From assembly GCF_009911265.1 (NCBI RefSeq), contig NZ_QXXA01000019.1, positions 1-36,629 on the forward strand: a stretch of DNA of 36,629 nt, written 5' to 3'. Positions 1 through 36,629 of the stretch are shown in pieces. The notes under the pieces were generated by a model, which was not told the DNA's origin, ran no database searches, and worked only from the letters and a program-made list of their open reading frames with translations. The DNA comes from Senegalia massiliensis. GTDB taxonomy: Bacteria; Bacillota; Clostridia; Tissierellales; SIT17. The position numbers and the translations under genes were made by a program. Within the stretch, counting starts at the first letter, position 1; each line of letters begins with the position of its first letter.

Positions 1-103
1 AATTAATTATTCTACAAAGTATAAAAAATTCCTTTATAAATCGTATGACAATTACAGACTTTTTATGACAAATAAGTTATAAAATTTAATATTTTGATTT
101 ATA

Positions 104-132
104 TTGTTTATAATTAGATTTTATATTATAAT
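104..132 (+). promoter_or_regulatory. Probable promoter of the Spo0E-like gene
   Basis: A TTGTTT hexamer (104-109) and a perfect TATAAT (127-132) are separated by 17 bases, about 40 bases upstream of the Spo0E-like start codon. This is a good housekeeping-type promoter apart from the moderate -35. It was called by eye in a very AT-rich region, so chance matches are possible. Confidence 0.45.
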
Positions 133-173
133 AAGAAAAGTGGGGAAAATAAAAAATATGAGAGTGTGGTTTT

Positions 174-359
174 ATGGGGAAAGTAAAAGATGTTGAAGAG
201 AAAATGACAGCATTAAAAAAACAGATGCACAAACTACTACATAAGAATGATTTTATAATTACAACGGAAATAATAGATATAAGTCAAGAACTAGATGAGG
301 TTATATATCTATATCATAAAATAAAATCAATTGACATAAAAAAGAACCAGGACGAATAG
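174..359 (+). CDS. Spo0E-like aspartyl-phosphate phosphatase
   Basis: This 61-residue protein has the size and the two-helix hairpin pattern of the Spo0E family. It carries the family signature S-Q-E-L-D at residues 37-41, followed by a helix rich in hydrophobic and charged residues. Family members remove phosphate from Spo0A~P and so delay sporulation. The ATG at 174 is weakly preceded by a GAGAGTG-like ribosome site. A promoter lies upstream (104-132) and a strong terminator overlaps the 3' end, so the gene is its own transcription unit. It lies about 1 kb beyond the endolysin, where phages often carry cargo genes, but it could also be host DNA flanking the prophage. The family assignment is fairly sure; ownership is not. 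Confidence 0.8.
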   Translation: MGKVKDVEEKMTALKKQMHKLLHKNDFIITTEIIDISQELDEVIYLYHKIKSIDIKKNQDE

Positions 360-380
360 TCCTGGTTTATTTGTTTTTAT
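345..380 (+). terminator. Terminator of the Spo0E-like gene
   Basis: An 8-bp perfect hairpin, AACCAGGA (345-352) with TCCTGGTT (360-367), has a 7-base loop and is followed by a T-rich tract. The left arm lies inside the last codons of the Spo0E-like gene. Confidence 0.85.
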
Positions 381-450
381 TTTTCCTATTATACATTATT
401 TATAAAGGTGATTTCTTATTTTTTAAAATACTAAATATGGATAATATTTT

Positions 451-654
451 TTATTTTTCATCATTTTTCATTATAGTTTTATCTAAAATATAAGATATAA
501 CTATATAGTAAAAAACAAAAATGACAAAATCATAAAAAGTTTCCACTGAAAAAAATGGTACCTCTCTATAATTAAATCCAGCAATTTTATATGTAATACG
601 TTGTAAAAATAATGTAAGAATAATTATAATTACGTTCTTAAATGTTTTTTTCAT
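451..654 (-). CDS. Small membrane protein, function unknown
   Basis: This 67-residue protein is not recognised. Residues about 8-20 and 40-57 are strongly hydrophobic, giving two likely membrane segments, and both ends are lysine-rich. The ATG is preceded by a strong AGGAGG site seven bases upstream, which supports a real gene. It sits on the late-gene strand but beyond the terminator that follows the endolysin, so it needs its own promoter. It may be phage cargo or host sequence. Confidence 0.6.
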   Translation of the reverse strand: MKKTFKNVIIIILTLFLQRITYKIAGFNYREVPFFSVETFYDFVIFVFYYIVISYILDKTIMKNDEK

Positions 655-704
655 ATTTACCTCCTAATATATAATTATGTATATTTTACTACATAATAAA
701 AAAT

Positions 705-735
705 AAGGCTAGAGATTTCTCTCTAGCCTTAAAAT
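705..735. terminator. Bidirectional terminator, copy 1 of a 31-bp repeat
   Basis: A perfect 11-bp stem, AAGGCTAGAGA with TCTCTAGCCTT, has a 4-base loop (705-730). A-rich sequence on the left and AAAAT on the right allow termination mainly on the minus strand. The same 31 bases recur at 1343-1373. Confidence 0.75.
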
Positions 736-877
736 CATGTCATATCACTTTTATTATATATGGTAAAATAAGTATGATTTAAATTCTATAATATGGTAAG
801 ATGTATATAATGCTGTTTAAAAAATAAATGCTTATAAAACAAATTTAATTAATATATATATAAGAATAATTCAACTA

Positions 878-885
878 AAGGAGTG
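878..885 (+). promoter_or_regulatory. Ribosome binding site deciding a GTG start
   Basis: AAGGAGTG (878-885) stands eight bases before GTG at 894 and fixes that codon as the start. The nearer ATG at 886 opens a frame that stops almost at once. Confidence 0.7.
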
Positions 886-893
886 ATGAATTA

Positions 894-1208
894 GTGATAA
901 CAATTAAACGAGACTCAGGATATGTAGATAAAACTCGTGCATATAAAGTTGTCCTCGATGGAAATCAAGTTGGGAAAATAAAGGGGGGTCAACAAATAGA
1001 GTTAGATGTAACTCCAGGTAATCATCAATTGTATTTAAAAATTGATTGGTGCCAAAGCAATATTATTGAGTTTGAAATGAATGAGAAGGTTATTAATTTT
1101 GAATGCGAAAGTAACTTGAAAGGTAAAACGTTTTGGGTACCATTTATACATTTAATATACGTTATATTCAAAAGAAAGCAATATATTTTGCTTAAAATAA
1201 AAAGATAA
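894..1208 (+). CDS. PEGA-like small protein with C-terminal membrane segment
   Basis: This 104-residue protein starts with a GTG supported by AAGGAGTG. Residues 1-70 look beta-rich and resemble PEGA-type surface domains: a short strand, 'VVLDGNQVGKIKGGQ', then a strand ending in a P-G-N turn. Residues about 79-97 are hydrophobic and followed by lysines and arginines, so the protein is probably membrane-bound. It is the only plus-strand gene between the endolysin and the left-end genes, and it lies between two copies of the same terminator. This is the usual look of a lysogenic cargo gene. Its function is unknown. Confidence 0.65.
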   Translation: MITIKRDSGYVDKTRAYKVVLDGNQVGKIKGGQQIELDVTPGNHQLYLKIDWCQSNIIEFEMNEKVINFECESNLKGKTFWVPFIHLIYVIFKRKQYILLKIKR

Positions 1209-1342
1209 GTTCTAAATTTTCAATGCACAGTAACATGTTGTTAAAGGCACTACATTAAAGTAGTATAGTAGAACTATTTGATTTATTTTTTATAATACTT
1301 AATTAATTATCAAAATAAGAATTATTGTTTTAATCAAAAAAC

Positions 1343-1373
1343 AAGGCTAGAGATTTCTCTCTAGCCTTAAAAT
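1343..1373. terminator. Bidirectional terminator after the endolysin, copy 2 of a 31-bp repeat
   Basis: This is identical over 31 bases to 705-735: an 11-bp perfect stem (1343-1353 with 1358-1368), loop TTTC. It starts five bases past the endolysin stop on the minus strand and can also stop plus-strand transcription from the PEGA-like gene. Confidence 0.85.
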
Positions 1374-1377
1374 AATC

Positions 1378-2463
1378 CTAAATCAATATTAAATCTTTTA
1401 TATTCATAGCTGCAACAACAGTACCATTATAAGTAACAACTACTCTATTACCTTTAACTTGAGTAACTTTGTATATCCTGCTATATACATAATCTGCTAA
1501 GCTTGTACCTTTATATGTCTTAGCACCTTTTTTAATTTTAACTTTACTACCTACTTTTATAGTAGGTTTTGAAATTACTTCTTTATTCTGCTCTGGAAGA
1601 TATACAGAATACCCTTTACTTTTTAATTTCTTTGCCATATTTAAAGCATTATTAAAATCAGCATATGCCCCAACCTGGACCTTATACAAATCACTTTCTT
1701 TTACTATATAAGTATCAAATCCTTTTACCTTTAATACTCTTTCTAACCTTTCAGCATTTTTCTTGCTTTCAAATGCTCCAGTTTGTACTTTATAAAGGTT
1801 TTTCGTTTGAGGTTTAGAAGTTCCTTTATATTTAACTCCAAAATATTTGCATATAGCTTTAATATAACATTTAGCTAACCTATTATGATATGATTCTCTC
1901 TCACTACCAAATATTCTGTTAAAATCTTTATTTCCACCCATAAATCCATTTTCAGTTAACATAAAAGCTCCAGGTAAAAATCTAGTTTCTCTAGTAATAG
2001 CTAGGTTAGTCCAGATTTTAAATTTAGAGTAATGTTTCCCATTCCCATGAGTTTCTAATCCTTCTTTTTTAACTTCATCTATAAATAGATCTTGAATCTT
2101 TTTAGATTTAGGACTATTTGCATACCAAACAAAACTACAAATACCATTTACGATAGATTTTTGATTCCAGTTATGATGCCCATCTAAGTATAAATCAAAT
2201 CTTGATTTTTTTATTTTGTTAATCCTGTCGTATAGAGTTTGTTTATCAGATACTTTGCCTGCTCTATCATCTTTAACAAAAATAGTATCAAATACATCAC
2301 TATAATTATCCCTTAATTCTCTATATACTTTTTTATACATTAAATTCATATTAGCATCATGCTCTTGATACACTTTACCATTTTTCTTAACAGCTTTCCC
2401 ACCTGTTTTCTTATAAGTATAGTCATTATGTCCTGCTGCTATGCCTATCCTCTTTTTAGCCAT
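1378..2463 (-). CDS. Endolysin: N-acetylmuramoyl-L-alanine amidase with SPOR domain
   Basis: This enzyme cuts the amide bond between muramic acid and L-alanine in peptidoglycan at host lysis. Residues 1-210 form an Amidase_3-type catalytic domain. Zinc ligands are visible as H12 (in AGH), E34 and H96 (in DGHHN), and the catalytic glutamate is E171 (in TENGF). Residues about 222-292 form one SPOR domain made of two similar halves, each starting LYKVQ. Residues about 302-361 look like an SH3-type wall-binding fold. The SPOR domain suggests binding to peptide-stripped glycan. The ATG follows AAGGGG directly after the holin gene, giving a two-gene lysis cassette. No signal peptide is present, so export depends on the holin. 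Confidence 0.95.
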   Translation of the reverse strand: MAKKRIGIAAGHNDYTYKKTGGKAVKKNGKVYQEHDANMNLMYKKVYRELRDNYSDVFDTIFVKDDRAGKVSDKQTLYDRINKIKKSRFDLYLDGHHNWNQKSIVNGICSFVWYANSPKSKKIQDLFIDEVKKEGLETHGNGKHYSKFKIWTNLAITRETRFLPGAFMLTENGFMGGNKDFNRIFGSERESYHNRLAKCYIKAICKYFGVKYKGTSKPQTKNLYKVQTGAFESKKNAERLERVLKVKGFDTYIVKESDLYKVQVGAYADFNNALNMAKKLKSKGYSVYLPEQNKEVISKPTIKVGSKVKIKKGAKTYKGTSLADYVYSRIYKVTQVKGNRVVVTYNGTVVAAMNIKDLILI

Positions 2464-2466
2464 TAT

Positions 2467-2895
2467 TTATTCCCCTTTCTTAGTTAGGTTATTTATAACT
2501 TTTATAAGTGGATCTGGAATATCTATTCCCATATATCCCACATTTTCAATAATGCTAATACTTTCATTTGTTATAAATCCTATTATTACTGCATTTCTAA
2601 CTATTTCAGTTCCAACTAATAAATCTAATTGTGTAGCCATTAAAACTATTGTTAATGTTATGCCTTTTTTCAAAAGTCCTATCCAACCGGCAAATGAATT
2701 TATTGTTCCATTTTTGCTCTTTTTACTATTTTTAAATACTGCAGCAACAACAAGTCCTGTGAGATAATCTATAGCCATAAAAATAATTAGAGTTTGCAAT
2801 GCAGTATCCCATCCTCCCAGTAGTGTAGCTATTGCAGTACCAATGACTCCAATACCAGCAAATATGCTATTTTTTATATTAATTAAATTTTCCAT
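2467..2895 (-). CDS. Phage holin (TcdE/Cph1-type)
   Basis: This 142-residue protein has three to four hydrophobic segments, including one with the 'AIDYLTGLV' motif typical of the toxin-secretion/phage-lysis holin family to which TcdE belongs. It forms membrane holes that release the amidase encoded next to it. The frame is open ten codons further upstream, but the start at 2895 is preferred. It has AAGGTG seven bases upstream, while the earlier ATG has no ribosome site and lies against a terminator hairpin. A lysine-rich C-terminus (NLTKKGE) fits an inward-facing tail. Confidence 0.92.
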   Translation of the reverse strand: MENLINIKNSIFAGIGVIGTAIATLLGGWDTALQTLIIFMAIDYLTGLVVAAVFKNSKKSKNGTINSFAGWIGLLKKGITLTIVLMATQLDLLVGTEIVRNAVIIGFITNESISIIENVGYMGIDIPDPLIKVINNLTKKGE

Positions 2896-2925
2896 ATTTT
2901 CACCTTGCCTTTCTACTTTTTGCAT

Positions 2926-2950
2926 TAAAAAAACACCCTTCTAGGTGCTT
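2926..2950 (-). terminator. Weak terminator upstream of the holin
   Basis: On the minus strand AGCACC pairs with GGTGTT around a TAGAAG loop and is followed by seven T. The stem has one G-T pair. It lies between the 64-residue gene and the holin, so it may limit holin expression. Confidence 0.6.
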
Positions 2951-3143
2951 ACTTTTTAGTTAAATTATTTATCCTAATATTATATTGTATATTTGCTGCT
3001 TCATTTATCTCATTAACTATTAGTCTTACTACTGATATAGGTAATTTAGAATTATTTAAAGTATCTAAGATTTTACTTTTAGTTTCGTGTATTACCAAAT
3101 CAATATGCTTTTCTTTTCCTTTGTTTTCTTTATCTTTTTCCAA
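2949..3143 (-). CDS. Small phage protein between tail fibre and holin, unknown
   Basis: This 64-residue, highly charged protein has a lysine/glutamate-rich first 13 residues, then a predicted helical region with the pattern 'SVVRLIVNEINEAANI'. It has no membrane segment. It starts with TTG at 3143, supported by GGAGGTGA, one base after the tail protein gene stops. Small proteins of this shape are common just before the holin in clostridial phages, but I do not know a function. Confidence 0.75.
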   Translation of the reverse strand: MEKDKENKGKEKHIDLVIHETKSKILDTLNNSKLPISVVRLIVNEINEAANIQYNIRINNLTKK

Positions 3144-3144
3144 C

Positions 3145-5796
3145 TTAAATCACCTCCATTAATCTATTTATTTCTTTTTGTTGTTGCTTAGTTATATTAT
3201 TTAATTGTTGTATTGCTACCGTTAATAATGATATCATACCACCAATATCCCTAGCTTCTTCTTCTACAACTTCATTTCCTAAATCTTCTTCACTAATTTT
3301 TATTCCTAATTCTTCAAATCTAGTAAAATTAATTCTAGGTGCAATTTCACCTGTAACTTCAGACTTTTTAATTTTAATTCTTTTCCTTACAAAGTCAGGC
3401 AACGTATTATGATCTAAGCTGCCTTTCTGATCACTTTTTATATTAACAATTTCAGAAAGTGCATCACCAATAAAAAATGGAGTCCTGTCAGTTATTGATT
3501 GGGCTGACATATTTCCAGTTACATAAACATCATCACCACATTTTACCCTTCCTCCTAAAGGATTTAGTCGAAGTTCACCTAAATGTTGAGCATAATGTTC
3601 TGCTGAATGACCTACTTGTATCATTGCTATTCTATCATTAGATGTTCCTCCAACTATAAAAGACAACGCATTATTATAGTTTTCAATAAGTAAATTGGAA
3701 TTATATTTTGAGTTCCAAACATCATTTGAACTAGGTGTTGCATTTATTAAATCTAATGTTCTATTAGTTGTTCTATTAATATGAACAGGACTTCCTATAT
3801 AACCATTTATATTCAATCTATCTTGTAAATCACAACCATAAGATACAGTGAGATTTTTTGTTATATAAAATCTATTAGTATTTTTTTGATACTTCCAAAT
3901 GACACCATTACCACCCCAATCATACATTTGAACACAATTGTCATAGTTTTGAGTGCTTTCAAAGCCAATATTTCCATCTGGAAACCTGAAATATATTTTG
4001 CTTGGGTTAATATTATCACCAATATATATATGTTCTCTTACTACCATATTTTTAGAAGCCTCTATATTTCCTCCAACTTCTAATTCATAATTTCCTTCAT
4101 GACTTTTCCCTATAGCTAAATTTTCAAAAGGAACTCCTACTTTAATTTTATCTTTCAAGAAACTTAATAAAGCTATTCCTTCAGGTAATTCCATTGTAAT
4201 TGTTAACCAATTACTAAATTTATCTTTTATCTCTAAGTACACAGAAAATGATTTATCATTAGGATGGTCTCCTATAAACTCATTTAGATCTACATGCTGC
4301 CATATTCCATTTTTGTGAGAATTATTTCCTGTAGCACTAGTTGTAGATCCACTCTCTACGCTATACCTAATATATAATTCATTAATGTCATTACCATTAA
4401 TATTTACTACTGACCTTCTTAATTCAGCATTAATATAGCTTGATTCTTCATAATTATTTAATCTATCAGCACTATAGTTTACAGGCTCTGGTTCATAGTA
4501 ATTAATTACTTGTATAGTAAAACTTCTACTTGCCTTATTCCCTCTACTATCTATAACAGTTAATACTGCAGTTTGATTGCTAGATTGATCTAAAGGTCCC
4601 CAATATATTTTTTTGCCTGTTTCACTTGTCCCACTTGTTGCAATAGAGTATTCATTTCCACCTATACTAAGCTTGTAACTTTTTAAAGTTGCACCTTTTT
4701 GAGAGGATGCTGTTCCAGCAGTTACTTCTAAATAAGACTTATTTCTTAATATTAGTTGATCATTATTTAATATAGCCTGTACATTAGTATCTGTATCTTT
4801 ATAGGTCACTCCATCTATACTAGGGTTTGCATTAACTATAGTAAGTTCTCCATATTCATAAGTAGTACCTTGTACAGTTCCATTACTTCCCCATTTAGAT
4901 ACAATCTTTAGTCTAGTATTTGATTTATTAGATTGAACTCTACCATTGTAAATCTCATTTAATTGAGTACTTGTAAAGTTAAATATACCTTTAGTAGTTA
5001 CATTACTAATTCTAGCAATCTCTTCCCACCTTTGTTCATCATGCCAAAAATACAAGTATAAATCATGATACATACTTGTAGATTTTCTAGAAATGTTTAT
5101 AGTTAAATTTCCATCTGTATCAAAATCAGGTTCATTTGAAGTGGATAATCCTACAGTAGTAATTGTTATAGTTCCTGATGTAGTCCACAATCCACTATCT
5201 TTACTCCTCACTCTTATTTTAACTGTATATCTAGTTCCTGGTTTTAATCCAGTTATATAAAAATAATTAGATGAATTATGAGTATCCTGCCAACTCCCTC
5301 CATTTAAAGAGTAGTCAACATTGTCTATAGTTTTATCTGTTGCATAATTTATTTTAAATTGTGTACCCCTTATATTATTTGCATATAATGAAGTTATCTT
5401 TGCATAACGAGGTATAGTAGTTAAATCCATTGTGCCAGATTTACTTGCATTTCCTGTAGCTACACCTGACCATGTGATGCTAACTTCTTGATAAAAAGAT
5501 ATTGCTACATTTTTCTTAGTTCCGTTACTATTATGATAAACTTTCGTTGTACCACTTGCTATGGTTTTAGTTCCACTTCCCCCAATAGTAGTGCTACCGC
5601 TTTTTACTGTTGTACCATTTATTTTTATGTTATAGCTTTTACTTGCAGATGAATATACTTGTCTAGGTCTATAAAGTTTTAATGAGTATTCTAATATAGT
5701 ATAGTTTCCTGATATACTTTGAGATTTTTGAGTTACATATAACTTTACATACGGACTATAACTATTTATACCTGGATTCCATGTTAATGTTGCCAA
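3145..5796 (-). CDS. Tail tip/fibre protein, DUF859 family, with fibronectin III domain
   Basis: This 883-residue structural protein probably forms the distal tail fibre or baseplate appendage that contacts the cell surface. Residues 1-125 match the DUF859 pattern seen in siphophage minor structural proteins, rich in S, T and Y. Residues about 130-215 look like a fibronectin type III domain ('LKPGTRYTVKIRVRS'). Further beta-rich segments follow. The C-terminal 60 residues end in a helical 'LLTVAIQQLNNITKQQQKEI' stretch, as in proteins trimerised by a terminal coiled coil. The start is TTG at 5796 with GGGAGGTGA upstream. It follows the Tal gene by five bases. Confidence 0.88.
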   Translation of the reverse strand: MATLTWNPGINSYSPYVKLYVTQKSQSISGNYTILEYSLKLYRPRQVYSSASKSYNIKINGTTVKSGSTTIGGSGTKTIASGTTKVYHNSNGTKKNVAISFYQEVSITWSGVATGNASKSGTMDLTTIPRYAKITSLYANNIRGTQFKINYATDKTIDNVDYSLNGGSWQDTHNSSNYFYITGLKPGTRYTVKIRVRSKDSGLWTTSGTITITTVGLSTSNEPDFDTDGNLTINISRKSTSMYHDLYLYFWHDEQRWEEIARISNVTTKGIFNFTSTQLNEIYNGRVQSNKSNTRLKIVSKWGSNGTVQGTTYEYGELTIVNANPSIDGVTYKDTDTNVQAILNNDQLILRNKSYLEVTAGTASSQKGATLKSYKLSIGGNEYSIATSGTSETGKKIYWGPLDQSSNQTAVLTVIDSRGNKASRSFTIQVINYYEPEPVNYSADRLNNYEESSYINAELRRSVVNINGNDINELYIRYSVESGSTTSATGNNSHKNGIWQHVDLNEFIGDHPNDKSFSVYLEIKDKFSNWLTITMELPEGIALLSFLKDKIKVGVPFENLAIGKSHEGNYELEVGGNIEASKNMVVREHIYIGDNINPSKIYFRFPDGNIGFESTQNYDNCVQMYDWGGNGVIWKYQKNTNRFYITKNLTVSYGCDLQDRLNINGYIGSPVHINRTTNRTLDLINATPSSNDVWNSKYNSNLLIENYNNALSFIVGGTSNDRIAMIQVGHSAEHYAQHLGELRLNPLGGRVKCGDDVYVTGNMSAQSITDRTPFFIGDALSEIVNIKSDQKGSLDHNTLPDFVRKRIKIKKSEVTGEIAPRINFTRFEELGIKISEEDLGNEVVEEEARDIGGMISLLTVAIQQLNNITKQQQKEINRLMEVI

Positions 5797-5801
5797 TTAT
5801 A

Positions 5802-7649
5802 TCACCTCCCAGTCCATACTATATCTAGAGAATTATCTGTTTGTACAAATTTAACAGGAGGAATAAATAATCCCTTCTCTTTTATCATAAGGCCCATAAC
5901 TTCTGTAATATCTCTATTAAGAGTAAATATTTTTTTATTGTTATAGTATCCTGCAAATTCTTCAGGACTCATAACTGTTTTACCTTTTCCATCTATACTA
6001 TATACATTTACACCTTTACCATCTATTTTGACATTAAGAGTATAAACTTCTCCATTTGATTGAGTCCAAGACTCACTGCTTTCACCTTTAACAAGCATTA
6101 GATCCGTAAGCTCTAAAGGAGATAATTCACTTATCCCAGTAGCTGTAATCTTAAGCTTTAAGTTTGTATTTTCTAAACTATCAAATTGCATAGAAAAATT
6201 ACCATCGAATAATTCTCCTATATCTTTATTAAATACTTCTACTATTAGTTCATTTGTAGCTATGTCATAAAGTCCTATTAAAATAGTGCCTGCTTCAGTT
6301 TGCTTTCTAAGTTTACCACTAAGAGTATAAATATTATTTGAAAACAAACTAACCTCTTGAGTTAATTCTCCTGCATAGATTTGCCATCCATGCTTTGCTA
6401 TTCCTTCCATTATCCATGTAGATGTTGCTGGAATAATTACAGTATTTTGCATTCTTTCCCAGAAGTTAAATTCACCATATCCTACACTATTTTTAATAAG
6501 ATTGTTACCTCCACCAACTTGCACTGTATATTTGAATTTATCAAATTCTTGTCTGAATTCAGTATAGTTATTTTCCATTTCCTTTTTATCTTCTAAATAG
6601 GATTGCTGTGAAACTTTACTTTGTACTGCATCATCTAATAATTCCAAACTAGCTTTAGTAGTTACTACATTGGTCCTTATCTCTGCTATTTCTTTTTCTT
6701 GTTCTGTTTCTAAATATCTTGCTCTATTTGCAATAGTAACTTTATCTTTATTTTTTACATATAAATACTTTGTCTTTTTAACTATTCTTTGCTTTTCTCT
6801 AGTATTAGTTTCTTTTTCAACTAGAGTTATAATATCTCCAGGTTCATAGGATAAAATTTCATAGCCTGTATTTCTACTTAAATCTTCTACTTGTGCTTCA
6901 TAACTTCTTAATGGTTTAGCCCACTCATCTAGTTTTTTCTGTGCATCATATCTAAGGTTATATACATCTATATATCTTTCATCTTTCCAGTATAAAGTTA
7001 TAACTTTATCACTGTACTCATGATTTTCAACATAAGGTATACCATCATTTATGCCTTCTATACCTAAATCATTTTTACCTTTTGGAATTAATCTAGTAGC
7101 AAAATCATAAGTATCAGAGGTAACAGATAAGTCTTTTAAATTTATCTCATCATGAAAATAAACACCCTTATCAGTGCCTAACTTTTCTTCTATATAAATT
7201 CTTTTATTTACATTATCAAATTTAATTTCAGCCTTAAATTTATCTACTGCTTTTTTTATTAATGCTAGCTTAGTAGTATTAGTACCTGTTACAGTTCTTT
7301 TTATTGTCATAGAGGATATTACAGTCCATCCCATACCTTGTAATAGATCATCTATCATATCTTTAATAGTCATTGTTATATATGCTTTATTTTCTACATA
7401 CTCAATTAATTCTTCTAAGTCATATTTACCTACTACCTCATACCCTTTACTCTTTTTATTCTTTTCCTTTATTACAAAGTTACCTTCTCTAGTTTTAATA
7501 TATCCTTCTTCTTCTATAATTTCACCTAGACTTAAAGGAATCTGGAATAGCAAAGTATCTGTTATATTAACTTCTTGATCTATTCTAGTGTTATCAGGAC
7601 CTTCTATTCCTCTAATGTAATTTTTATTCTTATCAAATATCTTTAACAT
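5802..7649 (-). CDS. Tail-associated protein Tal (prophage endopeptidase tail family)
   Basis: The N-terminal 340 residues have the baseplate-hub fold of the prophage tail/Tal family, for example 'YVVGKYDLEEL'-type and 'GDIITLVEKETN' segments. In siphophages this protein closes the tail tube next to Dit. A coiled coil follows (about 325-375), then a beta-rich region that may carry a carbohydrate-binding module (about 385-525) and a short C-terminal domain. I see no clear peptidase motif. The start at 7649 is chosen because AAGGAGGTG lies just before it. The frame is open seven codons further, but that start overlaps the Dit gene without a ribosome site. Confidence 0.88.
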   Translation of the reverse strand: MLKIFDKNKNYIRGIEGPDNTRIDQEVNITDTLLFQIPLSLGEIIEEEGYIKTREGNFVIKEKNKKSKGYEVVGKYDLEELIEYVENKAYITMTIKDMIDDLLQGMGWTVISSMTIKRTVTGTNTTKLALIKKAVDKFKAEIKFDNVNKRIYIEEKLGTDKGVYFHDEINLKDLSVTSDTYDFATRLIPKGKNDLGIEGINDGIPYVENHEYSDKVITLYWKDERYIDVYNLRYDAQKKLDEWAKPLRSYEAQVEDLSRNTGYEILSYEPGDIITLVEKETNTREKQRIVKKTKYLYVKNKDKVTIANRARYLETEQEKEIAEIRTNVVTTKASLELLDDAVQSKVSQQSYLEDKKEMENNYTEFRQEFDKFKYTVQVGGGNNLIKNSVGYGEFNFWERMQNTVIIPATSTWIMEGIAKHGWQIYAGELTQEVSLFSNNIYTLSGKLRKQTEAGTILIGLYDIATNELIVEVFNKDIGELFDGNFSMQFDSLENTNLKLKITATGISELSPLELTDLMLVKGESSESWTQSNGEVYTLNVKIDGKGVNVYSIDGKGKTVMSPEEFAGYYNNKKIFTLNRDITEVMGLMIKEKGLFIPPVKFVQTDNSLDIVWTGR

Positions 7650-7660
7650 ATTCCACCTCC

Positions 7661-8350
7661 TTAAATCCATCTAGGTTTGTACTTTATAATTATATCTAAA
7701 GTATCGTTATCTACAGATATATTATTTTCTCCTGGTTCCAATCGAGGAAAGCCCCAAGAATCATAATCTAGAAATTTATTCTCTCCATTTTCAGTAATAA
7801 GTCCCTTCACTCCATCTAATATTACTGTATTATCTATAGTAAGGTTATTAAGAGTAATGTCTTCTCCAAATCCAGTTATATTTACCGAAGCTACATCTAT
7901 ACTAGGAGTAATTTCTACTATAGCTGGAGTAGTATCATTACCTCCTACAAATATAGTTAGATCATTACTTTTATTAAAATTTATTGTTTTTTCTTGTTCT
8001 TCTTCAATTACTTTCATTTCTATAGATATAACTTCAAATCCATTAACTTTATTTTTTATGTCATTATTAACCATAGAACCTCTATAAAAGTTAAGTAAAC
8101 TTTTAAACTTTATAGTAGCTATGGATATATCTTTTAATAGATTACTTTTATTCATTTCAATTTCTTCAGGAGTTCCTTGAAACTCTATCTCTATCAGTAC
8201 TCTTTTATATTTTCTTTTTACTTTTTCATCGATAATAGGTTCTAAACTATTATCATTCCATTCATTATTTATAGTAGTTTCAGAAGGATAAATAATCCTG
8301 TTTAATAATTTAGCATTATATTCTGTTATATCTTTATTATTTATATACAT
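7661..8350 (-). CDS. Distal tail protein Dit
   Basis: This 229-residue protein belongs to the siphovirus distal tail family (Sipho_tail). It forms the ring that joins the tail tube to the Tal hub. Family features include the early 'IIYPSETTINNEW' region with repeated attention to ring contacts, the 'GTPEEIEMNKSNLL' helix, and a C-terminal galectin-like beta domain ending 'YDSWGFPRLEPGENNI'. It lies between tape measure and Tal, the standard order. The ATG is preceded by AGGAGGGAAGG. Confidence 0.93.
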   Translation of the reverse strand: MYINNKDITEYNAKLLNRIIYPSETTINNEWNDNSLEPIIDEKVKRKYKRVLIEIEFQGTPEEIEMNKSNLLKDISIATIKFKSLLNFYRGSMVNNDIKNKVNGFEVISIEMKVIEEEQEKTINFNKSNDLTIFVGGNDTTPAIVEITPSIDVASVNITGFGEDITLNNLTIDNTVILDGVKGLITENGENKFLDYDSWGFPRLEPGENNISVDNDTLDIIIKYKPRWI

Positions 8351-8352
8351 GT

Positions 8353-11067
8353 TTATCCTTCCCTCCTTTTATTTCTTATAGCTATTTCTTTTGATGTATA
8401 TGGAGCTGTCGCTGTAGCAATTTCTTCTCCATCAATCTCAAAAGTGGCATGAATATCGCCTGATAATACTACCTTTTCATCAGTATCATCATTATTTGTA
8501 GTTACTACATTGTATTTCTTAGAATCATTAGTAGCAGTAATCTTTGTTCCCACATCAGAACTTTCTAAATCAACTGTAGCCTTCATTTTTCTAGTCAATT
8601 TAGACATTTCACTATCTACATCACGTTGTAACTCTGGCATACCTTTTTCAATTCCTACACCAACACCTAAAGTTATGTTTTCTCCTACTTCATCTCTCAT
8701 TACACGTGAAGGTGAATGAATACCAAATTTCTTTTTTATCCAACCTGTTACATCACCAGCAAACCCACTTATTTTATCTAATATCCACCTTTTAACATTC
8801 TTGATACCATCCCATATTCCTTTAACTAAGTTTTCACCTATTTTCTTCATATTAGACCAGCTAAATTTATCTTTAATAGCTTTAATTGAGCCCTCAGCCA
8901 TTTCTCTAGCGACACTAGCTGCCTTCCATGCCATATTTTTTATTCCACTTGCTATATCACTTATCAAGTTTTTACCTATTTTATTTGAACCTCTGAAAAA
9001 ATCTTTAATACCTTCAACTACATTAAAAGCTATGCTTTTTGCAGTAGTTCCTATATTCCTTTTCATAGATAAAAGCCCATCTTTAATCTTTAAGATTACA
9101 CCTTTACCTAAATTCCACCAATTATACAAGGTAAATACATTTACTATAGCCATTATTATAGCTGGAATGTTTTTAACTAAAGTAGGTATTGAGTCTATTA
9201 AGCCCTTTATAAGTGCTACTATTATCTTTACTCCTGTTGCAATAATAGTAGGTAACATATCATATATAGCATTAGAAAATTCATTTATTATTCTAGGTAC
9301 TTCAGCTATTAGAGTAGGTAAATTGTCAATTATTCCTTGTGCTAAAGCCATTATCATTTGAAGTGCTGCATTAAGAATTAATGGTAGATTCTCTATTATT
9401 TTATCTGCTATCATTATTACAAGCTCTATTATTTTTGTCATTAAAGAAGGTATGTTTCCAGAAATACCTTCTGCTAATGCAATCATAATCTGAACTCCTG
9501 AATCTATAATAGTTGGCAAATTCTCCATTAAGGCATTTATAATTGTATCTATAGCACTAATAGCAATAGGTATCAACTCAGGTAACATTTCTGCTATTCC
9601 TGTTGCTAAATTAGCTATTAATTCTATTCCTAATACCAATACTTCAGGCAATATCTCTAAGAATGAACTTATAAATGTTTGAATTAGAGTTATTGCAGAT
9701 TCAGATATTTGTGGTAAATTTGCTCTTAAGCCTTCTAATAATGAATTTATTAGATTAACTCCTAATTCTAGTAGTTTTGGTGCACCTTCTGATAGTCTAA
9801 GTAGAATATCAGCAAGTATTTCTCCTATAACTTCTGCTGCACCTTCAAAACCATTTGGAATTTCTTCAAGATTATATCCGAACATTTCAGCACTCATGCC
9901 TGATTCTTTCATAGCTTGCTTAATGTCATCATGAGCTGTTAAAGTGCTATTTATTTTATCAATATATCCTGTAAGAGTTTCAACTACACCTTTTAAGGGA
10001 CTATCCATATCTTCATATATAGTTATTCCTAGACCCTCTAAAGCAGATTTCATTATTTCTATTTTGCCAAGTAGATTATCATTCATAGTTTCAGCCATGT
10101 CAGCAGCTGCTCCATCTGCATTTGCTATATAATTAGATAATTCATCAAATCTTTCACCACTATTTGCAAGTAAAGCATTAGCACTTTTTAAATCTACTTT
10201 ATTAAATATAGAATTTAAAACTTGAGTCTTTTCACCTTCTGTCATACCTACTAATGATTTATCTAAATCTTTAAATACATCATTTAAAGGTCTTACGTTT
10301 CCTTCTGCGTCTAAAACTTCTAGTCCTAATTCCTTCATTTTAATAGCAGCTTTATCTGTTGGGGCAGTAAGAGACAAAATAATATTTCTTAAAGCTGTTC
10401 CACCTTCTGCACCTTTTATACCATTATCAGCAAGTATTCCTAATGCTGTGTTAAGTTCTATAGTTCCACCAGCTAATACCTTAGCAGTACCACCTACAGT
10501 AAGTATAGCTTCACCAAGTTGTGAAACGCTTGTATTAGACTTCTGACTTGTCTTAGCTAGTTCATCAGTAAAACCTTCTAACTGACTCATTTCTAAACCC
10601 AACGCACTCATACTGTCAGTAACTAAATCACTAGCATATGCTAAATCTAATCCTCCAGCAGCAGCCAAATTTAAAACAGTAGGTAATGCTTTTACAGATT
10701 TTTCAGCATCATATCCAGCAAGTGCCAAATAATTTAAAGCTTCCGCTGATTGACTTGCACTAAATTGAGTGGTCTTTCCTGCATCTTTAGCAGCCTTCTC
10801 TAACATTTTAAAGGATTTATCACCTTTATTTATTTCATCTACAGTTATTCCCATAGTCGCTGCCACTTGACTCATACTAGCTTTAAAATTACTTCCAACT
10901 TTTGCAGATGCAACACCTATGCCTACTACTGCTGCTGTTGCAGCAACCATAGAAGCAGCTACTGTTTTAGCAGCAATGCCAGCAGAACTTTTTAAAGCAC
11001 TAACACCCTTTTTAAAGCCTTTTTCATCTATCCTGGTGTCAAAAATAAGAGAACCATCTTTTGCCAT
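8353..11067 (-). CDS. Tape measure protein (TP901 core family)
   Basis: This 904-residue protein sets tail length and is ejected with the DNA. Residues about 20-60 are hydrophobic and alanine-rich. Residues about 60-330 carry the TP901 core, including 'GKTTQFSASQSAEALNYLAL'. Residues 429-626 hold nine exact 22-residue hydrophobic repeats with the pattern (L/I)P-x-L-I-x(4)-I-x-A-L-x-x-G-I, with a tenth partial unit. A basic helical region and the 'FGIHSPSRVM' motif close to residue 780 follow. The length predicts a tail of roughly 130 nm at about 0.15 nm per residue. AGGTGAGAGT precedes the ATG. Confidence 0.95.
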   Translation of the reverse strand: MAKDGSLIFDTRIDEKGFKKGVSALKSSAGIAAKTVAASMVAATAAVVGIGVASAKVGSNFKASMSQVAATMGITVDEINKGDKSFKMLEKAAKDAGKTTQFSASQSAEALNYLALAGYDAEKSVKALPTVLNLAAAGGLDLAYASDLVTDSMSALGLEMSQLEGFTDELAKTSQKSNTSVSQLGEAILTVGGTAKVLAGGTIELNTALGILADNGIKGAEGGTALRNIILSLTAPTDKAAIKMKELGLEVLDAEGNVRPLNDVFKDLDKSLVGMTEGEKTQVLNSIFNKVDLKSANALLANSGERFDELSNYIANADGAAADMAETMNDNLLGKIEIMKSALEGLGITIYEDMDSPLKGVVETLTGYIDKINSTLTAHDDIKQAMKESGMSAEMFGYNLEEIPNGFEGAAEVIGEILADILLRLSEGAPKLLELGVNLINSLLEGLRANLPQISESAITLIQTFISSFLEILPEVLVLGIELIANLATGIAEMLPELIPIAISAIDTIINALMENLPTIIDSGVQIMIALAEGISGNIPSLMTKIIELVIMIADKIIENLPLILNAALQMIMALAQGIIDNLPTLIAEVPRIINEFSNAIYDMLPTIIATGVKIIVALIKGLIDSIPTLVKNIPAIIMAIVNVFTLYNWWNLGKGVILKIKDGLLSMKRNIGTTAKSIAFNVVEGIKDFFRGSNKIGKNLISDIASGIKNMAWKAASVAREMAEGSIKAIKDKFSWSNMKKIGENLVKGIWDGIKNVKRWILDKISGFAGDVTGWIKKKFGIHSPSRVMRDEVGENITLGVGVGIEKGMPELQRDVDSEMSKLTRKMKATVDLESSDVGTKITATNDSKKYNVVTTNNDDTDEKVVLSGDIHATFEIDGEEIATATAPYTSKEIAIRNKRREG
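9190..9783 (-). repeat. Nine tandem 66-bp units encoding 22-residue repeats
   Basis: Inside the tape measure gene nine consecutive units of exactly 22 codons run without insertion or deletion (residues 429-626). Most begin LP or IP, followed by x-L-I, and end with a small-residue/charged turn. The DNA units have diverged, so the repeat is visible mainly in protein. Confidence 0.85.
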
Positions 11068-11116
11068 ACTCTCACCTCGCTTTCTAGGTTTGAATAACGG
11101 CTCAATGGCTCACAAA

Positions 11117-11254
11117 TTATTCTATATTTATTTCAATTTCTTTTTTGCAATTTTTACATTTTATATATATTTTTTTGCTTTTAGCATTCTCATTATATTT
11201 TAGTATCTTCTGGTTACAATGAGGACATCTATACCATTTTTTATTATCTTTCAC
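11117..11254 (-). CDS. Zinc-ribbon microprotein, Com/Cys-rich KTR-like
   Basis: This 45-residue protein has four cysteines in two pairs, C10-x-x-C13 and C33-x-x-C36, and the pattern W-Y-R-C-P-x-C near the start. This matches a single zinc ribbon like Mu Com, a translational activator that binds mRNA, or the small cysteine-rich KTR proteins of Firmicutes. It starts with GTG at 11254, with GAGGTG seven bases upstream. It lies between the lipoprotein cargo gene and the tape measure gene, on the same strand. Its size makes it easy to miss in automatic annotation. The fold is likely; any RNA-binding role is inference. Confidence 0.75.
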   Translation of the reverse strand: MKDNKKWYRCPHCNQKILKYNENAKSKKIYIKCKNCKKEIEINIE

Positions 11255-11280
11255 ACTAAATATCACCTCATTTTTTGCAT

Positions 11281-11310
11281 AGAAAAAGCACCCTATCTAA
11301 GAGTGCTATA
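11281..11310 (-). terminator. Terminator of the lipoprotein cargo gene
   Basis: AGCAC (11287-11291) pairs with GTGCT (11303-11307), and on the minus strand the hairpin is followed by TTTTTCT. It lies 30 bases past the lipoprotein stop codon and before the zinc-ribbon gene. Confidence 0.75.
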
Positions 11311-11340
11311 TTATATCTATTAATGTTTTACAAATTTCAT

Positions 11341-11904
11341 TTATTTTATCTCGTATTCTTCTCTACCTATTTCTTCTCCAGCAATCCCTTGATTAGCTAC
11401 TAACGTCACTGGAGTTTCTAAATCATCTAATTCATAAGCAATAGAGTTTTCCACTGTGCCATCTTTTTTGATTGCTTCTGATTGAGAGTCTAAGTGATTT
11501 TCATCTGGCAATGAGCCAACTTCTAATTCATTTATTGCATTTTCATCATTATCTTGAATAGCAGTAAATACTGCAATCCATGCTGTTAAAGGATCTATCT
11601 CCTTATCAGTAAGATTTGTTGTTTCATACCAAATAGCGAATACTGGTTTTTCACCATATTCATTTCCAGCTTCTCCTACTGGTATAACTTTAGTTTCTTT
11701 AATTTTGATTTTTAGATCTTCAATTTTCACTTCGTTGTCTTTAAAGTAAACATCATTCTTGCTTTCATCTTTGTTTTCTTCTGCATCACTTTCTTGAGTA
11801 TCTACTGAAGTATCTTCTGTATCTTCATCTTTAGAGCTATCTCCACAAGCTATCAATGAAAACGTCATTAATAAAATCATGAATAATGCTAATATTTTTT
11901 TCAT
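11341..11904 (-). CDS. Secreted lipoprotein with DUF5067-like domain
   Basis: Residues 1-20 form a classic lipoprotein signal peptide with lipobox L17-I-A-C20, so the protein should be anchored outside the membrane. An acidic linker (residues 21-50) leads to a beta-rich domain resembling DUF5067, with the pattern 'PVFAIWYETTNLTDKEIDP' followed by an AIQD segment. The start at 11904 has GGAGGG five bases upstream; the frame is open from an upstream TTG without a ribosome site. The gene has its own near-consensus promoter and its own terminator inside the tail operon. This marks it as a cargo gene expressed in the lysogen. A role in blocking superinfection is possible but only inferred. Confidence 0.85.
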   Translation of the reverse strand: MKKILALFMILLMTFSLIACGDSSKDEDTEDTSVDTQESDAEENKDESKNDVYFKDNEVKIEDLKIKIKETKVIPVGEAGNEYGEKPVFAIWYETTNLTDKEIDPLTAWIAVFTAIQDNDENAINELEVGSLPDENHLDSQSEAIKKDGTVENSIAYELDDLETPVTLVANQGIAGEEIGREEYEIK

Positions 11905-11941
11905 AATATCCCTCCACAAATATATTTTATGTATCTACTTA

Positions 11942-11970
11942 AATATATCAAATAGAGGAATATTTTTCAA
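11942..11970 (-). promoter_or_regulatory. Promoter of the lipoprotein gene
   Basis: On the minus strand TTGAAA (11970-11965) and TATATT (11947-11942) are separated by exactly 17 bases. The -35 starts right after the stop codon of the tail chaperone gene. The start codon is about 37 bases past the -10. Confidence 0.7.
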
Positions 11971-12567
11971 TTAAAATATAGACGATAATACATTGTCAAA
12001 GTCATTTTCTTTTTCTTCTTGTGTCCTATTGTCAGGTAAAGCATATATCTCTTTCATTTTTCTATAATATTTTTTATCATTATCACTCATATCACTGCTT
12101 ATAGTTATAGACCTATAGCCCATAATTTTAGATATTAGATTATCATCTTTTAAGCTTTTAAACATAGCCTTGAATTTCCACCAATGAAGATGTTCTATAT
12201 CTTGCAAATCTATTCCATATTGATCTAAAAAAGCCGAATATATATATTCATCATCATGTCCAAAAGAGTATATATTATCAGCTTTTTTAGAGTTATTATT
12301 TGCATTTTCTGTATTATTAGAATTACTTATATCATCTTCTTTTCCACATTTATAAAACCAAAGTATCTTTTCAACTGCCTTATTTAAATTATCAGGAACT
12401 TCTTCATAATATAAATTCAAAGCCATTTTTAATTTTTCATCTTCTGGAATAGAATTGTCTTGCATTAGTAATTCAAACATCATACTAATTCTAAAACAAG
12501 TATTTATTTTATAATCTATTCCATCTATTTCAACTGTATCAGGAACTAAATCAATTAAAATATTCAT
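11971..12567 (-). CDS. Tail assembly chaperone, Gp15 family
   Basis: This 198-residue protein matches the bacteriophage Gp15 family, found after the major tail protein as the second tail assembly chaperone. Typical features are the 'CFRISMMFELLMQD' helix, the 'LNKAVEKILWFYKCGK' helix, an asparagine-rich linker (about 80-95), and the 'YSAFLDQYGIDLQ ... HWWKFKAMF' region. It starts two bases after the smaller chaperone gene stops, with only a weak AAGAAG site, so translation is probably coupled. No slippery site for a G/GT-type frameshift is visible. Confidence 0.88.
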   Translation of the reverse strand: MNILIDLVPDTVEIDGIDYKINTCFRISMMFELLMQDNSIPEDEKLKMALNLYYEEVPDNLNKAVEKILWFYKCGKEDDISNSNNTENANNNSKKADNIYSFGHDDEYIYSAFLDQYGIDLQDIEHLHWWKFKAMFKSLKDDNLISKIMGYRSITISSDMSDNDKKYYRKMKEIYALPDNRTQEEKENDFDNVLSSIF

Positions 12568-12569
12568 AT

Positions 12570-12959
12570 CTATTTCTTCTTATTTTTATTACTTCTTCTT
12601 TGTGCTCTATTTGGAGAATAAGCCTTAAACTTATTATCCATATCTGCTTTAACTTCTATATTAATAGAATTTATTATATTTAAAGCATCAAATAAATTTA
12701 CTTTTTTTCCTTCAAATATTTTTTTGCTAGCACTTTCACCTAATATTTTATCAATAGTATCAAGACAAAACTGTATAGTCTCTTTCAAAGCTTTAATATA
12801 ATCCTTATTTTCACCTATGTCTTCTGCCTTTTTTTGAGCTTCTTCACTAAAGTTTGAAACTTTTTCAAGCAATTCAGGATCTCCTGTATTAAGTGTAAAA
12901 ACATGTCCTGCTATATCTAATTCTAAATCACTATTTTTAAGTTCTATTTTCTTAGCCAT
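12570..12959 (-). CDS. Tail assembly chaperone (G-like)
   Basis: This 129-residue protein sits directly after the tail tube gene. Its beta-rich start ('LELDIAGHVFTLNTGD') is followed by helices, and a basic C-terminus contains the N-R-A-Q-R-R motif common to small phage tail chaperones (DUF6673-type). It should bind the tape measure during tail assembly together with the Gp15 protein. The ATG is preceded by AGGTATGTTAAATA, a usable site. Confidence 0.82.
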   Translation of the reverse strand: MAKKIELKNSDLELDIAGHVFTLNTGDPELLEKVSNFSEEAQKKAEDIGENKDYIKALKETIQFCLDTIDKILGESASKKIFEGKKVNLFDALNIINSINIEVKADMDNKFKAYSPNRAQRRSNKNKKK

Positions 12960-12975
12960 TATTTAACATACCTCC

Positions 12976-13467
12976 TTATATACCTGCTCCATCTTCAACA
13001 AATGTACAAGTTTCCCAATTATCAGTAGATGTAGCTTCACCAGTTATCTTTTGTCCTTTAACTTTAAAAGTACCTCCATAAGAATATGCTTCTAATTTAT
13101 CCCCTTCAGTTCCTGGAACTAATACAAAATCTCTCTTAGTTGCTACAAAACTATCTGCAGTAGCTCCTGGTTTACTTAAATCTACTGATAAAAGAGTTAC
13201 TATTGCATCTGCTCCAATTTTTTCACCATCTATAATATCAACTAACTTGCTATGAACTTCATCATTTTCCATCTGATCAAAATTAAACTCTACTGAAGTT
13301 GATATTGCTACTACATCAGTAGTTTCTTGGTCTAAATCTACATATTGCCTTGTATATTCTTTAGGATTTTTTGATTTAGAAAAAGCAGTAAATGCTTTCA
13401 TTCTATTAAAAGTACCAGATGTTCCTTCCATAAAACTTAATTTTTGTGACCTCTTAACTAATTTCAT
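12976..13467 (-). CDS. Major tail (tube) protein
   Basis: This 163-residue protein is the likely tail tube subunit. It is beta-rich, contains the 'EYTRQYVDLDQETTDVV' region typical of clostridial phage tube proteins, and ends with a 'GGTFKVKGQKITGEATS' strand pair. Position after the tail terminator and before the chaperones is the standard one. A strong AGGAGG lies before the ATG. Confidence 0.88.
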   Translation of the reverse strand: MKLVKRSQKLSFMEGTSGTFNRMKAFTAFSKSKNPKEYTRQYVDLDQETTDVVAISTSVEFNFDQMENDEVHSKLVDIIDGEKIGADAIVTLLSVDLSKPGATADSFVATKRDFVLVPGTEGDKLEAYSYGGTFKVKGQKITGEATSTDNWETCTFVEDGAGI

Positions 13468-13479
13468 ATTTAAAACCTC

Positions 13480-13899
13480 CTATTTATCTTCATAATATAT
13501 TAATCTACATTGAATTTGATATCTTGCTGTATCTTCTGTAGATCCAAATAAATAACCAGAGCTCATTGCTTCTATTGAGTCTGATTCTTTGTTACCTTCT
13601 AATAAAGGTAATTCTCCTAATTCTGTTTTTGTATCTAACCATTCAGAAAACTTTTCATAAAATCCACTGTTCTCTATATTCTGCAATACATCAGGGCCAT
13701 AAAACTCTCTAGATCCAAATACAAATACATATTGTTTTAGTTTTCCACCATCTACATATTGTTTTAATATAGAATCAGTAGGTATACTATCAATAGTATA
13801 TTCTGTTGCATTAGGTCCTAAAAAATCTACATTTAGTTTTGCAAATTCATCTAATAAAGGACATACTGATATAAAATCTCTTATTTTATCTATAATCAA
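13480..13899 (-). CDS. Tail terminator/minor capsid-type protein
   Basis: This 139-residue protein lies between the gp10-like joining protein and the tail tube, the place of the tail terminator. The 'RDFISVCPLLDEF' start and the 'YQIQCRLIYYEDK' end fit the Firmicute minor capsid/tail completion family. Homologues in databases are sometimes wrongly labelled as drug-resistance proteins. The start is TTG at 13899, with AAGGTG five bases upstream; the ribosome site overlaps the stop of the upstream gene. Confidence 0.75.
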   Translation of the reverse strand: MIIDKIRDFISVCPLLDEFAKLNVDFLGPNATEYTIDSIPTDSILKQYVDGGKLKQYVFVFGSREFYGPDVLQNIENSGFYEKFSEWLDTKTELGELPLLEGNKESDSIEAMSSGYLFGSTEDTARYQIQCRLIYYEDK

Positions 13900-13903
13900 T
13901 TTA

Positions 13904-14263
13904 TCACCTTCTAGCTCCAGCTATATCAATAGCTCCATTTAATATAGTTTTTTTATTATCTATTTTACTTCTTTCAAAAAAGTAAGCACCACGCAATGGA
14001 GCTCCACTAAAATTAAATTGTGGATTATAGTACATTCTTCTAGCATAAGGTGTTCTATATACTACTTCACCACTACCAATTTTAGTATTTCTTGTACCAC
14101 TTTCCTTAAGCTTTCCATCTCTAAAAGGTACATATTTATCAGTAAGCTTTAAGACTTCACTATCTACATACCTTTGTACTCTTCCCCTTGCTTCAAGTCC
14201 TCTACCTATTAAAAGTACATTTAAAGCAGCCATTTGAACTTTACTATCAAATCCTATTCCCAT
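13904..14263 (-). CDS. Head-tail joining protein, HK97 gp10/minor capsid type
   Basis: This 119-residue protein shows the family pattern 'LTDKYVPFRDGKLKESG' followed by 'VVYRTPYARRMYY', seen in minor capsid and HK97 gp10-like proteins that finish the tail neck. Its ATG overlaps the stop of the upstream gene (TAATG), giving coupled translation. A GTAGGTG site lies upstream. Confidence 0.85.
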   Translation of the reverse strand: MGIGFDSKVQMAALNVLLIGRGLEARGRVQRYVDSEVLKLTDKYVPFRDGKLKESGTRNTKIGSGEVVYRTPYARRMYYNPQFNFSGAPLRGAYFFERSKIDNKKTILNGAIDIAGARR

Positions 14264-14673
14264 TACTTAGCACCTACTTCCCAGTGTCTCATTCTTAAAC
14301 TTCCAAAATCTTTAGTATCTACAGATGTTATAGTATAAGCATCATAATTCTTATCTAATTCTGATAATTTGCCTGTTATCTCAAAATCAATATCACCTTT
14401 TACAACTCTATCACCCTCTTGAAGTGTAAAATAGTTGGATTTATCGATTAATTTTTGGAATTCTATTGGATTTTTATATGTTTTATTGGAATCAACACTA
14501 AAAGGAATAACTATCATAGCTTCATCAGCATTTTCCATACCACTTTTAATTGTATTTACTGCTTTTTTATTATCAAAGAAAACTCCTTTTAAGACTGTTC
14601 TTTGATACTTGTCTAATCTAGAAGCCTTATCAAAATACTTATTATATATAGTTATATCTGCATTTGTTCTCAT
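14263..14673 (-). CDS. Head-tail stopper-type protein (DUF6751-like minor capsid protein)
   Basis: This 136-residue protein begins MRTNADITIYNK, a pattern I associate with clostridial phage minor capsid/stopper proteins. Its position after the adaptor fits a head closure role. The ATG at 14673 is chosen: GGGGTG lies six bases upstream and the gap to the upstream stop is one base. An upstream in-frame GTG would sit inside that ribosome site. Confidence 0.75.
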   Translation of the reverse strand: MRTNADITIYNKYFDKASRLDKYQRTVLKGVFFDNKKAVNTIKSGMENADEAMIVIPFSVDSNKTYKNPIEFQKLIDKSNYFTLQEGDRVVKGDIDFEITGKLSELDKNYDAYTITSVDTKDFGSLRMRHWEVGAK

Positions 14674-14674
14674 G

Positions 14675-15004
14675 CTATACACCCCTATATAATAATCCAG
14701 TATGAGCTAGATATTTATATATAATCTTCTTTTTCTTTTTATCTACACTATCTTTCTTATCTGTATTATAAGATACAGAATAGGTTCCTACTGATTCACT
14801 TGCTATTTCTTTATCATCAGATTGCGATAATTTGTATAGATAATCTATAAGCTCACACAAAGCATATTTAACATTTATGTCACTATAATTAGATCTATTA
14901 AGTGTATAGTATTTAACCTCACTCATAGCTTGAATTAAAAGCATTGGAAATTCTTCAGAAGGTGCTTTACCTCCATATTCCATTTCATAGAATTTATAAT
15001 CCAT
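14675..15004 (-). CDS. Head-tail adaptor
   Basis: This 109-residue helical protein contains 'ASESVGTYSVSY', the turn-strand motif of phage head-tail connector (gp6/gp15-like) proteins that bind under the portal. The ATG at 15004 is chosen over the ATG three codons upstream, because AAAGGA is eight bases away from it and only adjacent to the upstream one. It starts one base past the stop of the Rho_N-like gene. Confidence 0.8.
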   Translation of the reverse strand: MDYKFYEMEYGGKAPSEEFPMLLIQAMSEVKYYTLNRSNYSDINVKYALCELIDYLYKLSQSDDKEIASESVGTYSVSYNTDKKDSVDKKKKKIIYKYLAHTGLLYRGV

Positions 15005-15005
15005 T

Positions 15006-15275
15006 TTACTCATCCTTTATTGCTTTAATTAATTCCTCTTTATTCATACTTGAGTAACCTTTTATTCCTTCTTGTTTTGCTTTATTTTTCAGTTCATCAA
15101 GTTTCATATTCTCCAGGATAACTTCCTCTGACTCAGACTCTTTTTTTCCCAAATCTTGTATAAGTTCAAATAAATCATTATTCATATCTTTTTCTTCTAT
15201 TTCTAATTCTTCACCGACTTCATATCTTTTTTCACGATAAACTGGTGTTTTTACTTTAACTAGATACATACTCAT
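15006..15275 (-). CDS. Small head-module protein with Rho_N/SAP-like C-terminus
   Basis: This 89-residue protein has an N-terminal beta region ('YLVKVKTPVYREKRYEVGEE') and a C-terminal two-helix motif of the Rho_N/HeH type ('MKLDELKNKAKQ ... MNKEELIKAI', residues about 57-88). Small proteins of this layout follow the capsid gene in many Firmicute phages. They may bind DNA or the capsid neck; the exact job is unknown. GGAGTG precedes the ATG. Confidence 0.78.
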   Translation of the reverse strand: MSMYLVKVKTPVYREKRYEVGEELEIEEKDMNNDLFELIQDLGKKESESEEVILENMKLDELKNKAKQEGIKGYSSMNKEELIKAIKDE

Positions 15276-15300
15276 AACATTTCACTCCTTATATTTAAAA

Positions 15301-15331
15301 TAAAAAGACAAGGAAATTAATCCCTGTCTTT
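15301..15331 (-). terminator. Terminator overlapping the major capsid stop codon
   Basis: On the minus strand AAAGACAGGGA pairs with TTCCTTGTCTTT (15304-15314 with 15321-15331, one mismatch), followed by TTTTATTTT. It would limit transcription past the capsid gene and so set the ratio of capsid to tail proteins. Confidence 0.75.
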
Positions 15332-16376
15332 ATTGATGTACAGTTGCAATAAACACTTCATCTATGTTTTCAAATGAAGGTAATGTAATCATTGATACTT
15401 TAGTTGATACATTCACTGGATCTGTTTCCTCAGTAGTTGTTATTGCCATACCTTTATTAACAATAGATACTTCTGCTTTATTACTAGTCATTAAGTCAGA
15501 TTCCTCAGGAGTAGTACCAAAATAAGTATTACCTAAGTTTTTATCTGGATATAGAGTGAATTTATCATCAGGGAAGAATTGTTTAGTTTCTCCACCTTCT
15601 GCATATCTTCTATTATAAACTGTGATTGTCACATTAAGTTTACTTTCTAAATATTGAACTAACATTTTATCTGTCATTATAATATTCTGTCCACCAGCTG
15701 GATTCATATCTAATTTAATCTTTTTATTATTCATTAGATAGTTCCAAACCTTCCTAGTACAGATTGCTTTAGTAGGCTCAACTCCTGTATCATCTATAAT
15801 TACATCTTTCCATCTTTGAATATCTGCTACTGGATTAGAACTCTCTAAATCACTCCACATTGCAGTAGATATTAAAGCTTCTTTATGATTTGAATTAAAT
15901 TTATAGTCATAATCATAAATAACCCCATCACTTACAGCTGATATCTTACCATCTGACAATAGCTGCATTCTCATTCTTTCTTCTTGAGCTTCAGCACCAT
16001 CTAGTAAAGTTGTAGTATCATCAAATATTTTAGTCAATATTAAATCAATGTAATCTTGATTTCCACTAGCTATTATTTTATTAAGCTCTTGTCTATCCTT
16101 CTCTTTAACTAGCATACTCTCTTTAAAGAAAGGCATTTCAGTTTGTATTTCTTGAATGCCAATTCTATCTCTTATATCTGATTTCGCATCAAATGCACTA
16201 GCTTTAAGTACAACTGGTACCCCCTTCGAACCTTTAATCCATCTTAAATCTAATCCCAGTTGTTTTTTTCTTGGGAATAATGACTGACCAAAATATTCAG
16301 TTTTGTTATCCTTAGAAGCATTGTAATATGTTCCTATTTCTTTAGCCTTTATATAATCATATATACTTAAAGTCAT
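15330..16376 (-). CDS. Major capsid protein (Phage_cap_E type, HK97 fold)
   Basis: This 348-residue protein matches the capsid E family. Features include an N-terminal 'FPRKKQLGLDLRWIKG' segment, the 'QEERMRMQLLSDGKI' helix, a 'TGVEPTKAICTRKVWNYL' helix in the P/A-domain region, and 'FGTTPEESDL' near the C-terminus. It is preceded by scaffold and decoration genes and has no protease gene beside it, as in SPP1-like heads. The ATG follows AGGAGATTGATAGATT with slightly long spacing. Confidence 0.93.
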   Translation of the reverse strand: MTLSIYDYIKAKEIGTYYNASKDNKTEYFGQSLFPRKKQLGLDLRWIKGSKGVPVVLKASAFDAKSDIRDRIGIQEIQTEMPFFKESMLVKEKDRQELNKIIASGNQDYIDLILTKIFDDTTTLLDGAEAQEERMRMQLLSDGKISAVSDGVIYDYDYKFNSNHKEALISTAMWSDLESSNPVADIQRWKDVIIDDTGVEPTKAICTRKVWNYLMNNKKIKLDMNPAGGQNIIMTDKMLVQYLESKLNVTITVYNRRYAEGGETKQFFPDDKFTLYPDKNLGNTYFGTTPEESDLMTSNKAEVSIVNKGMAITTTEETDPVNVSTKVSMITLPSFENIDEVFIATVHQ

Positions 16377-16395
16377 AATCTATCAATCTCCTTTT

Positions 16396-16794
16396 CTATA
16401 CAGTAAATGTTATTTGTTTTAATGCAGCTTTAGCATCTGCAACAGGTGCTTTTGGTAATTTGCTTAACTTAATAAAACCATGTATTACCATAGATCCTGC
16501 AGCAGGTCCATGAGTTACATCCACATCATAAAGTAATACTCCTTCAGCATCTACTCCTGCTCCTGCACTTCCAGTAGCACCACCTTGAGTATTTTTTTCT
16601 ACCACTATTTCTCCATCATTTTCTAATCTAGGTGCTATTTTACCACCTATAATAGTACCAGCAGGAACTATTTTTTTACCATCTACTAGCGATATGTTTT
16701 CATCACTAACAGTTACTGGTATTCCTACATAATGATCTAATACTCTTAATATTTCTTTATTGTTTGTATAATTATTTACTACAAATTTACTCAT
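16396..16794 (-). CDS. Head decoration protein
   Basis: This 132-residue, beta-rich protein lies between scaffold and major capsid. A glycine/alanine-rich stretch (residues 71-82) is followed by 'GVLLYDVDVTHGPA', a pattern of lambda gpD/SPP1-type decoration proteins that stabilise capsid threefold sites. AGGAGGTATAGAGT precedes the ATG. Confidence 0.75.
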   Translation of the reverse strand: MSKFVVNNYTNNKEILRVLDHYVGIPVTVSDENISLVDGKKIVPAGTIIGGKIAPRLENDGEIVVEKNTQGGATGSAGAGVDAEGVLLYDVDVTHGPAAGSMVIHGFIKLSKLPKAPVADAKAALKQITFTV

Positions 16795-16806
16795 ACTCTA
16801 TACCTC

Positions 16807-17358
16807 CTAATTTTCTTTAACTTTTCTTGCTAATCTTGCACCTAAACTTTCAGATTTGTCATTCTTATTGGTGTTTCCAGGTCTAATAAATGTAGATGAA
16901 GATGTAGTTTCTTCTGATTCAAATAAATAATCATTTTCTTCTTTTAACTTTTCTAGTTGATCATTTAAACCTACTATTTCATCTTTATTAAGCTTTAGAC
17001 CTTCCATATCTAATAGAGCTTTTACAGCTTTAATATTTTTAGCCTTAGCACCACTTAAAGCACCTTCAAGCTTATGTTCAAACTGTAATTTTTCCATCTC
17101 TTGCTTAGCTTTATTTTGTGCTTCTTCATATTTAGTTTTATATTCATCTGCTGCAGCTTTAATTTTTTCAACATCCATTTCCTTAAATTCTTCTATTTGT
17201 TCATTAGCTGCTTTTAATTGCCCTTGCAAGGTTTCTAATTCTGTCTCCTTTGTAGATAAATCACCTTTTGCTTTTTCAATATCTTTACCATTTTCGGCCA
17301 TTATTTTGTCTATTGATTCTTTTTCTAATCCTAATTCTTCTAAAAACTTTCTTTCCAT
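16807..17358 (-). CDS. Capsid scaffolding protein (GP20 family)
   Basis: This 183-residue protein is almost entirely helical, with a long coiled coil over residues about 15-100. It matches the GP20 phage minor structural/scaffold family, including 'HKLEGALSGAKAKNIKAVKA' and the 'LDMEGLKLN' segment, and ends in a basic tail that probably contacts the capsid protein. AAAGGAG precedes the ATG. It leaves the procapsid before DNA packaging. Confidence 0.92.
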   Translation of the reverse strand: MERKFLEELGLEKESIDKIMAENGKDIEKAKGDLSTKETELETLQGQLKAANEQIEEFKEMDVEKIKAAADEYKTKYEEAQNKAKQEMEKLQFEHKLEGALSGAKAKNIKAVKALLDMEGLKLNKDEIVGLNDQLEKLKEENDYLFESEETTSSSTFIRPGNTNKNDKSESLGARLARKVKEN

Positions 17359-17361
17359 TAT

Positions 17362-17439
17362 TCATTCTCCTTTCAATCTACGCTTATTTACGTGAGTTGC
17401 TTTCACTTGATTTCTATTAGTTACGCCAATAGTAAGCAT
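17362..17439 (-). CDS. Possible 25-residue basic leader peptide before the scaffold
   Basis: An ATG at 17439 opens a 25-codon frame encoding a basic peptide with K/R near the C-terminus. Its stop codon lies in the scaffold's ribosome site, which would couple translation. The ribosome site (AAGGC) is poor and the spacing long. No family is recognised, so it may be a chance frame in an otherwise empty leader. Confidence 0.3.
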   Translation of the reverse strand: MLTIGVTNRNQVKATHVNKRRLKGE

Positions 17440-17485
17440 AAAAAATAAGCCTTTTTAATGTCTATTGCTTAAAGACAATTTCAAA

Positions 17486-17531
17486 GTTGGCATTAAAAAA
17501 CCACCCATCAATTTAATTTGATTAAGTGGCT
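17486..17531 (-). terminator. Terminator between minor head genes and scaffold
   Basis: On the minus strand CCACTTAATCAA and TTGATGGGTGG form an interrupted stem around AATTAAA, followed by seven T. It lies directly after the 101-residue gene's stop. Confidence 0.7.
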
Positions 17532-17836
17532 TATATTTTAATACCTTGTTTTTGAAATTCTGCTCTTAGAACCCCTTGGTAATCTTCAACTAACTCCCAT
17601 TTCCCTCCTTTAGAACTTCCATCTAATGGAGCTGGGTTTCTCATAGAATATAAATAATCTTCCTCACTATCATCTACAATTCTTACTAAATCATCTTTTA
17701 AAACTTCAACAACATCATATAATATACCATCAGATAAACTTAAAGCACCAAAGCTTTCTCCTATATATTTTATTTTTCCAATGGATTCCATTTCTATATA
17801 TTCATCTGTTTCTGACTGATATACTCTTATAATCAT
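17531..17836 (-). CDS. Head-module protein, unknown
   Basis: This 101-residue acidic protein has no recognised motif. It contains beta-type segments ('IGKIKYIGES', 'GILYDVVEVL') and ends 'GKWELVEDYQGVLRAEFQKQ', an ending I have seen in uncharacterised proteins next to phage minor head genes. Its ATG overlaps the stop of the minor capsid gene and has AGGTGATAATAA upstream. A terminator follows. Confidence 0.75.
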   Translation of the reverse strand: MIIRVYQSETDEYIEMESIGKIKYIGESFGALSLSDGILYDVVEVLKDDLVRIVDDSEEDYLYSMRNPAPLDGSSKGGKWELVEDYQGVLRAEFQKQGIKI

Positions 17837-19299
17837 TTATTATCACCTCTATACTTCAACTTTACTTCATATTGTTTTCCTTCTAATTCATACCAATGAA
17901 TATCAAAAATAAACTTATCTGATTGTATTTTACCTACTTTCTTATCCCAATCTTCTGCTTTTCCACCGTATGTTTTTTCTAATCTAAACCTATCTCTCAA
18001 TTCCTTATTGCTATTTTTACCTGCTATAGTCTTAGTATTTTTAAAGACTGTATTAGTAGGAATAAATCGTTTTTTGCCTTTCATAACATATGAAAATTGT
18101 TTTTGTAAATAATCTCTTTCTTTTCTTTCTGCCCAAACACTCTTACTGCTTATACTTCTATTATACCCATAAACCCCAGTTCTATCAAGCTTTTGTCTTA
18201 GTTTTGCTTTTCTACTAAAATCTTTATATAGTTCTTTTTGTCTTCTTAACTTAATACTTGCAGCAGTAAAATCTTCTTTAAGTCCTGCAGCATCATATGC
18301 TATTAAATTTCTTTTAGTCTTTTTAATCTGCCTTCCTATATATCTTTGTTTTTGTGAAGCTTCATAAGCTGTATATACTTTTCCATCATATTCAAATGGA
18401 GGAGGATCTATATTATCTAAATCACTCTGTAAATAAGCGGGCTTTGATATTCCTTCAAAATATGGAAACCATCCATGTCTACAGTTATAACCTTGAAATC
18501 CATCACCAGAATTATATCCTATATCATCTAATGTTAAATAACCAGGTTTTCCACTTCTAGATACAATTTGACCTTGCCATTCTTTATGACTTGGTCTTGC
18601 ACCACTATGAGCAGTAATTTCCATTAAATCTTGATACATCATATCAGCATTCATCTCTGACATTCTACCTGTTATTTGAGTAACTCCTGTCATAACAGTC
18701 ATTCTTACAGCACTATCAATATGATATTTTCTTCCACTATTATAATCTATAGTTCTTATTCCACTATCAGATAACTTTTTAACTGTATTTTTTAGAACTG
18801 TATTATAATCAAATGCATCACTTCCTAACTGAAATACTGCATAATCTAAAGTGTCTTTATAAAACTTATCTAAATCTTTAAACTTACCACCATCTACAAA
18901 ACCTAATGTATTAGTTATGTTTCTTAATTCTCCTTTAGTTTGTTTTATAACTCCAATTATAAAACTATTCATCATAGGATTGTCATTTATACCAGGTAAA
19001 GTCTTACCACCTAGTTTATATAACTCCTTATCATTTTGATAAGATAAGTAAGAACTATTCTCTAATAATTTTTCTACTTCTTTTTCACTTTTATCTATAC
19101 TTTTAGCTATTTCCTTTTTAATATCAGTTAGTTTATAACCCATTTTAGCTAATACATCTATTTGATAATCAGCAGTTTCTGTAAGCTCCATACCTTCTGC
19201 TATCCTTCTTGCAACATCAGCTATTACCTCTTCTTCTAACTCTTCAAATATTCTTATTATATTATCAGGTAATCCTTTTAAATATTTAGGTGTTAGCAA
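17833..19299 (-). CDS. Minor capsid (head) protein, Phage_min_cap2 type
   Basis: This 488-residue protein matches the phage minor capsid protein 2 family, which sits inside the head near the portal. The hallmark 'SGARPSHKEWQGQIVSRSGK' is near the middle, followed by 'YNCRHGWFPYFEG'. The C-terminal segment 'DWDKKVGKIQSDKFIFDIHWYE' is a separate small module common in these proteins. It may be an ejected effector, though I see no active site. It starts with TTG at 19299 with AGGTG seven bases upstream. Confidence 0.9.
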   Translation of the reverse strand: MLTPKYLKGLPDNIIRIFEELEEEVIADVARRIAEGMELTETADYQIDVLAKMGYKLTDIKKEIAKSIDKSEKEVEKLLENSSYLSYQNDKELYKLGGKTLPGINDNPMMNSFIIGVIKQTKGELRNITNTLGFVDGGKFKDLDKFYKDTLDYAVFQLGSDAFDYNTVLKNTVKKLSDSGIRTIDYNSGRKYHIDSAVRMTVMTGVTQITGRMSEMNADMMYQDLMEITAHSGARPSHKEWQGQIVSRSGKPGYLTLDDIGYNSGDGFQGYNCRHGWFPYFEGISKPAYLQSDLDNIDPPPFEYDGKVYTAYEASQKQRYIGRQIKKTKRNLIAYDAAGLKEDFTAASIKLRRQKELYKDFSRKAKLRQKLDRTGVYGYNRSISSKSVWAERKERDYLQKQFSYVMKGKKRFIPTNTVFKNTKTIAGKNSNKELRDRFRLEKTYGGKAEDWDKKVGKIQSDKFIFDIHWYELEGKQYEVKLKYRGDNK

Positions 19300-19309
19300 T
19301 TTATATCAC

Positions 19310-20704
19310 CTACTCTATGCCATCATCTGGAACTTTATTATTATTCATATTAGGTAGCATATCTTTAGCTTGATCCTCTGTAACTCCATATCTTTCCATT
19401 AGATACTTTTCAGGTTTAATCAATCCTGCTGCAACTTCTTGTAGCATTATAGCTTGTTCTGATTTACTATCAATAATAATACTGTCATCAAACTCAAAAC
19501 TAACTTCATATTCCCCTTTGCCACCTAATTTATCATTATCAGCAAGATAATTCATAGCATATAGTAACTGCTCTAGGCTTACTCTTAAGGCCTTTTGTAT
19601 ATCTACTACAGTAGAATAAGATCTTTGTTTACTAGCTTTTATTTCTTCTGCTGTTTTTTCTATTAATTCAATATCACTTAAAGTACCATATGCAAGTCCA
19701 CAGTTAAACTCAACTCTTTTAAGTAGTTTATTTAGTCCATTGAATAAAGGCTCATCTCTAATATCAGGATTAAATAGTTTATAAAAATTTTCATCTTCTG
19801 TATCTAAGCTTCTGAATATTCTCTTTTTACCCTTAGGTAATTCTCCATTATTAATCATATCTATATTTGCATCTATAGCTAATTCTGTTCCTTCATATTC
19901 CCAAAGTATTTTAGTATACTGCTTATCTATTTCTTTCATAATATTTACTGCTTTAGAATATACTGATACTCCTAGATTACTTTTACTATCTATACTATTA
20001 GCTAATGGCATTTTAAAGTAAGCAAATAGAGGTTTTTCTACGTTCTTAAGGTTTACTTCTGGTATTATATCTTTCCATGCTTCTACTTCTGTAATCTCTA
20101 TTTCTTTACCTGCTTCGTTATAGCACTTATTAGATATATAATAAATACCATCATTTAATAAATGATGGTATTCTAATCTTGTATATTTCTTATTCTTTTC
20201 TATTGTTGTATCTGGAAATATTGCAGCTATTAAATCTCCACTGGAACTAAATTTAACTGGATAAAACTCTCCTTGTTGTATATAGTCTACTGCTATATCT
20301 TTACCATCTACAAAAGGTTTAAATATAATTCCACCTTTAGCAGCTGCATATTCAGTATTTACTCTAATCTTATCTATAACTTTTTGATATTGATCATTTA
20401 AGTATGATGCTCTTTGCGATTTAATTTTAGATTCGCCTTCTTTTTTACCTGTAACTTCTGATTTCATTTCTATCGTTACAAGTCTAGCTAATTCACTAGC
20501 AATACTAGAAGATATATTAAGGCTCTGCAAATCTTCCTCTTCTAACCAAGGAGGATTATCTTCATACATCTGAGTCCATAATTCAATAGCTTTAGTCATT
20601 TCATCTGATATGTCTATATCTACATCTATATTATTTTCTAAATTCTTATTAGGAAATATCTTACTCACCACCTTGCTTATTAAACTCTTTGTTCTCTCAA
20701 ACAA
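19310..20704 (-). CDS. Portal protein (SPP1 gp6 family)
   Basis: This 464-residue protein forms the dodecameric DNA entry port. It shows the SPP1-type pattern: 'LWTQMYEDNPPWLEEED', 'AAAKGGIIFKPFVDGK', the long crown-adjacent helix, and 'TAEEIKASKQRSYSTVVDIQKAL'. Order after the large terminase is standard. It starts with TTG at 20704, with GAGGTGATGAA upstream. Confidence 0.95.
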   Translation of the reverse strand: MFERTKSLISKVVSKIFPNKNLENNIDVDIDISDEMTKAIELWTQMYEDNPPWLEEEDLQSLNISSSIASELARLVTIEMKSEVTGKKEGESKIKSQRASYLNDQYQKVIDKIRVNTEYAAAKGGIIFKPFVDGKDIAVDYIQQGEFYPVKFSSSGDLIAAIFPDTTIEKNKKYTRLEYHHLLNDGIYYISNKCYNEAGKEIEITEVEAWKDIIPEVNLKNVEKPLFAYFKMPLANSIDSKSNLGVSVYSKAVNIMKEIDKQYTKILWEYEGTELAIDANIDMINNGELPKGKKRIFRSLDTEDENFYKLFNPDIRDEPLFNGLNKLLKRVEFNCGLAYGTLSDIELIEKTAEEIKASKQRSYSTVVDIQKALRVSLEQLLYAMNYLADNDKLGGKGEYEVSFEFDDSIIIDSKSEQAIMLQEVAAGLIKPEKYLMERYGVTEDQAKDMLPNMNNNKVPDDGIE

Positions 20705-20716
20705 TTCATCACCTCA

Positions 20717-22027
20717 TTACTGATTAATAAATCTTTTAGCATCTCTTTCAATGCTATATTCTAGTGCATCTAATGTATCTATATCACTTGTACCATCATC
20801 AAGTCTTTTAAGTTCATCAGTTTCACTGTCCCATACTGCATTCGTAAGAGCATCTTCTACAGTTTCAGCATTTTGGGTATAAGAAAACCTCCCTTGTGCC
20901 ATAAGGGAAGTTACAAGTCTAATTCTATCTACTATAGGTATTTTCTTTGAATCTCTTATTGTAATATTTAATCTTTCTTTTTTAGCTACATTCTTAAATC
21001 CTCTAATAAGAACTTGTTCATTATTATCTGGATAAACATAATTTACTTTACCATACTTATTTATAATCCTTTTTACAAAATCTATAAATAATTGATTTAA
21101 TCCATCTGGATCTACATCTGTTTCATATCTTTCACTCTCTAAAATAACTACCTCTTTATATCCTCTAGTTATTCCAGTAGCAACAAAGGCATGTTTTGAT
21201 TCATTACCTCCAAAATCTATGCCTATATTTATACTCATATAATTTCTTTTAGCTTTGTCTGTTCTGTATTTCTTAGGATTAGTAGCAAACTGTCTATATA
21301 TAAGACCCTCCGCTATCATCCTTTTACCTATTATATCTCTTTGATACCATATAGAATTCTTATCATATTGACTTATTATTTCAGCTATTCTTTGTTCAGT
21401 TAGATTGATATTATCAAATATAGTAAAGTGTTGATAATTATAACCACCAACTAATTCAGCTTCTTCTTGCTTTTTCTTATAAAGATCTATATATTCAGTG
21501 TAAATTTGATGCTTAGGTTTAGAAGGGTTTAAATCCCAAAATATCTTTCTATTCTTAGCCATAAGTTGTCTATTAAAAGCTTCTTTAATAGTATTATCAT
21601 GGTGTAGGTTAATTTCTGTTGCTATCCACATTCCATAAGAGTTACCCCTTATCTTTTTAAAACTATCGGCTTTAGCTCCACCAGCAAATATAACAATCTT
21701 TTCTCCAGTCATTGTTTTAACATAGATACATTCATTGTCTTTAAACTTTCCCCAACGACTTCTACCTCTAAATATATACTCTAATCCAAATCCATTAGCT
21801 TCACCTATATTTAATTTAGCATTTGCAGCAGTAGATCCAGTTGCAAGATGTATCTTATCTGGTGTTCTTTCAAGTTCCATAGCAAAGGCAAAAACATTAT
21901 CTATAGTTTTTCCAGCTCTTACTGCTCCTTCAGCAACGTTTATAGTGTTATATTTACAATTTCTTATATATTCTTTGTGTTTCTCACCAAATCCCCAGTT
22001 TATAGTTTTTGTCTTAGTTATTGCCAT
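20717..22027 (-). CDS. terL: Terminase large subunit
   Basis: This ATP-driven packaging motor and headful/cos nuclease belongs to the PBSX-type terminase family. The Walker A motif is at residues 34-41 (GAVRAGKT), a Walker B-like segment with the catalytic glutamate is at 131-141 (E138), and the first nuclease aspartate is D271 in 'GIDFGGN'. The start at 22027 is chosen because GGTGAT precedes it. The frame is open four codons further upstream, but with no ribosome site. It overlaps the small subunit by 14 bases. Confidence 0.96.
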   Translation of the reverse strand: MAITKTKTINWGFGEKHKEYIRNCKYNTINVAEGAVRAGKTIDNVFAFAMELERTPDKIHLATGSTAANAKLNIGEANGFGLEYIFRGRSRWGKFKDNECIYVKTMTGEKIVIFAGGAKADSFKKIRGNSYGMWIATEINLHHDNTIKEAFNRQLMAKNRKIFWDLNPSKPKHQIYTEYIDLYKKKQEEAELVGGYNYQHFTIFDNINLTEQRIAEIISQYDKNSIWYQRDIIGKRMIAEGLIYRQFATNPKKYRTDKAKRNYMSINIGIDFGGNESKHAFVATGITRGYKEVVILESERYETDVDPDGLNQLFIDFVKRIINKYGKVNYVYPDNNEQVLIRGFKNVAKKERLNITIRDSKKIPIVDRIRLVTSLMAQGRFSYTQNAETVEDALTNAVWDSETDELKRLDDGTSDIDTLDALEYSIERDAKRFINQ

Positions 22028-22742
22028 ATATATCACCATAAACTTCTGATAAATCTTCTATATCTGTACTAGCACCAGTAATCTTATTGGTATCAGCTTT
22101 AAGCTTTTCTATTCTAGCTTTTTGTTCTTCTGTAGCTAAATCAGTTTTAAGCATTTCTTCATACCTTTTTATCATACTTCTAAGCTCACCCATTGCTCTG
22201 GATTGTGCTTTTAAAAATGTTGCTTGCCTATCCCAACTAAATTGAAACTCATACTCTTCTTCTATAGGTAATTGTTCTGATTCATCATCTATTGTTGCTA
22301 TTTCATATTTAGATTTTTTAAGTTCTTTTATCATTTCTTCTTTATCCTGGACATACATAATTCTTTGGCTTCTTATTATTGCTGCATATTGTATTTGTAT
22401 GTTTTCCCATAAAATATCTAATGGATTCTTAACTTTTATCTCCTGGATAAGATCTAATGTTTCACCAGGAAGATACTTTGAAAAGAATCCATGTTTTTCT
22501 GCATTTTTATTTTTAACAGGTGCTCCATGACCTGCAGCATTTTTATTATTTAAGGGCGCACCCTTTTTACTTTTGTGTGCACCCTTTTGCTTTTTCTCTT
22601 TAGCCCATCCATATCTTTTAACCCATGATTTTATTGTATTTAAACTTACATCATATTTATCTGCTAAATCCTTATATTTCATACCTTTAATGTAATCTTC
22701 TTTGGCCATATCTTTTGTATCTGGACTTCTTACTCTTGCCAT
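22014..22742 (-). CDS. terS: Terminase small subunit (PBSX type)
   Basis: This 242-residue DNA-recognition subunit has an N-terminal helix-turn-helix (residues about 18-45, 'KYKDLADKYDVSLNTIKSWV'), a basic K-G-A-P repeat region rich in N and K (about 52-85), a central helical oligomerisation domain and an acidic C-terminus that should bind the large subunit. GAGGTGGTGGT lies before the ATG. The gene opens the packaging and head block and is preceded by a terminator. Confidence 0.92.
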   Translation of the reverse strand: MARVRSPDTKDMAKEDYIKGMKYKDLADKYDVSLNTIKSWVKRYGWAKEKKQKGAHKSKKGAPLNNKNAAGHGAPVKNKNAEKHGFFSKYLPGETLDLIQEIKVKNPLDILWENIQIQYAAIIRSQRIMYVQDKEEMIKELKKSKYEIATIDDESEQLPIEEEYEFQFSWDRQATFLKAQSRAMGELRSMIKRYEEMLKTDLATEEQKARIEKLKADTNKITGASTDIEDLSEVYGDIYGNN

Positions 22743-22783
22743 ACCACCACCTCGATTGCTATATGCTTTTGTTTGTTTTGGAT

Positions 22784-22812
22784 ATAAAAAAACACCTACC
22801 TAAGTAGATGCG
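22784..22812 (-). terminator. Terminator between the PH-like gene and the terminase genes
   Basis: On the minus strand CATCTAC (22810-22804) pairs with GTAGGTG (22799-22793) around a TTAG loop, followed by seven T. It separates the accessory block from the terminase operon. Confidence 0.8.
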
Positions 22813-22818
22813 TATGTA

Positions 22819-23382
22819 TTATAATTCAATTTGCCCTGTTTTCTTTTCTCCTTCAGGTTTTTGAGGTTCATATTTTTTTAATTCATCATGTAATGTTTTA
22901 TATTCCCAATTTTCCTTCTTACTTGAAAACATAATTTGTTTTTCTTCTCCATTACTTTTATATCCTATAATCAGCTTTTTTTTAGTCTTTGTTTTCTTCT
23001 TAGTTCCAATACCACTCATACCACCAACAACAGCTCCATCTGAATCGTCTAATAAATGCCCTATCATTGCTCTACCTACTACAGATTTATCTTTTTCGTA
23101 TACTTCAGTTACTGTAATATTTTTTACATACTCAAACTTATCCATATCTAATACTATTGCATTTTCTTTTTGTTTTCCGAGTAATAATTTACCCATATAT
23201 AATTTATTTTCTTTAGGATTCAATTCTATAGATGTTCTTTGACCTTTTTCTATATTAGGTAATCCTTCTAAATGATGTAATTGAACAAATACTTTAGTTT
23301 TTTTATTTCTCTTTTCTCTATATTTTTGCTTATGTTCTTCATTCTTTTTATTTAATTCTTTTATCATATCAAAAAATCCCAT
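22819..23382 (-). CDS. PH-like protein with glycine zipper
   Basis: This 187-residue protein has a charged helix (residues 1-30), a beta region resembling bacterial PH domains ('NKLYMGKLLLGKQKENAIVLD'), and the glycine-zipper segment 'GGMSGIGTKKKTKTKKK' seen in small bacterial membrane-associated proteins of the PH/SHOCT group. In usual homologues the first half of the zipper is fully hydrophobic; here it carries D-D-S-D, which is unusual. The gene has a GGGAGG site, an AT-rich upstream gap and its own terminator. It looks like a cargo gene; function unknown. Confidence 0.7.
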   Translation of the reverse strand: MGFFDMIKELNKKNEEHKQKYREKRNKKTKVFVQLHHLEGLPNIEKGQRTSIELNPKENKLYMGKLLLGKQKENAIVLDMDKFEYVKNITVTEVYEKDKSVVGRAMIGHLLDDSDGAVVGGMSGIGTKKKTKTKKKLIIGYKSNGEEKQIMFSSKKENWEYKTLHDELKKYEPQKPEGEKKTGQIEL

Positions 23383-23491
23383 AATATTATACCTCCCTTA
23401 TATATATTATTATAATATATGGAGGAAAATTTTACTAATATTATATTATTTAAAATTGCATTTGATAATTGTTTTCTCATCTCATCATCTA

Positions 23492-23520
23492 AAATAAAAA
23501 GACACTCTATTGAGTGCCAA
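23492..23520 (-). terminator. Terminator after the sce7726-sce7725 cassette
   Basis: On the minus strand GGCACTC (23518-23512) pairs with GAGTGTC (23507-23501) around AATA, followed by TTTTTATTTT. It closes the unit containing the 79-residue gene, sce7725 and sce7726. Confidence 0.85.
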
Positions 23521-23537
23521 AGTTATATACTTTATAT

Positions 23538-23777
23538 TCAATATTTATCTATCATCTTTGCTGCTTTTTCTTTGAATCCATTTTTTCCATATTCAATTTT
23601 ATTAATCAAATCATATATTTCTTCTCTTAATTTTTTGATATTAGTATATAGATATCCATCTTGATTATATTTAGTTAACTCATAAATATTTCCATTCTCC
23701 AAATGAATCATTATGTTTTCAATATTGTTTAATTCATGTGAATACTTCTTTATTATATCAATTTTTTTATTTGTCAT
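23538..23777 (-). CDS. Small helical protein downstream of sce7725
   Basis: This 79-residue protein is not recognised. It is lysine- and glutamate-rich and predicted to be mostly helical ('LREEIYDLINKIEYGK'). The ATG at 23777 has GAGGTG six bases upstream; the ATG one codon before it is too close to the site. It follows sce7725 after about 35 bases without a terminator and is followed by one. It is therefore probably the third gene of the same operon, either a real partner or an older phage gene. Confidence 0.65.
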   Translation of the reverse strand: MTNKKIDIIKKYSHELNNIENIMIHLENGNIYELTKYNQDGYLYTNIKKLREEIYDLINKIEYGKNGFKEKAAKMIDKY

Positions 23778-23812
23778 CATTGACACCTCTTTTCTTAAGA
23801 AAAACAGATATA

Positions 23813-24748
23813 TTAATTAGTTGTTTCTAAATATTCATTTACTAACTCTAAATGATGCATAATTGAAAGTTTCTTAACTACACCTAGTCCTGAGTATTTA
23901 CTTTCTTTATACAGTCTTTTGAACTCTTTTAATCCTTCTGTTTCTTTTATATTCCTATTATTACTCCATTCTATAAGTTTTTTTAGTGCTTCACCAAACT
24001 TGCCAGCTGGATCTTGAATATCTTCATTAGAATTTGATACAAAATGTCTAATTCTTAAATTAGATTCATCATCAAAGTAATGTATATGTATAGCAACAGC
24101 AAAAGGTGCAAATCCTGTATCTTTATATTCTGATCCTACAACAGAGAAGTCAGAAAATCCTATATACCCATCATCTTTAAAGTATATATGATCATCAGAA
24201 AAAAATTCATCTTCTTTTTTTAGGTAATCAATATTTCTAGCTCTTTTATTGAATTTATCGTCTGATATTACTCTACTATCTTTTATTTTTCTTCTAAATG
24301 AACTTTCATCTTTTATTAAAGTATACTTAGGTTTATCTTCGCAAAAATATTTTTCATATGTTTCTAAATAATCGATATCATTTATACATACTATTATAGA
24401 GTCTAATTTGTCATTAATTTGTATTTGAGGTATTTCCTCTTCAGAATCTTCATTCATAATATATGTCTTAATAATATTCTCATCATTTAATAACTCTTTG
24501 TATTTATCATATAATGTATCATTTTTAGATTCTTCTATATCTTCTTGAAAAGCACCTACTTGTGGATTTATCACTATCCCTATATTATTTTTTCGTTTAA
24601 TAAATTCCTGTATTGTTGAAATTAATGTTGATGATAACTTAACTGGTTCTATTATTGGAATCGTTTTATCACTTATTAAATAATTTTCGCTTAAGTTTCT
24701 TAATGCAATTAATTCAAATTGCTTCCCTCTCAAATATGGAAAATACAT
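23813..24748 (-). CDS. sce7725 family protein
   Basis: This 311-residue protein begins MYFPYLRGKQFELIALRNL and has 'IPIIEPVKLSSTL' soon after. I recognise this layout as the sce7725 family, which is related to T4 beta-type proteins and occurs beside sce7726 in mobile regions. The reaction is unknown. The conserved FPYLRGKQFE start, the E-P-V motif and a later 'GFSDFSVVG' segment look like parts of a folded enzyme or sensor. The start at 24748 is preferred because GGGGGG lies seven bases upstream. It starts two bases after the sce7726 stop, so the two are translated together. Confidence 0.85.
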   Translation of the reverse strand: MYFPYLRGKQFELIALRNLSENYLISDKTIPIIEPVKLSSTLISTIQEFIKRKNNIGIVINPQVGAFQEDIEESKNDTLYDKYKELLNDENIIKTYIMNEDSEEEIPQIQINDKLDSIIVCINDIDYLETYEKYFCEDKPKYTLIKDESSFRRKIKDSRVISDDKFNKRARNIDYLKKEDEFFSDDHIYFKDDGYIGFSDFSVVGSEYKDTGFAPFAVAIHIHYFDDESNLRIRHFVSNSNEDIQDPAGKFGEALKKLIEWSNNRNIKETEGLKEFKRLYKESKYSGLGVVKKLSIMHHLELVNEYLETTN

Positions 24749-24750
24749 AT

Positions 24751-25605
24751 TTAATCCCCCCATTTTTTTTCTAGAAATTGTTCTAATAGTTTATAATCTT
24801 TTTTCTTTAAATTAAGAAAATACATAATAAATCTTAACTCATATGGAACGATATTCTTATATTTTTCTATCATTGTTTTATCCCTTTTTTTAAGCTCTTT
24901 TATCATTAAGGATTGTAATTTTTCAATATTTATTGTTTTAATTAGTTCAAAACATTTTTTGTAGTAATTAAAATCTGTAGTTTCTGGAAGGTATCCAAAC
25001 TCACTGAGAATTAAGTTTTCAAATTCATTCTTTCTTATAATTTTAAATATTTCATTATATCTCAGCTTTGTACTATCAGTCATTATTTTTTTTCTATAGC
25101 TTAATGTATTTCGACTTGTTAATACATAAATACCTACGTTTGTTTGTTTCAACTTTTCTTTAGCTTTTAAATAATTTGATTCACTAGTTACTAAACAAAC
25201 ATTAGTAAAAGCTTTGTAGTAATCATCAATTTGAGAATTTAATCTCTCAAAATTATCTAATTCAGTCTTTATTTCATATACTACTGCTTCTCCATTAATC
25301 ATTATATAATCAGCTTTAGATTTTGCTATTGGTATTTCAGTAAGTGCAGTCGTAGTATTTAAACTATGCCTACCTAATAAAAGTTTATTAAATAATGTAT
25401 TCTTATAAAAATACTCATTTCTATAATTCTTTTCTAAGTATTTATATATATAATTTATTGCCATTTTATTAGTTAAATCTTTCTTTTCTGAAATATAGTT
25501 ATTTATACATATATTATATTTTTCTGCAATTCTGCCATCTATCAAATTTCTAAAAGTGTTTTTTGAAAAAAAATTATTAAGTATCAAATCACCATTGTTT
25601 TCCAT
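24751..25605 (-). CDS. sce7726 family protein, PD-(D/E)XK nuclease-like
   Basis: This 284-residue protein matches the family I know as sce7726. Residues about 85-140 show a PD-(D/E)XK nuclease core: E90, D99 (in KADYI), then E111-I-K113, with Q125 in the following helix. This is the layout of restriction-type and repair nucleases. The flanking regions are helical and lysine-rich, as for a DNA- or RNA-binding protein. AAGGGG stands nine bases before the ATG, after a gap of about 150 AT-rich bases with several TATAAT-like hexamers. It is the first gene of the cassette. Cleavage activity is inferred, not shown. Confidence 0.85.
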   Translation of the reverse strand: MENNGDLILNNFFSKNTFRNLIDGRIAEKYNICINNYISEKKDLTNKMAINYIYKYLEKNYRNEYFYKNTLFNKLLLGRHSLNTTTALTEIPIAKSKADYIMINGEAVVYEIKTELDNFERLNSQIDDYYKAFTNVCLVTSESNYLKAKEKLKQTNVGIYVLTSRNTLSYRKKIMTDSTKLRYNEIFKIIRKNEFENLILSEFGYLPETTDFNYYKKCFELIKTINIEKLQSLMIKELKKRDKTMIEKYKNIVPYELRFIMYFLNLKKKDYKLLEQFLEKKWGD

Positions 25606-25758
25606 AAAAATTCTACCCCTTATAATACTAAAATTTATATTATATGATTATAAATCAATATCACTTATTTAATATAATAACAGATATATTATATCATTGA
25701 AAACTATGATTTTATGATTAATAAATTTATTAAAAAAGAAGTTATGTTTTTGTTCGTT

Positions 25759-26127
25759 TTAGATATTATATGACTCCCCAGTTCTTGTACTAGTCTTACA
25801 TGTATTACATATAGCAGTTAATGTACCTGGATATATGTTTCTGAGATGCATTCTAATAAGTTTCTGATTATTATCCCAACAATTACTACAATAAGGTTCT
25901 TTATACTCAATATCATCTTTCTTGTAATAACTATTATTTTTAAAAATTAGTGATTTACTTATTTCGGTGTTATCCTTCAATTCTTTAATTTTTTCTTTTA
26001 AATTCTTATTCTCCTCCAATAAGTCTAAACTTTCTTTTTGTACATCAAGTAATGCCCTATATAACTCAACATTATCTGCTTTTTGAGCTATATTAACTGC
26101 ATCTTTTAAAGCATCGTATACTCCCAT
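25759..26127 (-). CDS. Coiled-coil protein with C-terminal zinc ribbon
   Basis: This 122-residue protein starts with helices ('YDALKDAVNIAQKADNVELYRALLDVQ') and a coiled coil over residues about 25-55. It then has a zinc ribbon with C80-x-x-C83 and C107-x-x-C110. It belongs to a group of uncharacterised proteins common in Firmicute phages and islands. Its strong AAAGGGGGTG site and position just before the sce7726 gene place it in the accessory block. No terminator separates it from sce7726. Confidence 0.8.
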   Translation of the reverse strand: MGVYDALKDAVNIAQKADNVELYRALLDVQKESLDLLEENKNLKEKIKELKDNTEISKSLIFKNNSYYKKDDIEYKEPYCSNCWDNNQKLIRMHLRNIYPGTLTAICNTCKTSTRTGESYNI

Positions 26128-26209
26128 AAATTCACCCCCTTTATATATACAAAATTCTACATAGAAAGGGACAATCCTTCATATTTTCATCGCAATATTC
26201 GACAATATT

Positions 26210-26353
26210 CTATATTAACTTATCATACTGCTTTATAATTTCTTTTGCTGCATTATACTTTTCTAGTACCTCTTTAAGCTCTTTTCTTAATTGTCTTAAC
26301 TCATACTCTCTTTTTGTAAGGTCCTCCATTAGTGATTTTTCATTTTGAGTCAC
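26210..26353 (-). CDS. 47-residue coiled-coil microprotein
   Basis: A GTG at 26353 with AGGTG six bases upstream opens a 47-residue frame. It is charged and helical throughout, with heptad-like spacing ('LRKELKEVLEKYNAAKEII'). It overlaps the preceding cysteine-rich gene by 14 bases in another frame, typical of tightly packed phage genes. Function unknown. Confidence 0.65.
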   Translation of the reverse strand: MTQNEKSLMEDLTKREYELRQLRKELKEVLEKYNAAKEIIKQYDKLI

Positions 26354-26483
26354 TTTTATCACCTTTCTTTTTCTTATTGCTGCAACTTGGTAGCATACAA
26401 TAATAAGTATTTGAATCTATTTTAGTTCTCCATATACAATTTTTACATTTACTCTTATTAAATTTCTTATCTGTCATTTTCAT
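26340..26483 (-). CDS. 47-residue cysteine-rich microprotein
   Basis: An ATG at 26483 with AAGGTGAG upstream opens a 47-residue frame with C13-x-x-C16 and C29-x(4)-C34, a likely single zinc site, and a lysine-rich C-terminus. Similar tiny zinc proteins are widespread in clostridial phages. It is the first gene past the hairpin that follows the proposed late promoter. Confidence 0.65.
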   Translation of the reverse strand: MKMTDKKFNKSKCKNCIWRTKIDSNTYYCMLPSCSNKKKKGDKSDSK

Positions 26484-26504
26484 ATTCTCACCTTTTTGGC
26501 ATAA

Positions 26505-26542
26505 TAAAAAGAACACTCCTGGCGTTTAAGTGTTCTTTTATA
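26505..26542. terminator. Bidirectional terminator in the late leader
   Basis: AAAAGAACACT (26507-26517) pairs perfectly with AGTGTTCTTTT (26529-26539), 11-base loop, with A/T runs on both sides. It lies between the regulator gene and the first late-side gene, just downstream of a promoter-like sequence. Confidence 0.85.
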
Positions 26543-26562
26543 TATAATATTAAATTTATGAT

Positions 26563-26590
26563 GAAAGCCTGTGTATTTCGTCGGTCTTTC
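26563..26590 (-). other. Stem-loop in the proposed late leader RNA
   Basis: On the minus strand GAAAG-A-CC (26590-26583) pairs with GGCTTTC (26569-26563), one bulged base, 13-base loop. It would be the first structure in a transcript starting near 26594. Confidence 0.4.
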
Positions 26591-26600
26591 TCTTAATACC

Positions 26601-26645
26601 ATCATAGCATGGCAATTTCCAAATTTCCGTATACTCTAAGTATAC
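26601..26645 (-). promoter_or_regulatory. Proposed activator-dependent late promoter
   Basis: On the minus strand an extended -10, TGCTATGAT (26609-26601), has no -35 match (CGGAAA at the right place). A perfect 7-bp inverted repeat, GTATACT-TAG-AGTATAC (26645-26629), is centred about 43 bases upstream of the expected start. This is where class II activators bind. The repeat overlaps the stop codon of the sigma-like regulator. Confidence 0.5.
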
Positions 26646-27064
26646 AATTTCTTATTCTTTGCAGATACTTTTTTAATCCATATTACACTATAACCTAACT
26701 CATCTGCTATTTCTTCTAAAGTTTTACCTTCTACATCTCTTAAATATACTACTTTATAGTCTATTCCTTCTAGTTGCTTCATATTGCTTTTTATTTTATC
26801 TATAATTTCTTTATAATTCTTAATAGTTTCGTTATGTAGATGTATATGACTGTCTAATTTTTGTAATCTTATAAGTCCTTCTGCCATATCTAATTTAACC
26901 TTTCCACCTGTTACTCTTTCACTAGAATAATCTAATGATCCACTTGAGTCAGATGTGCTCATACACTTTTGAATAAATTCTTTTTCTTTTTCATATACTT
27001 CTTTTCTTAATTCCCATATTCTTAATATTCTATTTAAATCTTTTATGCCACTACCCATATCCAT
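26636..27064 (-). CDS. Sigma-70 region 4-like late regulator
   Basis: This 142-residue protein has a helical N-terminal half and a C-terminal helix-turn-helix of the sigma region 4 type (residues about 103-135, 'VVYLRDVEGKTLEEIADELG'). Proteins of this kind (ArpU/late activator-like) lie between early and late genes in Firmicute phages and switch on the late genes. A palindrome and an extended -10 promoter lie at its 3' end. The ATG has an AGTAGGA site. It shares an operon with the 109-residue gene upstream. Confidence 0.85.
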   Translation of the reverse strand: MDMGSGIKDLNRILRIWELRKEVYEKEKEFIQKCMSTSDSSGSLDYSSERVTGGKVKLDMAEGLIRLQKLDSHIHLHNETIKNYKEIIDKIKSNMKQLEGIDYKVVYLRDVEGKTLEEIADELGYSVIWIKKVSAKNKKLYT

Positions 27065-27069
27065 TTGTC

Positions 27070-27399
27070 CTACTCCCCTTTTCTTATAGCATTTATCTGT
27101 CCTTCCACTATTCCTATTTCTAATTTAATAGCTCTTTGTTTCTCATATGCTACATCGTAACTAGAAGCAGCATTATCTCTATAAAATCTTAACTGTGCTA
27201 TTTCTTTCTTGCCTTTTACTACATCATTAATTATTGTTACTGGCATCTTGTTTTCTCTTTCTATTCTTATCTCTTTTGATACTGCTATTTTATAGTTATA
27301 CTCTGTCTTTGCCTTCTTATAGCCTTTTCTCTCTATCTCTTTTAAGTTTTCATTTAATTTCTTTCTTAAGTTTTGTAATTCTATTATTAGCTGCTGCAA
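27070..27399 (-). CDS. Coiled-coil phage protein before the late regulator, unknown
   Basis: This 109-residue, mostly helical protein is not recognised; it has a basic coiled coil at the start ('LRKKLNENLKEIERKGYKKA') and a second helix pair at the end. The start is TTG at 27399, fixed by AGGAGGGG just upstream. The frame stays open to a GTG at 27426, but that lies inside a terminator hairpin with no ribosome site. It is five bases from the regulator gene, so the two are probably made together. Confidence 0.75.
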   Translation of the reverse strand: MQQLIIELQNLRKKLNENLKEIERKGYKKAKTEYNYKIAVSKEIRIERENKMPVTIINDVVKGKKEIAQLRFYRDNAASSYDVAYEKQRAIKLEIGIVEGQINAIRKGE

Positions 27400-27410
27400 T
27401 ATCTCCCCTC

Positions 27411-27450
27411 CTAAAATAAAAGACACCCCTAGAATATTTCTAGAAGTGCC
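27411..27450 (-). terminator. Strong terminator at the end of the early operon
   Basis: On the minus strand a 13-bp stem with some G-T pairs (27450-27438 with 27434-27422) and an ATA loop is followed by TTTTATTTT. It lies between the early genes and the late regulator pair, just before the latter's ribosome site. Confidence 0.85.
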
Positions 27451-27469
27451 CGCTGGCTGTCCAGTAGAG

Positions 27470-27688
27470 CTATATTAAATTATATTCCTTACCTAATTCC
27501 CTTAAATTCTTTATTATAACATTGAAGTTCTCCTGATGTTTATAATCTGATAATATTAAATTCTCTAATATCTCTTTTATCGAGTCACTTTTCCCTCTAA
27601 ATTCTTCTATATGCCTTTTAACATCTTCCTCAAACCTATTAGGTTCAAATTCATATTTGCTTGAGCCCATCATACTTGGTTTTCTCAT
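27470..27688 (-). CDS. Small phage protein, unknown
   Basis: This 72-residue protein is acidic and helical after a short N-terminal region with methionines ('FEEDVKRHIEEFRGKSDSIKEIL'). No family is recognised. The ATG at 27688 overlaps the stop of the upstream gene (TGATG), with AGAAGG seven bases before. It is the last gene before the terminator that ends the early operon. Confidence 0.7.
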   Translation of the reverse strand: MRKPSMMGSSKYEFEPNRFEEDVKRHIEEFRGKSDSIKEILENLILSDYKHQENFNVIIKNLRELGKEYNLI

Positions 27689-27861
27689 CAATATGCCTTC
27701 TTTCTATCTTTTAAAGTATAGTCCATCTGTAAATTACCATTGTGATTTGATATATCTATATTTATATGGTCCAGTTTTCCTTCATTATTTGCTAGTCTAA
27801 GTACATTTTCTATAAAACTATTTATTTGATACTGCAACATTTCTTTTTTATTGTCTTCCAT
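27688..27861 (-). CDS. 57-residue phage protein, unknown
   Basis: An ATG at 27861 with AAGGGG upstream opens a 57-residue frame. An N-terminal helix ('MLQYQINSFIENVLRLA') is followed by a likely strand pair ('INIDISNHNGNLQMDYTL'). It overlaps the next gene by one base (TGATG). Spacing and overlap support it, but no family is recognised. Confidence 0.65.
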   Translation of the reverse strand: MEDNKKEMLQYQINSFIENVLRLANNEGKLDHINIDISNHNGNLQMDYTLKDRKKAY

Positions 27862-27862
27862 A

Positions 27863-28174
27863 TTAATTCCCCTTTATAATACTGCTTTCTTTAATTAACT
27901 TTATATTTTCTTTTTCTATATAAGGAACTCCATCTATAGTTCCATCTTTCCAAGCTTGCCTAAAATCTTCTATGTTATTAAATCCAAAGTAATTACCTGT
28001 TAATTCGAATTCTACTTCTGTTAATTTTCTATGGTTTTCTTCATCAGCACCACCTAAAATCACAAATTCTTTTTCACAATAACCACTTGTTGCTAATACT
28101 AATCTAATTCCATTAAGCCTTTTATTTCTTTCGTCATGTGTAACTGTATTTACTTCACCTATTAATATCTGCAT
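27863..28174 (-). CDS. Early phage protein, unknown
   Basis: This 103-residue protein of mixed alpha/beta type starts 'MQILIGEVNTVTHDERNKRL' and contains 'VEFELTGNYFGFNNIEDFRQAW'. It has no motif I can name. The AAGGGGGC site, ten bases past the upstream gene's stop, is good. It is part of a run of short genes of similar type in the early operon. Confidence 0.7.
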   Translation of the reverse strand: MQILIGEVNTVTHDERNKRLNGIRLVLATSGYCEKEFVILGGADEENHRKLTEVEFELTGNYFGFNNIEDFRQAWKDGTIDGVPYIEKENIKLIKESSIIKGN

Positions 28175-28184
28175 GATAGCCCCC

Positions 28185-28337
28185 TTAATTCTTTATAGTC
28201 TTTTCTATATAAATAAAATTCTTATCAAAACTTATTCTATCTACATAAGGTAAATTATTTTTAATAAATCTAATTCTTTCTTTAAAATTCCTATAAGGTA
28301 TTGCTTGTACTACTGTTAAAAGTTCATATTCTAACAT
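28185..28337 (-). CDS. 50-residue phage protein, unknown
   Basis: An ATG at 28337 with AGGAGTG six bases upstream opens a 50-residue basic frame ('YRNFKERIRFIKNNLPYVDRI'). It lies eleven bases past the neighbour's stop and ten before the next start. Spacing, ribosome site and amino-acid makeup support a real gene. Function unknown. Confidence 0.65.
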   Translation of the reverse strand: MLEYELLTVVQAIPYRNFKERIRFIKNNLPYVDRISFDKNFIYIEKTIKN

Positions 28338-28348
28338 TACAAACACTC

Positions 28349-28534
28349 CTAATCTATATAAAGTACATTATTAGATTTATCTACTACAAATTCACATTCT
28401 TTAGATATTTGCCAAAACCACCCTTTTCCATCTGTAAACTCATACGTTTTAGGTAATTCTTTTACAAATATACCTTTTCTAAAAGGGTTATCTTTGCTTG
28501 ACATTTTATTTATAACTATATCTCCAAATTTCAT
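28349..28534 (-). CDS. Small SH3-like phage protein, unknown
   Basis: This 61-residue, beta-rich protein begins 'MKFGDIVINKMSSKDNP' and contains 'GWFWQISKECEFVVDK', a barrel-type pattern. Similar small proteins are common in phage early operons. AAGGAGG lies six bases before the ATG. Confidence 0.7.
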   Translation of the reverse strand: MKFGDIVINKMSSKDNPFRKGIFVKELPKTYEFTDGKGWFWQISKECEFVVDKSNNVLYID

Positions 28535-28544
28535 GATAACCTCC

Positions 28545-28946
28545 TTATTTAATTATCTTTAAACTTAAATCTGGATATTTATATTCAAATAATTTCTTCT
28601 TAATTTTAAATACTTGTGTTTCCATACCTTTTACATCTACTACATCAGTGCTACCATCCAAGTTATCTATTATAAAATCAGCATAGTATGTAATAGGTCT
28701 ATGTCTTTCACCATTTTTAGTAAACCCTTCTTGTAGTACAAATTTTTCTTGTAATCCAAAATCTTTTATTTCTCCTGCTTGCTTTAATAATTTTAATTTA
28801 AGATAATAATTTGCTTCCTTTTTACTATCAAAAGTTATTTCATCTATAGTTACTTTTTTATTTCTATACTTAGATTTCTTTTTAGGTTTACTTCTTGTTT
28901 TAACTTTGTATTCTTCATATTCTTCCTCACTCCAACTAATTCCCAT
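28545..28946 (-). CDS. DUF1064 protein, resolvase-like nuclease
   Basis: This 133-residue protein matches DUF1064, a phage family related to T7 endonuclease I-type Holliday junction resolvases. Residues 20-31 are very basic ('KPKKKSKYRNKK'). The likely PD-(D/E)XK site is E44, D90 and D104-V-K106. It would trim branched DNA before packaging or repair. AGGAGAGG precedes the ATG. Its position by the methylase and SSB genes fits. Confidence 0.88.
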   Translation of the reverse strand: MGISWSEEEYEEYKVKTRSKPKKKSKYRNKKVTIDEITFDSKKEANYYLKLKLLKQAGEIKDFGLQEKFVLQEGFTKNGERHRPITYYADFIIDNLDGSTDVVDVKGMETQVFKIKKKLFEYKYPDLSLKIIK

Positions 28947-28949
28947 TGC

Positions 28950-29030
28950 TTAACCTCTCCTTAATATATTGTTATAGATGTATCTCTTCATCAAAGTTCC
29001 ATCTAGCAAATATTTTAAATGCTTTATCAT
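28950..29030 (-). CDS. Possible 26-residue basic microprotein
   Basis: An ATG at 29030, with a perfect AAGGAGAG seven bases upstream, opens a 26-residue basic frame. A longer overlapping frame (28972-29064) reads like protein too but has no start codon. Only one can be real. The ribosome site argues for the microprotein, yet its size leaves little evidence. Confidence 0.35.
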   Translation of the reverse strand: MIKHLKYLLDGTLMKRYIYNNILRRG

Positions 29031-29045
29031 ATTTAAACTCTCCTT

Positions 29046-29843
29046 TTAAAGCAAAGATATCTGACTAAATTTTTGATAATTAGTCCATATGATTTCTTTT
29101 CTCTTTTTTCCTTGTTCTGCATTTGTATAAAATTCATGCTTAGCCCATCCTTCAAGTAATTCATTGTATAAATCTGATTCATAACCACTTATCATTACAG
29201 TTCCTGAATGATACTTTAATGATTTAATCAATTCAATATGTTCTTCACTTTCTGTCATTTCCTCATTATAATATCTTTGTTTTCTAGTACTTAATAAATA
29301 CGGTGGATCCACATATATTAAACAATCTTTGTGATTATACTTTTTTATTAATTTTAAAGCATCTGTGTTTTCTATTTCTGCATCTTTTAGTCTTTCTGCT
29401 GCTTCTAAAATTCTTCTAGGTAATTTATTCCACTCTCCGATAACTCTTTGATTACATTTGGCACCTAATACTGGTCCTGCATGTCGCCAACTTGAAGTAT
29501 AATATTGCATACCTGCTCTTGCCATATTAGATCTTGCTAAAAATCTTCTAGCCTTTTCTATTTCATTACCTTGAATTTTATGACATTCTTTATATTCATC
29601 CCTACTATATGGAGTTAATAATATTTTCTCAGCTAATTCTCCAGGATAATCTCTAATAATTTTAAATAGATTTGTTACTTGACTATCTAGATCATTTATT
29701 ACCTCTGTAAATGAAGGTGCTTTAGAAAAAAACACTGCTCCTGATCCAAAGAAAGGCTCTAAGTATATTTTATGTTCAGGCATTAAAGAAATAATTTTAT
29801 TAGCTATACTCCATTTAGCTCCCGGCCACTTTAAAACTTTCAC
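29046..29843 (-). CDS. dam: DNA adenine N6-methyltransferase (Dam/D12 class)
   Basis: This 265-residue enzyme transfers methyl from S-adenosylmethionine to adenine, probably at GATC-like sites. Motifs are in class order: WPGAK (6-10), the SAM-binding EPFFGSG (29-35), target-recognition region about 65-155, and catalytic DPPY (179-182). Phages use such enzymes to protect DNA from host restriction. No matching restriction gene is seen. The start is GTG at 29843, with AGGAGGTTGATTAA upstream. Confidence 0.94.
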   Translation of the reverse strand: MKVLKWPGAKWSIANKIISLMPEHKIYLEPFFGSGAVFFSKAPSFTEVINDLDSQVTNLFKIIRDYPGELAEKILLTPYSRDEYKECHKIQGNEIEKARRFLARSNMARAGMQYYTSSWRHAGPVLGAKCNQRVIGEWNKLPRRILEAAERLKDAEIENTDALKLIKKYNHKDCLIYVDPPYLLSTRKQRYYNEEMTESEEHIELIKSLKYHSGTVMISGYESDLYNELLEGWAKHEFYTNAEQGKKRKEIIWTNYQKFSQISLL

Positions 29844-29855
29844 TTAATCAACCTC

Positions 29856-30035
29856 CTATATAGCAGTAATATTATATTGACTTGATATCATTCCTGCTTT
29901 ATCTACACATGTCTTGTAATTCCTAGTCTCTAATACATAAAAACTTGGATATTCCTGTACTACAGTTCCTATCAATTTATTCTTATAGCCTTTTCTACCG
30001 CTTTGTATTACTTCATACCTCTTGCCTACCTTCAT
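29856..30035 (-). CDS. Small SH3-like phage protein, unknown
   Basis: This 59-residue protein is beta-rich ('GKRYEVIQSGRKGYKNKLIG', 'YPSFYVLETRN'), like KOW/SH3-type small phage proteins. The ATG at 30035 is preferred: GGAGG is nine bases upstream, and the upstream ATG overlaps that site. Its start overlaps the stop of the 38-residue gene (ATGA). Confidence 0.68.
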   Translation of the reverse strand: MKVGKRYEVIQSGRKGYKNKLIGTVVQEYPSFYVLETRNYKTCVDKAGMISSQYNITAI

Positions 30036-30148
30036 GATTTTGTCCTCCATATACTTTTAGCTTTTTCTATTGCTTCTTTGGCACTAATATTGTTACTAAA
30101 ATATATCTTTACTGCTGTATCAACTATTTCTTTATATTCTTTTGTCAT
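30032..30148 (-). CDS. 38-residue phage protein, unknown
   Basis: An ATG at 30148 with AGGTG upstream opens a 38-residue, helical, lysine-rich frame ('IVDTAVKIYFSNNISAKEAI'). It overlaps its upstream neighbour by 17 bases and its downstream neighbour by four. The layout is typical of coupled small phage genes. No family recognised. Confidence 0.6.
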   Translation of the reverse strand: MTKEYKEIVDTAVKIYFSNNISAKEAIEKAKSIWRTKS

Positions 30149-30305
30149 TACTGTCACCTAATTTATCTATTGCATAATCTAAAGCTAAAATGTCAAATTT
30201 CCAATCTAAATCTTCTTTTGCAAACTCTTCTAAATGTGATCTTAAACTCTTTAATTGCTCTATATTTCTATCTGAACATTTCTCTTTTTCTAATGTTAAT
30301 GGCAT
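30132..30305 (-). CDS. 57-residue phage protein, unknown
   Basis: An ATG at 30305 with GGAGAG upstream opens a 57-residue acidic helical frame ('IEQLKSLRSHLEEFAKEDLDW'). It begins six bases after the upstream gene's stop. The amino-acid makeup is protein-like; function unknown. Confidence 0.65.
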   Translation of the reverse strand: MPLTLEKEKCSDRNIEQLKSLRSHLEEFAKEDLDWKFDILALDYAIDKLGDSNDKRI

Positions 30306-30311
30306 TTTATA

Positions 30312-30563
30312 TCACTCTCCATTTGCTTTTTTAATAGCCTGTACTAATTGATGGGTATCTAATTCCTTAACAACATCTATATTAAATTCTCTATTAAGCT
30401 TTTTATTTTCATATGCACCCACATTTATATTAAATTTAAATCCATTATCTAGAAGTAGATCATGTTTAAGGTCGCTTACATAACTTCTCAATTTAGTATC
30501 TAACTCTTTTTGTTTCTGTTCATATAAAACTTTATCTGATATTTTTAACCCTGTTATTTGCAT
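30312..30563 (-). CDS. Early phage protein next to SSB, unknown
   Basis: This 83-residue protein has a coiled N-terminal half ('DKVLYEQKQKELDTKLRSYV') and a likely beta pair followed by a helix. No family recognised. AAGGAGG lies before the ATG, twelve bases past the ssb stop. Confidence 0.72.
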   Translation of the reverse strand: MQITGLKISDKVLYEQKQKELDTKLRSYVSDLKHDLLLDNGFKFNINVGAYENKKLNREFNIDVVKELDTHQLVQAIKKANGE

Positions 30564-30575
30564 TAATAAACCTCC

Positions 30576-31001
30576 TTAAAATGGTATATCTTCATCATCT
30601 ACTGGAACAAATCCTTTGTTTATATCACTATCACTAGATGTCTCTTTCTTATCTCCAAACTCTAAAAATTGTACTCTTTCTGCTACTACCTCAGTAATAT
30701 ATATTCTTTCTCCTTCTGCATTTTCATAACTTCTAGTTTCTATCCTACCTTCTACTGCTACAAGCCTACCTTTAGCAAGATAATTTGCACAGTTTTCTGC
30801 TTGTTTTCCCCATACCACAGTCCTTAAAAAATCTGCTGTAGGCTTATTTTGCATTTCAAGCTCTTGTTTTTTATCTTTGCTTAGATTCTTGTCTACAGCC
30901 AAAGTAAATGTTGATACTGCAGTTCCATTACCAGGTAAAAATCTTAATTCTGGATCCTTTGTTAATCTTCCTATAAGTATTACTTTATTAATAATAATCA
31001 C
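30576..31001 (-). CDS. ssb: Single-stranded DNA-binding protein
   Basis: This 141-residue protein has a complete OB fold ('NKVILIGRLTKDPELRF', then 'FLRTVVWGKQAENCANYLAKG', 'VAVEGRIETRSYEN') and the acidic tip DDEDIPF that recruits repair and replication partners. It coats single-stranded DNA in replication and recombination. The start is GTG at 31001, overlapping the stop of the replication gene (GTGA). The ribosome site is poor, so it is probably coupled to that gene. Confidence 0.95.
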   Translation of the reverse strand: MIIINKVILIGRLTKDPELRFLPGNGTAVSTFTLAVDKNLSKDKKQELEMQNKPTADFLRTVVWGKQAENCANYLAKGRLVAVEGRIETRSYENAEGERIYITEVVAERVQFLEFGDKKETSSDSDINKGFVPVDDEDIPF

Positions 31002-31930
31002 ATCCCACTTATTTTATTTTTAAATTTTTTTCTAACCTTAGCTTCCAGTTCATCAGCAGAATACTTTGTTGTACGTTGCTCAAAATTATGAAATTGAGTC
31101 TGTACTTTCTTCCCTTTAGGTTTCTGAGGTTTTTTCTTACCTCCTAGGTCCATACCTCCATTGGTATTCCAATTGGTAAGTATTGTTTCTACATAAGATT
31201 TTGACCTTGCATCATGTTTTTCTGCTAATAATATTGCATTTTTAAACCATTCAAATCCATATTGCTCTAATGTTTGTTTAATCCATTCTGGTGTAAAACC
31301 ATTAATAGTAAAACCACATTTTTGATATAGATTAGCTATTACTTTAAAATTTTCTTTTTTAGTATCTGATAATTCCTCTTCATTCAAAAGATCATTATCA
31401 AAATCATCACAACAATCATCTTTCTTTTTGTTGTTATATTCTTTACTCTTCTTTACTTTACTTTTCTTTACTTTACTTTGTGTACTTCTGTTAACATTAA
31501 TCGAGTTAATGTTAACATTAACTCGATTAATGTAATCATTATCTAAATCTATTAATAAATATTCTAAAATAAGATTAATATCTTTCCTTCTGCTAACTGC
31601 TTCTAAAAATCTTTTTTGTATTCCTTTAGATGTCAATATCTTATATTCATCAAATATATTCTTATTAAAAAAATTTACTTGGACTGCTTTATTTACAACC
31701 TCAACTACTGCGCCCTCGCTAGCCCCAACTTCGTCAGCAACTAGAAAAGTCATATCATTGTCCCACCCAACATAGTACCCTTCATCACGATAGATACTAG
31801 ATAGCAGGCTGATTAGTATTGTTATAGATTGAATTCCACAAGCCCTCATAATCTTCCTAACTTTTATATCTTGTAAAAAATCTACATCTAAAGGATAATA
31901 ATCTAATCCTTTTTTAATAGGTCTTGCCAC
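30998..31930 (-). CDS. Replication organiser: DUF4373 N-terminus, DnaD-like C-terminus
   Basis: Residues 1-125 form the Lin1244/Lin1753-type (DUF4373) domain: 'LDYYPLDVDFLQDIKVRKIM', 'ISLLSSIYRDEGYYVGWD'. Residues about 130-180 are a low-complexity linker rich in I, N, V, S and K. Residues about 195-265 resemble a DnaD/DnaB-like domain ('FTPEWIKQTLEQYGFEWFKNA'). A basic tail follows. Such proteins bind the phage origin and load the host helicase. The linker DNA holds a 38-bp palindrome and direct repeats, so the gene probably contains the origin. It starts with GTG at 31930, with AGGTGATAAA upstream. Confidence 0.88.
   Translation of the reverse strand: MARPIKKGLDYYPLDVDFLQDIKVRKIMRACGIQSITILISLLSSIYRDEGYYVGWDNDMTFLVADEVGASEGAVVEVVNKAVQVNFFNKNIFDEYKILTSKGIQKRFLEAVSRRKDINLILEYLLIDLDNDYINRVNVNINSINVNRSTQSKVKKSKVKKSKEYNNKKKDDCCDDFDNDLLNEEELSDTKKENFKVIANLYQKCGFTINGFTPEWIKQTLEQYGFEWFKNAILLAEKHDARSKSYVETILTNWNTNGGMDLGGKKKPQKPKGKKVQTQFHNFEQRTTKYSADELEAKVRKKFKNKISGM
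31439..31479. repeat. 15-bp direct repeats (iteron-like)
   Basis: TTCTTTACTTTACTT occurs twice in exact tandem (31449-31463, 31464-31478), with a partial copy before (31439-31448). On the coding strand each unit encodes K-V-K-K-S. They end 16 bases from the large palindrome. Confidence 0.8.
31495..31532. other. Perfect 38-bp palindrome, probable replication origin core
   Basis: The half-site CATTAATCGAGTTAATGTT (31495-31513) is followed directly by its exact reverse complement (31514-31532), centred on GTTAAC. There is no mismatch and no spacer. It lies inside the replication organiser's linker, flanked by iteron-like repeats on one side and a very AT-rich stretch (31533-31590) on the other. 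Confidence 0.75.
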
Positions 31931-31949
31931 TTTATCACCTTCTTTTGTT

Positions 31950-31974
31950 TAAAGAGGGGATAAACCCCTCATAT
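31950..31974 (-). terminator. Hairpin upstream of the replication gene
   Basis: GAGGGG (31954-31959) pairs with CCCCTC (31965-31970), 5-base loop. On the minus strand it is followed by TTTAAAC, too few T for a strong terminator. It may attenuate transcription into the replication gene or shield its leader. Confidence 0.4.
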
Positions 31975-32001
31975 ACTTTATTTAAAGATGTAGATACTGT
32001 A

Positions 32002-32688
32002 TTATTTGATAAGCATTTTTGCTGCTTGTTGCATATAATCGTCTCTTGCATTTTCATGTAGCCATTCTATATAACTTGGATTTTCTTGTGCTATTTCACC
32101 TAATGTTTTTCCACTATGTTTTCCAAATGTTACTTTTATATTTTCTGCATCTTTTTCTGTAAGGTTGTCCATTCTTTCAGATTGTTCAAATTGTGCCATA
32201 TCCTCTGTATCTTGGGTAAATATATCTGATAAACTTGCTACTGTAAGTGTTGCATCTACTTGTGCTCTTTTCTTAGCCATTTTCAAGCAAGTATTATCTA
32301 GCATATATACATCCTGTTTAGCTGATTGATATTTCCTTTCTTTACTATTACAACTTCCTAAGCCTTGGGTAATAATCTGGTCATTCTTTTTCAAAATACA
32401 TCTAACCGTAAATGCAAAGAATCCATCTTCATAATCTTGAGTCTTTTCTATGATTTCATATTCACTTGATAATCCCATTAACATTAATATTTTCTCTGCT
32501 CCAGGCTTTAATAAGCTATCTTTAGCTCCATAATAAGATGCTCCATAGTCATGTTTAGGTACTAACGCTTGTTTAATTACCCCTTGAAATTTTTGTATCT
32601 TACTTATAGACTGTTCAGCCTTCTGAATATTAATGTTTTCTACTAAGCTTAATGCTGTTGTTTCTTCTACATATTCTCTATTTTCCAT
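32002..32688 (-). CDS. Recombination-type phage protein with ExoX-like C-terminus
   Basis: This 228-residue protein belongs to a family common beside ssb in Firmicute phages: 'KHDYGASYYGAKDSLLKPGAEKILMLMGL' region (split here by chance motifs), then 'CLKMAKKRAQVDATL'. The last 45 residues ('VTFGKHSGKTLGEI', 'YIEWLHENA') match the small ExoX-like/DUF3820 C-terminal module. A role in single-strand annealing or repair is inferred from context only. The ATG at 32688 has GGAGG nine bases upstream; an ATG three codons before it sits in that site. It overlaps the HD gene's end. Confidence 0.78.
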   Translation of the reverse strand: MENREYVEETTALSLVENINIQKAEQSISKIQKFQGVIKQALVPKHDYGASYYGAKDSLLKPGAEKILMLMGLSSEYEIIEKTQDYEDGFFAFTVRCILKKNDQIITQGLGSCNSKERKYQSAKQDVYMLDNTCLKMAKKRAQVDATLTVASLSDIFTQDTEDMAQFEQSERMDNLTEKDAENIKVTFGKHSGKTLGEIAQENPSYIEWLHENARDDYMQQAAKMLIK

Positions 32689-33253
32689 CTTGTTCATCCT
32701 CCGTTTCTAAAAACCTACTAGCCCACATATCAGCAAAATGTATTAATTGCTGTAATTTTCTTTCATTCCCTTGTAACTGGTACTTGAGGTCACCGTACAT
32801 GCCATTATGATGAAGTATTGCAAACATTTCATCTTGAGACAGTTCTACAAGACCTTCTATCATATGAATGCTTGCAATTTCATGAGGCACTCCTCTTCTT
32901 ACTTCGTTGGTTATATAAGGTTTTGTTGTGCTTTGTTTTCCATTTTTTAATATATTTTTAATGTAATTAGGTTCATTGTAATACTCACATTTTCCTAAAT
33001 CATGAAATAATCCTACTATAACTATTGACTCTTCACTTAACTCTAATTTCATTTTTTTATTTAAATCTAAAGCAAATTTTGTAACATTTATACTATGCTC
33101 TAAATTCCCACTTTCTTTAGCTCCATGAAATTTTGATGATGAAGGAGCAGTAAAATAATCAGTTAATCTCAAATATTCCAATAGATCTGTAGTATCTTCA
33201 TTTTCAATCTTATTAAATAGTTTTAAAAATTCTTCTTGTAGTTTATTTTCCAT
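32678..33253 (-). CDS. HD-domain phosphohydrolase
   Basis: This 191-residue protein carries the HD metal site in order: H53 (in LEHS), H84-D85 (in GLFHDLGK), H124 (in PHEIA) and D175 (in HFADMW). HD enzymes remove phosphate from nucleotides or cyclic nucleotides. In phages they may change nucleotide pools or disarm host signals, but the substrate here is unknown. AGGAGG precedes the ATG. Confidence 0.9.
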   Translation of the reverse strand: MENKLQEEFLKLFNKIENEDTTDLLEYLRLTDYFTAPSSSKFHGAKESGNLEHSINVTKFALDLNKKMKLELSEESIVIVGLFHDLGKCEYYNEPNYIKNILKNGKQSTTKPYITNEVRRGVPHEIASIHMIEGLVELSQDEMFAILHHNGMYGDLKYQLQGNERKLQQLIHFADMWASRFLETEDEQDGK

Positions 33254-33715
33254 TTATATTGCCTCCTTCATTCTTTTAACTGGTATGATATAATCAACAA
33301 AATTATTTACTCTAGACTTAAATAAAATTCTTTTAAAATGTTTATCTAATTTATCTGTTATTTTCTCTAGCTCTTCTATTGTGTCTAAAGTATTTTCTAC
33401 TGCTTCTTTTGAATATTTAATTCCAATATTATGTGCTTCTGATATTATTTCTGATAAAACTTGAAAAGATATTTCTTCAAAATCTTCTATTACTATTAAT
33501 TCTTCTGTTATATTTCCTCTTGTAACTGCCTTCTTAAATGTTGTATCAGTTATTTTTTCATATTTAATATCTCCATCATATGCTGATACATAAAACTTCT
33601 TTTTATAAAAGTATTCTTTTCCTTGATATATATATTTGAAATATTCACTATGATGTAATCTCATCCCACTACCTCTAAATCCTTTCTTAGAGTATGATCC
33701 GTATGGTAATTTCAT
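33254..33715 (-). CDS. Early phage protein, unknown
   Basis: This 153-residue basic protein is not recognised. Its first half is beta-like and tyrosine-rich ('HHSEYFKYIYQGKEYFYKKK'), its second half helical ('NTLDTIEELEKITDKLDKHF'). AGGAGG lies before the ATG, and its stop is one base from the HD gene's start, so the two are coupled. Confidence 0.72.
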   Translation of the reverse strand: MKLPYGSYSKKGFRGSGMRLHHSEYFKYIYQGKEYFYKKKFYVSAYDGDIKYEKITDTTFKKAVTRGNITEELIVIEDFEEISFQVLSEIISEAHNIGIKYSKEAVENTLDTIEELEKITDKLDKHFKRILFKSRVNNFVDYIIPVKRMKEAI

Positions 33716-33761
33716 TTGTACATTCCTCCTCGGTTTGATATAATTAACGTATAATATATTT

Positions 33762-34241
33762 TTAAATGCTGACTTCTTCTAGATGCCCGTCTAGAGAGGT
33801 CTTTTTATTTTTGGTGAAAATTAAATTTAATGCTGCTCCTGCTACTTCATGAACTTCTTTAGTAACTTGATTCCAGCGATTTAATTCTTCGTTATCTATC
33901 ACTCCATCACAAGCTATTGAAAACATATCTCTTCTTACAGAACTTAAATCATCTATTTCCTTTTGGAACTTCAATACTGATTCTGCTATATCTGAATGAT
34001 TTATTTCAGGTAAATACTTTCTTCCAACCATTGTAGATTGCCTTAAATGTTCATAAGCTAACCATTCAGATTTGTAAAGCTCTATCATTTTACATACAAT
34101 ATCATCTGGAGTTGGTGTTATTCCTCTTTCATATGCTGATAGAGAATCTTTAGATACTCTTAAAAATTGTGCTGCTTTTTCTTGAGTTAAATTCGTATTT
34201 TTTCTAGCTATTTTATACAAGTTTCCGTATCTTTTCCCCAT
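33762..34241 (-). CDS. XRE-type HTH regulator
   Basis: This 159-residue protein has an N-terminal XRE helix-turn-helix (residues about 6-55, 'KNTNLTQEKAAQFLRVSKDS', 'AYERG'), followed by a helical C-terminal domain. It is a likely regulator of early genes or of a neighbouring unit. AGGTG lies before the ATG. It differs from the repressor and Cro-like proteins at the right end. Confidence 0.85.
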   Translation of the reverse strand: MGKRYGNLYKIARKNTNLTQEKAAQFLRVSKDSLSAYERGITPTPDDIVCKMIELYKSEWLAYEHLRQSTMVGRKYLPEINHSDIAESVLKFQKEIDDLSSVRRDMFSIACDGVIDNEELNRWNQVTKEVHEVAGAALNLIFTKNKKTSLDGHLEEVSI

Positions 34242-34280
34242 TCATTTTCACCTACTTTCGTTATAAAATATAATTAAGAA

Positions 34281-34364
34281 TTAATTATTACTCGCCTTTT
34301 TAAACCTTGGCATGTCCCTAACTTTTCCTACATAACTAGCAATAACTCTTTTCTTGGGTGTCAT
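34281..34364 (-). CDS. 27-residue basic microprotein
   Basis: An ATG at 34364 has one of the best ribosome sites in the window (AAAGGAGGTG) and opens a 27-residue basic frame ('KKRVIASYVGKVRDMPRFKK'). It sits alone between two regulator genes. The site strongly suggests translation; function unknown. Confidence 0.6.
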   Translation of the reverse strand: MTPKKRVIASYVGKVRDMPRFKKASNN

Positions 34365-34386
34365 CAAGACACCTCCTTTCATTTTT

Positions 34387-34599
34387 TTACCAACTTATAC
34401 TTTTTACATTACTTAAGTCAGATAAATCTTTTCCTTTATAGGACTCTACAAAGGCTATTAATTCACTCCTAGAAACTTTATATCTTCCTAACTTCAAAGG
34501 TGTTAACATTCCTGCTCTAAATAGAGCGTAAACTTTGTTATTATTTACTTTCAATATTGCTGCTACTTGTGGCACTGTAAAAAGTAAATCATCACCCAT
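34387..34599 (-). CDS. Excisionase-type HTH protein
   Basis: This 70-residue protein matches the MerR-like helix-turn-helix of excisionases and small regulators: 'FTVPQVAAILKVNNNKVYALF', then 'LGRYKVSRSELIAFVES'. It could be a phage excisionase, though the integrase is outside the window, or an early regulator. GGAGGAGGTG lies before the ATG. Confidence 0.85.
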   Translation of the reverse strand: MGDDLLFTVPQVAAILKVNNNKVYALFRAGMLTPLKLGRYKVSRSELIAFVESYKGKDLSDLSNVKSISW

Positions 34600-34652
34600 T
34601 AACTACACCTCCTCCATGCTAATGATTATTAAAAAATGACTTTTTCCAAAAA

Positions 34653-34680
34653 TGGGAGGAATAATTATTTATTTCTCCTA
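34653..34680 (-). terminator. Hairpin between two small early genes
   Basis: On the minus strand GGAG-A-AATAA pairs with TTATT-C-CTCC (34678-34655), followed by CCATTTTT. It is AT-rich and weak, and lies between the 59-residue gene and the excisionase-type gene. Confidence 0.35.
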
Positions 34681-34730
34681 TTTAAACATGGTCTTAAAGA
34701 AACAGTTGATTTTATATCTAAACTATTCCC

Positions 34731-34910
34731 TTAAGATATATCTAAATCTAATTTTGATATATCAATAGTCAGGCTTAAAGTAGCACAATTTTGAGGTTTG
34801 ACAATCAATTTAAAGTCAATTATTTGTTTAATTTCTTGTCCATTTATTTTAAATCTGTGTTGATTGTCATTCCTTATATATTGCAATTTATTTCCTTTTA
34901 CATTTTCCAC
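34731..34910 (-). CDS. 59-residue phage protein, unknown
   Basis: A GTG at 34910 with AGGAGGTGAGAAGAA upstream opens a 59-residue frame. It has a beta-type pattern: 'HRFKINGQEIKQIIDFKLIV' then 'ATLSLTIDISKLDLDIS'. It resembles small clostridial phage proteins that end in I/L-D repeats. Its leader is nearly the same as that of the 47-residue gene at 35211-35354. Confidence 0.72.
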   Translation of the reverse strand: MENVKGNKLQYIRNDNQHRFKINGQEIKQIIDFKLIVKPQNCATLSLTIDISKLDLDIS

Positions 34911-34945
34911 TTCTTCTCACCTCCTCATAGTCCCTCATTTACTAA
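34903..34945 (-). repeat. Leader repeat, copy A
   Basis: This 43-base stretch, covering ribosome site, GTG and next two codons, matches 35347-35389 at about 36 of 43 positions without gaps. Confidence 0.65.
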
Positions 34946-34994
34946 GATTACAGCCTCCTTAAAACCTCCGACGCTGTATCGTTTATTTCTATTG

Positions 34995-35003
34995 TGATAT
35001 AAT
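34995..35003 (+). promoter_or_regulatory. Extended -10 promoter of the plus-strand 55-residue gene
   Basis: TGATATAAT is a perfect extended -10 (TGn-TATAAT). The -35 position (TGTATC) is a poor match, which extended -10 promoters tolerate. It is 44 bases before the ATG. Confidence 0.55.
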
Positions 35004-35019
35004 AATTTTGACCCTGAAC

Positions 35020-35044
35020 TTATCACCTGTGAAGGAGGTGATAA
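35020..35044 (+). promoter_or_regulatory. Hairpin covering the ribosome site of the 55-residue gene
   Basis: TTATCACCT (35020-35028) and AGGTGATAA (35036-35044) are perfectly complementary over 9 bp with a 7-base loop. The ribosome site AAGGAGGTGAT (35032-35042) lies half in loop and half in stem, so folding would block it. The same sequence is a candidate DNA operator. Confidence 0.55.
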
Positions 35045-35046
35045 AT

Positions 35047-35214
35047 ATGGATAAATCAGATATAGCATTACAACTTACATTAAAAGCTATGGATAAATTC
35101 GTTCCACATAGAAATGAGTATGGCTCTATTCATGAATTAAACAATAAAGTAGCTGAAAATGTTGCTGAAATGTATAAAATTATTCATTCATCAATTAAAG
35201 AAAAAGATAATTAA
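35047..35214 (+). CDS. 55-residue plus-strand phage protein, unknown
   Basis: This small helical protein ('DIALQLTLKAMDKFV', then 'NNKVAENVAEMYKIIHSSI') resembles uncharacterised small phage proteins. It runs against its early neighbours and lies between two of them. Its own extended -10 promoter and a strong but structured ribosome site support a real gene. Its stop overlaps the stop of the minus-strand 47-residue gene. The start is ATG at 35047; the frame is open from a TTG at 35008, without a ribosome site. Confidence 0.75.
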   Translation: MDKSDIALQLTLKAMDKFVPHRNEYGSIHELNNKVAENVAEMYKIIHSSIKEKDN

Positions 35215-35354
35215 AAATTATTTGTAAGAAATATTACTAAATTAATAATGGTTTCAACATTTTTTCTAATTTGTTCAGGGTCACCATTTTTCTCATTATC
35301 TTTTGCTAGTAACTTTAACTGTTCTAATAAAATCTCTTTTATCTCTTTTTCCAC
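35211..35354 (-). CDS. 47-residue phage protein, unknown
   Basis: A GTG at 35354 with AGGAGGTGAAGAGAA upstream opens a 47-residue helical frame ('EILLEQLKLLAKDNEKNGDP', 'ETIINLVIFL'). Its last codons overlap the end of the plus-strand gene by four bases. The leader repeat shared with 34731-34910 and the strong ribosome site make it credible. Function unknown. Confidence 0.7.
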   Translation of the reverse strand: MEKEIKEILLEQLKLLAKDNEKNGDPEQIRKNVETIINLVIFLTNNF

Positions 35355-35389
35355 TTCTCTTCACCTCCTTCTAGTTCCTCACTTACCAA
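35347..35389 (-). repeat. Leader repeat, copy B
   Basis: This is the partner of 34903-34945: 43 bases, about 36 identical, including AGGAGGTGA and the GTGGAAAA start. Confidence 0.65.
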
Positions 35390-35443
35390 TTTTTACTCGT
35401 TTCTTGGCAACTACTATCATGAGATAATTAATTTAGTAATTAT

Positions 35444-35674
35444 TTACGCAGTATGATTTGTTTTTGTTTTACTAACTGTAAAAGTAGCAGGTAAAAAAAT
35501 ATCATTTATATCTTCACCAAGTATTTTAGATACTTTTTCAGCAATATCCATAGGAACTTTTCTTTTTCCAGTCTCATATACATAATAAGTAGAAGTCGGA
35601 ATTTCAAGCTTTCTAGCCATTTCAGATTGACTATACCCTTTAGCTATTCTTATAGTTTCTAGAGTTCCTTTCAT
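35444..35674 (-). CDS. Cro-like XRE repressor
   Basis: This 76-residue protein is almost only an XRE helix-turn-helix (residues about 5-57, 'IRIAKGYSQSEMARKLEIPT', 'YETGKRKVP'). It is the first gene of the minus-strand early operon and divergent from the repressor, the usual Cro place. Its promoter (35719-35747) has an operator in the spacer, and a fourth operator lies near its 3' end. AAGGAGTGAGAACAG precedes the ATG. Confidence 0.88.
   Translation of the reverse strand: MKGTLETIRIAKGYSQSEMARKLEIPTSTYYVYETGKRKVPMDIAEKVSKILGEDINDIFLPATFTVSKTKTNHTA
35468..35482. promoter_or_regulatory. Operator 4 (distal), inside the Cro-like gene
   Basis: TTTACTAACTGTAAA is identical over all 15 bases to operator 1, about 225 bp away. 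It lies near the 3' end of the Cro-like gene, where it may serve DNA looping. Confidence 0.6.
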
Positions 35675-35693
35675 CTGTTCTCACTCCTTTTCT

Positions 35694-35708
35694 TTTACTA
35701 ACTGTAAA
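35694..35708. promoter_or_regulatory. Operator 1 at the lysogeny switch
   Basis: TTTACTAACTGTAAA is a palindrome with arms TTTAC/GTAAA and a 5-base centre. It lies just downstream of the Cro promoter's -10, where bound repressor would block transcription. Confidence 0.75.
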
Positions 35709-35718
35709 TCTTAATTTA

Positions 35719-35747
35719 ATTATATATTTACTAAGTGTAAAAGTCAA
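35719..35747 (-). promoter_or_regulatory. Early promoter (Cro promoter)
   Basis: On the minus strand TTGACT (35747-35742) and TATAAT (35724-35719) are spaced by exactly 17 bases. The spacer holds operator 2. It drives the Cro-like gene and probably the early operon. Confidence 0.85.
35727..35741. promoter_or_regulatory. Operator 2, inside the early promoter
   Basis: TTTACTAAGTGTAAA has the same arms as the other operators and fills the space between the -35 and -10 of the early promoter. Confidence 0.8.
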
Positions 35748-35794
35748 GTGCTTTTTTGACGTTTCGTAAAAATTATTTTATTTATTTTATTTTC

Positions 35795-35803
35795 TGATAT
35801 AAT
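35795..35803 (+). promoter_or_regulatory. Repressor maintenance promoter
   Basis: TGATATAAT is a perfect extended -10 facing the repressor gene, with no clear -35. Operator 3 starts nine bases further, over the expected transcription start. Confidence 0.65.
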
Positions 35804-35811
35804 ATAAGTAA

Positions 35812-35826
35812 TTTACATATTGTAAA
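35812..35826. promoter_or_regulatory. Operator 3, over the repressor's start site
   Basis: TTTACATATTGTAAA has the common arms with a different centre. Its place between the -10 and the ribosome site fits self-repression of the repressor gene. Confidence 0.7.
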
Positions 35827-35837
35827 AGGTGGTATAT

Positions 35838-36245
35838 ATGAAAAATAAATTAGGCAAAAGAATAAAACAATTAAGAGAAGAAAAAGAATTATCGCAACTA
35901 CAATTAGCAAAAATATTAAATATAAGTAACTCTACCCTTTCACAATATGAAGCTGGGAATAGAGTTCCTAGTGATGATGTAAAAAGTAAAATCGCAAAAA
36001 TATTTGATACTACTATAGATTATTTAGTAGGCAATTCTGACGTAAAGAATCCTTACAAAAACAAGCCTTCCCTGCCAGAAGAATTTACTTCTCCAGAAGA
36101 AGCTATTAAATTTATTCTACATAAAAACGTCATCATGGGATTTGGTGGGTTTGATGTTAATACTATGTCAGATGAAGAAGTATTAGAATTTGCTAATGAA
36201 TTATTAAATCAATTGAGACTGATTAGTTATAAATATAAGAAGTAA
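35838..36245 (+). CDS. Phage repressor, XRE type (CI/ImmR-like)
   Basis: This 135-residue protein has an XRE helix-turn-helix (residues about 4-60, 'LGKRIKQLREEKELSQLQLA', 'QYEAGNRVP') and a short C-terminal part with 'MSDEEVLEFANELLNQL'. It should keep the prophage silent by binding the four TTTAC-N5-GTAAA operators. It lacks the S24 self-cleaving domain of lambda CI, so induction may need a separate protease or antirepressor. The ATG at 35838 has AAAGGTGG upstream. The frame is open from a GTG that overlaps that site. Confidence 0.9.
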   Translation: MKNKLGKRIKQLREEKELSQLQLAKILNISNSTLSQYEAGNRVPSDDVKSKIAKIFDTTIDYLVGNSDVKNPYKNKPSLPEEFTSPEEAIKFILHKNVIMGFGGFDVNTMSDEEVLEFANELLNQLRLISYKYKK

Positions 36246-36247
36246 TT

Positions 36248-36273
36248 TAAACCCGTAGAATTCGATGGGTTTA
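36248..36273 (+). terminator. Weak hairpin after the repressor gene
   Basis: TAAACCC (36248-36254) pairs with GGGTTTA (36267-36273), with a 12-base loop. No T run follows, so it is a doubtful terminator. Confidence 0.35.
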
Positions 36274-36280
36274 GAGTATA

Positions 36281-36315
36281 AGAAATAAAAAAGCATTACC
36301 TACTAAGGTAACACT
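36281..36315 (-). terminator. Minus-strand terminator facing away from any known gene
   Basis: On the minus strand AGTGTTACC (36315-36307) pairs with GGTAATGCT (36300-36292), two G-T pairs, followed by TTTTTTATTTC. No protein gene on this strand lies upstream of it in the window. Confidence 0.65.
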
Positions 36316-36491
36316 TTAAAATATAACAGGATGAAGAAATATGCTCAACTGTATGAAATCATACAAAACTATAGTGAAATAACATTGAATCTAGTTTGAA
36401 TAATACGTAAGAAATTTGAAGTCGATAATAACAAGATTAACAATGTATTAAAACTTGTCAGCGAATATCCGACATCCTGTTATATATATTA
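36286..36491 (-). ncRNA. Candidate structured non-coding RNA
   Basis: On the minus strand two TATAAT hexamers (36503-36498 and 36493-36488) precede a sequence whose 5' end (36485-36473) is perfectly complementary over 13 bp to 36333-36321. The terminator hairpin follows directly. Inside are a stem GTCGG/CTGAC (36473-36457) and GTATGA/TCATAC (36364-36351). The -35 matches are poor and no known RNA family is recognised. Confidence 0.35.
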
Positions 36492-36602
36492 TACCTTATT
36501 ATAAACTTTTAAAAAAGTAATTAGAATAAAAAATACTAAATAATGAAGAAAAATGTAATGATTTATTAGAAAAAATAAATTAACTTTTAAGAAGGTGATT
36601 TT

Positions 36603-36629
36603 ATGGTTTTACCATGGGTTGATACTATA
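36603..36629 (+). CDS. Start of a gene cut by the window edge
   Basis: An ATG at 36603 with AAGAAGGTGA seven bases upstream opens a frame of nine codons (MVLPWVDTI) that runs to the window end. Too little remains to assign a family. Its place past the repressor is where an integrase or induction gene is often found. Confidence 0.5.

Follow-up and report, generated by a model that had tools for sequence, protein, structure and literature searches.

What do two closely spaced genes do immediately ahead of phage terminase genes in Senegalia massiliensis, and does a small third gene behind them belong to the same system? These questions were addressed by analyzing a stretch of 36,629 nucleotides (the window; the whole of contig NZ_QXXA01000019.1) from a source genome of 3.1 Mb that is assembled in 53 contigs and is 99% complete. 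The sce7726-family gene (gene 1, 284 aa) occupies positions 25605-24751 and the sce7725-family gene (gene 2, 311 aa) positions 24748-23813, both on the minus strand, with a 2-base gap between the gene 1 stop and the gene 2 ATG at 24748. This agrees with the original prediction, as do the family assignments made in it: gene 1 matched the NCBIfam family NF033832 (sce7726) with 177.7 bits (NCBI cut-off 70) and gene 2 matched NF033831 (sce7725) with 348.6 bits (NCBI cut-off 60). An alternative start of gene 2 at 24763, which overlaps gene 1, is also present among the open reading frames.

Gene 3 (79 aa, positions 23777-23538) starts with an ATG at 23777, 35 bases past gene 2 on the same strand, and is possibly co-transcribed with the pair. 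It matched the phage protein family phrog_37959 (1.8e-18). The strong terminator that had been proposed to close the unit was recovered at 23518-23501 on the minus strand, where the hairpin has a folding energy of -9.9 kcal/mol (z -2.76); the terminator scan found 1, compared to a mean of 0.2 in shuffled sequences. On the 5' side of the pair, the open reading frame map shows an AT-rich intergenic region of 153 bases (25606-25758, read on the minus strand), which is a possible promoter region. The search for the unit's own promoter gave 23 promoter-like matches in the region, compared to a mean of 22.0 in shuffles, which corresponds to chance.

The position of the cassette is cargo-like, as originally described. 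It lies between a late-regulator-like gene upstream (26636-27064, recognized by eye) and the terminase genes downstream, and its G+C content (0.22-0.25) is below that of both flanks (0.27-0.31). The terminase genes have partial-length relatives in Clostridioides phages, and the top rows reach identities of about 67-70%. In the three of these phages that were compared, other genes precede the terminase, and their terminase-region stretches gave no match to the sce profiles.

Predicted folds of the sce7726 and sce7725 proteins

A Pfam scan of gene 1 gave no match. The structures of both proteins were predicted with AlphaFold2 from alignments of 77 (sce7726) and 82 (sce7725) sequences. The gene 1 model, with a pLDDT of 95.7, is predicted to have the fold of a PD-(D/E)XK nuclease, which the original prediction had proposed from the residues D99 and E111-I-K113. 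The D ... (D/E)XK arrangement of catalytic residues was indeed found at D99 and E111-I112-K113. Furthermore, D99, E111, K113, and Q125 were identical in 77/77 aligned sce7726 sequences, including that of the window, and Y129 was kept in 75 of the 77. The resulting Q-x3-Y pattern (Q125, Y129) is reminiscent of RecB/Cas4-type nucleases.

In Foldseek, the gene 1 model matched the Cas4-family ACE1, SfsA, Holliday-junction resolvases, and 2vld, a repair endonuclease of Pyrococcus, all with weak E-values (best 1.1e-3). The top row in VIA-align was 3dnx, a protein of unknown function (Z 9.0), and the list also held PaqCI (Z 8.6, 3.5 Å over 129 residues), XisH-type proteins (7.4), the CRISPR ancillary nucleases Can2 (6.8) and Card1 (6.7), and 2vld of the NucS/EndoMS type (6.6); structure families outside this list are also eligible as matches to gene 1. 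A PDB sequence search with the gene 1 profile returned 13 rows for PadR with E 0.38-0.83, which were taken as chance matches, and PadR was rejected as a candidate.

The gene 2 model (pLDDT 96.0) is a predicted TIM-type (beta/alpha) barrel. In VIA-align, the best Z was 10.2 and Z was at least 5 in 876 of 1000 chains. Many barrels were tied within ~1 Z and no enzyme family was singled out; a PDB sequence search with the gene 2 profile found nothing. The residues E34, N61, and D200 were present in 82/82 sce7725 rows and D164 in 75, and all four are located directly after predicted strands of the barrel. Barrel enzymes have their active sites just past the strands. Because these conserved polar residues follow the strands, the model suggests that the sce7725 barrel has an active site or a ligand, and that it may be an enzyme or a sensor rather than a simple antitoxin.

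The usual third gene and the link to P4

When genome contigs were scanned with the alignment of sce7725 proteins, 471 relatives were found, and the survey of genome loci was based on the best 80 of the 471. In line with the pairing expected originally, sce7726 adjoined sce7725 in all 80 of these loci. A RES-type protein followed the pair in 75 of the same best 80; in a few loci the RES gene was in two pieces, partial, or cut by a contig end. The trio with RES was found in Salmonella, Moraxella, Shinella, Rhizobium, Pseudorhizobium, and many Bacillota. Among 34 viral sce7725 loci, sce7726 was adjacent in 32 and RES was present in 14, many of them near-copies. Viral scans with the single window proteins had given no relatives; those with alignments as the query found them. 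In an even sample of 398 genomes across the phylum, nine carried sce7725 (including that of the window), and RES was present in 7 of the 8 others, once as two pieces. RES was assigned with a profile grown from five seeds, and all four third genes that were checked directly scored above the Pfam cut-off for RES (PF08808). In four other loci, a macro-domain, FRG-domain, deaminase, or GNAT gene was located downstream.

The RES profile gave no match among the open reading frames of the window. A search for a RES remnant in six frames of positions 20001-27000 gave a best E of only 0.054, and no RES gene was found in the source genome. The usual third gene was thus invisible to the earlier reader, because it is absent here. 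The RES domain is reportedly an NAD-degrading toxin of RES-Xre toxin-antitoxin modules (Skjerning et al. 2019), and we infer that sce7725 may stand in for the RES antitoxin. The trio is mentioned, with no function given in the available part of the text, in a Pseudomonas paper (PMC9394441). The accessible portions of the literature searched likewise gave no function for sce7726 or sce7725, linked sce7725 nowhere with Beta, and described no two-gene form.

The pair is also linked to the satellite phage P4. In the P4 record (NC_001609), cII is annotated as an sce7726 protein and adjoins beta. In hhalign, the cII group was matched to sce7726 with a probability of 99.4% (E 7.6e-22) and the Beta group to sce7725 with 89.9% (E 1.7e-6), and both crossed controls gave 0.1%. 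A likeness of gene 2 to the Beta protein, proposed originally, is suggested by this profile comparison; the direct Pfam match of gene 2 did not reach the cut-off (Beta_protein, E 0.03). Single-group profiles also cross-matched weakly (E about 1e-4). Among 27 viral sce7726 loci (at least 7 of them contigs already in the sce7725 survey, and some near-copies), the adjacent partner was sce7725 in 16, Beta in 8, and neither in 3. Because sce7726 is partnered by either protein, sce7725 and Beta appear to occupy the same place. Relative to the sce7726 gene, Beta was on the opposite strand in 8/8 loci and sce7725 on the same strand in 16/16. Judged by sequence, the window pair appears to be the core of the gop-beta-cII kind.

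According to Rousset et al. 2022 (PMC9122126), gop-beta-cII makes E. coli resistant to lambda and P1; the published assays were performed with gop-beta-cII including the toxin. In the literature searched, anti-phage activity was published for the P4 genes only. The description of the window pair as uncharacterised was too strong, since it appears to belong to a kind with published anti-phage activity. In addition, the sce7726 half is already covered by the cII annotation of P4 and by a PADLOC model ('cll', which matched gene 1 with 1e-13). The core of the pair is thus known already, through gop-beta-cII and the curated NCBI families. Gop of P4 is a short protein with a hydrophobic part near its N-terminus, as are two proteins encoded at similar places (19-residue maxima of 2.01, 1.51, and 2.17). 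A profile of these three proteins, run at E 1 against all six frames of the window, gave no match, although a very divergent Gop could escape so small a profile. Because neither gop nor RES was found beside it, the window pair is not called a member of gop-beta-cII or of the RES trio.

Two-gene forms and possible roles of the cassette

A role of the pair in defence or exclusion, which had been put forward in the original prediction, is kept as the likely reading. In its full form, to which we assign a probability of about 45%, the cassette would be prophage cargo that carries the two-protein core of the gop-beta-cII kind without RES, and would act as a two-gene anti-phage or exclusion system with a nuclease effector. 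The basis for this reading is family membership, the predicted folds, the intact nuclease residues, the absence of RES, the base composition, and the position before the terminase. We infer that the pair acts alone, and likewise its control, trigger, and target. In the lysogen, the sce7726 nuclease would be held inactive, or directed, by sce7725. Entry of a second phage would lift this restraint, and the freed sce7726 could then cut DNA, either the invader's or the cell's own, which would block the growth of the competitor. In other loci, RES, Gop, or another toxin would be an extra effector under the same control.

Two-gene versions are recurrent in prophages and satellites. A two-gene unit of E. 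coli is located next to an integrase gene, within a small element that also has a P2-type capsid gene. It was matched in 421 of 5,426 complete E. coli genomes, all at 99% identity or more, and in 420 of these the match spanned at least 80% of the unit; this natural form makes the sufficiency of nuclease and barrel without a toxin testable. The RES-bearing type of Salmonella was found in 18 of the 5,426 E. coli genomes. Two other two-gene units are located behind genes that resemble P4-type primases by eye. Mapped onto an sce7725 tree (98 rows), the presence or absence of RES requires 10 changes, at least 5 of which are forced by the starred branches.

The chief rival to this reading is a toxin-less antidote set, which is equally thinkable in mechanism because Beta is the antidote to Gop in P4. 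Such a set of sensor and antitoxin would let the prophage or its host neutralise RES, a Gop-like protein, or another abortive toxin of rivals, and would serve in counter-defence or against addiction. Overall, we regard this alternative as unlikely, even though P4 Gop is toxic without Beta (as stated in the available text of PMC9122126, citing Ghisotti 1990) and RES, present in most relatives, is missing from the window and its genome assembly. The same absence also means that the host genome has no RES gene to neutralise. Moreover, the nuclease residues D, E, K, and Q were kept in 11/11 RES-less rows and in 7/7 further two-gene rows, and a pure antidote would not need them. RES-less units were more common in viral rows (13/19) than elsewhere (7/84; Fisher p 1e-7), as would suit an antidote, but the excess lost its significance once kinship was taken into account (4 usable pairs, median p 1). 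Most of the rows elsewhere belong to the best 80 among the 471 relatives, so the sampling was biased, and the viral enrichment was dropped as support. This count was made without L108, where the gene is at the contig end, and without L003 and L004, whose records are of doubtful origin. Duplicate rows, sce7725 pieces of fewer than 280 residues (L013, L123, L124, L126, and L127), the window's copies (L001 and L006), and loci that repeat contigs or near-copies counted before were likewise omitted.

The toxin-free pair could also be in decay, as what is left of a three-gene system after loss of the toxin, and serve no function today; we consider this improbable. Consistent with decay, the window falls on the sce7725 tree in a group of 78 rows, of which 70 have RES, although the support for this group is weak (SH-aLRT 82); RES is in two pieces in some relatives, and of the 8 E. 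coli copies shown, at least 2 have an IS1 insertion within the match. Against decay, both window genes are intact and deviate at only 2/43 and 1/29 of the positions that are conserved in RES-bearing rows, and no RES remnant was detected in the six frames of positions 20001-27000. Pairs of RES-less relatives, which are other copies than that of the window, gave dN/dS values of 0.07-0.17 for both genes, as expected under purifying selection. The one usable RES-bearing pair gave similar values (0.06 and 0.12); another (L010/L012) was left out, as its synonymous sites were saturated. Judged from the sequences of these other copies, the toxin-free form appears to be maintained. Among the RES-less sce7725 rows, however, the most divergent ones (L108-L112) missed 7-12 of the 43 conserved positions, compared to 4-5 of 43 in RES-bearing rows that are about as divergent or slightly less so. 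Because L108-L112 miss more of these positions, part of the constraint may be lost together with the toxin.

Equally doubtful is a three-gene system in which the 79-residue protein replaces RES as effector or regulator. Gene 3 has the location of such a component (same strand, directly behind the pair and ahead of the terminator), and the original prediction had counted it as the third one. That part of the prediction was not sustained. A profile of four gene 3 proteins matched in none of the 159 surveyed sce loci, and the sce7725, sce7726, RES, Beta, and cII profiles gave no match around the gene 3 relatives (L128 and L138-L141). The phrog_37959 relative in the phage record MT837010 follows a reverse transcriptase, and other relatives in genomes are located near an integrase, fused to a tyrosine recombinase, or alone. 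Gene 3 has no hydrophobic segment and thus lacks the hydrophobic part of Gop. One further gene 3 match (G431) was rejected as false because it lies within an MnmE-like gene, and another (G532) has a stop inside the frame. By sequence comparison, then, gene 3 is probably a wandering small domain and not a regular partner of the sce pair.

A pair serving the phage cycle (packaging, recombination, or lysogeny control) instead of defence is also a poor candidate: the position between the late-regulator-like gene and the terminase genes would suit it, and PD-(D/E)XK proteins have roles in recombination and repair too, but a number of relatives, followed by RES, are carried on plasmids or adjoin genes of integrative elements, RES follows in 75 of the best 80 of 471 genome loci, and the terminase-region stretches of the three Clostridioides phages gave no sce match.

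In a wider reading, Beta and sce7725 may together represent a shared TIM-barrel control module that comes with a cII-type nuclease and accepts RES, Gop-type, and possibly HigB-like toxins. Phages would have repeatedly cut this module down to the toxin-free pair, with either the nuclease alone or a broad antidote as the outcome. We offer this wider proposal tentatively.

Comparison with known systems

The analysis ties sce7726 and sce7725, families widely annotated as 'unknown', to a defence system that is proven but mechanistically unexplained. It also names the likely toxin of most relatives and predicts how both core proteins fold; as the core has a known precedent, the locus taken singly is less novel. 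With gop-beta-cII, the window shares a nuclease-type protein of the cII (sce7726) type and, probably, a Beta/sce7725 partner, carried as cargo of a phage element. It differs from P4 in that no gop relative was found in the window, in gene direction (convergent in P4, co-directional in the window pair), and in that Beta and sce7725 are only distant relatives. The sce7726-sce7725-RES trio has the same two families, the same gene order, and the same near-zero spacing as the window, but its RES gene is missing from the window and from the genome. Similarly, RES-Xre modules contain the toxin type of the window's relatives, whereas the window genome has no RES. Finally, gene 1 is predicted to share its fold and the D...EXK signature with PaqCI, XisH-type proteins, NucS/EndoMS, Can2, and Card1, but it has no meaningful sequence match in the PDB.

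Genes related to or adjoining the window cassette

Relatives of the 79-residue protein occurred in other contexts. In MT837010 (locus L128, 6652-8228), a gene for a 431-residue reverse transcriptase, assigned to RVT_1 by Pfam, was followed 26 bases on by such a relative. These two genes may form an unrecognised reverse transcriptase defence unit. In genome G442 (locus L139, 3914-5230), the small domain of the 79-residue protein formed the C-terminus of a tyrosine-recombinase-like protein. In the window itself, the gene at 22819-23382(-), flanked by the cassette and the terminase, encodes a 187-residue protein that matched phrog_17658 and phrog_20665, phage families without assigned function.

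Settings of the sce7726-sce7725 pair

The gene order was inverted in locus L158 (2942-4729), where sce7725 precedes sce7726 and the pair sits immediately behind genes resembling HTH and ImmA/IrrE types by eye. At L152 (1795-2640), sce7726 was found without sce7725 or Beta; judged by eye, it adjoins phage-lysis-like genes, with a reverse-transcriptase-like gene ~1.7 kb further along. E. coli SK1144 carries the pair on a small integrated element (L176, 6636-17009), together with a P2-type capsid gene, Icd-like, DUF927 and Ogr/Delta-like genes, and an integrase close to a tRNA-Arg gene. This pair was matched in 421 of 5,426 E. coli genomes, in some with IS1 within the matched stretch.

Alternative neighbours and a possible further toxin type

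At four loci, the genes found downstream of sce7725 in place of RES, the usual NAD-degrading toxin type, were classified with Pfam as macro-domain (L042, 5941-7005), FRG-domain (L088, 6098-6946), cytidine-deaminase-type (L007, 2563-3930) and GNAT (L008, 7001-7513). At L164 (3902-7301), sce7726 is convergent with the gene for a Beta protein, the type known from phage P4 and distantly related to sce7725, and HigA-like and 108-residue HigB-like genes (both by eye) adjoin. At L169 (3713-6779), a protein of no assigned family occupies Beta's position, convergent with sce7726, and a HigA-like gene (by eye) again adjoins. The neighbours at these two loci hint at a further toxin type associated with the sce7726 core.
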